From Clostridia bacterium (GTDB lineage Bacteria; Bacillota; Clostridia; Christensenellales; UBA1242): a stretch of DNA of 50,448 nt. The stretch is from positions 1 through 50,448 of the forward strand of contig JAAWCQ010000011.1 in NCBI GenBank assembly GCA_022793335.1, given 5' to 3'. The translations under genes and the position numbers were made by a program. Of this stretch, positions 1-50,448 are shown piece after piece; position 1 is the first letter of the stretch; every line of letters starts with the position of its first letter. The notes under the pieces were generated by a model. It did not search any database. It was not told where the DNA came from and saw only the letters and a list, made by a program, of their open reading frames with translations.

Positions 1-354
1 ACTTTATAGATTTGTGTTCTATTTCAATTCTTGTACATACTTTACTATTTAATTTTCATTGTTCGGCTACCTCTTCCGAGTTAGCTTTTATATGTTACCA
101 CATTTATATTCACATTGTCAACACTTTTTTAAAACTTTTTTATTCTTTTTTTACCTTTTTTTACGCTTTTTTTATTTTATACCCACAACGCATGCGGGAG
201 GGTCTTGCATTTTCTTATAAAATGACATTCAACAGCAAAATTTTTGAAATTTAAAACCCTTATTTTGCACTTTTTTCGGATAAAATCTGAGCTAAAAAAT
301 ATAAAAAATTTGTTTTGATTGGTCTTATTTAGTCGAAATTTAGCCAACTACTAC
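1..354. other. gene-free left edge
   Basis: I see no convincing gene here. The only open frame is a low-complexity Phe/Tyr-rich stretch without a usable ribosome site or family resemblance. The sequence is AT-rich with T-runs. It could be the 3' flank of a plus-strand gene lying outside the window, since a strong terminator follows. Confidence 0.5.
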
Positions 355-390
355 AAGAAAGGGCAGCCTGCTGCTGCCCTTTCTTTTCTT
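355..390. terminator. strong bidirectional-looking terminator
   Basis: A 13-bp perfect stem (355-367 with 373-385; core AAAGGGCAGC) and a 5-nt loop are followed by TTCTT on the plus strand. The stem itself ends in TTTCTT on both strands. It can therefore end an unseen plus-strand gene and also the Spo0A-domain gene that converges from 437. Confidence 0.75.
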
Positions 391-436
391 ACAATATATT
401 ATATTTAATATAAATCTATATAAATAAAAGCATTTA

Positions 437-832
437 TTAAACCGCTTCTACTTTATCACAAAAACGCTTTCTTACCTTGTCCAGCCTTATAATTTCAACC
501 AATACAGATATCATTTCAAAGTTTGAAAATTTGAAGCTGTTTGTATAAACTACCGCACCAAAATAATCATTTATGCTTAAAAGACCATTTGTGCGAAAAG
601 CTGTGTCAATACATTTTCTGATGTTTCTTTCAACAGAAGTTTCTTTTGTATTATATTGTTTTGCAAGCATAGGATACAACTCTGTGGTAATACCCTTTTT
701 CTTTTTGTCTTGCTTAAGATAATAAAGTACAGCACTTCTTATATAATCAAAGCCCTGCATCTGTGGCATAAAACGACAATTTAACATAAGTTTTGTCACA
801 TTCTCATAATTTTCATCCAATGTTTCATTCAT
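437..832 (-). CDS. stand-alone Spo0A C-terminal DNA-binding domain protein
   Basis: The 131-aa protein matches the C-terminal effector domain of Spo0A over most of its length. The helix-turn-helix region has the family pattern: GFDYIRSAVLYYL, then GITTELYPMLAKQYNT, then ETSVERNIRKCIDTAF. Normal Spo0A is about 260 aa with an N-terminal phosphoreceiver; no receiver is present here and there is no open frame upstream for one. The start (ATG at 832) has an AGGGGTG ribosome site. It probably binds DNA at 0A-box-like sites without control by phosphorylation; one such site (TGTCGAA) lies about 220 bp upstream. I infer it is either a diverged regulator of non-sporulation genes or a reduced Spo0A. The family call is firm; the role is not. 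Confidence 0.85.
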   Translation of the reverse strand: MNETLDENYENVTKLMLNCRFMPQMQGFDYIRSAVLYYLKQDKKKKGITTELYPMLAKQYNTKETSVERNIRKCIDTAFRTNGLLSINDYFGAVVYTNSFKFSNFEMISVLVEIIRLDKVRKRFCDKVEAV

Positions 833-1046
833 AATTCACCCCTTGCAAAATTTTATCAACATAGGTAAGCAATATTTCATAATCAAACTTTCTTGACAAA
901 AATGGGCGAAAAGGCTCATAAAAGATAAGTTTGCAAGCGCGATGTTGCACCAAATAAAATTCTTACGAGAATATTTTACAAAATTATCATATTTTTGTAA
1001 AATATTTTTCAATTATTTTTTAAAAAATGTTACAAAATTCATTCTT

Positions 1047-1055
1047 TTTGTCGAA
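1047..1055 (+). promoter_or_regulatory. 0A-box-like site TTTGTCGAA
   Basis: The intergenic sequence contains TTTTTGTCGAA, matching the Spo0A recognition core TGTCGAA. It lies between the Spo0A-domain gene (start 832) and the end of the first surface-protein gene. The rest of the 833-1085 gap holds no gene that I can see. Function is inferred from sequence only. Confidence 0.4.
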
Positions 1056-1086
1056 TAAAGGCTTTTTTAAGCTTTCAAACATAGAA

Positions 1087-1113
1087 AAACAGATGCAATT
1101 TAAGCATCTGTTT
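1087..1113 (-). terminator. terminator of the 766-codon surface-protein gene
   Basis: A 10-bp stem, AAACAGATGC (1087-1096) with GCATCTGTTT (1104-1113), is followed on the minus strand by a T-run. It sits just past the stop at 1140. Confidence 0.8.
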
Positions 1114-1139
1114 CAAATTAAATTTGATTTTTTTACAAA

Positions 1140-3431
1140 TTAAATTCCAACAACAATCCAGTATACACCTTTTGGCAATGCCATTCCATTATAATCAACC
1201 CAATTTGAAAAATCATTGCCAACAGAATATTCATTGCCTGCTTTAAAATATTTGCAATTATTGAAATATGAAGTTGCACCAGCATTGATTGATACACCTG
1301 TATTTTCCACAGACAAGCAATCTTCAATCTTGCCTTGAGTCATACTGCTTACAAAAGCATAAGCACCAGATGGCAGTCTTCCATTAAAGATGCATCCTTC
1401 CATAAGAAATTCGCAATCAACCTTTCCAACTAAGCCTCCAACATTGCTTCCACGAGTTATAGCGCAATAAGCCAGAGAGTTTTTAACAGTCACCTTTCCA
1501 TTTTCAACGCAACCCAGTAAACCGCCTACATAACCCCCGCCTTGAATTAAGCCATAGTTGTAACAAGCATCTAAATTGGAAGCACCTGTAATTAACCCCG
1601 CAATTCCGCCAACATTTGAGTTTTTACCAACAACAGAGGCTTTATTGGTACAATTTAAAAGATATGAATTGTTTGCATTGCCCACAATACCCCCAATTCT
1701 ATTATCGCCTTCAATAACCCCCGACAAAAGACGAATATTTTTCAATATAGCACCATCGGTTTTTCCAAACAGACCATAATCATTATTTGCCTTATTTTCG
1801 ATATAACCAGTTTTAATGTTTAAAATAGGAAAGCCTTGACCATCATAACTTCCTTTAAAGACACCTAAAGGAAACCAAGTATAGCCATTTAAATCTATTT
1901 TATCTGTTTGAACAAAACTAGCATTATTACCGCATGAAACAGCCCATGCCAAGTTTTCTGCTGTGGCAACTTGATAAACATTTCCAATTTTGTTTGGCTC
2001 TGTTTTTCTATTCAGCCAAGTTTCCTCCCAAACTGCATAGAGTTTTAAAGAAGCTGCCGTTTTATAAGTCATGTTTTGACCAAGTTTATAAACAACGCCT
2101 CCACCTGCCGAAGTTGCCCATCCCTTCAACAAGTATCCCTCCCTCACAAACTTTTCAGACAAAATCACCACATTACTATCATACACAACATTTTGTGAAT
2201 AAGAATTTGTGTTGCCGTCATTGCTATAATAAGTTATCGTATACGTGTTTGGGCTCCACTGAGCCATTATAGTATGATTTGCAGCAGTATTCATCTTCGT
2301 ACTGTTTGAGATAATCATATTATTTGAATTGTTTTTCCAGCCCGAAAGGTAATATCCTGTTTTAGAAACGCTTGGAAGTGGGTTATAAGTGCTTGCATAA
2401 GTGATACTTCTTGTCATAGTTGAGCTGTTTCCTGACCAATAATTATTTCCACTGGTAATAGTGCCGCCGTTGGCGTTTGCAGTGACAAGATAACTATTTG
2501 CCTGCCAAACTGCATACAAAGTAAGGTCAGTCGTCCTGTTGAGACTCACCGTTTGACCGTTGCTGTATGTTATTGCCGAGCTACTTGAGCTGGTGCTCCA
2601 ACCTTTAAAGGTATAACCTAATCTTTCAAAAGTATTATTTCTAAGTTTTTGCGAGATATTTTGAGTAAACTGTTGCGAAACTGTTTGAGAGCCTGCACCA
2701 ATATTGCTGTTGAAAACAACATTAAATTTCACTGACTTGGTAAAGCGGGCATAAATATAGTAATAATTGCTTTCATAAGTATAATATTTAAAGCTAGTTG
2801 AATTTGAAACGAATTTATAATTTGAAGGCTCTTTCCAGTTCACCTCATAAAAGCCATCAAAGACATAACCACTATTTACTGTCGCAGTAAAATTAAAACT
2901 ATAATATGGCTCTACATTTGTAGATTTTGCTGTGCCTCCACTAGTTGAATTTGTATACGAAGCCGATGGGTTTTCTCGTGTTTGAGCAATCATATTCACC
3001 ACTGCAAAATTGTATTCTCTTACACTTCTAGTCGCAATAATGTAGATATCATCAGTTACTGTTAAATTAAAAGATTGCATCATATTAGTGCCAAAAACAC
3101 CATAATGTTTGTTATCTTTGGTCACTTTAAAGCCACAACTTACATTAAAATACCCACTAAAATCACCTGTTTTAGCTGAAACCGAAATAGTGCTTCCAAC
3201 AGGCACTTCAATATAATCTTGATATTCATAAACATAATCGTCAATTGCCACATAAAGCCCATCTTCATCACTGCTTAAATAAACCCTTGCATTTGCAGCC
3301 TGAGTAAACGAATTATCTTTGTTTTGACTTGGAGTTGCGCCTAAAAAATCACAAAACAACAATATTAAACCAGCAATAGCAATTAAAAAAGCCAACAAAC
3401 AAAAGTTGAAATATTTTTTCAATTCTTTCAT
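1140..3431 (-). CDS. secreted/anchored InlB-repeat and GLUG-motif surface protein
   Basis: The 763-aa protein starts with a short Lys-rich stretch and one hydrophobic segment (about residues 8-30: signal peptide or N-terminal anchor). A region without a clear match follows. Then come three Listeria-Bacteroides (InlB B, Flg_new type) repeats with the signature GYTFKGW...LYAVW, about residues 230-475. The C-terminal third has GLUG-type repeats (GGIVG, GGIAG, GGLLG, GGLVG). The last 35 residues carry VGNDFSNW...ALPKGVYW, also found in the other two surface proteins here. There is no LPXTG or S-layer domain. A GTG nine bases upstream could extend the frame, but AGGAGG lies over that GTG and 8 nt before the ATG, so ATG 3431 is chosen. 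It is likely an adhesin or wall-exposed protein; the ligand is unknown. Confidence 0.85.
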   Translation of the reverse strand: MKELKKYFNFCLLAFLIAIAGLILLFCDFLGATPSQNKDNSFTQAANARVYLSSDEDGLYVAIDDYVYEYQDYIEVPVGSTISVSAKTGDFSGYFNVSCGFKVTKDNKHYGVFGTNMMQSFNLTVTDDIYIIATRSVREYNFAVVNMIAQTRENPSASYTNSTSGGTAKSTNVEPYYSFNFTATVNSGYVFDGFYEVNWKEPSNYKFVSNSTSFKYYTYESNYYYIYARFTKSVKFNVVFNSNIGAGSQTVSQQFTQNISQKLRNNTFERLGYTFKGWSTSSSSSAITYSNGQTVSLNRTTDLTLYAVWQANSYLVTANANGGTITSGNNYWSGNSSTMTRSITYASTYNPLPSVSKTGYYLSGWKNNSNNMIISNSTKMNTAANHTIMAQWSPNTYTITYYSNDGNTNSYSQNVVYDSNVVILSEKFVREGYLLKGWATSAGGGVVYKLGQNMTYKTAASLKLYAVWEETWLNRKTEPNKIGNVYQVATAENLAWAVSCGNNASFVQTDKIDLNGYTWFPLGVFKGSYDGQGFPILNIKTGYIENKANNDYGLFGKTDGAILKNIRLLSGVIEGDNRIGGIVGNANNSYLLNCTNKASVVGKNSNVGGIAGLITGASNLDACYNYGLIQGGGYVGGLLGCVENGKVTVKNSLAYCAITRGSNVGGLVGKVDCEFLMEGCIFNGRLPSGAYAFVSSMTQGKIEDCLSVENTGVSINAGATSYFNNCKYFKAGNEYSVGNDFSNWVDYNGMALPKGVYWIVVGI

Positions 3432-3511
3432 ATTGCTCACCTCCTTTGGATAATCTAGGAAGCAATTCTATTGTTGTGCTTTATATCCTTATATAATTGT
3501 CGCTTTATTAT

Positions 3512-3542
3512 ATTTTACGCTCCTATGCTTTAAAATTGTCAA
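3512..3542 (-). promoter_or_regulatory. promoter of surface-protein gene, 19-bp spacer
   Basis: On the minus strand TTGACA (3537-3542) and TAAAAT (3512-3517) are separated by 19 bp. The same two hexamers drive the other two surface-protein genes, but here the spacer holds GGAGCG where they have a long G run. A TATAAT overlapping downstream (3507-3512) would give a 24-bp spacer and is less likely. The non-optimal spacing predicts a weak promoter. Confidence 0.5.
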
Positions 3543-3701
3543 AAATTAAAATTTAAGATTTTAACTTTTATATAATATTATACTACATATATATTATTAA
3601 ATCCTTTTAAAAAAGCCTTTGACAAAGGTTTTTTCATTTTTATAAATTTTATTATTAGTAAAAATTTAGACTATTGGTTTTTATTAAGATATAAAGTTAT
3701 A

Positions 3702-4589
3702 CTACTTACAAGAATAGCCCATTTTTAAGAAAAAATCTTGATAGATTTTATGCCTAGAAAGGTTGCTGACAAAATTTATTTTATGATTATCGGTTGTATA
3801 AGCATAGCTCAAATCATCCAGAATGTCAGGGCAGCTTATCTCTTTTGTCGCAAACCATTCCTTATGCATGGCAAAGGCAACAGCAGCAAGATCCCAAATA
3901 GTTTTTGTTTGACCCACTTCATCAAGTGGTGATTTTGTAAACGCTTTTTTGCAATCTTTCATAGCCTGGCAAAGATAGCTTCCAATCTCGCCAAGATGAC
4001 CAATATAGTGCTGCAGCTCATATATTGAAATGCCCATATTTGATGCAACATTAAGGCATGGAATAACCGTCAGATTGACTTTTGAGTTGAAAAGTTTTCT
4101 CACGCCTTCTATATCTTGTCTAAAATTGAACTCATCATTTCTGTCGCTTAAAAAGCTGTTTCCGCCCAGCCAAATAACTTCAATTTTGTCTGTTATGTCT
4201 GGAGCCCTATCTAAAGCGAGTGCGACATTTGTAATTGCGCCTATGGCAACAATAGTCGTCATATCGTTTTTTCTTGCAATTTCAATAATCTTATTCGTCC
4301 CTTCATTATCCTCCTTTTTGTCGGTATAATAACTCAAAGCCCCCTTATAAACCATGCTTTTTAATTCATTTTTATCAAGCATTGATAAAATATTGCAGGT
4401 CAGTTTGAAAGATAATTCTGTGCCCTCTTCAATGGTCTTTGTATTTGCATAACCGCTATTTGAAAAAGGTGCAATTGTAATTGCTTGCAAATTTAATTCT
4501 TCCTTATCAAGTGATTTAATAAGATAGGCAAGGGCAAACTGGTCGTCCACCTCATTTCCCATATCAGTGTCTAAAATTATGTTTTTCAT
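3702..4589 (-). CDS. inosine-uridine-type nucleoside hydrolase
   Basis: The 295-aa protein starts with the calcium-binding signature of nucleoside hydrolases, here DTDMGNEVDDQFAL (residues 7-20). The usual DTDxGxDDA core is altered to the NEVDD form found in a subset of the family. The central TTIVAIGAITNVALAL block, also typical, supports the call. It likely cleaves the N-glycosidic bond of purine or pyrimidine ribonucleosides in the cytoplasm for base salvage. Last gene of a minus-strand operon with the deoxyribosyltransferase, SET, EEP and Nudix genes; only 9 bp separate it from the Nudix gene. An AGGTAAG ribosome site precedes ATG 4589. Substrate preference cannot be read from the sequence. 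Confidence 0.88.
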   Translation of the reverse strand: MKNIILDTDMGNEVDDQFALAYLIKSLDKEELNLQAITIAPFSNSGYANTKTIEEGTELSFKLTCNILSMLDKNELKSMVYKGALSYYTDKKEDNEGTNKIIEIARKNDMTTIVAIGAITNVALALDRAPDITDKIEVIWLGGNSFLSDRNDEFNFRQDIEGVRKLFNSKVNLTVIPCLNVASNMGISIYELQHYIGHLGEIGSYLCQAMKDCKKAFTKSPLDEVGQTKTIWDLAAVAFAMHKEWFATKEISCPDILDDLSYAYTTDNHKINFVSNLSRHKIYQDFFLKMGYSCK

Positions 4590-4598
4590 TGTCTTACC

Positions 4599-5135
4599 TC
4601 AAACCTTTTCTTTTAATGAAGCAATTATATTTTTATAATATTGATTATTCTTGAAAATGCAATTCTTTTCAGCTTTAACCATCTCTTCAAATTCATTGAT
4701 TGTCACCCAAGCAAGCTCATCAACTTCTTCATCCTGCTTTATGAAATATGAAAGAGGCTTGTCAATCAATTTATAAAAACAAGTTGCAAAGCACTTATTG
4801 TCATCTCTATCATTTTTTGTTGTTTCTACAAGCAGGAGCAAGTCGTTATCGGTCAGGTTTAAGCCAAGCTCTTCATTTGCTTCTTTGACCGCAGCTTCTT
4901 TTATGCTCTCATCAGCTACAACATGTCCAGCGCATAACGCCCAGCAACCAGCATAAGACTTCTTATCTTTGCTTCGCTTTTGCAGTAAAATTTCACCTTT
5001 TTGGTTTAGTGGAATAAAAGCAACTTCCTGATGATACAGCCCCATTTTATGAACAACAGACCTATTTTCATACACGCCTAAAAATTCGCCTTCATCACTA
5101 TAAACTTTCAATTGTTCTTCCTTATCAGCTGTCAT
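4599..5135 (-). CDS. Nudix hydrolase
   Basis: The 178-aa protein carries a Nudix box at about residues 70-92: GHVVADES, then KEANEELGL. The usual Arg of the REXXEE core is Lys here, a tolerated variation. The preceding FIPLNQKGEILLQKRSKDKKSYAGCWAL segment resembles the IPP-isomerase-like and YfcD-like branches. It should hydrolyse a nucleoside diphosphate linked to another moiety in a Mg-dependent reaction; the substrate is not predictable. The start at 5135 has GAGGGG 6 nt upstream. The gene sits 12 bp after the EEP-family gene and 9 bp before the nucleoside hydrolase gene, suggesting nucleotide clean-up or salvage. Confidence 0.87.
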   Translation of the reverse strand: MTADKEEQLKVYSDEGEFLGVYENRSVVHKMGLYHQEVAFIPLNQKGEILLQKRSKDKKSYAGCWALCAGHVVADESIKEAAVKEANEELGLNLTDNDLLLLVETTKNDRDDNKCFATCFYKLIDKPLSYFIKQDEEVDELAWVTINEFEEMVKAEKNCIFKNNQYYKNIIASLKEKV

Positions 5136-5147
5136 ATAACCCCTCTT

Positions 5148-5933
5148 TTAATCAATAAGGTCAAATTCCATTAAAAGTGCGAGATGGTCAGAAATAACCT
5201 TTTCGACCACTTCAAATGCTTTTACCTTAATTTTATCGTTTACTAGAATATAGTCGCACACAAGGTCACCCTTGTCCAGCCCATCATCAAAGGTTGGACG
5301 AGTAGATTTGATGTCAAACTCTTTAATCAGATTTTTAAAGCGTGGCTCAAAACCATCCATACTCTTGGTTGACGGAAGCAAGTTGAAATCGCCTAAAATA
5401 ATGCTAGGGATATCGTCTCTTGCCTCTTTTAAAATAAACTCCGTTTGAGCAAGCGTTCGCTCATCATCAGTTTTATCTTCATTCCAAACGCCATGAACAT
5501 TGATAATTTGCAGTTGTTTTCCCTCCACCTTGATTATGGCAGACTGTATAGAGCGGCACCAATCTTGCTCGCGAAAATGTGTGGCATCGTATTCATATTT
5601 ATAATCATTATAATAAAACAGATTTTGATGGTCGATTATCTCATGCTTTGACAAAAGCATCATGCCCTGCTGAGCGCGACCGCCATAGCTTTGAACATAT
5701 ATTCCATTTTTTGTCACCCCTTTTGCAACAAAAAGTGGTGCAAATTCGGTGTATGGGTATTCTTTAATTTCATCGAGGCCTCTTCTTAATTGATAAATTT
5801 CAAAGCATTCGTCATCAATGCCGTTCATCACCTCTTGAAAGGCACAAATATCAGGGTTTTTCTCATATATCATGTCTTTAAGTTGAACAATATTGTCATG
5901 ATGATTGCTTACATTCAAATCTAAAATACGCAT
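5148..5933 (-). CDS. endonuclease/exonuclease/phosphatase (EEP) family protein
   Basis: The 261-aa protein shows the EEP fold markers: the opening MRILDLNVSN strand, the Mg-binding Glu in CAFQEV (about residue 34), INVHGVW in the middle, ILGDFNLLP (Asp and Asn of the active site, about residues 180-188) and SDHLALLMEFD at the C-terminus with the catalytic His. No signal peptide, so it is cytoplasmic. It could act on nucleic acid ends, phosphoinositides or nucleotides; the family does not decide. It is translationally coupled to the SET gene upstream: the TAATG junction shares one base (5933). Confidence 0.85.
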   Translation of the reverse strand: MRILDLNVSNHHDNIVQLKDMIYEKNPDICAFQEVMNGIDDECFEIYQLRRGLDEIKEYPYTEFAPLFVAKGVTKNGIYVQSYGGRAQQGMMLLSKHEIIDHQNLFYYNDYKYEYDATHFREQDWCRSIQSAIIKVEGKQLQIINVHGVWNEDKTDDERTLAQTEFILKEARDDIPSIILGDFNLLPSTKSMDGFEPRFKNLIKEFDIKSTRPTFDDGLDKGDLVCDYILVNDKIKVKAFEVVEKVISDHLALLMEFDLID

Positions 5934-6448
5934 TACTTAAAAGCCTCCTCATTTCTCATTTTATCAATCTTATCTTTCAAATATTGTGCGAAATAAGGAT
6001 AATATTTATCTTGAAGCTCTTTAATTTTCCAGTCAAAACCTGTCACCTTTTTTCTGCAGTTTTCACTTCCGCAAGTGCAATCGAAAGTATATTCTTCATT
6101 GTCAATAAAGGCATAGTCGGTTGTCAGCTCTTCATCTTTTTCAATGTCACGCATTGCCACAAAAGTCACCTCACCTCTAAGCCCACAATTTGGATTGCAA
6201 GAATGGTTTTGATAAAGCTTTATTCCATCTTCCTCTTCAAGATTTGTCGCACCAAGAAAATACTCATCACTAAGTGGAAAATAACTGTTGATGACTCCGC
6301 TTGAAAAAATCTGGTCACGTGTAAGAATGTGTCCCCCTTTGATAAATACGATTTCACCTTTCTCAATTTTCTCTTTTGCAAAAAGCCCTTTTCCATTCAA
6401 ACTTTTTTCTCTTATCTCTACTTTTGGACTGTAAACTGATTTAATCAT
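5933..6448 (-). CDS. SET-domain protein (putative lysine methyltransferase)
   Basis: The 171-aa protein is essentially a SET domain. It has KGLFAKEKIEKGE near residues 20-32, the cofactor/catalytic NHSCNPNCGL core (about residues 81-90), then ELTTDYAF with the conserved Tyr. A post-SET cysteine cluster (CTCGSENC) follows and probably binds zinc with the Cys in the core. SET enzymes transfer a methyl group from S-adenosylmethionine to protein lysines; bacterial examples occur but their substrates are usually unknown. It sits second in an operon of nucleotide enzymes, and its stop overlaps the next start. The ribosome site is GGAAGAG before ATG 6448. Confidence 0.87.
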   Translation of the reverse strand: MIKSVYSPKVEIREKSLNGKGLFAKEKIEKGEIVFIKGGHILTRDQIFSSGVINSYFPLSDEYFLGATNLEEEDGIKLYQNHSCNPNCGLRGEVTFVAMRDIEKDEELTTDYAFIDNEEYTFDCTCGSENCRKKVTGFDWKIKELQDKYYPYFAQYLKDKIDKMRNEEAFK

Positions 6449-6497
6449 TTCTCTTCCTTTTTAAAACTTTCTATATGCTCTAAGTTGATTGTTAAAG

Positions 6498-6935
6498 TTA
6501 TTTTTGTTCTGTATGCGAATAGAAATTCTTGCCATACAAATTGTTGAAATCAAGCGTTTCAAGGTCACTTATATCCCCCACATTCATTGTAGAGCCATTG
6601 ACTACCATAAGGCTTGATACTTGTGTGCGGTCACAGTGAACAATGACAATCTTTTTGCTGAGACAGTTTGCAAAGCCAATCTCCCAAGCCGTGCCGCTGT
6701 CACTGTAAAGACCATAATACAAAGCAACGACAATATCGCATTTAAAAATAGCTTCTTTATCCATTTCAAAGACCTTTCGTCCCCAAACATTGTTTGGCAT
6801 ATTTTCGCCGTCTGGAATTTTATGCTCCATTGGCACAAAAAGGTCAAAACCTCTTCCTCTTAAAATGTCCCTAGCTTTCTCTATATTCGCACGCTCTTCT
6901 GGATTAAAAAATGGCCCAGCTAAATAAATTTTCAT
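6498..6935 (-). CDS. nucleoside 2-deoxyribosyltransferase family protein
   Basis: The 145-aa protein has the family layout: MKIYLAGPFFNPEER at the start, FVPMEHKIPD, a central CDIVVALYYG, and SGTAWEIGFA, which holds the catalytic Glu. These enzymes swap bases on deoxyribonucleosides or hydrolyse deoxynucleoside monophosphates. First gene of the operon running down to the nucleoside hydrolase. A good promoter (TTGACA-17-TATTAT) lies 50-80 bp upstream and GGAG precedes ATG 6935. Together with the downstream hydrolases this suggests purine/pyrimidine salvage. Confidence 0.88.
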   Translation of the reverse strand: MKIYLAGPFFNPEERANIEKARDILRGRGFDLFVPMEHKIPDGENMPNNVWGRKVFEMDKEAIFKCDIVVALYYGLYSDSGTAWEIGFANCLSKKIVIVHCDRTQVSSLMVVNGSTMNVGDISDLETLDFNNLYGKNFYSHTEQK

Positions 6936-6982
6936 ATTATCTCCTTTTAGTAAAACAGAATTTATCTGATATTATTAAAATG

Positions 6983-7011
6983 ATAATAACATATTATTGA
7001 CCGTTTGTCAA
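6983..7011 (-). promoter_or_regulatory. sigma-A promoter of the salvage operon
   Basis: TTGACA (7006-7011) and TATTAT (6983-6988) on the minus strand are separated by exactly 17 bp. The predicted transcript starts near 6976, about 40 nt before the deoxyribosyltransferase start codon. Confidence 0.75.
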
Positions 7012-7015
7012 CCAT

Positions 7016-7603
7016 TTAAAGCATTTCTCTGTCACATTTTTCTATTATCAAATTTTGACTGTTGTCAAACATGAAAAATTCATCAGCAATTTCTTTCAAG
7101 ATTTTTGAATTTTCTAAGCTTCGATAATATCTTTTTTCTATTTTATCAACTGGCACATCATGCCCGCCTTGCAAAGCCCTAAGCTTCACTCTTTCTATAT
7201 TGATTTCTGGACTTTTTGTATAAACGAAGACTGCTTTAATTTTAAAGCCAGCCTTCTTGGCGCTTTTCATAATGTCAAGTTTACTTGGGTGGGAAAGCAC
7301 AGTTTCATAACAAAATGACTTGCCCTCTTTTATCATGTTTTTGACTTGTTCTATCGTATAAAACATTGCCCTTTCATTTCTTTGGTTTTCATCTTCAATT
7401 TCAGAAAATTTGGTAATGCAATTTAGGTCTGCATTGATATAAGGGCATTCAAGTTTTCCCTCTGCATAACAATTTGCAATTAAGGTGGACTTTCCACTGC
7501 CATTCGGTCCAGCAAAAATATAAAGACATTTTTCCGAGTCAGTCTTTTTATTTGCTGCACTGAGTAATATTTTTGTGGTGGTTTGATTGTCAAATGCTTT
7601 CAT
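7016..7603 (-). CDS. zeta-toxin-like P-loop kinase
   Basis: The 195-aa protein has a Walker A motif, FAGPNGSGKST, near residues 30-40. It also has the zeta/COG4185 signature QGGHDVPVDKIEKRYYRS near residues 145-162. These proteins phosphorylate small molecules (zeta toxins act on UDP-N-acetylglucosamine) or serve as housekeeping kinases. No epsilon-type antitoxin gene is adjacent, so toxin activity is not supported. A TTG two codons upstream is possible, but AAGAAAGG sits 6 nt before ATG 7603, which I use. It follows the inositol-phosphatase-like gene by 55 bp. Confidence 0.8.
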   Translation of the reverse strand: MKAFDNQTTTKILLSAANKKTDSEKCLYIFAGPNGSGKSTLIANCYAEGKLECPYINADLNCITKFSEIEDENQRNERAMFYTIEQVKNMIKEGKSFCYETVLSHPSKLDIMKSAKKAGFKIKAVFVYTKSPEINIERVKLRALQGGHDVPVDKIEKRYYRSLENSKILKEIADEFFMFDNSQNLIIEKCDREML

Positions 7604-7658
7604 GTTCAACCTTTCTTATTTTATATTTTTTTATTCTTTTGCACAAATCAAATTAAGC

Positions 7659-8450
7659 TTAGCCTTTCAAATCTTTAAGCTGTTTCCTTATTGCTGATAA
7701 AACCTCTTCATGAACAACGCCATTGCTTATTATCGCGCCATTTATGTCGCCGTCATAACGCTGTGCATTGCCAAACAAATCAGTCACCCTTCCACCAGCT
7801 TCTTCAACAATGATTTTCACCGCAGCTATATCACAATTTTTATGACGCGTGCCTGGGAAGATTGCAAGGTTGAAATCACCGCTTGCAACTGCAACGCAAG
7901 CACGAGCAATGCTTCCAACACTGACGAAATAGGTCTTTTTGCCAAGCTCTTTTATCGCATCAAAAATGTTGTATGGTGACTCTGGCCACATATCATAATG
8001 AGAAACGGATTTCATATCATCAAGCAAAACATCACTGACATGAATTTTTTCTCCATTGCAAAATGCACCCTTTCCCTTCTCCGCATAATAGAGACTGCTC
8101 ATCCAAGGGTCATAAACTACACCTAAAATTGGTGTTCCGTCAACAACAAGAGCAAGCGAAAAGACTGACATCGGAATATGTCTTGCATACATTGCCGTGC
8201 CATCAACTGGGTCACAAACCCAAACATAATCACTCTTGCCAAAACTGCTTTCTTCGCCATCAACCGAATGAGTTGGATACTCCTCTTTGACACGCTTAAT
8301 GAGAAAATCATTTATCTCCTTGTCCGCTTTTGTGACAATTGTATTGTCAAATTTATAACTTGCGCCATTGTCTTGATTGTTATATTTTCTCATAGTCTGA
8401 CCAGCAAACTCGGCAATCTCTTTTGCAAATTCTAAATAATCTTTGTTCAT
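7659..8450 (-). CDS. inositol monophosphatase family phosphatase
   Basis: The 263-aa protein has the metal-site motifs of the family: VTKADKEIN, VDGEESSFG (the GEE motif), WVCDPVDGTAMYARHIP (the DPxDGT motif) and, near the C-terminus, NCDIAAVKIIVEEAGG. It is a Mg-dependent phosphatase in the cytoplasm. Substrates could be inositol phosphate, histidinol phosphate, 3'-phosphoadenosine phosphate or sugar bisphosphate; the sequence does not separate these. GGGAG lies ahead of ATG 8450. It may share a transcript with the zeta-like kinase downstream. Confidence 0.87.
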   Translation of the reverse strand: MNKDYLEFAKEIAEFAGQTMRKYNNQDNGASYKFDNTIVTKADKEINDFLIKRVKEEYPTHSVDGEESSFGKSDYVWVCDPVDGTAMYARHIPMSVFSLALVVDGTPILGVVYDPWMSSLYYAEKGKGAFCNGEKIHVSDVLLDDMKSVSHYDMWPESPYNIFDAIKELGKKTYFVSVGSIARACVAVASGDFNLAIFPGTRHKNCDIAAVKIIVEEAGGRVTDLFGNAQRYDGDINGAIISNGVVHEEVLSAIRKQLKDLKG

Positions 8451-8704
8451 TTATTTCTCCCTTGTTTTTATTTTTCTTTTTTAAAATAATTAAGATTAAA
8501 TTTAAAATATAATTAAATTATAAATAATTAAAATAACAATTAAATAATAAAAAATGCTGAAAAAATTCAATTAAAATAACAGAAAATAATTTTTTTTAAT
8601 TTTTTATGTATTTTTTAGCTATTTTTAGTTGTTTTATTGATAAAATTCTTTTTTTATTTTAATTTATTTTTTATTTTAATATTGTTTTAATTTAAATTAA
8701 ATTT
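8451..8704. other. extremely AT-rich spacer
   Basis: About 250 bp composed almost only of A and T, with recurring AATTAAAT/ATTTAATT words and long T-runs (for example 8591-8598). No gene, clear promoter pair or GC-rich hairpin is visible. It lies downstream of the methyltransferase gene and upstream of the phosphatase gene, both on the minus strand. Confidence 0.6.
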
Positions 8705-9358
8705 TTAATTATTATTTATTAAATTATTTTTTAAAGCACTTATTTCAAGCAATTGTTTCTCTTTTTCATATCTTTTCATAACTGCATTTCTTACCTGACA
8801 ACTGCCAATCAGACCAAAAAACTTTTGAGCGGTCTCTTCATCAAAGAAGCGCTTATTGTAGCCTTCTACGAAAAAGAAATTCTCTTCCAGCTTCTCGCCT
8901 TGCCCAGCACCATGATTGATATCTGCTATCGAATTTACTCTTGCAAGAAGCATTCCGCCTTTTTTTAGCACCCTCTTAATTTCAAGCATGATTTTCTCTG
9001 TCATAGCTTCACTAAAATAATGAAGACACAAATCGGCCAAAACGATATCAAAGCTTTCATCCGCAAAAGCAAATGGCTCTGTAAGGTCAAGTTTTTGCGT
9101 CGTAACACCTTCAATCTTTGCTACATTTTCAAGAGCAACTTCTGAAAGGTCTGTCGCCAATTCTTTTTTGCCATTGTCAGCCAGGAATTTTGCGTTGTTT
9201 CCAAGTCCACAACCAAGCTCTAAAATATTTGCCCCAGATTTAAGTTGTGGAAGCCATTTAACCAGCCAATCGTCATATTGAATTTCGCTTTTATTATGTT
9301 TTCTATGGTTTTCATTCCAAAGCGAATTAAAAGTTTTATCAATAACTTTATTTGCCAT
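8705..9358 (-). CDS. class I SAM-dependent methyltransferase
   Basis: The 217-aa protein has motif I ILELGCGLG, motif II ELATDLS, and DESFDIVLADLCLHYF before an HYF-type post-motif, the standard order of a Rossmann methyltransferase. A longer open frame exists, but AGGAGG sits just before ATG 9358, and that start overlaps the end of coaD by 11 bp, indicating translational coupling. Its substrate is unknown. It ends in an Asn-rich tail. As last gene of the S51-tfoX-coaE-coaD run it may have no functional link to coenzyme A synthesis. Confidence 0.83.
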   Translation of the reverse strand: MANKVIDKTFNSLWNENHRKHNKSEIQYDDWLVKWLPQLKSGANILELGCGLGNNAKFLADNGKKELATDLSEVALENVAKIEGVTTQKLDLTEPFAFADESFDIVLADLCLHYFSEAMTEKIMLEIKRVLKKGGMLLARVNSIADINHGAGQGEKLEENFFFVEGYNKRFFDEETAQKFFGLIGSCQVRNAVMKRYEKEKQLLEISALKNNLINNN

Positions 9359-9821
9359 TTTTGACCACCTCCTCAATCTCTTTTGGAAGATATTTCCCAG
9401 CGTCTCGCCCTCTTTCAATCAGCTCGTTTGCCATGCTTGAGCTGACAACACCAAACTCGCCCGCTCTAAAATATATTGTATCTATTCCGCTTATTTCTTC
9501 GTTGACCTGAGCAAGATTTTCTTCATAACCATAATCGACTCCATTACGCACCCCTCTCACAAGAAAGGTCGCCTTGCGCTTAAGCGCCTCATCAACTGTA
9601 AGTCCCTCATAAATAATGCATTCACAGCCGTTAAGACCCTCATTATTAAAAAGCAGATTTATTGCAGCCTGCATCTTTTCCATGTCATATCTTCTCTTTT
9701 TGTTTGGATTTACACCCATTCCAACATAGACTTTGTCAAATACCTTGCTTGCTGCTTTTACAATATGAAGATGTCCAATTGTAAAAGGGTCAAAACTTCC
9801 AGCATAAAATCCTATTTTCAT
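9348..9821 (-). CDS. coaD: pantetheine-phosphate adenylyltransferase
   Basis: The 157-aa protein is the usual CoaD length and starts MKIGFYAGSFDPFTIGHLHI, with the nucleotide-binding HxGH (T-I-G-H) motif. It continues with VGMGVNPNKK, ATFLVRGVRN and a C-terminal VVSSSMANEL in place of the common ISSSMVREL. It adenylates 4'-phosphopantetheine to dephospho-CoA, the penultimate CoA step. It overlaps coaE by 4 bp at 9818-9821, so the last two CoA-pathway enzymes are made together. The call is firm although several positions in the loops are diverged. Confidence 0.92.
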   Translation of the reverse strand: MKIGFYAGSFDPFTIGHLHIVKAASKVFDKVYVGMGVNPNKKRRYDMEKMQAAINLLFNNEGLNGCECIIYEGLTVDEALKRKATFLVRGVRNGVDYGYEENLAQVNEEISGIDTIYFRAGEFGVVSSSMANELIERGRDAGKYLPKEIEEVVKNGK

Positions 9822-10396
9822 TTTTCCACCTCATTTAAAATAATATTGGCAATTCTTGCAACTTCCCTTTCAAGCTTGTCAGAAAAGTCGTTTTCAACAA
9901 CATAATCAAACTCGTCTTCAAAGTAAACAATGGCGGCCTTTTCTCTCGCTTCAATATATTCTTCACTTACATTGTCTCTCTGTTTAATCTTCTCAAACCG
10001 CTTTGCCTTGTCTGCCTTCACGAGAATACGCTCTCCCCAATTCCAATATTTAGTTGTTGGAAGAAGTATCCAGTCAAGCACAACATTCCCATGCTGTTCA
10101 ATCTTCTTGTCAATAATATCTTGCATATACGACCATGTTAAATCATTAAACTGCTTTACCCTTTCAGAGCCCTGTTCGCTAAATATAATCTTGCCAAGCT
10201 TCTTTCTGTTAAAGACGCCGTCATCAAAAATTCCATCTCCAAAAAGCTGCCTTGTTTTTTCTAAAATATTTTTATCTTGATAGAGACTATGCCCCACCTT
10301 GTCAATGTCAATATATTCAAATCCAAGTGCCTGACTAAGCTTTTGTGCAAAAGTTGACTTGCCCGAGCCAGAACGCCCAGTGACCAAAATATTCAT
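9818..10396 (-). CDS. coaE: dephospho-CoA kinase
   Basis: The 192-aa protein has a Walker A GRSGSGKSTFA at residues 7-17, then YIDIDKVGHSLYQ and GIFDDGVFNRKKLGKIIFS, which are CoaE landmarks. It phosphorylates the 3'-OH of dephospho-CoA to give coenzyme A. The gene is directly upstream of coaD with a 4-bp overlap. GGTGAGGG lies ahead of ATG 10396. A second look is warranted only because the lid region is shortened relative to typical CoaE. Confidence 0.88.
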   Translation of the reverse strand: MNILVTGRSGSGKSTFAQKLSQALGFEYIDIDKVGHSLYQDKNILEKTRQLFGDGIFDDGVFNRKKLGKIIFSEQGSERVKQFNDLTWSYMQDIIDKKIEQHGNVVLDWILLPTTKYWNWGERILVKADKAKRFEKIKQRDNVSEEYIEAREKAAIVYFEDEFDYVVENDFSDKLEREVARIANIILNEVEK

Positions 10397-10462
10397 AATC
10401 CCTCACCTTTTATCCTATTATTTTTGTTGTTGATATTGTAAAATTGCAGTCCACCAAACCTT

Positions 10463-10771
10463 CTATTTGTGTTTGGCACCCTTTAAAATAAGCCCCTTGC
10501 AAGTGGCTTCGACCACCTCTTTTACAAGGTCTTGGTTATCCAAATTTTCTAAGTAATACATTGGTTTTGCTCCATTATAAGGAATCTGCTCCTTCATATT
10601 AAATTCTTCGTTTTGTGGAACAATTTTCACAAGCACTCTGCCATCATAAATGCCACCAAACAACAACCCATCTTTGTATAACAAATATTCCCCCATCATC
10701 GCACGACAGGTAATATTTTCAAAACATCCTAAGCATTCAACCACATAATCACGAAACTCTTTTGTTGTCAT
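10463..10771 (-). CDS. TfoX N-terminal-domain protein
   Basis: The 102-aa protein matches the TfoX N-terminal domain: an opening EFRDYVVECL, ITCRAMMGEYLLYKDG and LFGGIYDGRVLVKI. In Gammaproteobacteria TfoX regulates competence, but isolated domains like this are widespread and have no established role. A longer frame upstream is open, but GGAG precedes ATG 10771, which overlaps the stop of the S51 peptidase gene in a TAATG junction. This shows translational coupling. Function unassigned. Confidence 0.82.
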   Translation of the reverse strand: MTTKEFRDYVVECLGCFENITCRAMMGEYLLYKDGLLFGGIYDGRVLVKIVPQNEEFNMKEQIPYNGAKPMYYLENLDNQDLVKEVVEATCKGLILKGAKHK

Positions 10772-11445
10772 TATATCTCCTCCAATATTTTTCCATTCAA
10801 AATTTTGCAAGCCTTTTCGCCCACCAGCCATACTTTTTCGCCGTCAACACATACAGCTGAATTATCTGACAATATATACATCACATTCTTATTACTCTTT
10901 GACCATTCAAGACATTTCTCAAAGCTGTCACTAGGCACAAAATTGCCCCAAATATGCGGAATAATTTCAAAGCCCAAATAATCTAAATAGCTCTTTACTC
11001 CAAAAAAGTCTTCAACTTGATAGAAATAACTTTGCAATTTTTCGTCAGGCATTTTCCCTAAAATCATGCTGCCAGCCGAGCTGCCAATCCAGACCTTATC
11101 TTCCAAAAGCTTTGGCAATTCTTGCAAAAAACCACTCTTTTCAAACACGATTTTAAGCCATTCGCAACTTCCGCCAAAACAAAAGATTACATCAACCGCT
11201 TCTACCCTTCTCAGCACCTCATCTTTATTTAACGCAAGCAAATTTATTATATCAATTTCACCGCCAAAAGCACTTGACACCTCACTTAAGCCGTCAATCA
11301 ACCAGCGTTTATCTCCCTTTTCAGTAGCAACCGCTTCAATTATTATTCCAACTGATATCTTGTCAGCACTTTTGCCAGCAAGCTTTTCAACTTGCTCTAA
11401 AATTCCACAACCTCTAAATTCTGATGAGGTAAGCAAAGCTTTCAT
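10771..11445 (-). CDS. peptidase S51-like protein
   Basis: The 224-aa protein resembles peptidase family S51 (dipeptidase E, cyanophycinase). It has MKALLTSSEF at the start, VIFCFGGSCEWL in the middle and the nucleophile motif WIGSSAGSMILGK, with the catalytic Ser in GSSAGS. These serine peptidases act on Asp-X dipeptides or cyanophycin and are cytoplasmic. AAGGA lies ahead of ATG 11445, so the 14 upstream codons are left out. It is followed by the TfoX-domain gene with a one-base overlap. Confidence 0.83.
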   Translation of the reverse strand: MKALLTSSEFRGCGILEQVEKLAGKSADKISVGIIIEAVATEKGDKRWLIDGLSEVSSAFGGEIDIINLLALNKDEVLRRVEAVDVIFCFGGSCEWLKIVFEKSGFLQELPKLLEDKVWIGSSAGSMILGKMPDEKLQSYFYQVEDFFGVKSYLDYLGFEIIPHIWGNFVPSDSFEKCLEWSKSNKNVMYILSDNSAVCVDGEKVWLVGEKACKILNGKILEEI

Positions 11446-11510
11446 AAGTATTCCTTTTAAACTAAATTTGATTTGAATTATCTTCACCTTAAATTGATTT
11501 TATATAATTT

Positions 11511-12044
11511 TCAACCTAAAGTGATCTCATAATAATCTTCGGCCATAAGCGAATTTTTATGTGCAATAAGTTTTCCGCCGTTGTTTAAAATCGCCTTTTT
11601 CGAGCCAATGTTTTCACTAAAACAGCCCAGCCTTACAGCTTTGACGCCTCTTTTCTTAAACTCTTCCAGTGCCATTCTCAAGCCCTCACTTGCATAACCC
11701 TTTCGCCTCTCACTTGGTCTTATTCCATAGCCAATATGCCCTGCCATAGACTCATCTAAAGCCCTTGTAAGATAAAGACGAATGTTGAAAGTGCCAACTA
11801 TCCTTTCATCATTTTTTCTTACAAGCAAGTATGTCTCTTGAGGGCTTCTTTCCTCTTGGTCATAAGAAACAAAAGTATAACTTTTATTTTTCTGCTGTTT
11901 TGCAAAAAGCTCTTCAAAAGTCTGCGCAGAAGAGGCTCCACTAAAACCATTGATGACGCTGCCATAGGCGACAAACTCATTTATGTATTCAATCACTTTT
12001 TCTTTGTCTTCAAGCGACATTTCTCTAAAATATAATTCTTCCAT
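11511..12044 (-). CDS. GNAT-family N-acetyltransferase
   Basis: The 177-aa protein has the GNAT core: ERIVGTFNIRLYL, then HIGYGIRPSERRKGYASEGLRMAL (the acetyl-CoA-binding R/QxxGxG/A loop) and VRLGCFSENIGSKKAILNNGG. It resembles the C-terminal part of ribosomal-protein or small-molecule acetyltransferases of the RimJ/YjaB type. The open frame continues upstream through the antisense of tRNA-Leu, which is not coding; AAGGGAG precedes ATG 12044, the start used. A -10-like TATACT (12064-12069) lies just upstream. Confidence 0.85.
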   Translation of the reverse strand: MEELYFREMSLEDKEKVIEYINEFVAYGSVINGFSGASSAQTFEELFAKQQKNKSYTFVSYDQEERSPQETYLLVRKNDERIVGTFNIRLYLTRALDESMAGHIGYGIRPSERRKGYASEGLRMALEEFKKRGVKAVRLGCFSENIGSKKAILNNGGKLIAHKNSLMAEDYYEITLG

Positions 12045-12111
12045 AAATGCTCCCTTTTCAGTTAGTATAACATAAACAAATTTAATTTGTCTCAAAAATA
12101 AAGCAAAAAGA

Positions 12112-12140
12112 TTGATTTTTAAAAAAATTAAAAGTATAAT
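12112..12140 (+). promoter_or_regulatory. promoter of tRNA-Leu
   Basis: TTGATT (12112-12117) and TATAAT (12135-12140) are 17 bp apart. The predicted start near 12147 leaves a 65-nt leader before the tRNA. Confidence 0.7.
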
Positions 12141-12211
12141 AAGAAAAGAGGTTTTTAAAAACCAACTTTTAAAAGAAAAGACCGCTTTAAAAACCTTGAA
12201 AATCTTCGAAT

Positions 12212-12297
12212 GCGGGAGTGGCGAAATGGCAGACGCGCAGGTTTCAGGTACCTGTGGTAGCAATACCATGTGGGTTCGACTCCCATCTCCCGCACCA
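12212..12297 (+). tRNA. tRNA-Leu(CAG)
   Basis: A complete type II tRNA: acceptor GCGGGAG (12212-12218) pairs with CTCCCGC (12287-12293), discriminator A, then an encoded CCA. The anticodon stem CAGGT/ACCTG carries loop TTCAGGT, so the anticodon is CAG. The long variable arm TGGTA/TACCA and the T-arm loop TTCGACT are intact. It decodes CUG. A small ORF begins 37 nt downstream on the same strand and may share the transcript. Confidence 0.96.
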
Positions 12298-12334
12298 AAT
12301 ATACTAAATAAAAAGTCTTTTGTGAGGGGAAAAA

Positions 12335-12511
12335 ATGAAAATTGTAAATAGAGAAGAAATTATAAGGAAAACTCTGCTTGATGACAACGGACAAGAATAT
12401 GAAGAAATAACAGAGATAATTGAATATAGCAATGGTAAAGTTTTTCGTGTTATAACCGACACAAAGGGAAAAAAAGAGAAAACTGAAATTACAAAACATG
12501 TTAAAAAATAA
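12335..12511 (+). CDS. 58-aa hypothetical small protein
   Basis: A short reading frame of 59 codons starts at ATG 12335, with GAGGGG 6 nt upstream, and ends with TAA at 12509-12511. The product is highly charged: many Glu and Lys, a central EEITEIIEYSNGKVFRVI and a Lys-rich tail. This composition looks like a real small beta-rich protein rather than noise. I recognise no family. It lies 37 nt after tRNA-Leu. The strong ribosome site is the main support. Confidence 0.55.
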   Translation: MKIVNREEIIRKTLLDDNGQEYEEITEIIEYSNGKVFRVITDTKGKKEKTEITKHVKK

Positions 12512-12624
12512 TTTGATTTTCGCAAAATCAAAAATGAGAAATCTAAAAAGACTTCATTTGTTGTCTTCACAATAATACACAACATAATTTTAAAAAAAGA
12601 GCCTTTGCCAAACTGGATGCAATT

Positions 12625-12653
12625 TTGTTGTCTATTTATTTTGGTGGTATAAT
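12625..12653 (+). promoter_or_regulatory. promoter upstream of ADP-ribosylglycohydrolase
   Basis: TTGTTG (12625-12630) and TATAAT (12648-12653) are 17 bp apart. The resulting 5' leader would be about 140 nt, long for a gene of this kind. It contains a small palindrome, ATTGA...TCAAT, near 12724-12744. Confidence 0.5.
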
Positions 12654-12799
12654 TTGCAATATTTAATAAACCTGTAGGCATTAACAATAAAAAGATTATA
12701 ATCCATGAGTTACAAATAGAATATTGATTTTAAATTTTCAATATATCAAAAAGCTCGGAGAGCAAAAATACATATTAAAACAACAAATTTGGAGAATAT

Positions 12800-13603
12800 A
12801 TGTTAGGTGCATTTGTTGGTGATGTTGTTGGGTCAGTTTATGAATTTAACAACATAAAAAGAAAGGATTTTATATTGTTTGACCCCTTTTGCTTCTTCAC
12901 TGATGACACTGTTATGACTTTCGCTATTGCCGAAGCTTTGAGAAAGACGCAAAAGAAAAACTTTGAGAATTTGGACAAGCAAGCAATAAAAGAAATGCAA
13001 AAATTTGGCAAGTTATACCCAAACGCTGGTTATGGGAAATCTTTCAAAGTTTGGCTAAACCAGAAAAAGCCACAGCCTTATCAGTCGTATGGGAACGGCT
13101 CGGCTATGAGAATCAGTCCTGTAGCTTATTTTGCAAAAAGTCTTGATGAAGTGAAAAAACTTTCAAAAGCAGTGACTGCCGTTTCGCATAATCATATAGA
13201 AGGACTTAAAGGTGCAGAGGCAACAGCCATTGCGATTTGGCTTGCATTAAATAAAAAATCAAAAGAAGAGATTAAAAATTATATAGAAGAAAAATATTAT
13301 AAATTAGATTTTGACTATGAAGGGCTGAAAGAAAAATATTATTTTAATGAAACTTGTCAAAACACTGTGCCACAAGCGATATATTGTTTTCTTATAAGCA
13401 AAGACTTTGAAGATTGTTTAAGAACAAGCATTTCCATTGGTGGAGATTCAGACACATTGTGTGCAATTTCTTGTGCTATTGCCGAAGCTTATTATGGCAT
13501 TCCAGAAAAAATTCAAAATTCGGCATTGTCTTATTTAGATAATCGGCTATTAAAATTATATAGCAAACATTATAGTCAAAGCACTAACCTAACAAATTTT
13601 TAA
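12800..13603 (+). CDS. ADP-ribosylglycohydrolase family protein
   Basis: The 267-aa protein has the metal-binding motifs of the DraG/ARH family: FTDDTVMTFA (residues 33-42), YGNGSAMRISP, SHNHIEGLKGAEA and, near the C-terminus, SIGGDSDTLCAI. These Mg-dependent enzymes remove ADP-ribose from modified proteins or nucleic acids or hydrolyse related linkages. It is a stand-alone gene, slightly shorter than DraG. GGAG lies 6 nt before ATG 12800. No ADP-ribosyltransferase gene is adjacent, so the substrate remains open. Confidence 0.9.
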   Translation: MLGAFVGDVVGSVYEFNNIKRKDFILFDPFCFFTDDTVMTFAIAEALRKTQKKNFENLDKQAIKEMQKFGKLYPNAGYGKSFKVWLNQKKPQPYQSYGNGSAMRISPVAYFAKSLDEVKKLSKAVTAVSHNHIEGLKGAEATAIAIWLALNKKSKEEIKNYIEEKYYKLDFDYEGLKEKYYFNETCQNTVPQAIYCFLISKDFEDCLRTSISIGGDSDTLCAISCAIAEAYYGIPEKIQNSALSYLDNRLLKLYSKHYSQSTNLTNF

Positions 13604-13648
13604 TTTTTGCTAAACTTAAAATCAATATTTAAATTACCACTCTTAATG

Positions 13649-13676
13649 TTGATACATATAATTAAAATCATATAAT
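13649..13676 (+). promoter_or_regulatory. promoter of methyltransferase gene
   Basis: TTGATA (13649-13654) and TATAAT (13671-13676), 16 bp apart, lie 37 bp before the start codon at 13713. Confidence 0.6.
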
Positions 13677-13712
13677 AGCAAAAAAATTGGATGCTTAATA
13701 AAGGAGCTTATT

Positions 13713-14486
13713 ATGAACAATTATGATAAAACCCCATCTTTTTATAACAATGAAGAAGTTTTCAACAACTTTTTAAAACAAACCAGTTATTATAAAGCCA
13801 TACAAGAATGTTTGCTTTCTATTATTAAATTTACAAACCCAAATCATATAGTCGAATTGGGAAGTGCAACTGGCTCTTCATCTTTTTTGGTCGCTGAAAA
13901 TTTTGCCGATAAAACAATTGTTGGTTATGACTTTAGACAAAATATCGTTGATGAGGCAAGAAGACTTAACAAATTCAGCAATGCAAGTTTTGAATGTATG
14001 GATATGGTTGAATTTGCAAAAACAAACATCACTGCAGATTTGGTATTTATGCTTCATTCTTTTCATCATATTGTTGACCCGCTAAACAACAAAGTCGAAT
14101 TTTTGAGCAACCTTTACAAAAACATGAAAAAAGGCTCTTTCGTTTGCATATTGGAGGCCTTTGTCCCAGAAGAGTGCAAACTTGATGATAAAGCTGACAT
14201 TGTTAAACTTTGGGAGTTGCGTTCAAACGAAGGCTATGCTTCAACTTTTTGGAATGTAATAAAAGATAAACAACTCACAGAAGAAAATATTGAAAAGGCA
14301 GAACAAATAGCAGCATTTTGCAAAGAGAACGAATATCAGGCAGGCCTGCTTGTTGCAGAAAGAGACAATGAATACCTTGTTCATAGAAGCTGGCTGAAGA
14401 CACAGGCGGAAGAGATAGGTTTTAAAGTATTGCTTGACCAATCAATAAATTCCATAGGCGAAGGCGTAGTTTTGTTTCAAAAATAA
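13713..14486 (+). CDS. class I SAM-dependent methyltransferase
   Basis: The 257-aa protein has motif I IVELGSATGSSS (about residues 49-60), acidic VGYDFRQ for ribose binding, then SFECMDMVEF and FMLHSFHHI. The C-terminal half has an inserted helical region that may be a substrate-recognition cap. GGAG precedes ATG 13713. No neighbouring gene suggests the acceptor. It is a single-gene unit with its own promoter. Confidence 0.82.
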   Translation: MNNYDKTPSFYNNEEVFNNFLKQTSYYKAIQECLLSIIKFTNPNHIVELGSATGSSSFLVAENFADKTIVGYDFRQNIVDEARRLNKFSNASFECMDMVEFAKTNITADLVFMLHSFHHIVDPLNNKVEFLSNLYKNMKKGSFVCILEAFVPEECKLDDKADIVKLWELRSNEGYASTFWNVIKDKQLTEENIEKAEQIAAFCKENEYQAGLLVAERDNEYLVHRSWLKTQAEEIGFKVLLDQSINSIGEGVVLFQK

Positions 14487-14654
14487 TAAGATTTTGCAAA
14501 ATAAATACTTAAAATAAACTCAAAAAAACTTAATTATTAACGCTGCTCATACGCATTTGAATCGTCACAGATACTTAAGAAATTGAAGATGAGTTGCTTG
14601 TTATTATAAAACACAATGTTAAAATAAACAACATAAAGTTTTAATAATCTTTAA

Positions 14655-14685
14655 CAAAAAAGGGCTTTATAAAGGCTCTTTTTTA
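14655..14685 (+). terminator. possible terminator after methyltransferase gene
   Basis: AAAAGGGCTTTA and TAAAGGCTCTTTT form an imperfect stem followed by TTTTTT. It lies 170 bp past the stop, within a 319-bp gap that has no gene and ends in the dlt-like promoter. Confidence 0.45.
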
Positions 14686-14755
14686 TAAAGTCAATATCAA
14701 AACTGCTATGCACTTTGATTTTTTACAAAATTATTAAATGTAATTTTATAAAACA

Positions 14756-14784
14756 TTGACATCAATTGTTTAATATGATAAAAT
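14756..14784 (+). promoter_or_regulatory. promoter of the dlt-like operon
   Basis: TTGACA (14756-14761) and TAAAAT (14779-14784) have a 17-bp spacer, 22 bp before the ligase start codon. The -10 hexamer TAAAAT is the one also found at the surface-protein promoters, but here the spacer is ordinary sequence. Confidence 0.75.
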
Positions 14785-14805
14785 ACATAAGAAAAGAGAA
14801 GAATA

Positions 14806-16299
14806 ATGTCAGATTTAATCGAATACATTGAAAAATTGAAAAATTGTATGGGGGGGGGTATAAATCCTTCTAATTATTTTTTTTCACCTCAATTTAACAA
14901 GATTAAAGGCATTGCTTCAAATATTGTAAGTTTCAATCTCTTAAAGCAACCCATCGGTATAGGTGTCGAGCAAGACACTCAGACAATAGAAATGATGTTT
15001 GGCGTGGCTTACAGTGGTAATTTTTATGTTCCTATTGATTGCGCATTACCAGAAGAAAGGCTTAGTTTGATTTTAAAAGATTTGAAGCTTTTTTTATGCA
15101 AAAAATCACAATTAAACGAAACTTTGAAAAATTTGCTTGAAAAATTAAAAATCCCCTTTCTTGTTTATGAAGACAACCTTAATTTAGATATAAAAAATGA
15201 AATTAAGCTTGACCAAATTAAAAACAACATAAGTTTGGATGACCCGCTTTTCATGATTTACACTTCTGGCTCGACTGGCACTCCTAAGGGAGTAATAAAA
15301 AGCCATGGAGCTATGGCCTTCTTTATAAATCAATTTTTAGAAAAATACAATTTAAATGAAAATGACATAATTGCCAATCAAACACCCCTTTACTTTGACG
15401 CATCCTCTAAAGACATTTATTTATCACTTATAAGTAAAGCAAAGTTGTTGTTTGTGCCAAAACAGTTATTTTCATTTCCTGTAAAACTTATAGAATTTTT
15501 AAACGAATATAAAGCAACGACATTATTTTGGGTGCCAAGTGCACTTTCTATAGTGGCAAAGCTTAAAACATTTAGTTATATCTTACCTCAATCTCTTAAA
15601 CAAATATTTTTTGTTGGAGAAACCTTCCCTATTAAATATTTAAACTATTGGGCTGAACACCTGCCAAGCGTAAAGCTGGTCAACTTATATGGATCAAGTG
15701 AAATGGCTGGAGTAATTTGCAGTTATGATATAATCCACCCTCTTGATGAGACCCAAAAACTTCCTATCGGCAAACCTTTTAAAGATTGCAACATTTTCAT
15801 AGTAGACGAAAAGGGAGAAATTGCACAACAAGGAGAAATGATAATTGAAAGCCAGTCTCTTGCAAGTGGTTATTACAACGATTTACAAAAAACATCAGAA
15901 AAATTTATTTCAATTGAAATAAATGGAAGAGTACGCAGATTCTTTAAAAGTGGAGATATAGCCGAGAAAGACCAAGAAGGAAATCTATTATTTGTCAGCC
16001 GAAATGATTTTCAAATTAAGCATATGGGACACCGAATTGAGCTTGGCGATATCGAAACTGCCGCTTATTCATTTAAAGAAATTGAGGATTGTTGCTGTTG
16101 TTATGACTGTGAACGCCAGAAAATTATTATGTACTTTAAAACTTGCGATAATATAATTTTAGAAGCAAAAACACTTAAGATTATGTTTTCACAAAAATTG
16201 CCAGACTACATGCTTCCAGCAAGATATATTCAAATGGGAGAATTACCAAAAAACAAAAATGGAAAAATTGACAGACAAAAATTAAAAGAAATGATATAG
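14806..16299 (+). CDS. DltA-like adenylating ligase with a slippery G9 tract
   Basis: The 497-aa protein is an AMP-forming ligase of the DltA/NRPS adenylation type. It has the P-loop YTSGSTGTPKG (about residues 151-161), NLYGSSEMAG, the KSGDIA region and the C-terminal catalytic Lys in KNKNGKIDR. It should activate an amino acid or other acid as adenylate and load the carrier protein encoded 10 bp downstream. DltA uses D-alanine for teichoic acid; the substrate here is not certain. Codons 15-18 contain nine consecutive G. One G more or less produces a stop within 6 codons, so the gene is probably switched on and off by slippage. In this copy it is in frame. AGAGAAG lies ahead of ATG 14806. 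Confidence 0.85.
   Translation: MSDLIEYIEKLKNCMGGGINPSNYFFSPQFNKIKGIASNIVSFNLLKQPIGIGVEQDTQTIEMMFGVAYSGNFYVPIDCALPEERLSLILKDLKLFLCKKSQLNETLKNLLEKLKIPFLVYEDNLNLDIKNEIKLDQIKNNISLDDPLFMIYTSGSTGTPKGVIKSHGAMAFFINQFLEKYNLNENDIIANQTPLYFDASSKDIYLSLISKAKLLFVPKQLFSFPVKLIEFLNEYKATTLFWVPSALSIVAKLKTFSYILPQSLKQIFFVGETFPIKYLNYWAEHLPSVKLVNLYGSSEMAGVICSYDIIHPLDETQKLPIGKPFKDCNIFIVDEKGEIAQQGEMIIESQSLASGYYNDLQKTSEKFISIEINGRVRRFFKSGDIAEKDQEGNLLFVSRNDFQIKHMGHRIELGDIETAAYSFKEIEDCCCCYDCERQKIIMYFKTCDNIILEAKTLKIMFSQKLPDYMLPARYIQMGELPKNKNGKIDRQKLKEMI
14850..14858 (+). repeat. G9 homopolymer in coding sequence
   Basis: Nine G residues encode the end of Met15 through Gly18. With ten G the frame reads TAT AAA TCC TTC TAA; with eight it reads GTA TAA. 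Both end translation at once. Such a run is unexpected in AT-rich sequence. Confidence 0.9.
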
Positions 16300-16308
16300 G
16301 AGAAAAAA

Positions 16309-16533
16309 ATGGAAAAACTTAAAGAAATTCTTGAAGAGCTTCACCCAGAAATTGATTTTGAAAAGTGCAAAACACTTATTGATGACGAATATTTAGACTC
16401 ACTTGACATAGTAAACTTAATAGTTGAAATATCAGATGCCTTTGATATTGAAATTCCTCCTCAAGAAATTATAGCCGAAAATTTCAATTCTATGGAAGCA
16501 TTGCAAAAAATGATTGAAAGACTTGCAGCATGA
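16309..16533 (+). CDS. acyl/D-alanyl carrier protein
   Basis: The 74-aa acidic protein has the phosphopantetheine attachment motif in YLDSLDIVNLI, with Ser31 as the modified residue. Length and charge fit DltC or an acyl carrier protein. It likely carries the group activated by the upstream ligase to the MBOAT protein at the membrane. It starts 9 bp after the ligase stop with GGAG, and its TGA overlaps the next start in ATGA, so carrier and MBOAT are coupled. In classical dlt operons the order is A-B-C-D; here it is A-C-B-D. Confidence 0.9.
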   Translation: MEKLKEILEELHPEIDFEKCKTLIDDEYLDSLDIVNLIVEISDAFDIEIPPQEIIAENFNSMEALQKMIERLAA

Positions 16534-18149
16534 ATTATCTACTTTTCAACAACTTCTTTTACCTCGCTTTCTTAGCGCTGGTAATGTTATCCTATTTTTT
16601 GACGCCAAAAAAGTGGCGTTGGATAACACTGCTTATTGCAAGTGCTATATTTTACGCATCCTTTAGTTATAAATGGCTGTGCTTTATAATTTCTAGTATT
16701 GTAACGATTTATCTTTCCACACGATATTTTGACAAATTAAACAATTCACAAAGCCACCTACTAGAAAATTATGGCACTCAGCTGGATTCTGAATCCAAGA
16801 AAAAATATAAAAAGACTATTAAGCAAAGAAAAAAAGTCGTTCTAGTTTTAGCAATTCTTTTTAATATTGGCATTCTTTTTTTGTTGAAATATTTAAACTT
16901 TATGGGCGGAGTAATAAATGATATCGCCGGATGGTTTTCTGCTGGAGAAGTTGTCAATGAGCGCATAAAACTGCCCTTTGTTTTAGGACTTTCATTCTAT
17001 ACATTTCAAGCTGTTGGTTATTTAGTAGACTGTTATTGGGGAAAAATTAAACCAGAAAAAAATATATTTAAATTTGCACTATTTTTATCTTTCTTTCCAC
17101 AAATTGTGCAAGGGCCTATTAGCAGATATAGCGAGCTTGGCCAACAGTTGACTGAAGGTCATGACTTTGACTTTAAACGAATAATTAAAGGACTTCAATT
17201 GATTGTTTGGGGACTTTTTAAAAAAATGGTTATTGCAGACCTCTTGGCTGGCTTTATTGGTAATGTATTTACAAGCTACGACACCGCAAACAATTTAATA
17301 GTTTTAATAGGCGTCATCTGTTATCTTATTCAAGATTACACTGATTTCTCAGGTTGTATTGACATAGCGCGTGGCTCAGCAGAATGTCTTGGCATCAATC
17401 TTCCACAAAACTTTGAAAGACCTTATTTTTCACTTAGTATTTCTGACTATTGGCGAAGATGGCACATGAGTCTTGGCTCTTGGTTTAAAGATTATATTTT
17501 CTATCCGATTTCAATTTCAAAAATGTCTCTTAAAATCAGCAAATCAAAAGCAATAAAAAAAGTTTTCGGAAAATTTTCAAAAACGATTCCTGCCATAATC
17601 GGACTTTTTGTGACTTGGCTTGCAACGGGAATCTGGCATGGAGCAAGTTGGAATTACATTGTATGGGGATTATACTTCGGATTTTTAGTAATTCTGCAGA
17701 TCATTTTTAAACCACTCTGTGACAAACTTATTAAAAAATTAAAAATAAACTCAAACAATATATTTTGGAAAATATTCTCTTGGTTTAGAACGATAATCTT
17801 ATTGATCATAGGCAGAATAATTTTTCGTGCCCCTTCACTTTCAGCAAGTTGGCATATCTTCTTGAAAACTTTCAATTTTGCAGGCTGGGATTTCTTTGAA
17901 ATAATAAAGGAATTTACAGACTTTGGCTTTAACGCCTCTTGTATTGTTGCCCTTATTTGCACTCTTATTGTTCTTGCTGTTGATCTATATAAAGAATTTA
18001 AACCAAATATCTCAATAAGAGATTCCATCACCACAAGAGGCATTTGGCTTAGCTGGCCAATTTACATTGGTTTGATTATTATAATAGTTATATTTGGATC
18101 TTATGGAATTTCATACAATACGGCAGATTTTATTTATATGCAATTTTAA
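16530..18149 (+). CDS. MBOAT-family O-acyltransferase (DltB/AlgI type)
   Basis: The 539-aa polytopic membrane protein has the MBOAT markers: FPQIVQGPI, SDYWRRWHMSLGSWFKDY and the active-site His in TGIWHGASWNY (His370). It moves an acyl or aminoacyl group from a carrier across the membrane onto a cell-surface polymer. At 539 aa it is longer than DltB (about 400) and nearer the AlgI/PatA size. A hydrophilic insert at about residues 68-105 is rich in Lys and Ser. The start overlaps the carrier gene by 4 bp. The target could be teichoic acid or another surface polysaccharide. Confidence 0.88.
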   Translation: MNYLLFNNFFYLAFLALVMLSYFLTPKKWRWITLLIASAIFYASFSYKWLCFIISSIVTIYLSTRYFDKLNNSQSHLLENYGTQLDSESKKKYKKTIKQRKKVVLVLAILFNIGILFLLKYLNFMGGVINDIAGWFSAGEVVNERIKLPFVLGLSFYTFQAVGYLVDCYWGKIKPEKNIFKFALFLSFFPQIVQGPISRYSELGQQLTEGHDFDFKRIIKGLQLIVWGLFKKMVIADLLAGFIGNVFTSYDTANNLIVLIGVICYLIQDYTDFSGCIDIARGSAECLGINLPQNFERPYFSLSISDYWRRWHMSLGSWFKDYIFYPISISKMSLKISKSKAIKKVFGKFSKTIPAIIGLFVTWLATGIWHGASWNYIVWGLYFGFLVILQIIFKPLCDKLIKKLKINSNNIFWKIFSWFRTIILLIIGRIIFRAPSLSASWHIFLKTFNFAGWDFFEIIKEFTDFGFNASCIVALICTLIVLAVDLYKEFKPNISIRDSITTRGIWLSWPIYIGLIIIIVIFGSYGISYNTADFIYMQF

Positions 18150-18169
18150 AAAAGGAAAAAAGATAAACA

Positions 18170-19285
18170 ATGAAAAAAACAAAAGTAATATTAAAAATTG
18201 TATTATTCCCTCTTATTGCTTTCATGTTGATTTATGGTCTTTTAAGTTTTATAACCTACTCAACACACAACGATGAAATCAGACTTAAACTTTTTTACAA
18301 TGAGCCAGCAACTTCTCTTGATGTAGTGTTTATTGGGCCAAGCACCATGCGAGCAGGCATTATTCCTACAAAAATTTTTGAGGAAGAAGGTTTAACAAGT
18401 TATGTAATGGCTACAGATACCCTTCCTCTTGACTTAGCTATTCCAATAATTGAAGAAAGTGAAATTGCCCAAAAACCACAAATTTATGTTATTGATATCA
18501 ATTCTATATCCTTCCCCAACACAGCTTCTGTAGATTATGCAAGAAAAAAATTTTTAAATTCAGTACCAAACAAACAACGCAAGGATAAATATATCAAAAA
18601 GATCATCCCAAAAAATAAAATAATTGACTACTCCCTTCCTTTGTATGCCAATCATTATAATTGGAATTGGCTTCCAGATATCATTAAAAATCGACAAATG
18701 GATATTGACAACAAAAAAAGTGTTTTAAAAGGATTTTCTTCTTCCTTTTATCAAGCAGAACTTAAAGAAGAAAATATTATTGACATCTCAAACTACACAA
18801 AAAGCAAAAAGCCTGATAAAAATAATCTTTCTCTATTAGAAGAGCTTCTTAAATATATAAAACAAAAACAACTTAAGGTTATGTTTATAAAGACTCCCCG
18901 TTTTATTGAAGAATCATCTCTTCAAGAAGTCGAAATGGTCAATTATGTTGAAAAAATAATAAGAAACGAGGGTTTAATTGTTAAAGACTATTCAAAAGAA
19001 ATATTAAACCTTAATCTTGAAACTAAGGACTTTTATGATTTCACTCATTTGAATGTTGATGGTGCAATAAAATTTTCAAGCATTATATCTAAAGATTTAA
19101 TAGGATTAAGTTGTGTTGAAAGAAGAACCCATAATGATGCAGTCGCAAAAGATTGGAATGAAAGCGCAGAAAATGTTAATAAGTTTATTGAGTTTTATCA
19201 ACAAAAAGATAATTCCCATTTAGAAAAAACTATTTTTGGGGATAAAACGATGCTTGAATTTCAAAGAGATAAAAATCACGCTTAA
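18170..19285 (+). CDS. membrane-anchored SGNH/DltD-like protein
   Basis: The 371-aa protein has one N-terminal membrane segment (residues 6-26) and an extracytoplasmic SGNH-like domain. FIGPSTMRAG carries the probable nucleophile Ser58, and DFTHLNVDG near the end supplies Asp290 and His293. DltD and AlgX/PatB-type proteins use this triad in the last step of surface acylation. Sequence similarity to canonical DltD is low, so I keep the name open. It is the fourth and last gene of the operon, 20 bp after the MBOAT gene. Its TAA stop lies in the loop of the terminator hairpin. Confidence 0.75.
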   Translation: MKKTKVILKIVLFPLIAFMLIYGLLSFITYSTHNDEIRLKLFYNEPATSLDVVFIGPSTMRAGIIPTKIFEEEGLTSYVMATDTLPLDLAIPIIEESEIAQKPQIYVIDINSISFPNTASVDYARKKFLNSVPNKQRKDKYIKKIIPKNKIIDYSLPLYANHYNWNWLPDIIKNRQMDIDNKKSVLKGFSSSFYQAELKEENIIDISNYTKSKKPDKNNLSLLEELLKYIKQKQLKVMFIKTPRFIEESSLQEVEMVNYVEKIIRNEGLIVKDYSKEILNLNLETKDFYDFTHLNVDGAIKFSSIISKDLIGLSCVERRTHNDAVAKDWNESAENVNKFIEFYQQKDNSHLEKTIFGDKTMLEFQRDKNHA

Positions 19286-19300
19286 GCGTGGTTTTTATTT
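19271..19300 (+). terminator. terminator of the dlt-like operon
   Basis: Stem AAAAATCACGC (19271-19281) with GCGTGGTTTTT (19286-19296), one G-U pair, loop TTAA, then TTT. The last codons and stop of the SGNH gene lie inside the hairpin. Confidence 0.8.
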
Positions 19301-19348
19301 TTGGTAGTTTGCTTTCTTGTTTTTAATTCTGCTTTATTGGCAATAAGA

Positions 19349-19377
19349 TTGACTTTTTGTTTATTTTCTGCTAAAAT
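19349..19377 (+). promoter_or_regulatory. promoter of ppa
   Basis: TTGACT (19349-19354) and TAAAAT (19372-19377), 17 bp spacer, 28 bp before the start codon. Confidence 0.7.
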
Positions 19378-19404
19378 TACACAAATAAAAAAAAGAGGTG
19401 TTTT

Positions 19405-19938
19405 ATGAATATTTGGAAAGATATGAACAGTGACAGAGTTAAGGCAAACGATTTCGTTGCCTGCATTGAAATTCAGCAAGGCGACAAGACTAAATATGAG
19501 CTTGACAAAGAAACTGGCTGTCTCATTATGGACAGAGTGCTTTACACAAGCACACACTATCCTATGAATTATGGGTTTATTCCACTCACCTATTGTGGCG
19601 ACCACGACCCTCTTGATGTTTTCGTGCTTTGCAGTCAGCCTCTTGAAAGGCTGTGTCTTGTAAGATGTTATCCAATCGGTGTGGTGATTATGACAGACAG
19701 AAATGAGCGTGACGAAAAAATCATTGCCATTCCTTATGGTGACCCTCAATACAACAATTACTCTGATATTAAAGAGCTTCCAAAGCATATATTTGAGGAG
19801 CTTATGCATTTCTTGCGTGTATATAAAGAGCTTGAAAACAAAAAAGTTGAAGTCAAAGAGCTGGGCGGAAAAGAGCGCGCCATTGAAATAATAGATGAAA
19901 GTCTTGAGCTTTATAAAAAAGAAATTTTAAACAAATAG
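19405..19938 (+). CDS. ppa: inorganic pyrophosphatase (family I)
   Basis: The 177-aa protein matches soluble family I pyrophosphatase. It has YELDKETG, DRVLYTSTHYPMNYGFIP and the metal-binding DHDPLDVFVL, where the usual GDGDP appears as GDHDP. IAIPYGDPQYN and HFLRVYKELE complete the active-site set. It hydrolyses pyrophosphate in the cytoplasm and pulls biosynthetic reactions such as the adenylation by the upstream ligase. Own promoter; AAGAGGTG before ATG 19405. Confidence 0.95.
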   Translation: MNIWKDMNSDRVKANDFVACIEIQQGDKTKYELDKETGCLIMDRVLYTSTHYPMNYGFIPLTYCGDHDPLDVFVLCSQPLERLCLVRCYPIGVVIMTDRNERDEKIIAIPYGDPQYNNYSDIKELPKHIFEELMHFLRVYKELENKKVEVKELGGKERAIEIIDESLELYKKEILNK

Positions 19939-20104
19939 TTTTTATTGAATCAATTATAAATAAAACTTTTAAAAATAAATAATCTTAATTAAAGCAACTA
20001 AAAAAATGGCTTTTATTGAAGTTTTTAAACTAAAACCTTTTTAAATTGCCGAAACAAAATATAAAAACAAAGCTACTTTATAGGAAAGTTTATAGGAGAT
20101 ACAA

Positions 20105-20917
20105 ATGGAAATAATCAAAAACTACAATCTTGACACATTTATCTTAGATGAAAATGGAATGATATTTGATAATTTTGTAAAGTCAAATTTCAACATGGAA
20201 GAACACGGAATAAATCTTAAATATTATCACACCCTCCGCGTCGCCAAAATGAGCAAAGAGGTGGGCAAAAAAGTTGGGCTTGACGAAAATTTATGTTATT
20301 TGCTTGGGCTTTTGCATGATTATGCCCGATTTTATCAGTGGGCTGAGTTTAAAAGTTTTCTTGATCGAAAAACCTTTGACCATGCAGACAGGGCCTGTCA
20401 TCTTCTTTTTGAAGATGGCAAAATTGCAGATTTTAAAGTTGATAAAAAAGATTATCTTATGCTTAACATGGCAATCAAATTTCACAACAAATTTGCCATT
20501 GATGAGCAATACATAAAAGACCAATTCTCAAAAGATGCTGACAACACAAACAGCTTTGAAACCATAATCAACTATTGCAACTTGATAAGAGACACTGACA
20601 AGCTTGACTTATTCAATCTTATAGGCTTCGGCGGACTTAGCATTATGTTTGAAAAGGACGGCTACACCACATCATGTCTTGAAAGTTTGAAAGCTCATCA
20701 GCTTGTCAAAATCGAACAAATGCAAACAAAGCTTGACCGCATATTTTGCTTCCTCGCCTTCTTGTTTGACTTAAACTTCAAGGCAAGCTTAGCAGAAATC
20801 AATCTTGAAAACTATTTCAGTGCTTTAAGAGAGCATTATGCTGTAAAGCTCAATGAAGAGGATAAAAACTTCTTAAATGAAGTCATTTTGGAAGTTAAAG
20901 CTGCACTCAAAGCTTAA
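20105..20917 (+). CDS. HD-domain phosphohydrolase
   Basis: The 270-aa protein has an HD fold: His in YYHTLRVAK, LLGLLHDYARF with the HD pair, FDHADRACHL and a later NLIRDTDKLDLFNL with the fourth metal ligand Asp. HD proteins hydrolyse nucleotides or cyclic dinucleotides, or act as phosphodiesterases. The C-terminal 80 residues are helical and unrecognised. GGAG lies ahead of ATG 20105. Gap 19939-20104 has no gene. Confidence 0.87.
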   Translation: MEIIKNYNLDTFILDENGMIFDNFVKSNFNMEEHGINLKYYHTLRVAKMSKEVGKKVGLDENLCYLLGLLHDYARFYQWAEFKSFLDRKTFDHADRACHLLFEDGKIADFKVDKKDYLMLNMAIKFHNKFAIDEQYIKDQFSKDADNTNSFETIINYCNLIRDTDKLDLFNLIGFGGLSIMFEKDGYTTSCLESLKAHQLVKIEQMQTKLDRIFCFLAFLFDLNFKASLAEINLENYFSALREHYAVKLNEEDKNFLNEVILEVKAALKA

Positions 20918-20934
20918 GTATATTAAAATTCATC

Positions 20935-20963
20935 TTGAAATGAACGCAAAACTATGATATACT
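20935..20963 (+). promoter_or_regulatory. promoter of unknown 290-aa gene
   Basis: TTGAAA (20935-20940) and TATACT (20958-20963) are 17 bp apart, 44 bp before ATG 21008. Confidence 0.6.
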
Positions 20964-21007
20964 TTAAATGCAAATAGTTTTTCTCAAACAATATTTAAGG
21001 AGATTTT

Positions 21008-21880
21008 ATGAACATACCTGAAATAATCAAAAATAAAAAGGCAAAGAGCATGTCTTCTTCAATCAAAGATGCACCATCTCAGTTAAAAATTGTAAGTGTG
21101 CATGACGCAAAATCGGTTTTGGACCAAGCAACTATCAGCCTTTTTTCAAGCGAGCCTATAGATGACTATAAAGCTTTCGACCATAACACGCTTACAAAAC
21201 CAAACCTTCCATACAACATGAAAGATAAAGTTTGGTTAACCAAAATGCTTCAACTAGAGCTTTTTGAAGCGAATTTAAAAATTTCACCTTCGACAGTAAG
21301 CACTTATGTAAAACATTCAATGTTTTTCGAACAAAAATTAAAAGATTATCAGCTCAAAGTTGTTGCATGGCAGATAAGGCATATCAAAAATGGCGGAAGA
21401 GACTGGCTTATTCCTAAAGGATATAATACTTTTTGGGTTACCCTGCCAGACTGCGATAAAATTTTCAGAAATGGTCTTGTAAACACATTAAAAAAGCTTG
21501 GCGTTGACAAGACAATTATTGAAAAAGGGATTGAATATAACGCAGAGCTTTGGAAAGATTATTATATGGGAAAAGCTTTTGAAAACTATTATAGAAACCT
21601 TGAAACTGCTTTACCATCTCATATAACACCGACTCCCCTCGACCCTGTATTTAAAGATATGTGGGTGCTTAACAGAAGGCTTGAATACGCTGCTGAGCAT
21701 GAAGAATCTTTTAATAAATATGGAGACATTTTCCCAGAAGCTCATGTAAGTGAAGCCAAAGCAAAACGAATTAAAAACTTTATTGAAAAGAAAGATGCTG
21801 AAAGAAAGGAAGAAATTAAAAACCTGCTTGAAAGAGCTGAAAGCTCAAAAGAAGAAAGTTTAAAAGAAGAAAAACAATAA
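21008..21880 (+). CDS. unknown protein with charged coiled C-terminus
   Basis: The 290-aa protein resembles no family I recognise. Its first 40 residues are Lys/Ser-rich and probably disordered. The middle (about 80-235) is rich in aromatic residues and Trp, including VVAWQIRHIKNGGRDWLIPKG, and looks globular. The last 50 residues are Glu/Lys-rich and predicted coiled coil. There is no signal peptide or membrane segment. The gene has its own promoter, AAGGAG before ATG 21008 and a strong terminator, so it is a real single-gene unit. Confidence 0.75.
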   Translation: MNIPEIIKNKKAKSMSSSIKDAPSQLKIVSVHDAKSVLDQATISLFSSEPIDDYKAFDHNTLTKPNLPYNMKDKVWLTKMLQLELFEANLKISPSTVSTYVKHSMFFEQKLKDYQLKVVAWQIRHIKNGGRDWLIPKGYNTFWVTLPDCDKIFRNGLVNTLKKLGVDKTIIEKGIEYNAELWKDYYMGKAFENYYRNLETALPSHITPTPLDPVFKDMWVLNRRLEYAAEHEESFNKYGDIFPEAHVSEAKAKRIKNFIEKKDAERKEEIKNLLERAESSKEESLKEEKQ

Positions 21881-21890
21881 AAACATTAAG

Positions 21891-21917
21891 GCACGATCAA
21901 TTGGTCGTGCTTTTTTA
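21891..21917 (+). terminator. terminator after the unknown gene
   Basis: GCACGATC and GGTCGTGC form an 8-bp stem (one G-U) with loop AATT, followed by TTTTTT at 21911-21916. Confidence 0.85.
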
Positions 21918-22008
21918 ATCAAGCTTTTTATATTAAATTCAAGTCTTAAAAATGAAAACAAAAAAAAAGATATAAAAATATTTTATATCCTTTTTGATTC
22001 AATTAAAA

Positions 22009-22998
22009 TTAAAATAAGATTTCTTCGTCTTCTTTTATATCGCCAAGCTGTGGCAACACTTCAGCCACCAGTGCGCTTTCGCACTCTTTGATATTCCCTT
22101 CAGTTTGATATGCCGCAAGCTCAAGACTTCCACCGCCGCCAAACTTTTGTGCGATTTCGCCAACATTGATTTTGCCCTTGCTTCTTAAACTTACATGAAT
22201 AAGCTCAGGCTCTTTTTCAACCAAGATTGCACTGATTTCTGTCCCTGAAATATTGATACCGTTATCAATAATTCCAAGAGAGTCTTCAAAGCTTGCATCA
22301 AATTTGGCAAAAAGCTCGTTTGGTATTTTCATAGTTGTGAATTTTTCACCGCCATAGAATTTAAGTGAAATAAGCGCCTTTTGCAAAAGTCTCGTTTTAG
22401 CAACTGAATTGTTTTTGAAGTAGTAAGCCTTGATTGCCTCAGAATCAAATTTGTAGCCCAAAAGCTCACTGATAACTTGATGAGAGCGTCTTGAAATAGC
22501 GTTTGAAGTGAAGCAGTTTGTGTCAGTGATAATTCCTTGATAAAGCTCTTTCGCGATGAGATTGTTCATCTCAAACTTAGAGCCCTTCGCCATAAGATAA
22601 ATCATTTCGCAAGTGCTTGAAGCGCCAGCTGAAACAAAGTTGTAAGTGCCAAACTTTTCATTGGTTGCATGATGATCAATGTCAACGATAACTGGAGTAT
22701 TTAAAATAAGGTCGCCATAAATTCCCGTTCTTTCAATGTTTGGGCTGTCAAGAACAAACACCAAATCATAGCTTGAACATGGTTTTCTTGGGTTGACAAC
22801 TTCGTCTCTAAGAATAGGGTCATAAAGCGAGCCTATTTCTCCATCAACGAAAACATCAACATATTTGTAGTCATAATTATTTTTAATAATATTCTTAAGA
22901 GCCAAGCTGCTGCAAAGTGCGTCAGCGTCAGGATTTATGTGTGAAACAATTGCAATCTTTGTTGCTTTGTCAAGCACATCATTTATTATTTTGCTCAT
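22009..22998 (-). CDS. DHH-DHHA1 phosphoesterase (NrnA-like)
   Basis: The 329-aa protein has the DHH-family motifs: SHINPDADALCSS near residues 19-31, FVLDSPN, the DHH motif in IVDIDHHATN, SSTCEMIY and ITDTNCF, then a DHHA1 domain with FGGGGSLELAAY at the end. The family includes NrnA, which degrades oligoribonucleotides and pAp, and GdpP/PDE2-like cyclic-dinucleotide nucleases. The stand-alone architecture fits NrnA. The protein is cytoplasmic and Mn-dependent. AAGGAGG precedes ATG 22998. Confidence 0.88.
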   Translation of the reverse strand: MSKIINDVLDKATKIAIVSHINPDADALCSSLALKNIIKNNYDYKYVDVFVDGEIGSLYDPILRDEVVNPRKPCSSYDLVFVLDSPNIERTGIYGDLILNTPVIVDIDHHATNEKFGTYNFVSAGASSTCEMIYLMAKGSKFEMNNLIAKELYQGIITDTNCFTSNAISRRSHQVISELLGYKFDSEAIKAYYFKNNSVAKTRLLQKALISLKFYGGEKFTTMKIPNELFAKFDASFEDSLGIIDNGINISGTEISAILVEKEPELIHVSLRSKGKINVGEIAQKFGGGGSLELAAYQTEGNIKECESALVAEVLPQLGDIKEDEEILF

Positions 22999-23028
22999 GA
23001 AAAAATGCCTCCTTAGATGACTTAATCT

Positions 23029-23057
23029 ATTGTATCATATATTACTTTAAAAGTCAA
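23029..23057 (-). promoter_or_regulatory. promoter of NrnA-like gene
   Basis: TTGACT (23052-23057) and TACAAT (23029-23034) on the minus strand, 17-bp spacer, about 30 bp before the start codon. Confidence 0.7.
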
Positions 23058-23187
23058 TATGTTAATTGTTTTATAAACCTTTTTTAGAAAAACAATTGGC
23101 TTATTTTAATTTATTTAATAAAAGGATTAAATATCAAAATTTGACAAATTAAGCAATAATTTAAGCAAAATTTGCAAAAAACAGCAA

Positions 23188-23212
23188 AAAAAGCCGATTT
23201 TTTCGACTTTTT
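23188..23212 (-). terminator. terminator of radical-SAM gene
   Basis: AAAAAGTCGA and TCGGCTTTTT (minus strand) pair with one G-U and a 5-nt loop and continue into a T-run, just past the stop at 23235. Confidence 0.75.
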
Positions 23213-23234
23213 CTGTGAAATATATGCAAATTAT

Positions 23235-24065
23235 TTAATTTTGAGCCAAATCTGATGTAAAAACATCATTGATTTGTTTATACTTTTCTGGAACGCGTTC
23301 CCAAAGCTCTGAGATAGATCTATCCATTGCATTTCCAAGCAAAGTTTCCTCTTTATTTATTGGTGGATGAAGCACCACATTTCCATTGCTTCTGATAAGG
23401 AAATGCTTGCCTTTTGTCCACCTGAAAACTCGAATGTTTCTTTCTTTATCGTTGTACTTATTTATTAGTCGTTTAGCCTCTCTCGCACCTATAAGGTTTG
23501 AAAGTGACTTTGCCTTTCCCACCGGAATGATTGGGATAAGCACTATTTCATCAATATCAAAAGGCTTTAAGCTGTCAAGCAACTTTGACATGTTTTTCAC
23601 ATTGTTTGAAAACAATGGAATTTTCACTTGCACTTTAAGCTTGCTGTCGCATAACAGTTTTAAAACTTTTAAAAACCTTTCTTCGTCAAAGGCTTTTGAA
23701 TTTGTGTTTGCATGCCAACTTCTATTTACTCCATAATGTGAAATCCTCACCTTTTTGAAGTATTTTTCGATAAGTTTGATATTGTTTTCATTTATAAGAG
23801 AGGCATTGGTGTCAAGAGTGAGCAATGTCTTTCTTAAATGAAGTTGCTTTAAAAGAATGAATAGATCTTTATAAAGCAGAGGTTCACCGCCTGTAATCGT
23901 AATACTCTGAATTTTTTCTTTGCATATATTATCAAAAATTCTTTTCCAACTTGGGACGCTAAGCTCCAAGTCTTTTTTATTTGCAAAGCAGTGTTTGCAT
24001 CTGAAATTGCATTTGTCAGTAATTTCAACGATAACACGCTTTGGCTTTGTAATTTGCAACTGCAT
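23235..24065 (-). CDS. radical SAM protein, possibly SPASM-related
   Basis: The 276-aa protein (from ATG 24065) has the radical-SAM 4Fe-4S motif EITDKCNFRCKHCFANK, SITITGGEPLLYKDL and DTNASLI, typical of the PqqE/AlbA-like branch. The C-terminal part keeps the shape of that group (IRSNGNVVLHPP, LLGNAMDRSISELWE) but lacks the auxiliary-cluster cysteines of a true SPASM domain. No precursor-peptide gene is visible nearby. The start is uncertain: the frame is open to 24113 (TTG), and the best ribosome site (AGGAGGT, 24135-24141) lies too far upstream of either start. Its own promoter is good. Confidence 0.78.
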   Translation of the reverse strand: MQLQITKPKRVIVEITDKCNFRCKHCFANKKDLELSVPSWKRIFDNICKEKIQSITITGGEPLLYKDLFILLKQLHLRKTLLTLDTNASLINENNIKLIEKYFKKVRISHYGVNRSWHANTNSKAFDEERFLKVLKLLCDSKLKVQVKIPLFSNNVKNMSKLLDSLKPFDIDEIVLIPIIPVGKAKSLSNLIGAREAKRLINKYNDKERNIRVFRWTKGKHFLIRSNGNVVLHPPINKEETLLGNAMDRSISELWERVPEKYKQINDVFTSDLAQN

Positions 24066-24134
24066 AATGACCAACTGACTTTCACTGAAAAAACAAACAC
24101 AAATTTTTCTCAAGAAATTTCAGTTGAATTTTGT

Positions 24135-24141
24135 ACCTCCT
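24135..24141 (-). promoter_or_regulatory. strong ribosome site facing a short leader frame
   Basis: AGGAGGT on the minus strand is followed 5 nt later by ATT and then CTG. Both are in a 15-codon frame that ends in TGA and overlaps the start region of the radical-SAM gene in another frame. Either a leader peptide is made here or a base is missing before the gene. Confidence 0.4.
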
Positions 24142-24203
24142 ATATTAAATTTTGTTGAAGTCAAACCTTTCAAGCAAATATTTTTATAGAAGCTGACTTT
24201 ATT

Positions 24204-24233
24204 ATTATAGCATAAATTTCATCATTATGTCAA
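24204..24233 (-). promoter_or_regulatory. promoter of radical-SAM gene
   Basis: TTGACA (24228-24233) and a perfect TATAAT (24204-24209) on the minus strand, 18-bp spacer. A G8 run sits about 55 bp upstream of the -35 box. Confidence 0.8.
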
Positions 24234-24281
24234 ACAAATATGGTTTTAATTGCTTCCCAGCCATTTTTCGCCATTTTTCAT

Positions 24282-24358
24282 TTTGATTCCCCCCCCTGCA
24301 TTTTCGCCACATATTGCTTTGATTATCCCCTGTCTTTCCACCACATATTGCTTTGATT
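24282..24358. repeat. imperfect tandem repeat with C8 run
   Basis: Two copies of a roughly 34-36 bp unit run from about 24282. Each begins TTTGATT, continues through a C-rich run (C8 at 24289-24296; CCCC in the second copy) and ends with CCACATATTGC. The 18-mer CCACATATTGCTTTGATT occurs at 24307-24324 and 24341-24358. It fills the spacer between prfA and the radical-SAM promoter; no gene is here. Confidence 0.75.
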
Positions 24359-24403
24359 TAAACAGCGATATTTTCATCATTATAACTTTTCAAAAGCAAA
24401 CAA

Positions 24404-24427
24404 AAAAACGACATTAAAGTCGTTTTT
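24404..24427 (-). terminator. terminator of prfA
   Basis: Perfect 9-bp stem AAAAACGAC/GTCGTTTTT with a 6-nt loop, right at the end of prfA. Confidence 0.85.
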
Positions 24428-24430
24428 AAT

Positions 24431-25516
24431 TTAAGCGTTTGCAAGTTTTTCTGCGCGGTCTTTAAGTGTCAAGGCGTCGATAAACATATCAATGTCGCCA
24501 TTAAGCACATTATCAAGGCTGTAAGAAGTCACATTCACGCGATGGTCTGTCACGCGGCCTTGAGGATAGTTGTAAGTGCGCACTCGTTCTGAGCGGTCAC
24601 CAGTGCCAACCTGACTTTTTCTGTTTTCCTTATATTCACTTTCAATCTGGCCTTGATAATATTCATACAGTTTTGAACGCAAGATTGACATTGCCCTGTC
24701 TCTGTTTTTAAGTTGAGAGCGCTCGTCTTGGCAGGCAACAACAATGCCTGTTGGAAGGTGTGTAATTCTGATTGCCGACTCTGTCTTATTGACATGCTGG
24801 CCACCTGCGCCAGAAGAACGATAGGTATCAATTTTAAGGTCTTTATCTTCAATCTCAAACTCGACTTCTTCAATCTCTGGAAGCACGGCAACAGTTGAAG
24901 TTGAAGTATGTATTCGACCTTGACTTTCCGTCTCAGGCACTCTTTGCACTCTATGAACGCCGCTTTCATATTTAAATCTGCTGTAAGCACCCTTGCCTTT
25001 GACCATGAAAGTAATCTCTTTTATTCCGCCAAGCTCTGTTTCATTTAAATCCATAACTTCAACTTTCCAATGTTTTTTCTCAGCGTACATGCAATACATT
25101 CTGTAAAGCTCGGTGCAGAAAAGTCCAGACTCTTCACCCCCTGCAGCCTGTCTGATTTCAACAATAACGTTGCTGTCATCATTGGCATCTTTTGGAAGAA
25201 GAAGCACTTTAATTTCTTCAATTTCGCTTTCAATTTGGCTTTCAAGTGTGGTGTATTCCTCATAAAACAAATCTTTCATCTCGTGATCTGTTTCATTTTC
25301 ATAGCCAGCCTTGCTTGCATGATAATCATTGACAAGTTTTTCAAGTCTGTCATGGGCAAGAGCAATCTCTTCAATTGAAGAGCGCTCTTTAACCAGTTTT
25401 TTCCATTCTCTATTATCGGCAATCACTGCCGGGTCACTGACAAGTTCTGTCAATTTTTCAAAACGATCTTTTGTCTTGCCAGTTTTTTCTAAAAGTTCAT
25501 TTGCTAAGTCTACCAT
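24431..25516 (-). CDS. prfA: peptide chain release factor 1
   Basis: The 361-aa protein is full-length RF1. The peptidyl-tRNA hydrolysis motif GGQ is at residues 238-240, within YRSSGAGGQHVNKTESAI. The stop-codon recognition region has the RF1-type THLPTGIVV and RVQRVPETESQGR blocks. The ribosome site is GGGTG before ATG 25516. Its start lies 20 bp inside the end of the upstream DUF1385-PrmC gene. That gene encodes the enzyme that methylates the Gln of GGQ, so substrate and modifier are coupled. Confidence 0.97.
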   Translation of the reverse strand: MVDLANELLEKTGKTKDRFEKLTELVSDPAVIADNREWKKLVKERSSIEEIALAHDRLEKLVNDYHASKAGYENETDHEMKDLFYEEYTTLESQIESEIEEIKVLLLPKDANDDSNVIVEIRQAAGGEESGLFCTELYRMYCMYAEKKHWKVEVMDLNETELGGIKEITFMVKGKGAYSRFKYESGVHRVQRVPETESQGRIHTSTSTVAVLPEIEEVEFEIEDKDLKIDTYRSSGAGGQHVNKTESAIRITHLPTGIVVACQDERSQLKNRDRAMSILRSKLYEYYQGQIESEYKENRKSQVGTGDRSERVRTYNYPQGRVTDHRVNVTSYSLDNVLNGDIDMFIDALTLKDRAEKLANA

Positions 25517-27203
25517 AAATCACCCTTTCTATCTTACTGTAATCTTTTACTGCTTGAACATTGTCATAGCCAGCCTTTTGCATAAGTTCGCAAACGCCGT
25601 CACTCTGCCCCTGCCCAACTTCAAACATAAGCCAACCTTTCTTGGTAAGTTTGCTTTTTGCCTCGTCGATAATCTTTCTATAAAAGTCAAGTCCGTCCTC
25701 ACCGCCATCCAGCGCAAGTTTTGGGTCATACTTTTTCACTTCAATGTCAAGTTTTTCAATATCACCGCTTTTTATATACGGTGGATTTGAAACTATTATA
25801 TCATACTTTCTGCCCTTTTTCAAACTTTTCATTAAATCTGATTGACAAAATTCCACTTTGACTTCATTTTTCTTGGCGTTTGCCTCAGCCACAGCCAACG
25901 CCTGCTTTGATATATCACTGGCAGAAACCTTACAAGACGAAAACTTTGCGATTGAGATAGCAATTGCACCACTTCCAGTGCAAAGGTCAAGCACATTTTC
26001 AGCATCAGTTTCGTTTATCTTTTTAAGCGCCTCTTCCACCAAAATTTCAGTCTCCATTCTTGGTGAAAGCACCTTTTTATTGACATCAAATCTAAGCCCA
26101 TAAAATTCAACAAAGCCAAATATATTCGAAAGCGGCTCGCCTTTAGCTCGCCTATCACAAGCCCTGACAATCTCACGATATTCTTTCAAACTCACACTTC
26201 TCTCAAGCTTTGCTTCCGCCCTATTTTTATTCAGCACCGTGCTTATTATCCAGTCACAATCACTTGGCTCAAATTTATCACTTGCCTTAAGTTTTGTTTC
26301 CATTTCGGCATAAAGGCTGGACATGGCCACCCGTCCATTTTCCGTCTTTTCAAAATCACTGTAAAAATCAAGCTCTTTTCTTGCCACAGCCAAAACCTCA
26401 CTTTGTGTAGTTGTTGGTCTTATGCTTACCAGCCAGTTTGTCACAATTGCCACATCTTTCACCCACACAGCTTTTGTCACGCTTGCAAAGCGCAAAATTT
26501 CATATACAATGGGCACGACAGTCAAAAACAGCAACAGGTTTAACAAAAAATTCACCGGCCAGAAGATATTTACCGAAAGTAATGATATCACAAAAGTTGA
26601 AAATAGAAAAATGTTTAACAGAAAATTTAAAAAATTCAGTGGATAAGTGCGAGGTCTTATCGTCTCTTCTTTTCCGCTCATTTGAACATTGCCAGCACCA
26701 TTGAAGGAATATAGCCCGCTCATGAAAGGCACAAAACGCAAACCCACAAATATTAAATATAAAAGGGCAAAACGAAGAAGGGCAATCATGCTTGAACGCA
26801 GATAATAAGAGCTGCCATCTGGAAAGGCTTTGTGAAACAAAAAGGCAGGGAAAAGCCCCAAAAACAAAAATCCAAACAAAAAAGCAGCCAAAAGCATGGC
26901 TATCAGCACAATATAGGTTGAGGCAATGGTGACATTTTTAGCAATTTTGAAACTTTTATTCTTTTCATTCTCAGGTCGATCTTCAAGCTCACCAAGCAAC
27001 TTAAAAGAAGCAATATAAAGCCAAATTCCATAAAAAAGAAAGGTGAAACCACGAACAATAGGCAGCGAAAAAAACTTGTTGACCGTTTTTACAAATCGTC
27101 CGCCCACCTTCTTGCTTCCACTCGAGTCAATCATACTCACGCAAAGTCGCCCTTTCTCATAAACACCAATGCCATTCCCTAACGGCAAAATCATCTTTTC
27201 CAT
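25497..27203 (-). CDS. prmC: DUF1385-PrmC fusion (RF glutamine methyltransferase)
   Basis: The 568-aa protein joins two domains. Residues 1 to about 285 are a membrane region with about six hydrophobic segments resembling DUF1385 (YqhQ), with GGRFVKTVNKFFSLPIVRG near the start. About residues 290-568 are PrmC, which methylates the GGQ glutamine of release factors. It has the substrate-binding N-terminal helical part, motif I VLDLCTGSGAIAI and the catalytic NPPY (about 473-476). DUF1385, prmC and prfA are often adjacent in Clostridia; here the first two share one reading frame. No stop or internal ribosome site is visible at the joint. The fusion would tether the methyltransferase to the membrane. 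Confidence 0.88.
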   Translation of the reverse strand: MEKMILPLGNGIGVYEKGRLCVSMIDSSGSKKVGGRFVKTVNKFFSLPIVRGFTFLFYGIWLYIASFKLLGELEDRPENEKNKSFKIAKNVTIASTYIVLIAMLLAAFLFGFLFLGLFPAFLFHKAFPDGSSYYLRSSMIALLRFALLYLIFVGLRFVPFMSGLYSFNGAGNVQMSGKEETIRPRTYPLNFLNFLLNIFLFSTFVISLLSVNIFWPVNFLLNLLLFLTVVPIVYEILRFASVTKAVWVKDVAIVTNWLVSIRPTTTQSEVLAVARKELDFYSDFEKTENGRVAMSSLYAEMETKLKASDKFEPSDCDWIISTVLNKNRAEAKLERSVSLKEYREIVRACDRRAKGEPLSNIFGFVEFYGLRFDVNKKVLSPRMETEILVEEALKKINETDAENVLDLCTGSGAIAISIAKFSSCKVSASDISKQALAVAEANAKKNEVKVEFCQSDLMKSLKKGRKYDIIVSNPPYIKSGDIEKLDIEVKKYDPKLALDGGEDGLDFYRKIIDEAKSKLTKKGWLMFEVGQGQSDGVCELMQKAGYDNVQAVKDYSKIERVIYGRLSK

Positions 27204-27271
27204 AGCCTATTTATTGCCTAAATAATGTAAAAACTAACATTAAAAAGCAAAATTTCATTAAAATTCAATAA

Positions 27272-27298
27272 AAAAACAGCTTTTTCAAGCTGCTTTTT
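27272..27298 (-). terminator. terminator of MoxR-like gene
   Basis: Stem around AAAGCAGCTT/AAGCTGTTTT with a short loop and T-run on the minus strand, 85 bp past the stop. Confidence 0.7.
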
Positions 27299-27382
27299 CT
27301 TAAATCTTTATAGTTTTAATTAAATTTTATAAATCACTGTCTTCTTTAAAATTGTTAAACTTCAATAAAGTATTTTCTTATT

Positions 27383-28576
27383 TTAATAACTTCTGCCAAA
27401 GTTCTCGCCGTCAAGCTCGGCAATCAACATTGCACGCTCATCATCATTGCCAATCCAAAGGCTGTCAAAAACTGGAAGGCTTTCTGCTTTTAAGTTTTCT
27501 CTTATGAAATTTCGTACAAACTCAACCTGCTTTTCATCCGCAGTGCGCAGTGAGCAAATAAGAGCAAACTCTTCATCTTGATTTTTTGGCAAATCATTCT
27601 CGCCATATCTTTGAAGCAAAATATCCTTGATAGAAATTCTTTTGCTTGAAGCAAACTGCAGAAAAGCTGTTGCATGGTCAAGCCCAATCTTATCAGCAAT
27701 AAGCTTTAAGCGCAATACATTGTTGTTGTCATAGATAATATTTGAAACTTGTTCCCATCCACGAGGGTCAATAGCAAACTTTTGAGGATTTTCTTCATCA
27801 TATTTTGTATAGAAAACCTTATCACCATAAGCGGCAACAAAAGCTGAAACAAGTGGATGAATTTTTGGGCGACCATTCTTGCCAATTTCACTTCCCCACT
27901 CAATAAAGCTCTTAATGTCAGGTTCAAGATTTATATGTGCGGTAAAGCGGCGGAAAAGTGGCTCTGGCATATTGTAGGCTGCAGACGACTCTTCAGGACT
28001 ATTTCCAGCAGCAACCACTACACAATTCTTTGGAAGCGCGCCCATGTTTCCATCAATTGAATGCTCTAAAACAATATGAAATACAAGCGACTGCTCTTTA
28101 TCATTTACATTTGTAAGCTCATCTATAAACAGCACATGATTATGGTCTGGGTCTTTTTCGCAAAGCTCTTTTATGCGAGTATACCAAGTTGGCTCAATCC
28201 AAAAGGAATTTTTTCCCACTGAGCCTGTCTTCCCGATAATCTCTTCAGGCAAAATTCCATTTCTTAGTTGCAGGCAGATGCAGTCTGGGTCAAGCTCTTG
28301 CACTCGCCTTGTCTTTCCTACGCCACTTGGACCATGCAACATAAAGCTTTTGCCATTGTCGATATAAAATTTCATTTGATCCTTGACAGAAAGTTGTTTT
28401 TCTTCAATCTTTACACCAAAAGCATAGGTGTTTTCTTCAATTTTTTCACCTAAAAGCAAATCTTGATATTCTTTACTTTGCAATATTGAAACGCTGTCGG
28501 TCGCAGACCTTGGTTCGTTGCTGATTTGCCCACTTTGTTTAGAACGAGACAATTCTCTTTTTTTATTTAAATCCAT
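27383..28576 (-). CDS. MoxR-like AAA+ ATPase
   Basis: The 397-aa protein has Walker A MLHGPSGVGKTR, Walker B VLFIDELTN, a sensor-1 VVVAAGNSPEES and the arginine-bearing MPEPLFRRFTAHI, in the order of the MoxR/CbbQ group of AAA+ proteins. These act as chaperone-like remodelers, often with a VWA-domain partner. No VWA gene is adjacent. The N-terminal 60 residues are polar and probably disordered. The open frame begins seven codons earlier at TTG, but ATG 28576 follows AAGGTGG at 10 nt. A second, different MoxR-like gene lies at 46.5-47.9 kb. Confidence 0.85.
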   Translation of the reverse strand: MDLNKKRELSRSKQSGQISNEPRSATDSVSILQSKEYQDLLLGEKIEENTYAFGVKIEEKQLSVKDQMKFYIDNGKSFMLHGPSGVGKTRRVQELDPDCICLQLRNGILPEEIIGKTGSVGKNSFWIEPTWYTRIKELCEKDPDHNHVLFIDELTNVNDKEQSLVFHIVLEHSIDGNMGALPKNCVVVAAGNSPEESSAAYNMPEPLFRRFTAHINLEPDIKSFIEWGSEIGKNGRPKIHPLVSAFVAAYGDKVFYTKYDEENPQKFAIDPRGWEQVSNIIYDNNNVLRLKLIADKIGLDHATAFLQFASSKRISIKDILLQRYGENDLPKNQDEEFALICSLRTADEKQVEFVRNFIRENLKAESLPVFDSLWIGNDDERAMLIAELDGENFGRSY

Positions 28577-28656
28577 TTTGCAACAGCCACCTTTCAACTT
28601 TAATTTTATCTATTTAAAATATAACATATTATGACTTAAAAATCAATACTAAAGAG

Positions 28657-28688
28657 AAAAAAGGAGAGGTCAACATCTCTCCTTTTTT
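28657..28688. terminator. terminator of the lipid-kinase gene
   Basis: Perfect 12-bp stem AAAAAAGGAGAG (28657-28668) with CTCTCCTTTTTT (28677-28688), T-runs on both strands. Confidence 0.85.
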
Positions 28689-28690
28689 AT

Positions 28691-29623
28691 TCAGCCATCA
28701 ATTTTCATAACCTGTTTTTGAAGTTTATGTATTTTTGGCACTAAAATCTGCACTCCGCTTTTAATCACTGACACAGAGAAACTTCCACTGCTTGACTTTT
28801 CGCCGTCTAAGTTGATTGTCGTGTTTTCGCTCACTTCAACTTTAAAATTGGTAAGTTGAAGATGGTGAACATGGCGGCGAGTTAAATAATGGTCGATGCC
28901 ACGCACAAACATAAACATGGTTTTAAGAATTGCAAAAATTCCGATAATCTTCTTTCTGCTTTCAACAAGCATCACATCCACCAGCCCATCATTTAAAACA
29001 GCTGTTTTGTTTATTCTAAGGCCGGCAGTATAGCGAGAATTATTGATAAGGATAATCGCATAACGCCCTTCAATTTCACCGCTTTCAAAGGTGAGCTTAA
29101 GTTTCATAGGCCTTGCGCGGAATATGCTGAGGCCTCCAATAAACATATAGGCAACCTTGCCAATCTTCTTTTTCATATGTTGCTGTGTGAGATAACTCGC
29201 TTCGGTAAAAAGCCCCGCTGCGCAGACATAAATTCCAAATTTGTCATTTATTTTCAATATGTCATGGCTAAATGGCTGACCATTTAAGATATTGTCAACT
29301 GCTTTTTTGAGTTTTCGTGGAATATATAAAGAATGCGCAACATCATTGACTGTGCCTGCAGGAATATAGCCAAGCACTGGTTTTTTAGTCAAATTCATGA
29401 CCGCGTCAATAATTTCGTTTAAAGTCCCATCTCCACCAGCACCAACAATCAAAGAAAAATCCTCTCCCCTTTCAATTATGATTTCTTTGATGTTGCCTGC
29501 ATATTGCGAATGCGCAACTTCCACTTGATATTTTTCGCTTAATCTTTTTACAATATATTCTTCTTTATTTTTAATCTTGCCCTTCCCAGCTTCTGGGTTG
29601 TAAACAAATAAGCATTTCTCCAT
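28691..29623 (-). CDS. diacylglycerol/lipid kinase family protein
   Basis: The 310-aa protein has the nucleotide-binding glycine motifs of the DAGK family: FVYNPEAGKGKIKN, VGAGGDGTLNEIIDAVMN and GYIPAGTVNDVAHSLYIP. The C-terminal part has the family beta-sandwich (INLDGEKSSSGSFSV). It likely phosphorylates diacylglycerol or another membrane lipid, as DgkB/YegS proteins do. Upstream TTGACA-17-GAAAAT would place the transcript start at or near ATG 29623, leaving only a very short leader with AGG. The spacer contains an 0A-box core. Confidence 0.9.
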   Translation of the reverse strand: MEKCLFVYNPEAGKGKIKNKEEYIVKRLSEKYQVEVAHSQYAGNIKEIIIERGEDFSLIVGAGGDGTLNEIIDAVMNLTKKPVLGYIPAGTVNDVAHSLYIPRKLKKAVDNILNGQPFSHDILKINDKFGIYVCAAGLFTEASYLTQQHMKKKIGKVAYMFIGGLSIFRARPMKLKLTFESGEIEGRYAIILINNSRYTAGLRINKTAVLNDGLVDVMLVESRKKIIGIFAILKTMFMFVRGIDHYLTRRHVHHLQLTNFKVEVSENTTINLDGEKSSSGSFSVSVIKSGVQILVPKIHKLQKQVMKIDG

Positions 29624-29629
29624 ACACCT

Positions 29630-29658
29630 ATTTTCTCAAAAAATTCGACATTTGTCAA
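29630..29658 (-). promoter_or_regulatory. lipid-kinase promoter with 0A-box core in its spacer
   Basis: Minus strand TTGACA (29653-29658) and GAAAAT (29630-29635), 17-bp spacer containing TGTCGAA (29644-29650). A Spo0A-type protein bound there would cover the promoter. Confidence 0.5.
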
Positions 29659-29760
29659 GTTTTTTCTTGTATTTGCTTTTTGCCACCTTTTTTAGCTTAA
29701 TTTCCTTTAAATAAAAGGCACTAAAAGATTGAAAACTGAATAAAATGGTTGATATGTTCT

Positions 29761-29789
29761 TTGACAAAATTTTAAAGTTGTGTTATACT
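29761..29789 (+). promoter_or_regulatory. promoter of YitT-like gene
   Basis: TTGACA (29761-29766) and TATACT (29784-29789) with 17-bp spacer. The next ATG in frame (29796) is at the expected transcription start. Confidence 0.75.
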
Positions 29790-29795
29790 CAAAAA

Positions 29796-30989
29796 ATGTT
29801 ATTAAAAAATGCTGAAAACAAACAAAAACAAAAATTAAGCAAGTTTATCTTGCAAATGGTAATGGTTTCGCTTGCAGCTCTCATAGGTGGAGCAAACTTC
29901 AAAAATTTCTTTGAGCCAGCGGGAATTATTCCAACTGGAATTTCTGGTCTTGCACTTATCATCAGAAATGCACTGGCATCTGTTGGGCTAAACCTGCCAA
30001 CAGCAGTGATTTATCTTATTTTTAATTTGATTATCTTCTTATTCGCTCTAAAAATATTTGGCTGGAAATTTTTGGTGCTTTCAGGGCTTGGAATAGGTTT
30101 TTATACCCTTGGCATGCAGTTTATTACCATTCCAGTGATAGCAAATGCCGCTCAAAGTGATGTGCTTTTATATGCAATTGTGGGCGCAATAATCGGCGGT
30201 ATAAGCGTAGGCATTGCCATGAAGTTTGGTGGAACAACTGGCGGAAGCGACATTGCTGGTGTAATTATCAACAGATATTTTCCAAAGATTAAAACGGGAT
30301 ATTGCCTGCTGCTTATCAATGCAGTCGTTCTCACCTTAAGCATTCTCACCGCTGGACTTCAAACTGGTCTTTACGCACTTGTTGTTGCGGTAATCAATTC
30401 ACTCACAACAAACCTCGTGCTTGACGGCTCTAAGAGAGTGATTGCACACTACATCATTTGCGATAAAGATGAAGAAATTGCTCATGCCCTTCTTGAGCGC
30501 TATCATAGAGGTGTAACTAAGCTTGACGGAACAGGAATGTTTTCAAAGAAAAACAAATCAATTCTTCTCTGCCTTCTTCCAAACGAGCAATCGACTGAAA
30601 TGAAACGCATTGTATCTTCAATTGATGAAAACTGTTTCGTATTTTCATCCGTTGTAACAGAAACGATAGGAAGCGGCGAATTTATGAAAGAGCAGTCAAT
30701 ATTTAAAAATAAAATCAGAATTGCCGAAAAAACATTGAAAACAGAAAATAAATATCAGCGAAAAGAGCTGATTAAAAAACTCAAACTTAAAAGACGTCAA
30801 AAGCGTTTCAAAATGCCAGCACCGCAAAACTTAAGCCATGACAACATAGAACTTGTTAATTCATCTGAAACAACCTCTTTATCTGAAACAATTGATGGCG
30901 AATTTGAAAACGACAAATTTGAAAACATTCAAACTGAAAACAATAAACCAGTAAACAATGAAACTGAAAAAAAAGATAACAACGATTAA
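29796..30989 (+). CDS. YitT/DUF2179 family membrane protein
   Basis: The 397-aa protein has five or six membrane segments, beginning near residue 20 with MVMVSLAALIGGANFKNFF and including PAGIIPTGISGLALI and GGTTGGSDIAGVIIN. It ends in a cytoplasmic DUF2179-like domain (GVTKLDGTGMFSKK). The last 70 residues are a charged Asn/Glu-rich tail not usual for the family. YitT proteins are widespread in Bacillota and have no firm function. The frame is open from 29745, but the promoter lies inside that extension, so ATG 29796 is used; there is no ribosome site, suggesting a leaderless message. Confidence 0.82.
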   Translation: MLLKNAENKQKQKLSKFILQMVMVSLAALIGGANFKNFFEPAGIIPTGISGLALIIRNALASVGLNLPTAVIYLIFNLIIFLFALKIFGWKFLVLSGLGIGFYTLGMQFITIPVIANAAQSDVLLYAIVGAIIGGISVGIAMKFGGTTGGSDIAGVIINRYFPKIKTGYCLLLINAVVLTLSILTAGLQTGLYALVVAVINSLTTNLVLDGSKRVIAHYIICDKDEEIAHALLERYHRGVTKLDGTGMFSKKNKSILLCLLPNEQSTEMKRIVSSIDENCFVFSSVVTETIGSGEFMKEQSIFKNKIRIAEKTLKTENKYQRKELIKKLKLKRRQKRFKMPAPQNLSHDNIELVNSSETTSLSETIDGEFENDKFENIQTENNKPVNNETEKKDNND

Positions 30990-30993
30990 ACAC

Positions 30994-31025
30994 AAAAAAG
31001 CTGACTTATTTTAGTCAGCTTTTTC
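30994..31025 (+). terminator. terminator of YitT-like gene (copy 1 of a duplicated hairpin)
   Basis: AAAAGCTGACT (30996-31006) pairs with AGTCAGCTTTT (31013-31023) across loop TATTTT. The same hairpin sequence recurs at 34113-34141. Confidence 0.88.
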
Positions 31026-31191
31026 TTTTAAAAATTATTTTTATTCTTTAGTTTTAATAATTGCGATGATTTTGATAATCATTTTGAAAATTACATTAGT
31101 TTTGAAAATTATTTCATTTTAAAAATTATCTTTTTTATATATAGTTTAGAAAATTTATTGTAAATCGAAGCATTTTTTTATAAAATCAATT

Positions 31192-33876
31192 TTATTTTAA
31201 GCCATATCCAAAACCGCCAATCCAAGCAAGACCTTTCGGTAGTGGTAATCCTGAAGCAAGCTCTGACCAGTTTGAAAAATCGTTTCCTATTTTATTTTGT
31301 ATGCCATTGTCATAAATACAATTTTGCACTGTTGCACCGCCCGCACAAATTGATATATTTTGCGTGGAAGTGATTGCAATACAATCTCGAATTATTCCAC
31401 TAGTCATTGAGCCTGCAATCAAGCCTTGATTTGAATTTGTAATATCACCTTTAAATCCGCAAGCTATGACCTCTGTGCCACTTACATTTGATTGCCCAAG
31501 TATTCCACCGATTTTAGCACCATATACGTTACATCTTGCAAAGCAGTTTGCAATAGTTGATTTTCCGCCGCTATTGCTTCCAACAATTCCGCCTGCATAA
31601 TTATTTCCATTTATGTTTCCATAATTATAACTTGATAAGATTGAAGAGCTTACTGCACTGCCTATCATTCCTATATTAAAATGACCAGTAACCGAAGCAC
31701 CACTTCTGCAATTTTGTATACTTCCATAATTTAAATTGCCCACTATCGAGCCAACATTATCATAGCCTCGCACAGCGCCCGATATAATGTTTACATTCTT
31801 TATAGTTGCATTTTTTGTATAGCCAAACAAGCCAACATTTGAATATAGATAATTGCCAGACGGGCTTCCCACTCTAGCCGTCGATGTAGTAAGATTTTTA
31901 ATCAAAAAGCCATTGCCGTCATAATTGCCTTGAAACGCTTTGCTGCTTTCTGCCCCTATTGGCATCCAAAGCCAACTCACTACAGCACCGTTATTATCTT
32001 TTGCCAAATCTATGTTGCCTGTCTGCTTAAATTGCACACTTGAAAAACTTGTTCCGTTGTCCACCGCTTTTGAAATGTATGCAAGGTCTGCGGCGGAAGA
32101 AACTAGAAATGGATCGTTTATTTTTCCGCTTCCAATTAAACTTTGAGAAGCGTGAGCATTCCAACTCTCTTCCCAAACAGCATATAAGTTTAATGCACTT
32201 GTCAAATTTGAAACATATTGTTTCTCATAATATTTTACCCCTGTTCCACTTGAATTTGTGCTCCAATACTTGAAAATGTAGTTTTCCTTTTTGAAGGCAT
32301 TGCTTGTAAGCTGCATAGGGTCTCTATCATAAGTTACACTCATGCTGCTCATGCTTCCACTACCGCCATTTGCATAAAAGTTTACATAAAATGTCTGAGG
32401 TGACCAATGCGCATAAATTGTATGATTTCCTGCTGTCGTAACCGTTGTGCTGCTTGTGATTAAATTTCCACCATTTGCTGCAGTATACCAGCCTGTAAAA
32501 TTATATCCCGTTTTTGTTGGCGCTGGAAGCGTGCCATAAGTCGAATTAAAAGTTATCGTTTTAGTTGCATTATCTCCACTTCCACTCCAACCACTCGTTG
32601 AAGGAATACTTCCGCTATTTGCTTCTGCTGTCACCATATATATATTTGCTTGCCAAACTGCATATAAATCAACTGTATTGCCATCAATTGTCGTCAATGT
32701 GCTTACGCTTTCTCCGTCCGAGTAGACCACTCCACCAGTTGTACTTGTCGACCATCCTAAAAATTTGTATCCTGACCGAACAAAAGTGTTCTTTTTCAAA
32801 GCCATAGGAGAGTCATAAGTAAATCCGCTTTGCGATGATGAAGATGCCGGCAAAAAGTTGGAATTAAACCGCACTGAATATGTATTTGCCTGCCAAACTG
32901 CATACAAATTTACCGTGCCCCCATTAGAGCTTAAATAGTTTACATTCTGACCATTTGTATAAGCCACTCCGCCACCCGAGCTTGTCGCCCAGCCTAAAAA
33001 TGTATAACCACTGCGATTATATCCTAAAGCACTTATCGACCTTAGTGCAATAGATGTGCCGTATTTAAAACCTGTGTGGGATGACGCTGATGCCCCCGAA
33101 TAGTCTGGATGGTATACAACAGTGTATGGCTTACCTTCCCAGTGCGCATATAGAGTTGCACTATATTGATTACCCCAAGGTGCTAAAGCTGTGCCACTTG
33201 AGCTGTAATACTGAGTGCCCTTTCCATTTTGTTCAGAAAAATATCCAACAAAATTATATCCTGTTCTCGTCGGCGGTGTAATTGTCGGCACACTCTGCCC
33301 CAAAACCGCTTGAATGCTTGAAGTGCCACCTGTTCCGCCCTGCCTGTCAAAAGTCAAGGTGAAGTTTGTAGGATAATATTCCCAATGTGCATACCATGTT
33401 GCATTTGTTTTATAAGTATCTACTGAAGCTATTATTTTGCCAGACGAATCAATAGTTTGAGTGCCTCCACTACTGCTGGTATAATACCCTAAAAATTTAT
33501 AACTTGTGCGTGTTGGCACTGAAATCGGTGATGCAAAAGGATTCCATGATGTAGTACCATTGGTATTAAACCACTCTCGCCCGATATCTGATAAAAGCTG
33601 CCACATTTCGCCATAAACTCTTTCCAAGCTTTTATATGATACATTATATATGACTGATGTCTTTGCTGTGCTGCCATTAGAATTTAAAGTAACCGTTGAA
33701 TATCCGATTAACTTCCATCTATAATATGGTATAGGGTTTAAATTCGCACCATCCGAAACTTTATTTTCTTCAACAAAATCTTTTTCATAGATTTTAGACA
33801 TGTAAAGAAAAGTACCTGAAAATAGAAACATAAAAGCAACAAAACATATTATAATAATTCTTCTTTTTGTTCTCAT
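31192..33876 (-). CDS. large InlB-repeat/GLUG surface protein
   Basis: The 894-aa protein has an N-terminal Arg/Lys patch and a hydrophobic segment (about 6-27) serving as signal or anchor. About six InlB-type repeats follow (TGYNFVGYFSEQNGKGTQYY, YTFLGWATSSGGG, YKFLGWSTSTTGG and others ending LYAHW or LYAVW), roughly residues 110-600. GLUG repeats fill about 670-850 (VGSIVGNLN, GGIVGSNSG, GGILGQSN). It ends with IGNDFSNW...PLPKGLAWIGG, shared with its two paralogues. No sortase motif. AAAGGAG lies ahead of ATG 33876. Its promoter has a G9 run and a 15-bp spacer, so expression may be low in this copy. Confidence 0.87.
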   Translation of the reverse strand: MRTKRRIIIICFVAFMFLFSGTFLYMSKIYEKDFVEENKVSDGANLNPIPYYRWKLIGYSTVTLNSNGSTAKTSVIYNVSYKSLERVYGEMWQLLSDIGREWFNTNGTTSWNPFASPISVPTRTSYKFLGYYTSSSGGTQTIDSSGKIIASVDTYKTNATWYAHWEYYPTNFTLTFDRQGGTGGTSSIQAVLGQSVPTITPPTRTGYNFVGYFSEQNGKGTQYYSSSGTALAPWGNQYSATLYAHWEGKPYTVVYHPDYSGASASSHTGFKYGTSIALRSISALGYNRSGYTFLGWATSSGGGVAYTNGQNVNYLSSNGGTVNLYAVWQANTYSVRFNSNFLPASSSSQSGFTYDSPMALKKNTFVRSGYKFLGWSTSTTGGVVYSDGESVSTLTTIDGNTVDLYAVWQANIYMVTAEANSGSIPSTSGWSGSGDNATKTITFNSTYGTLPAPTKTGYNFTGWYTAANGGNLITSSTTVTTAGNHTIYAHWSPQTFYVNFYANGGSGSMSSMSVTYDRDPMQLTSNAFKKENYIFKYWSTNSSGTGVKYYEKQYVSNLTSALNLYAVWEESWNAHASQSLIGSGKINDPFLVSSAADLAYISKAVDNGTSFSSVQFKQTGNIDLAKDNNGAVVSWLWMPIGAESSKAFQGNYDGNGFLIKNLTTSTARVGSPSGNYLYSNVGLFGYTKNATIKNVNIISGAVRGYDNVGSIVGNLNYGSIQNCRSGASVTGHFNIGMIGSAVSSSILSSYNYGNINGNNYAGGIVGSNSGGKSTIANCFARCNVYGAKIGGILGQSNVSGTEVIACGFKGDITNSNQGLIAGSMTSGIIRDCIAITSTQNISICAGGATVQNCIYDNGIQNKIGNDFSNWSELASGLPLPKGLAWIGGFGYGLK

Positions 33877-33986
33877 TTTTCTCCTTTGAATTTATTGTTT
33901 GCACTATATCATAAAATATATTTCTCTTTAATGCTCAATCTATATATTCCTTTATCTATAAAATAAAAAATTTTATCTACACTTCT

Positions 33987-34013
33987 ATTTTACCCCCCCC
34001 CGAAAAATGTCAA
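33987..34013 (-). promoter_or_regulatory. promoter with G9 spacer run (15-bp spacer)
   Basis: Minus strand TTGACA (34008-34013) and TAAAAT (33987-33992). The 15-bp spacer is TTTTTC plus nine G (33993-34001). Two more G would restore 17 bp. Confidence 0.75.
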
Positions 34014-34112
34014 GCAAATTGTAATAAAAATAAATATATTTCTATAGTGCTTATTAAAAGGAAAAAACGAATTTCTAAGCATACAGAGCATGTTTTTCAT
34101 TCTTTTGACAGC

Positions 34113-34143
34113 AAAAAAGCTGACTTATTTTAGTCAGCTTTAT
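34113..34143 (-). terminator. terminator of the 1119-aa gene (copy 2 of a duplicated hairpin)
   Basis: The hairpin AAAGCTGACT/AGTCAGCTTT with loop AAAATA (minus strand) is followed by T6. The stop codon TAA of the surface-protein gene lies at the stem end. It is the same sequence as the terminator at 30994. Confidence 0.88.
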
Positions 34144-37100
34144 TTTGTGCCTGATAGCCAAGAGTTGAAAGTATTTCTACATTAAGTGGCGTTCCCACAC
34201 TGCCAAGCCAAGAAAATCCAGCAGGAAGAGGTGTTCCGCTTGCCGAAACAGACCATGCTGAAAAATCGTTGCCAACATACCTCTTTTCAGTATCTATTGA
34301 ATAAATCACTGAATTTAGGATAGCAGTGCCTTTATATAAATAGGTTGCACAGGAATTTGCAAAAGAGTTTGAAATATTTCCGTTTGCCAAATATCCAGCA
34401 ATTGCAGAAAATCCTTCTCCAATAAGTTGTCCGTCAAATCCGCAAGCATTTATGGTAATTTGGCTGGCAGAAGAAAATCCAACAATTCCGCCACCAAAAT
34501 TCTCATTAGTTGTAATATTAGCTTTTGAGTAACAATTTTCAATTGTAACAGCACCTTCTTCACATTTGCCTACAATTCCGCCAACATATTTATTCCCAAA
34601 AACGCTGCTGTGCATATAGCATGATTTTATGTTTGCATTGTTTGCTCTGCCAACAAGTCCGCAGGCGTTTGTGCCTTCAATGTATACATTTATTCCACTT
34701 CTACAATTTTCAATAGTGCCGAAATTGAAGTTTCCAACAATCGCTCCGACATTTTCATTGCCATAAAATTCACCAGACAATATATGAATATTTTTAAGTG
34801 TTGAATTTACAGTATAACCAAACAAGCCTACATTTGAGTACTTAGTTTTTTTTGAATTAAAAGTGTATAAGTTTCTTATTAAATAACCATTTCCGTCAAA
34901 ATTGCCTGCAAAGCAATTGTTTTGACTGCCGATTGGAAGCCACGCAAACTCATAAAAATCGAGGTTTGCCGCCTGCTTGAAATATACTGAATCAAAACTA
35001 GCTCCCTTGCTTACTTTCAGGGCGATAAAGGCCATTTGTTTTTCATTTTTGATGATGTATGGTGACCTTTGCGAGCCTTCTCCAGTGATCATTGAAGGGT
35101 CTTCTTCATTATGACCAAATGTAACATCTTCTGCCTCGGCCGCCCATGTTTTCTCCCAGTGAGCATATATGGTCGCATCAGCTGCACCCATTTTGGTTTT
35201 GCTGTCCACGCTGTCTCTTCCTGTCAAACTTTTAAACCAACCTTTAAAGATATATCCATCTTTTTCTGGTGTTGGCAAAGTGCCGTATTCAGCACCATAT
35301 TGCAAAACTTTTGAATTTTCACCACTAAGCGAGCCGCCATTCGCGTCTAATGTAAGCGTAAAGCTTTTAATTGACCAATGTGCATAAATCGTTGAGCCGT
35401 TTATTGAATTCATTATAGTTGATGAGCTGACCGCATTTCCGCCACTCGCAGCGTCAAACCAGCCAACAAAATCATACCCCTCTCTTTCAACCTGTGGCAA
35501 TTCACCATAACTTGAGTCATAAGCCACAGATTTTGTTCTTGTAAGACCACTTCCGCTCCACTCACTTGAAAGGTTTATGAAACTTGCTTCTGAAATGTTT
35601 GCATCCGCCGTAAGTGGATATTTCAATGCTTCCCATTGAGCTGAAAAGGTCACACTTACACCATTCTCACCCAAATATGGAATAGTTTGTGTCAACTCAC
35701 CATTGCTGTCACAATCAAAGTTTTCAGTGCTTGAGTTTGTCGTCCACCTTTTAAGAATATATCCCGTCTTTTTAGCGCTTGGGAAGGTATAATTTTGGCC
35801 AAACTCCAAATCTTCGCCATGGGAGGTGGAGCCATTTGCTATACCTCCGTTAAAAGCAAAAGTCGTGCTGTAAACATTCGGTTTCCAATTTGCATACAAA
35901 GTGGTATTTGAAGCAATATTCCAAACTCTTGTGCCTGTGCCGTTTGCATTATAATATTTAGTGCCGCCACCATTTCTTGCTGTATAATAACCTTCAAAAT
36001 AATAGCCTTGCTTGTATGGAATTGCAATATTATTTAAACTTGAGTTGTAAGTCGCACCAATTGAGCTTGTTCCGTTCTTCCCTTCTTGCTTATCAAAGTA
36101 TAAAACGTAAGAATTTGGTGTCCAGTATGCGTAGAGTGTGGTGTCACCAATAATATCCCATTTTCTCGCACTTGAGCCATCTGAATTATAATATTTTGTG
36201 CCTGTGCCATTTTGTCCAGTATAATAACCTTGGAATGTATAGCCTGTTCTAGTCGGTTTAGATATTGTGTTCATATATTGACACAGATAAACTGACGCAC
36301 TTGAAACACCACTGCCACCAGCTAAATTAAAAGTTGCCGTGTATTGCAAATGAGAAATTTTTCCATCAGAAGAGTAGTCTCTTGTCCTTCCACTGCAGGT
36401 AGTTGAATTTTGGATATATAATGTTCCTCTTGAGCCATAACTGCCACTTGCTCCGCCAGCGCCACCAACGCCGCGAGTTACGCCTCCATCACAATTCCAA
36501 GAAGCATCTTTTCCATCTTCTCCTTTAAATGTTGCGTCAGGTGTTAAACCGCCTAAGCCACCTTTTCCACCTGCAAGGTATTCATATTTACCAGAAGCAA
36601 AAACTCCGCCAGAGGCGCCGCCACCGCCTCCGCCGCCACCAGGACCACCAGAGCCGATATTGTCAGCGGACCATCCACCGCCTCCGCCAGCGCCACCTCC
36701 GCCACCACCAGCAGAATATCTATTCCACCATTTATAAGATGACCCAGTGCCAGCATCGCCGCTATAACCATCTGAATCACTTGTGCTTCCACCTCGAGCA
36801 TAGACTTCTACATCACCGAGAATATATACGTTACCCATTCCTATTCCATCACTACCACTTTTCCCAGCCGTACCGTTGTTTCCATTTCTATGATTTCCAC
36901 TTGTGCATTCAGCGCTTGTTCCTACGCCACCAGGGCCACCAGCTCCACCAGCTCCACCATAACCACCTATTCCAGCACTAGCACCATGGCCACCTCTGCC
37001 ACCTTTTCCACCTGCTCCACCATAATACCATTCTGATGATGTATTTACGGTTCCATTGCCTCCATTCGAGCCGTTCCCTCCATTAGAAGCTTTAGCGCCA

Positions 37101-37489
37101 TTAGCATATACCTTAGAGCCTTCTCCTCCAACAATTATCAATATATTGCCAATACATACTTCAATAGCAGCATCCGCATTGCTAGTGGCTTCTACTGTGA
37201 GTTCTGCATTAGGCTCTAAATAAATTACATTTATACCATTAGCAAATAAACTTGCACTACAAGCAACTGTGCCTGAGACCTTATGAATAGTATTATTAGA
37301 AAGAGAAACAAAATTATTTGTGCTTTCCAAGTTTCTAACATTAGTAAAACCAGAGCTTGCCAAAACAGACAAATCTTGTTGAGAAACTTTCTCAACCGTG
37401 AAAAGCGGAAGACACAACAAAAGACTTGCAAGGGCAGTTGCAAAAACTAAGAATAATCGAGACAGTTTTCCTTTTTTCATCCTTTTCAT
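34130..37489 (-). CDS. giant Gly-rich InlB-repeat/GLUG surface protein
   Basis: The 1119-aa protein has a signal or anchor segment (about residues 10-27). A very Gly-rich region at about 115-345 has GGAGG/GGNGG-like runs with Ser and Asn. About five InlB-type repeats (YTGQNGTGTKYYN, YTARNGGGTKYYN, FDAASGGNAVSS and others) lie at about 380-750. GLUG repeats (VGAIVGNFN, CGLVGRAN, GGIVGKCE, GGGIVGFSS) lie at about 840-1000. The end has VGNDFSAW...PLPAGFSWLG, followed by 20 extra residues. The Gly block raises local GC content at 36.4-37.1 kb. There is no LPXTG. It is likely a surface adhesin or matrix protein. The G10 promoter has the optimal 17-bp spacer, so it is predicted on. Confidence 0.87.
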   Translation of the reverse strand: MKRMKKGKLSRLFLVFATALASLLLCLPLFTVEKVSQQDLSVLASSGFTNVRNLESTNNFVSLSNNTIHKVSGTVACSASLFANGINVIYLEPNAELTVEATSNADAAIEVCIGNILIIVGGEGSKVYANGAKASNGGNGSNGGNGTVNTSSEWYYGGAGGKGGRGGHGASAGIGGYGGAGGAGGPGGVGTSAECTSGNHRNGNNGTAGKSGSDGIGMGNVYILGDVEVYARGGSTSDSDGYSGDAGTGSSYKWWNRYSAGGGGGGAGGGGGWSADNIGSGGPGGGGGGGGASGGVFASGKYEYLAGGKGGLGGLTPDATFKGEDGKDASWNCDGGVTRGVGGAGGASGSYGSRGTLYIQNSTTCSGRTRDYSSDGKISHLQYTATFNLAGGSGVSSASVYLCQYMNTISKPTRTGYTFQGYYTGQNGTGTKYYNSDGSSARKWDIIGDTTLYAYWTPNSYVLYFDKQEGKNGTSSIGATYNSSLNNIAIPYKQGYYFEGYYTARNGGGTKYYNANGTGTRVWNIASNTTLYANWKPNVYSTTFAFNGGIANGSTSHGEDLEFGQNYTFPSAKKTGYILKRWTTNSSTENFDCDSNGELTQTIPYLGENGVSVTFSAQWEALKYPLTADANISEASFINLSSEWSGSGLTRTKSVAYDSSYGELPQVEREGYDFVGWFDAASGGNAVSSSTIMNSINGSTIYAHWSIKSFTLTLDANGGSLSGENSKVLQYGAEYGTLPTPEKDGYIFKGWFKSLTGRDSVDSKTKMGAADATIYAHWEKTWAAEAEDVTFGHNEEDPSMITGEGSQRSPYIIKNEKQMAFIALKVSKGASFDSVYFKQAANLDFYEFAWLPIGSQNNCFAGNFDGNGYLIRNLYTFNSKKTKYSNVGLFGYTVNSTLKNIHILSGEFYGNENVGAIVGNFNFGTIENCRSGINVYIEGTNACGLVGRANNANIKSCYMHSSVFGNKYVGGIVGKCEEGAVTIENCYSKANITTNENFGGGIVGFSSASQITINACGFDGQLIGEGFSAIAGYLANGNISNSFANSCATYLYKGTAILNSVIYSIDTEKRYVGNDFSAWSVSASGTPLPAGFSWLGSVGTPLNVEILSTLGYQAQNKAD

Positions 37490-37662
37490 TTTCCTTTTTG
37501 CTCTCTTAATAGTCAGACAATGGTCTGTTTAAATATTTTTATTGCTTATTTAAATCAAACCTTTTCTGCCTATTTATTATGCCTAAGGCAATTTTTTAAT
37601 TTAATTTATTTTTATTTTTTTTCAGCTTAAAGCTTTATTATTTCATTTTTTTCTTCACCTTT

Positions 37663-37691
37663 ATTTTACCCCCCCCCCGAACAATTGTCAA
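37663..37691 (-). promoter_or_regulatory. promoter with G10 spacer run (17-bp spacer)
   Basis: Minus strand TTGACA (37686-37691) and TAAAAT (37663-37668) flank a 17-bp spacer made of ATTGTTC and ten G (37669-37678). An 0A-box core TGTCGAA lies 14 bp upstream of the -35 (37706-37712). The gap 37490-37947 holds this promoter and a terminator, no gene. Confidence 0.8.
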
Positions 37692-37843
37692 GCACTTTTT
37701 TAAAATTCGACATAACGAAAATGATAAAATATAGAATGTTTATATATATATTTTATTAAAAATATTATATAATAATCTTACGGCGCGCTGAAACAAGTTA
37801 AAATTTTTTGATTTTTTATTGTTATCTTTTTGATTTTTTAATA

Positions 37844-37871
37844 AAAAAAACTCGGACTTCCGAGTTTTTTT
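37844..37871. terminator. bidirectional terminator
   Basis: ACTCGG/CCGAGT stem extended by A6/T6 on both sides, loop ACTT. On the minus strand it follows the small membrane protein gene (end 37948). Confidence 0.8.
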
Positions 37872-37947
37872 AGTTTTTCAATATTTTAAAAATGTTATAA
37901 ATTTTTGTAAGCCAAATTTTTATATTTAAATTTTTTCTTATAATTTA

Positions 37948-38295
37948 TCAGTCAAACTGAAGGCTTAGATTTCCTGTCACAAAGCCATATAAAATGAGTG
38001 CGGCTACTAAAAGATATAAAACCACCGACACAATGCCATTTATTCTTTGCCAAGGATTGCCCACTTTGACATCTTGAATAAAGCTGTTTGAAGTAAAAAT
38101 TGTGCCCATACAATAGGTAAGAATGACAATACAAAGCCACTCATTGATAACTTTAAAATAATAAACTGCAATGCAAGCAATTGCAAGCAAACAGCAAAAG
38201 ATGCCTATAACTCTTGAAGAAATCATCTTTCTTCTCATTTGTGCGGCGTCTTTTTGAAGTGCATTTCTGTCATCTTTCTTTTTTCTCTTTGCCAT
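37948..38295 (-). CDS. small three-helix membrane protein, unknown
   Basis: The 115-aa protein has a basic N-terminus (MAKRKKKDDRNALQ) and three hydrophobic segments (about 30-50, 53-72 and 88-108). No family is recognised. The open frame extends 15 codons upstream, but GAGGGG sits just before ATG 38295. It is monocistronic and ends at a terminator. Function unknown. Confidence 0.7.
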   Translation of the reverse strand: MAKRKKKDDRNALQKDAAQMRRKMISSRVIGIFCCLLAIACIAVYYFKVINEWLCIVILTYCMGTIFTSNSFIQDVKVGNPWQRINGIVSVVLYLLVAALILYGFVTGNLSLQFD

Positions 38296-38408
38296 GAGCC
38301 CCTCTTTTAAACAATTATAAATATAGTTTAAGAGTTTCACAAAGTTTTGTCAAATAAAATAGCCATTATTTTATTATCAAGCAAGACTTAAAATGCTGGC
38401 AAATAATT

Positions 38409-39257
38409 TTAAAACTTAGGTATAAAAGTTTCATCAGCGCTTTCAAGGTCTTGAAAATATCCGTCGGTTAAACCCAATTTTTCTGCATAGCCAAGCACGA
38501 TTTTATACTCCAAAGGTTTAAGTCTTTCTTTGATAAGGTTTCCAACTGGTGTAAACTGCCCCATAACGCTTATAAAAGGGCTGTCAATTTCGCTTGCAAT
38601 AAAATCAAGCAGTTTTTTACTGTCTTGGCTTTGGCCTGGAAGCACTAAATGCCGAATAAGAACGCCTTCTTGAAGAATGCCATCTTCATCAAAAATGTTC
38701 TCGTTCTTTAACTGCCGCATCTTTTTAATTGCCTTTGACGCAACTTTGAAATAGTCTTTTGCTTTTGACAATTTAAGAGAGAGCCCTTCATCGAAATATT
38801 TTAAATCAGGCAAGAAAACATCCACCACTTTTGCAAGTTTTTCAATGGTTTCAACATTTTCATAGCCGCCACTGTTCCAAACAACAGGAATTTTCAAGTC
38901 AATACCGTCAAGAGCTTCTACTAAAAGGGAGGAAAAATGTGTCGGAGTGATGAGGTCTATTGAAGAAAATTTGCCAAGGTCATAAGAAAGCAAAAGCTCT
39001 CTAAACTGCTTTGTTGAGTAAAAATCACCTTTGCCGACATGAGATATTTGATAATTTTGGCAAAAATCACAGCGCAGATTACAGCCCGAAAAAAATATAG
39101 CAAGAGCCCCTTTGCTTCCGCTTATACAAGGCTCTTCCCACATGAAATTTTCTATTATTTTTGCAACACGAATTTGATCACCTTCGCCACAAAAACCTTT
39201 TGTTTGGTCTCTTTTAACGCCGCATTTTCTTGGGCAATCAAAACATCTTTCGTCCAT
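38409..39257 (-). CDS. radical SAM protein of the PflX/PFL-activase-like group
   Basis: The 282-aa protein starts with a Cys-rich segment CFDCPRKCGV...GFCGEG that resembles COG1313 (PflX) proteins. The radical-SAM motif FSGCNLRCDFCQNY (CxxxCxxC) follows. Downstream blocks (FLPDLKYFD, LIRHLVLPGQ) fit the same group. This family is related to glycyl-radical activases but its reaction is unknown. It lies 20 bp downstream of pflA with a weak ribosome site, so it is probably co-transcribed with the formate-lyase genes. Confidence 0.8.
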   Translation of the reverse strand: MDERCFDCPRKCGVKRDQTKGFCGEGDQIRVAKIIENFMWEEPCISGSKGALAIFFSGCNLRCDFCQNYQISHVGKGDFYSTKQFRELLLSYDLGKFSSIDLITPTHFSSLLVEALDGIDLKIPVVWNSGGYENVETIEKLAKVVDVFLPDLKYFDEGLSLKLSKAKDYFKVASKAIKKMRQLKNENIFDEDGILQEGVLIRHLVLPGQSQDSKKLLDFIASEIDSPFISVMGQFTPVGNLIKERLKPLEYKIVLGYAEKLGLTDGYFQDLESADETFIPKF

Positions 39258-39277
39258 AATAACACCATCAAAGTCAA

Positions 39278-40006
39278 TTATATTTTGCTTCGAAGTAAAG
39301 CTTCAAGTCTCTTGCATTCTGCTTCATTCATATTTTCAACGCCAACGAGTTGAAACTTAATTCCAAGCGTTTTATATTTGCTTACACAAGTATTCTGAAA
39401 TGGCAAAAGCTCCACTCTCTCAACATTTTTAAGTGGCTTTATAAAGTTTGCCAGCTCGTCAACATTTTCTTCATTATCATTCAAATCTGGGACAATCACA
39501 TGGCGCAGCCATAGTTTATTCCCACATTCTTGTGCAGCGTTTAAAAAATTATTAAATCGAGTTATGCTTTGACCTGTCAAGTTTTTATAATCATCTTCAT
39601 CTACTGCTTTAATATCAAGAATGACAAGGTCACATAACGCCAAAATCCCTTTTAATGTTTTATTGTCAGCAATGCCAACGCCTGAGGTGTCAAGCGCGGT
39701 GTTTATCCCTCTTTCCTTGCAAAGTTTCAAGCATTCTAAAAGAAACAATGGTTGCAATAAAGGCTCACCACCAGAAAATGTAACGCCGCCCTGTTTGCCA
39801 AAATATGATTTAAACCGCTCTATCTTTTCAATAAGCTTTTGCGGTGAAATAAAAGATGTAGGTTTACTCAAATTCCAAGTCTCTGGGTTATGGCAATATT
39901 TACAGCGAAGTTGGCAGCCTTGCAAAAATACAACATATCTTATGCCTGGCCCATCGACCAGTCCCATGCTTTCTTCACTGCTGATTTTTCCTAAAATTTC
40001 TTCCAT
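39278..40006 (-). CDS. pflA: pyruvate formate-lyase activating enzyme
   Basis: The 242-aa radical SAM protein has the activase hallmarks: SMGLVDGPGIRYVVFLQGC, CKYCHNPETW with the CxxxCxxC cluster, VTFSGGEPLLQP and DTSGVG. It abstracts a hydrogen from the C-terminal glycine of PflB using a SAM radical under anaerobic conditions. GGGTG lies ahead of ATG 40006. It is separated from pflB by a 284-bp gap holding the inverted-repeat element described separately. Confidence 0.94.
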   Translation of the reverse strand: MEEILGKISSEESMGLVDGPGIRYVVFLQGCQLRCKYCHNPETWNLSKPTSFISPQKLIEKIERFKSYFGKQGGVTFSGGEPLLQPLFLLECLKLCKERGINTALDTSGVGIADNKTLKGILALCDLVILDIKAVDEDDYKNLTGQSITRFNNFLNAAQECGNKLWLRHVIVPDLNDNEENVDELANFIKPLKNVERVELLPFQNTCVSKYKTLGIKFQLVGVENMNEAECKRLEALLRSKI

Positions 40007-40030
40007 ATTTCACCCTTTTTCTTTCATCAC

Positions 40031-40177
40031 GGCTGGAGTTTTAAATAGGGGCTGCAGGTGCAAAACAAAAGAAACTTTTCTTTTGTTTTTAAGGGCTTTT
40101 TACCCTTAAAAAGCCCTTTGCTTGAGCGCTCAAACAAAGCGTTCAAGCCGCACCTGCAGCCCTTCTCTAAAACAGCC
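40031..40177. repeat. cloverleaf-like inverted-repeat element between pflB and pflA
   Basis: An outer 13-bp stem GGGCTGCAGGTGC (40049-40061) pairs with GCACCTGCAGCCC (40150-40162). It encloses three adjoining hairpins: 12 bp (40062-40073 with 40078-40089), 11 bp (40091-40101 with 40108-40118, core AAGGGC) and 11 bp (40120-40130 with 40138-40148, core GCTTGA). Almost no unpaired bases remain at the junction. Shorter complementary segments (GGCTG/CAGCC, TTTTA/TAAAA) continue outward to 40031 and 40177. Both strands can fold the same way. Confidence 0.85.
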
Positions 40178-40290
40178 ATTCTTTAAAACCAATATTTGCT
40201 TTTTAAAAACATTAAAACAAAATAAATTAAAATCAAAAATAAATTGATTTAAATTAAAATAACTCAAATTAAAACCAAAATTTCAATCTA

Positions 40291-42540
40291 TTACAATTTT
40301 TCATGGAAAGTCCTTGCAATGACTTCCTCTTGATGAGCGCGAGACAACTTGTTGAAATTGACCGCATAACCAGAAACTCTGATAGTAAGCGTAGGATATT
40401 TTTCAGGATTATTCATAGCATCAATAAGCTTTTCTCTGTCAAGCACATTGACATTGAGGTGCTGAGCCCCTTGAACAAAATATCCATCAAGTAAGCCAAC
40501 AAGATTGTCAACTCTCATTTCCATATCTTTTCCAAGCGAGTTTGGAATAATTGAGAATGTATTTGAAACACCATCTTGACAGCAATCACAATAAGGTATT
40601 TTTGCAACTGAATTTAAACTTGCAAGCGCTCCACAACAGTCTCTTCCATGCATTGGATTTGCACCAGGTGCAAAAGCCTCCCCCTTCTTTCTTCCATCTG
40701 GAGTTGTTCCTGTCTTTTTGCCATACATTACATTTGATGTGATAGTAAGCGCTGAAAGAGTATGCTTTGCCCCTCTGTATAACTTATGTTTTTTAAGCGC
40801 TCCAATAAAATGCTGAACAATTTCAACAGCAAGACTGTCAACTCTGTCGTCATCATTGCCATATTTAGGGAAATCGCCCTCAATTTCAAAGTCTTCTGTT
40901 ATGCCTTCTTCATTTCTGATAGGCTTAACCTTGGCAAACTTAATTGCAGAAAGAGAGTCAGTCGCAACTGAAAGCCCCGCCATTCCAAAAGCCATCAATC
41001 TTTCAATATGTGTGTCATGAAGCGCCATCTGTCCAGCCTCATAAGCATATTTGTCATGCATGAAGTGGATGATATTTAAAGCATCAACATAGGTTTTCGC
41101 AACTGTATCAAGCACTTTGAAATATCTTGCTTTAACATCTTCAAAATCAAGAATTTCAGCTTGACAAGGCTCAATTCCATCAACAACAACCTTTCCGCTG
41201 ACCTCATCTCTTCCGCCATTGAGACTGTAAAGCAATGATTTTGCAAGATTGCACCTTGCACCAAAGTATTGCATCTGCTTGCCCACCTTCATTGCAGAAA
41301 CGCAACAAGCAATTGCATAATCATGCCCATAAACAGGGCTCATAACATCATCACTTTCATATTGAATAGAGTCTGTAAGAATTGAAATCTTTGCACAAAA
41401 TCTCTTAAAGTTTTCAGGTAGTGAAGTTGACCAAAGCACAGTGAGGTTTGGCTCTGGACTTGGGTCAAGATTGATAAGACTATGCAAAAATCTGAAAGAA
41501 TTTTTTGTGACAAGGCTGTGCTCTTTGTCAAGCATTCCTCCGATTGATTCGGTAACCCAAGTTGGATCTCCACCAAATATATCGTCATAGTCAGGCGTTC
41601 TTAAATGTCTTACAAGTCTCAGCTTAATGATGAATTGGTCAACAAGCTCTTGCGCCTCTTGTTCTGAAAGTTGTCCTTCTTCCATATCACGCTGAACATA
41701 AATATCAAGAAAAGTTGAAACTCTTCCCAAACTCATTGCCGCGCCGTTGTTTTCTTTTACAGAAGCAAGGTAGGCAAAATATGTCCACTGAAAAGCTTCT
41801 CTTGCACTCGTTGCAGGCAAAGAGATATCAAAGCCATAGCTAGCAGCCATTGACTTAATCTTTTCAAGTGCTCTAAGTTGCTCACTAAGCTCTTCTCTTT
41901 CTCTGATTTTTTCTTCGCAGTCGATGTTAAGCAAATCTTTTGAATTTAAATCTTCTTTTTTGCCTTCAATAAGTCTGTCAATACCATAAAGGGCAACTCT
42001 TCTGTAGTCGCCAATAATGCGGCCTCTTCCATAAGCGTCAGGAAGCCCAGTGATAAGCCCCGCACTTCTTGCCTTTCTTATATCAGGAGTGTATGCATCA
42101 AATACACCATCATTATGTGTTTTTCTTATCATTTGTTTAAAAAGATTTGAAACGCCATCATCAAGCTTCTTTCCATAAGCCCCAAGTGCATTTTCAACCA
42201 TTCTTATTCCACCAAAAGGATTGACAATTCTTTTAAGTGGCTTGTCAGTCTGAAGCCCCACAACAACCTCATTGTCTTTATCAATATAACCTGCTGGAAA
42301 ATTGTCAATTCCAGAAAGGTGCTCAAGGTCAACATCCAAAAGATGCACTTTGCGCTCTTCCTTCAAAAGCTCTTCGCATTTTCCCCAGACCTTTGCTGTC
42401 TTGGCACTCTTGCCAACTAAAAACGCATCATCCCCTCTGTATTCTGTATAGTTTGCATCAATAAAAGCTGAAACATCAATTTTCTCTTTCCAAGTTTCTC
42501 CACGAAACCCCTTCCATGCATCAAAATAAATCTTTTCCAT
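40291..42540 (-). CDS. pflB: pyruvate formate-lyase (formate C-acetyltransferase)
   Basis: The 749-aa protein is a full-length glycyl-radical enzyme. It has the active-site Cys pair in IACCVSAM (Cys412-Cys413) and the glycyl-radical motif RVSGYAVNF with Gly724. It converts pyruvate and CoA to acetyl-CoA and formate during fermentation. The open frame starts seven codons earlier, but GGAGGAG directly precedes ATG 42540, which I use. It is activated by PflA encoded downstream. The upstream gap 42541-42831 contains AT-rich sequence and the convergent-side terminator of the TudS-like gene, with no gene. Confidence 0.97.
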
Positions 42541-42791
42541 TTTCTCCTCCGCTTGTGCCATGTAGGCAAAATTAAATCCAAATTAGTATATCACAACTGC
42601 CAAAAGTTAGCCAAATAAATTTGACATAATACTACAAAATTTCTTATTTGATAATAAATAATTTCTTTATTATTGTTAAATAATTTCTTTATTGTGAGAA
42701 TATTTAAAAGCACAATAATTGATTAAAACTCGCTCATTAAGCAAATAATTTCAAGAAAATTCTGAAAATTTGGCGTTTTTTGCTTAAAAAA

Positions 42792-42814
42792 AGAAGATTT
42801 TCATTAAATCTTCT
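42792..42814 (-). terminator. terminator of TudS-like gene
   Basis: AGAAGATTT/AAATCTTCT stem followed on the minus strand by a T-run, just beyond the stop at 42832. Confidence 0.75.
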
Positions 42815-42831
42815 CAATTTTTGACAAATTA

Positions 42832-43353
42832 TCATCTTTTTATAAGGCTTTCAAGCTGTTTTAAAGCACCACTTATATCTTTCTTGTTTATGCCAATAAT
42901 TTCTACTTTAAGCCCCTTCTCTTGCAGTTTTCTTTCAAGGCTTTCAATGTAAACGCCCTTGCGTTCAATCAGTCCGCCCTCGTCTGTGTGAACAAATCCG
43001 TTTGAACAAGATGGCGATTTATCTATTGAAAGCACCGCCAAAACTTCATATCCCTCTTTGACACAACTTTCAATCATCTCAACGACGCCATCAGCCAAAT
43101 TTCCGCAATGAGCTTTATACATTTGATTGTCATAGCCTTCAATATTTTTAGGCGGTCTGATTAAACTTTTCCCAAAACCATTGAAAGAGCTTTCTGGGCA
43201 TGGCATTTGTACAATATTGATGTCATTTTCAAGCAAAAGATTCACAATAGGCTTTATGCTTGATTTCCATTCATATTTCACAATGCCTTGTGCTTGAACA
43301 GCTTGACTTAGCACACAAAATGGCAGAAAAACAAATTTTTTGCTTCTATTCAT
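42832..43353 (-). CDS. TudS/DUF523-related putative desulfidase
   Basis: The 173-aa protein resembles TudS-related (CD3072-type) proteins. It has CVLSQAVQAQG near residues 12-22, IVQMPCPESSFNGFG and LSIDKSPSCSNG. The three cysteines match the cluster ligands of TudS, a 4Fe-4S desulfidase acting on thiouracil. If the likeness holds, this is an iron-sulfur enzyme that removes sulfur from a small molecule. An open frame extends 16 codons upstream, but ATG 43353 lies just past the stop of the preceding gene. It forms a two-gene unit with the putative zincin upstream (10 bp apart). Confidence 0.72.
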   Translation of the reverse strand: MNRSKKFVFLPFCVLSQAVQAQGIVKYEWKSSIKPIVNLLLENDINIVQMPCPESSFNGFGKSLIRPPKNIEGYDNQMYKAHCGNLADGVVEMIESCVKEGYEVLAVLSIDKSPSCSNGFVHTDEGGLIERKGVYIESLERKLQEKGLKVEIIGINKKDISGALKQLESLIKR

Positions 43354-43363
43354 ATATTTTTCT

Positions 43364-43945
43364 CTAACACTCCCTATTAAAACATTCAGCCCAGCCTTCA
43401 ACTATATTATAAAAGTCTTGATTGTATATTTTTTCTCTTTTTATAAACAGATAATCAGGCAAAGCGCTGTATTTATCATAAAGCACTCCGCACGCAAAGG
43501 CATAAGCGTCTTTTTCAATGTCTTGTTTAAAATGATTTAAATTTAAGTTTCCCTTCTCGTCAGTTGCACGCAAATATTTTTTCTTCTCTTTAATCCATCT
43601 GTTGATATATTCTTCGCCAAGCAGACACTTACCTTCTTTTTTGTATTTATCAATCGCCAAGTTTTGATACATGTGTCTTATCTCATGCAGAAGGAAAAAT
43701 TCAATGTTTGCACCCTCTCCATTTTCAAGTGCATCAGCCACTGAAAGAATGTTTAAATAAATCAAATCTTTTGTTCCGCTATAATGAGCAAAGTTGCCTA
43801 AATTGGCGTCATAAACAAAACACCACTTTATCTTCTTTTGAAGAAGCTCAACTGGATAATATCTCCTATTTTTTTCTATTATTTCAGTCACAATGCGGGC
43901 ATATTCATTTTCTAGTTTTTTATCAAACTTAATTTTGTCCTTAAT
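43364..43945 (-). CDS. putative zinc metallopeptidase (HExxH)
   Basis: The protein has HEIRHMYQ (HExxH) preceded by a hydrophobic FFLL, and downstream KDAYAFACGV with a candidate third ligand, as in small zincins of the ImmA/IrrE type. It is about 193 aa if it starts at ATT 43945, or 175 aa from GTG 43891. GGAGGG stands 6 nt before ATT and nothing usable stands before the GTG. The intervening codons encode a charged helix in frame, so ATT is preferred. No signal peptide. Co-transcribed with the TudS-like gene. Protease activity is inferred. Confidence 0.62.
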   Translation of the reverse strand: MKDKIKFDKKLENEYARIVTEIIEKNRRYYPVELLQKKIKWCFVYDANLGNFAHYSGTKDLIYLNILSVADALENGEGANIEFFLLHEIRHMYQNLAIDKYKKEGKCLLGEEYINRWIKEKKKYLRATDEKGNLNLNHFKQDIEKDAYAFACGVLYDKYSALPDYLFIKREKIYNQDFYNIVEGWAECFNREC

Positions 43946-44005
43946 AAGTGACCCTCCAATATATATTTATGATTTTATCATACTTAAAAGATTTGGCAAA
44001 ATGAA

Positions 44006-44014
44006 ATTTCGACA
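44006..44014 (-). promoter_or_regulatory. 0A-box-like site TTTGTCGAA
   Basis: Minus strand TTTGTCGAAAT in the divergent intergenic region between the zincin gene and nadM. It matches the Spo0A core TGTCGAA (44008-44014). Regulatory role inferred. Confidence 0.35.
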
Positions 44015-44146
44015 AATTAAGCTTAAAAATGAAAAATTTGCATATTTTTTGACATTTTTTAATCATTTTTATGCTTTTTCATTTAAATTATTTAAAATTG
44101 TCCCTATTATGTCATTTTTGAGTTGGCACAAGATTTTATTTGACTA

Positions 44147-44175
44147 TTGACAAAATGAAGAATTTGTGCTTTAAT
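44147..44175 (+). promoter_or_regulatory. promoter of NadM-Nudix gene
   Basis: TTGACA (44147-44152) with TTTAAT (44170-44175) at 17 bp. The gene's ATG (44205) follows by 29 bp. Confidence 0.6.
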
Positions 44176-44204
44176 ATTTAATGAAAATTGGAGAAATAAA
44201 ACTT

Positions 44205-45284
44205 ATGAAAACTGCACTGTTTATTGGTCGATTTGCACCCGCACATAAGGGGCATATTGAAGCCATTTTAAAAATGCTGGAAAGCTATGACAGACTTGTT
44301 ATTGGGCTTGGAAGTTGTTATGAAGTAGGCACCAAAAGACATCCTTTCCTTGCAATATTTCGTGAAAAAATGTTGAGAATGAGCATTGCAGAAGGCGGCG
44401 GCGACCTTTCTAAAATCGACATTGTACACATTCAAGACCACGAGCGTTTTGACGATTGGCTTGATGATGTTTTACAGGTATGCGACAAACATAATGTCAC
44501 CCATTTCATCACTGGAAACAAAGAAGATATTTTGGATGTGCTTGATGAAAAAGGCAAAAAACTTCCTTTTGAATTTGTAAATCCAGAAGAAACAAGCTCT
44601 GTTCCATATCACGCCACAGACCTTAGAAATGCCATTTTAAAAGGCGACTATGACAAATTTGCAGAAATCGCATCCTTTGGCACACAAATGCTGCTTGGCT
44701 CAATCAACGGTTTCAATGGACTTCGTTATGCGCTTGAAGACAGCGGCAGAACATTCTATAAAGGTCGTCAAACAGTGGATGTAGTTTTCACACTGCAAGA
44801 CACAATCTATCCTAAATCAAACAAGCCATATTTAAAGAATTATGTACTTTGTGGCTATAGAGACTCAAGCAAACTTGACTTTCCAAACTATCTTGGGCTG
44901 GTCGGCGATGAAATTAAGAAATTTGAGTCACCTATTGACGCTGCTGTAAGAGCGCTGAGCGAAAAAACTGGCATAGAGGCAGTTGTCAAGTCAAACCTCA
45001 CAGAGCCTGCAGTAATATCCTTAAAGTCTGACCACGGCGACATTTTGTCAGAGCTTCGATTCCTTGACCTTTACAACAATGACAAACTTGCTGGACGACA
45101 GGGCGGCTCAAGTCAAGCCTTCCAAATCAACCTCAACTGCAAACCAAATGAGTTTGATAAGGCGCTTTCTGGCTCTGGCTTTAAATTCAAACCTGTATGT
45201 GAGGTGCTTGAAGAAGGGCTTGCTTATCAGCAAACAGATATGCTCAAAGACGCAGTTAGTCGCATAGAACACTATGCTCAATAA
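44205..45284 (+). CDS. NMN adenylyltransferase-Nudix fusion (NadM-like)
   Basis: The 359-aa protein joins a nucleotidyltransferase domain (FIGRFAPAHKGHIEAILK with the HxGH motif at about residues 15-18, and SSVPYHATDLRNAI) to a C-terminal Nudix-like domain. The fusion matches NadM-Nudix proteins, which make NAD from NMN and cleave ADP-ribose. The C-terminal Nudix box is degenerate: KKFESPIDAAVRALSEKTGIEA keeps the spacing but has Ser-Glu where RE is expected. The first ATG in frame (44181) lacks a ribosome site; GGAG precedes ATG 44205. Confidence 0.85.
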   Translation: MKTALFIGRFAPAHKGHIEAILKMLESYDRLVIGLGSCYEVGTKRHPFLAIFREKMLRMSIAEGGGDLSKIDIVHIQDHERFDDWLDDVLQVCDKHNVTHFITGNKEDILDVLDEKGKKLPFEFVNPEETSSVPYHATDLRNAILKGDYDKFAEIASFGTQMLLGSINGFNGLRYALEDSGRTFYKGRQTVDVVFTLQDTIYPKSNKPYLKNYVLCGYRDSSKLDFPNYLGLVGDEIKKFESPIDAAVRALSEKTGIEAVVKSNLTEPAVISLKSDHGDILSELRFLDLYNNDKLAGRQGGSSQAFQINLNCKPNEFDKALSGSGFKFKPVCEVLEEGLAYQQTDMLKDAVSRIEHYAQ

Positions 45285-45390
45285 CTTAACAATGCTTCAC
45301 TTGAAAAAGCTTTGAAATAAAACTACTAAAACAGTATAAACAAAGTTTTAATGCGAAATCATCAACTTTTCGCATAATAAAGATTATCAA

Positions 45391-45418
45391 AAAAAGACCG
45401 AGGAAATTCGGTCTTTTT
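45391..45418. terminator. terminator between nadM-like and AAA-partner genes
   Basis: AAAAAGACCGA/TCGGTCTTTTT, 11-bp stem, 6-nt loop. Serves both converging genes. Confidence 0.85.
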
Positions 45419-45502
45419 GTTATTTTTAGCCATTTTTTGATTAAAAATTGATTTTTTAACGGTTTTTAAGCCTTTTTTATGAAAATTTTGCTTAATTATC
45501 TC

Positions 45503-46468
45503 TTAATCCATATCATAATCAAAGTCATCTTCAGGAGCAAATGTGCTCAAAGGTGAAAAGTCAATAGTATCAATAAGTTCTATTATTTGCTGAGTTGGAG
45601 TTTTCAGTCCACCCTGCGCTCCAATATCTTTTACAATATCTTTAAGCGCAACGCTAAGTGAGTTATACCTATAATCATCTGAAAAAATATTGATTTCATT
45701 TTTATGTTCATCTTCACCAGTCATCTCAATGTATTCTCTAAAAGAAGCTGGTTGACCATAACCTCCAAAATAGCCTTGATGCTTTTCAAGTTCTGGTGTC
45801 CTTTCAGCCAATGCAAACATAATTCTTCTTAAATAAGATGGGTGAGCAAGTGGAAAATAAATTTTTGAGATGTTCATGATATCATTGTTTTTCATAAGCG
45901 AAACTTCAAAATTTGTATAGATGCCGTCATACGAATAAGAACTAAACTCAACTGTTTGAAGCTCAACTGGACTTCCAAGCTTTTTCAACAAATCAAAAAG
46001 CAATACAAATGCAAGTCCTTTTTTTTCAATGTAATCCTTTGATGTACCACATGATTCAGATGAATTAAATCTCAAGACAATCTTCTTTGGCTTTTTGCCC
46101 ATGTCTTTTTTATCAACATTAAGCATGTTGAGTGGATGCCCTATCAAATATCGAGGAACATCGGGAGCTCCGCCAATAAAGTCATGCTTTACTCTTGTGA
46201 CTTTAAGTTGTTTGTCAATTTGATTTGTAATCTTGAAAAACAATTTTTGAAAGTTTTCGACCTCTTTTGAAAAATAGCCATTTTTGCACATTGTCATTGC
46301 TTCATCAAATGAGTGCGTGCCGGTAAAGCTGTAGTCACCCGTCGCACTCGACTTTTTAGCAGTAATGCGTTTGGCTTTTTCCACATAGTTAACCATTTCA
46401 AGCAAAGTGTCAAACTTATAATCAATAAGCTCATATCCATTCTTTACTTTGATTTTTCTATGCTTCAT
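45503..46468 (-). CDS. unknown partner protein of AAA ATPase
   Basis: The 321-aa protein resembles no family I recognise. GDYSFTGTHSFDEAMTMCKNGYF near residues 40-62 and a central HPSYLRRIMFALAE are its conserved-looking blocks. The tail is acidic (FAPEDDFDYDMD). There is no signal peptide or membrane segment. ATG 46468 follows GGGAG and overlaps the end of the AAA gene by 11 bp, so both are made together. By position it is the likely substrate or effector partner of the ATPase, in the place where MoxR systems have a VWA protein. Confidence 0.72.
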   Translation of the reverse strand: MKHRKIKVKNGYELIDYKFDTLLEMVNYVEKAKRITAKKSSATGDYSFTGTHSFDEAMTMCKNGYFSKEVENFQKLFFKITNQIDKQLKVTRVKHDFIGGAPDVPRYLIGHPLNMLNVDKKDMGKKPKKIVLRFNSSESCGTSKDYIEKKGLAFVLLFDLLKKLGSPVELQTVEFSSYSYDGIYTNFEVSLMKNNDIMNISKIYFPLAHPSYLRRIMFALAERTPELEKHQGYFGGYGQPASFREYIEMTGEDEHKNEINIFSDDYRYNSLSVALKDIVKDIGAQGGLKTPTQQIIELIDTIDFSPLSTFAPEDDFDYDMD

Positions 46469-47900
46469 TTTCGTCTTCTCCCTCGCTGTTTGTCTCTGAA
46501 GCATGCACCTTCTTCGCTAAGTTGTCAAGCGCTTTCTTATATTTGCATCTTGTTGGCATTTCTCTGCTGATTGTAAGAATAGTCTGCGCGTCAACGCCCT
46601 CTAAAAGCACGCTTTCAAGCAACTCTTCCATTGTGAAAGATTTTACCTTTGAAAGTTTATACATATTGATAAGACCACGAGTTGAAATAATGATTGGAAG
46701 TTTAAGTTTTGCAATGGCATCTCTAAGCGCCCAGCTAAATTTCAAGAATTCATCATCTTTAATAATTTTCTTTTCAAGTTTTTTATCATAGTCCCATTTA
46801 ATAACAACAAATCTGTCAAGTGTTGCAGCGTCAAGTTCATTTCTGCCCACATACTGAGCATCAGCACCAGTACCGTAAGTATTTCCGGCTGCTGCAAGCC
46901 TGAAATCTTTATGCATACAAACTTTTCCATCTGGGAAGTTCATATATCCTTGAGCCATAGCTGTATTGATAGTTACAAGCGCCTCAGGTGAAGAGCCGTC
47001 AATTTCATCAAGGAAGAATACACCACCGTTTTTGTAAGCTTCATAGAATTGAGTAGGCTGATATTTTCCGCCTGCATCCTTATAACCAGTAAGCTCATAA
47101 GACATTTGCACTCTGTTTGAAGTATAGAAATTGAAACCAAGCTCAAAAGCAGCCTGTTCAACTGCTGTACTTTTACCTGTTCCCGCAGGGCCTACAAGCA
47201 TAGGCATAAGCCCAGCTGACAATGCGCCAACAAGTTTTGGAAAATCTCTGTGACGACCTTTTGAAAGAACATCAGCTTTTCTTTCTTCCAACGCCTTTTC
47301 TTCTTCCTTAGTCATTTTTGGCTTGCCACCTTCTGAAGCACCTTCACCGCCTTTGCCACTTTCAGCGCCAGCACCCTCAAGCAACACATTTGGAATTTCT
47401 TTTTTAAGCATTTCAATGACTTCTTGAGTCAATTCTTCAGTTGTCCCAAGAAGAGACTTATGACTTTCGTCAAACAAAAGCTCTTTACCCTCTTCAGAAA
47501 TAATCTTTTTAAGCTGCAATGTCACAATTGTTTTAAGCTCGCCCTGCAAAGCTTTTTCAACAGCTTCCTGCGCTGCCAAATTGATATAACTCTTCTGTTT
47601 AACAGTAAGGTCGCGAAGCTCATCAGAAAGCGCAGAAAATTCTGCCAATTTTGCATAAACAGTATTTCTTAAATCTTCAATTTCTTTTGAAAGATTTGCA
47701 TTTGAAATTTTAGAAAGCTCACGCTCAATCAAGCTTTCAAATTTCCCATATTGGTGGTCAATCTTTTGACCGTATTCGTGTTCCGCTTCTCTTATAAGCT
47801 TGTTAAAGCTGGCTTCAAGCTCAAGCCTAACCATTGCGTATTGCTTTTCAAGCTCTTCTATTTTTGCAAGTTTTGCTCTTGTCTCTTTACTTTCAAACAT
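46458..47900 (-). CDS. AAA+ ATPase with N-terminal coiled coil
   Basis: The 480-aa protein starts with a charged coiled coil (about residues 1-140: EELEKQYAMVRLELE and following). A short Gly/Glu linker and Lys/Glu segment follow, then an AAA_5/MoxR-type core. That core has Walker A VGPAGTGKSTAV, Walker B GVFFLDEIDG, sensor AAGNTYGTG and ATLDRFVVIKWDYD with the Arg finger region. It probably forms hexamers that remodel a partner. It has its own promoter and AAAGGGG before ATG 47900. Its start codon region and partner gene indicate a two-gene operon. Confidence 0.85.
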   Translation of the reverse strand: MFESKETRAKLAKIEELEKQYAMVRLELEASFNKLIREAEHEYGQKIDHQYGKFESLIERELSKISNANLSKEIEDLRNTVYAKLAEFSALSDELRDLTVKQKSYINLAAQEAVEKALQGELKTIVTLQLKKIISEEGKELLFDESHKSLLGTTEELTQEVIEMLKKEIPNVLLEGAGAESGKGGEGASEGGKPKMTKEEEKALEERKADVLSKGRHRDFPKLVGALSAGLMPMLVGPAGTGKSTAVEQAAFELGFNFYTSNRVQMSYELTGYKDAGGKYQPTQFYEAYKNGGVFFLDEIDGSSPEALVTINTAMAQGYMNFPDGKVCMHKDFRLAAAGNTYGTGADAQYVGRNELDAATLDRFVVIKWDYDKKLEKKIIKDDEFLKFSWALRDAIAKLKLPIIISTRGLINMYKLSKVKSFTMEELLESVLLEGVDAQTILTISREMPTRCKYKKALDNLAKKVHASETNSEGEDENEA

Positions 47901-47947
47901 ATTAAACCCCTTTTAACAGCAATAAATTGCCTTTAATCGTTGAATAT

Positions 47948-47976
47948 AATGTATCATATTTTTAAAGAAAAGTCAA
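47948..47976 (-). promoter_or_regulatory. promoter of the AAA operon
   Basis: Minus strand TTGACT (47971-47976) and TACATT (47948-47953), 17-bp spacer, about 48 bp before ATG 47900. Confidence 0.65.
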
Positions 47977-47996
47977 TAGTCGCCCTTTATTTTCCT

Positions 47997-49751
47997 TTAA
48001 AATAAATAGTCATCCACTCTGCCATTATAGTAAAATTGAGCTATAAAATAAAGCCTTTCAAGGTCTGTCTTATTTTTAGTATTTTCCACCTTTTTATAGA
48101 TGCACTCTTCAAAAGCCTTCTTGCAATCGGCAGAACAATTTTTATCTACAAACTGAACAAAATTCATTTCCGCATAGTAATCGTCTTCGCTTATACTGCC
48201 CTCAACCAAACTTAAGAAGAAATTATTTTCAACAAACGCCTCTTCAATACGCTTGTCAATTGCATTATCTCTTTTAATGTCCATTTGATACCTTGCAATA
48301 TAATCAAGCAAGTTTCTCAGCTTGTTGTCTTTAGCCTCGCTCAAACCTTCAATAATGTCGTGAACGCGAGTTTCATATATGCGATTGTTGAGTTTCTTAA
48401 TAAAGTCACTTATTTTAATGCTATCCTTCCAATCTTTTATATCCGTTTGAAACATAAAGAAACTTACCTTTCGTTTAAGTTGAATTACATGGTCGATAAG
48501 AAGCTCAAAATCAAACATTTTATTAAGCTGCTCTAGACTGAAATTTCTCGCCCAATCTTGCAAAACTTTCTCAATTTGCTTATCATTATCGTCCAATAGA
48601 AGCGCATAAAACTGCCTTTGCATTTGTGTCAGTTTATCTTCATCCGACAGGAAAAACAAAGGACGAAACTCTTCTATTTCAACGAAATTATTTTCAAGAT
48701 AACCATTTATAACATCTTTTATGCCTTCTTTAAAAAACAGATAGCGATTTAACATTTCGCTCACAAACAAACGCTTAATTTTGATAGATAAATCAAAATT
48801 TTCGCACTTACGCATTATTCCAGTCACCTGATTTTCAAGCTCGCTGTAATCATAACTCAGCACAATTTCCCCAATATTTGCTTTTTTGTAATGATTATTT
48901 AAACTTTGTTTGTATTCCTTATAATGTTCATGTTTCAAACAGTCAAAAACAACATTCATAAGAAAATTTGATATCACAACAAATAATCTTTCGTTTTCTA
49001 AATCAGCATTTTCTTTATACCATTTAAGCTCGTTTAAGAAAGCAATCAAAATTCTCAAATTGCAATCGTTTAACGCATTAAAATCTTGTTTTACGCAAAC
49101 TTTCTGAAATTCATTTATTCCATATTGGTTTAATATATCTTCAATGACCTCATCACTGCCCTCATCGATAATAAACTCTTTATTAAAAGCTTTTTCAAAA
49201 TAATTTTCAAAAGCAGTTTTGTCATTCTCATCAGCACTCTGAGAAAACTCATCCTTGTTTAACACAAGACAAACTTTTACAAGAGGATTATTCGAACATA
49301 AAACATCAATATAACCAAACAATTCTTTTATTGTAAGGGCTGGATTTTTTCTTTCAAGGTCATCGAAAACCAATAAAAGCTTCTTTCCTTCCAAACTTTG
49401 TTTGTTTAAAAAATGTGACAGGTCTGGCACAGGAATTGGAATGTTTATGCCTACATTTTTCACCCCAACGCTGACACTCACATTTGAAAGATAATTTAAA
49501 AGCCAATTCACAAAACTTTTAAACTTGCTTTTCAACTCGTCAAAGATGATGTTGTTGACCTCTTCAATGCTTTTCTTGCCAAAAAGCGAAATTTTGATAA
49601 TTTTAAACTCCTCTTTATTTTGACATGCTTCTATGTATTGGTTGACCTGATAAGTCTTGCCTATACCCCACTTGCCATTGATGATTATCCTCTGTAAACC
49701 TTCAAACCCAAGCTGTGCTTGTAAAATATTTTGAATTTCTAAAACTTTCAT
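47997..49751 (-). CDS. KAP-type P-loop NTPase
   Basis: The 584-aa protein has Walker A NGKWGIGKTY (residues 25-34) and Walker B LLLVFDDLERKN (about 125-136). LVLNKDEF follows, in the KAP/STAND-like ATPase pattern. An internal hydrophobic run (SVSVGVKNVGINIPIPVP) sits between the motifs, as in KAP proteins with a membrane insert. The C-terminal two thirds are helical and unrecognised. KAP NTPases occur in phage-defence and signalling loci. There is no partner gene; a tRNA-like array lies directly upstream. AAGGAG precedes ATG 49751. Confidence 0.75.
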   Translation of the reverse strand: MKVLEIQNILQAQLGFEGLQRIIINGKWGIGKTYQVNQYIEACQNKEEFKIIKISLFGKKSIEEVNNIIFDELKSKFKSFVNWLLNYLSNVSVSVGVKNVGINIPIPVPDLSHFLNKQSLEGKKLLLVFDDLERKNPALTIKELFGYIDVLCSNNPLVKVCLVLNKDEFSQSADENDKTAFENYFEKAFNKEFIIDEGSDEVIEDILNQYGINEFQKVCVKQDFNALNDCNLRILIAFLNELKWYKENADLENERLFVVISNFLMNVVFDCLKHEHYKEYKQSLNNHYKKANIGEIVLSYDYSELENQVTGIMRKCENFDLSIKIKRLFVSEMLNRYLFFKEGIKDVINGYLENNFVEIEEFRPLFFLSDEDKLTQMQRQFYALLLDDNDKQIEKVLQDWARNFSLEQLNKMFDFELLIDHVIQLKRKVSFFMFQTDIKDWKDSIKISDFIKKLNNRIYETRVHDIIEGLSEAKDNKLRNLLDYIARYQMDIKRDNAIDKRIEEAFVENNFFLSLVEGSISEDDYYAEMNFVQFVDKNCSADCKKAFEECIYKKVENTKNKTDLERLYFIAQFYYNGRVDDYLF

Positions 49752-49905
49752 ATTTTAATCTCCTTAATTGTGATTTTAGCATACATTATTATATATACAA
49801 AATAAAAAATAAGGAGAATATTTTTGTATAGAATAAAATTGTAAAAACTTTTGCAAAACTTCGCTTGCATTCAGAAAAATATTTTTAAAAATTTTGATTT
49901 TTTTA

Positions 49906-49934
49906 TTGACAAACAGATTAAATTTTGATATTAT
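49906..49934 (+). promoter_or_regulatory. promoter of the tRNA-Asn array
   Basis: TTGACA (49906-49911) and TATTAT (49929-49934) with 17-bp spacer. The predicted transcript starts near 49941 and runs through the tRNA-like repeats to the terminator at 50350. Confidence 0.8.
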
Positions 49935-50271
49935 AAGAGTGCAAACTTTGTTTGAATGACAAATCACTGATAATTTATAATTGAAAAGTCAGTCATGCAA
50001 GTGAGCAAGGAGTGAACGGAATTATAAACATTGTTTACAGCCGATCACATTCATATCTTTCAGTAGCTCAGTGATGAAGCTGCAAAGATGAACATGGAGC
50101 GATAGCGGAATTAAACCGATGAGGTTGACAGCTGGACGCTCAAAACTTATATCCCCCAGCATCTTAATTGGTAGAGCTGCGAGGGTGAACGCCAAGAGCC
50201 ATCGGCTCTGCGTATGGAGCAAAGCGGAATTAAACCGATAAGGTTGACAGCCGAATGCTCAAGACCTATAT

Positions 50272-50347
50272 TCCCCAATAGCTCAGTCGGTAGAGCGCTC
50301 GGCTGTTAACCGATAGGTCGTAGGTTCGAGTCCTACTTGGGGAGCCA
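50272..50347 (+). tRNA. tRNA-Asn(GTT)
   Basis: Acceptor TCCCCAA (50272-50278) pairs with TTGGGGA (50337-50343), discriminator G, encoded CCA. Anticodon stem CTCGG/CCGAT with loop CTGTTAA gives anticodon GTT at 50305-50307. The T arm GTAGG TTCGAGT CCTAC is perfect. It is intact, unlike the tRNA-like pieces around it. Confidence 0.96.
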
Positions 50348-50349
50348 GT

Positions 50350-50380
50350 AAAGATTATAGAAAAACTATAATCTTTTTTT
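50350..50380 (+). terminator. terminator after tRNA-Asn
   Basis: AAAGATTATAG/CTATAATCTTT, 11-bp perfect stem, loop AAAAA, then TTTT. The tRNA-like repeats resume after it. Confidence 0.9.
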
Positions 50381-50448
50381 ATACAAAGGTTAACTGCCGA
50401 AGGCTGAACGCTAAGGACTTCAAGTCCTGCGTATGGAGCAAAGCGGAA

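What the first reader, a model, noticed from the sequence alone, without database searches (positions are those of the whole stretch)
37663..37712. G10 run forms the -35/-10 spacer of the 1119-aa surface-protein promoter
TTGACA and TAAAAT are separated by exactly 17 bp, of which ten are a G run. Slippage would alter the spacer and hence promoter strength, as in the porA and opc promoters of Neisseria. The present length is optimal, so this copy should be expressed. A TGTCGAA box 14 bp upstream of the -35 could add control by the Spo0A-domain protein encoded in this window.
Basis: partly seen in the sequence, partly recalled or inferred. Interest (0 to 1): 0.85.

Follow-up and report, generated by a model that had tools for sequence, protein, structure and literature searches.

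The report
Slippery promoters for exported repeat proteins
A run of ten G's sits inside the promoter of a large, probably surface-exposed protein in a small bacterial genome, and it is one of seventeen such promoters there, so the microbe can probably change which of these proteins it makes by gaining or losing single G's when it copies its DNA.

Summary
In detail: TTGACA (37686-37691), ATTGTTC, G10 (37669-37678) and TAAAAT (37663-37668) form a 17-bp-spaced minus-strand promoter. It is one of 17 poly-G-spacer promoters in this 1.4-Mb genome; 15 precede ORFs homologous to the 1119-aa protein or its neighbour. The design occurs in 22 of 61 genomes of the genus, up to 22 copies each, with no reversed-pattern match, there mostly before other exported-looking proteins. 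Of 146 similar promoter pairs in relatives, 89 differ by one or two G's. Phase variation by slippage is the best reading, but there are no read or transcript data. An unexpected regularity: ordinary promoters here are spaced 17 bp (34 of 58), and so are short G runs in viral contigs (57 of 79), but long tracts mostly are not: 2 of 17 here, 8 of 67 in genus relatives, 5 of 58 in the order. Assembled slippery promoters seem parked one or two bases off optimum; this copy is one of two at 17. The Spo0A-box idea is poorly supported.

The parts
37686..37691 (-). -35 hexamer TTGACA
37669..37678 (-). G10 tract; with ATTGTTC (37679-37685) it makes a 17-bp spacer
37663..37668 (-). -10 hexamer TAAAAT; a transcript start near 37656 is inferred from the usual distance
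   Evidence: start site inferred
34130..37489 (-). 1119-aa protein: N-terminal hydrophobic segment (by eye), four PF09479 (List_Bact_rpt) stretches, C-terminal motif shared by eye with many paralogues
33987..34013 (-). second poly-G promoter TTGACA-TTTTTC-G9-TAAAAT, spacer 15 bp (tract 33993-34001)
31192..33876 (-). 894-aa paralogue behind the second promoter (five PF09479 stretches)
1140..3440 (-). 766-aa paralogue without a poly-G promoter in the 400 bp upstream
37706..37712 (-). TGTCGAA; at chance frequency in the window, not a shared feature of these promoters

Best explanation
It is a slippage-controlled (phase-variable) housekeeping-sigma promoter, one of a dispersed set of 17 in this genome, of which 15 stand before members of one family of large, exported-looking repeat proteins. 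Shown: the anatomy, the genome-wide set, its recurrence in the genus before other exported-looking proteins, and tract-length differences between similar promoter copies in relatives. Inferred: gain or loss of single G's during replication changes the -35/-10 distance; transcription is strongest near 17 bp and falls at 15-16 or 18; each copy switches on its own, so cells of one population carry different mixtures of surface proteins. At G10 this copy is in the favoured register. Fourteen of the 17 copies rest one or two bases short, so the usual consensus state appears to be low, with few copies fully on.
For: 17 of 22 G>=8 tracts of the genome are promoter spacers; 15 of 17 precede ORFs that match the window's two proteins by blastp, 14 at 35-282 nt and one after a leader of about 640 nt. 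Genus: 22 of 61 genomes match; the reversed control is 0 in all 101 genomes searched. Of the 65 relatives' promoters (of 80) with a downstream ORF, 56 have a hydrophobic segment in its first 70 residues, by my own cut-off. Of 146 promoter pairs at least 85% identical outside the tract, 89 differ in tract length; the apparently orthologous promoters of G002 and G053 are G8 and G9. The native spacer optimum is 17 in this genome (34 of 58) and in three genomes of the order (95 of 131 counted). Precedent: porA, fetA and opc, where small changes in such a tract change expression (PMC3899988, PMC5320596, PMC3447861; passages seen).
Against: No reads, transcripts or second isolate: within-population length variation and transcription are not shown, and the length differences come from relatives, not from this locus. 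Assembled tract lengths can misstate the population (PMC9187656, passages). A mutS gene is present (PF01624), so no unusually high slippage rate can be assumed. Seven further family ORFs in the fetched stretches lack the promoter in the 400 bp upstream, two of them at or near contig ends. In the promoter scan around the site, the number of promoter-like matches is at chance (3 against 3.2). The contig-2 family copy has a stop codon before the ORF counted and may be broken.
Confidence: 0.85

Rival explanations
1. The G run is a fixed structural or protein-binding element of a promoter class, not a slippery switch.
For: Very regular layout: in all 17 promoters a C, then the G run, directly abutting the -10.
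Against: Tract length and total spacer vary (8-11 G, 15-18 bp) within one genome and between similar copies in relatives; the bases before the run differ between genomes.
Confidence: 0.07
2. The promoter is real and slippery, but control rests mainly on a regulator such as the Spo0A-domain protein acting at TGTCGAA.
For: TGTCGAA lies 14 bp upstream of the -35; genome-wide 6 matches of TGTCGAA 5-34 bp before TTGACA against 1 for the reversed pattern; Spo0A_C proteins are encoded.
Against: TGTCGAA is at chance frequency in the window; 2 of 17 poly-G promoters carry it, at different spacings.
Confidence: 0.04
3. The off-17 spacing reflects a shifted optimum for G-rich spacers (different DNA twist) rather than parking in a weak state. 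This concerns the register only and is compatible with slippage.
For: Long G runs could have unusual geometry (recalled, not tested). In this genus the shift is to one side: 15-16 bp in 14 of 17 own sites and 55 of 67 relatives' pure tracts.
Against: Both shorter and longer spacers occur in the same genomes of the order (for example 15, 18, 19 and 20 in G661), so no single shifted optimum fits; runs of 4-6 G in viral contigs still sit at 17 (57 of 79).
Confidence: 0.15

Closest known systems
Neisseria porA, opc and fetA promoters (poly-G or poly-C)
   Same: Homopolymer in the promoter (between -35 and -10 in porA and fetA); a base or two changes expression; surface proteins (PMC3899988, PMC5320596, PMC3447861; passages).
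   Different: Single genes in Neisseria; here 17 promoters in one genome whose congeners are titled Clostridia, mostly before one paralogous family.
Mycoplasma hyorhinis vlp family (adenine tract in the promoter region of every vlp gene)
   Same: Several paralogous surface-protein genes, each with its own homopolymeric promoter tract and on/off switching (PMC10502178, passages).
   Different: Poly-A rather than poly-G; here the copies lie on many contigs, and a similar promoter design stands before different protein families in related species.
Bifidobacterium breve pilus G-tracts
   Same: G-tract slippage in a gut bacterium that controls a surface structure (PMC9187656, passages).
   Different: Those tracts lie inside coding sequence; the passages seen mention promoter-spacer tracts only in passing.

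Membership tests
Phase-variable promoter with a homopolymeric spacer (porA/fetA type) | Homopolymer of slippery length lies between -35 and -10 | tested here: met
   G10 between TTGACA and TAAAAT; 17 such promoters
Phase-variable promoter with a homopolymeric spacer (porA/fetA type) | Tract length varies between copies, orthologues or isolates | tested here: met
   In relatives: 89 of 146 similar promoter pairs differ; G002/G053 G8 and G9. No second allele of this locus was available.
Phase-variable promoter with a homopolymeric spacer (porA/fetA type) | Tract length varies among cells of one population | not testable with these tools
   Needs reads
Phase-variable promoter with a homopolymeric spacer (porA/fetA type) | Transcription depends on tract length | not testable with these tools
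   Needs transcripts or reporters
vlp-like multigene family with one slippery promoter per paralogue | Paralogues carry their own slippery promoter | tested here: met
   15 of 22 family ORFs of at least 200 aa in the fetched stretches
Spo0A regulon | Conserved 0A box (motif recalled) at a fixed place | tested here: not met
   2 of 17 promoters, 14 and 25 bp upstream; chance frequency in the window; 6 against 1 reversed near TTGACA genome-wide

The most novel reading that the evidence does not exclude
Slippery promoters obey a parking rule: once the G run beside the -10 is long enough to slip, the assembled (majority) register mostly avoids the optimal 17 bp and rests at 15-16 or 18-19, so that most copies are weak and rare one- or two-base slips switch single copies fully on. 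In this genome it would give a low-by-default repertoire of 17 promoters, with the 37669 copy one of two caught in register.
Probability: 0.45. Interest if true: 0.75.

Novelty: new variant of a known kind. Interest (0 to 1): 0.62.

Why it matters
It points to a large slippage-based system for varying exported proteins in a little-studied lineage, and to a cheap genome-wide signature (TTGACA, a few bases, G8 or more, TANAAT) with no match in the reversed-pattern controls. If the parking rule holds, consensus genomes mostly record such genes in a weak state, and the spacer length predicts which copies are on. Both claims can be tested on existing reads.

Tried and rejected
Spo0A-box control: set aside as at chance frequency in the window and not shared by the promoters, although one search found 6 matches near TTGACA against 1 reversed. 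Loss of mismatch repair as a cause: a mutS gene is present in the own genome. Known RNA elements: the window gave only two tRNAs at gathering thresholds. Compensation between pre-tract length and tract length: negative per site (Spearman -0.51) but not significant per genome (-0.32, p 0.20), and partly forced by the search range, so not claimed. Interrupted tracts being more often at 17 (5 of 13 against 8 of 67, Fisher p 0.032) is suggestive only. The dip at 17 against 16 and 18: named set 23/9/26 (binomial p 0.0019, permutation 0.0096; its pattern reaches only 14-18 bp with nine G's) and order set 15/5/20 (p 0.0025, permutation 0.027). The two sets overlap in part. In the own genome and the genus relatives there is no such dip but a shift to the short side (15-16 bp; only 1 of 17 and 1 of 67 at 18). 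No G4-6 run beside a -10 was found in the lineage's own fetched loci, so the short-run control is viral only. Sites with other bases between the run and the -10 outside the genus were not analysed for register.

Rows dropped before counts; 1 poly-G site from the 59 ordinary-promoter matches; 80 of the 86 relatives' sites of the genus were fetched; 67 have a pure tract; the 10 listed own-genome rows were left out (70 rows typed), then 3 other genomes of the genus and repeats within a genome (58 sites, 37 genomes); poly-G sites and seven of the eight copies of one repeated 19-bp-spaced sequence in G661 were left out; G602 was not listed and the list of G575 was cut; 10 of the 65 ORFs were scanned; 80 of at least 120 viral stretches were held; one G11 site was set aside, leaving 79.

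Full report
What is there. On the minus strand of the window, TTGACA (37686-37691), ATTGTTC, ten G (37669-37678) and TAAAAT (37663-37668) make a promoter with a 17-bp spacer, 173 nt before the start codon of a 1119-aa ORF. It matches 11 of 12 consensus bases; the next best in the 420 bp around it matches 9. A plain count of promoter-like sites there is at chance (3 against 3.2 in shuffles). The ORF begins with a hydrophobic segment (by eye) and carries four PF09479 stretches. The neighbouring 894-aa paralogue has the same promoter with G9 and a 15-bp spacer at 33987-34013.

The genome-wide set. The genome (1,406,037 bases, 17 contigs, 95.6% complete) holds 22 G>=8 tracts on both strands. Seventeen lie between a TTGACW and a TANNNT, with tracts of 8-11 G and spacers of 15 (6), 16 (8), 17 (2) and 18 (1). 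Fifteen precede ORFs that match the window's 1119-aa or 894-aa protein by blastp; one of these, on contig 4, has a leader of about 640 nt. Pfam was run only on the three family members of the window. The other two promoters precede an ABC-type ATPase and a 92-aa protein (naming by eye). An eighteenth tract, read on the other strand, gives TTGACA, a 17-bp spacer with nine C's, and a weak -10 (TATCCT) before a 626-aa ORF (by eye). Seven further family ORFs of at least 200 aa in the fetched stretches lack such a promoter in 400 bp; two are adjacent and may be one gene, two lie at or near contig ends.

Relatives. The pattern TTGAC-N-G7+-TANAAT is found in 22 of 61 genomes of the genus (own included) and 2 of 40 others of the order, with 0 reversed-pattern matches in all 101. 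In an even sample of the class it is found in 12 of 391. A version with G8 abutting the -10 is found in 41 of 396 of the order and 3 of 398 of the phylum, own genome included in each. The habitat and the GTDB name of the window's own genome are not known to me. Genes behind the promoters differ between species: by blastp only one of the relatives' ORFs of 100 aa or more (L273) matches the window's two proteins, weakly. Of ten ORFs scanned, four have BspA-type LRR_5 (one of these also an InlB-type repeat), one DUF285, one is an ABC transporter, one has a GLUG motif and three have no Pfam match. Fifty-six of 65 ORFs have an N-terminal hydrophobic segment, a crude proxy for export or the membrane.

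Evidence of length change. Among 78 relatives' promoters, 146 pairs are at least 85% identical outside the tract, and 89 of these differ in tract length by one or two (pairs are not independent). Apparently orthologous promoters in G002 and G053 are G8 and G9. This supports slippage but is not variation within one population.

The register. Ordinary TTGACA/TATAAT promoters of this genome are 17 bp apart in 34 of 58 cases, and in 95 of 131 counted in three genomes of the order. Fetched non-viral loci with at most one G beside the -10 give 44 of 96. Short runs of 4-6 G beside TATAAT in viral contigs give 57 of 79. In the order set the counts at 15 to 21 bp are 6, 15, 5, 20, 8, 3 and 1. In this genus the shift is to the short side only. 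In the wider order, long and short misregisters occur in the same genomes, so neither one shifted optimum nor one constant assembly error explains them. Caveats: assembled tract lengths can be wrong (PMC9187656, passages), the short-run control is from viruses, and the two larger sets overlap.

Mechanism. Known precedents show that small changes in such tracts change expression: porA (PMC3899988, passages), fetA (PMC5320596, passages) and opc (PMC3447861, passages). By analogy the 37669 copy should be strongly transcribed and most of its siblings weakly; slippage would reshuffle which are on. The vlp family of Mycoplasma hyorhinis (PMC10502178, passages) is the nearest design: a family with one slippery promoter per gene.

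The Spo0A box is at chance frequency in the window and not shared by the set, although genome-wide 6 against 1 reversed matches near TTGACA leave a small opening. The second promoter in the window and the genome-wide set were missed.

Literature. Searches bearing on slippage-type control in gut bacteria or Clostridia (listings, of which one search showed 20 of 76 and one search showed 12 of 93) listed no paper that by title or start of abstract describes such a system in this group. Most subscription journals are not held, so I do not claim that it is unpublished.

Noticed in passing
window 14850-14858 (+): G9 inside the start of a 497-aa AMP-binding ORF (14806-16299), followed by an MBOAT-family ORF (16530-18149). 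The tract is in frame here; the other two frames stop within 0-3 codons, so it looks like a translational phase switch.
   Followed up: partly
L077, contig 10 near 127408 (minus strand): TTGACA, nine C's, ATATAAAT, TATCCT: a poly-C spacer promoter-like site, 17 bp, before a 626-aa ORF with an N-terminal hydrophobic segment by eye.
   Followed up: partly
L249 and L293 (G032 and G059): An apparently orthologous lipoprotein-like gene has an interrupted tract at 17 bp in both species, possibly a locked-on promoter.
   Followed up: partly
window 437-832 (-): A 131-aa protein that is almost only a Spo0A C-terminal DNA-binding domain; two further Spo0A_C genes lie elsewhere in the genome.
   Followed up: partly
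window 24289-24296 (-): G8 run upstream of a radical-SAM gene, not in a promoter spacer; an ordinary 18-bp-spaced promoter lies downstream of it at 24204-24233.
   Followed up: no
G000 contig ends of C2, C6, C9, C12 and C16: Several contigs begin or end inside paralogues of this family, so the true number of copies is probably higher.
   Followed up: no
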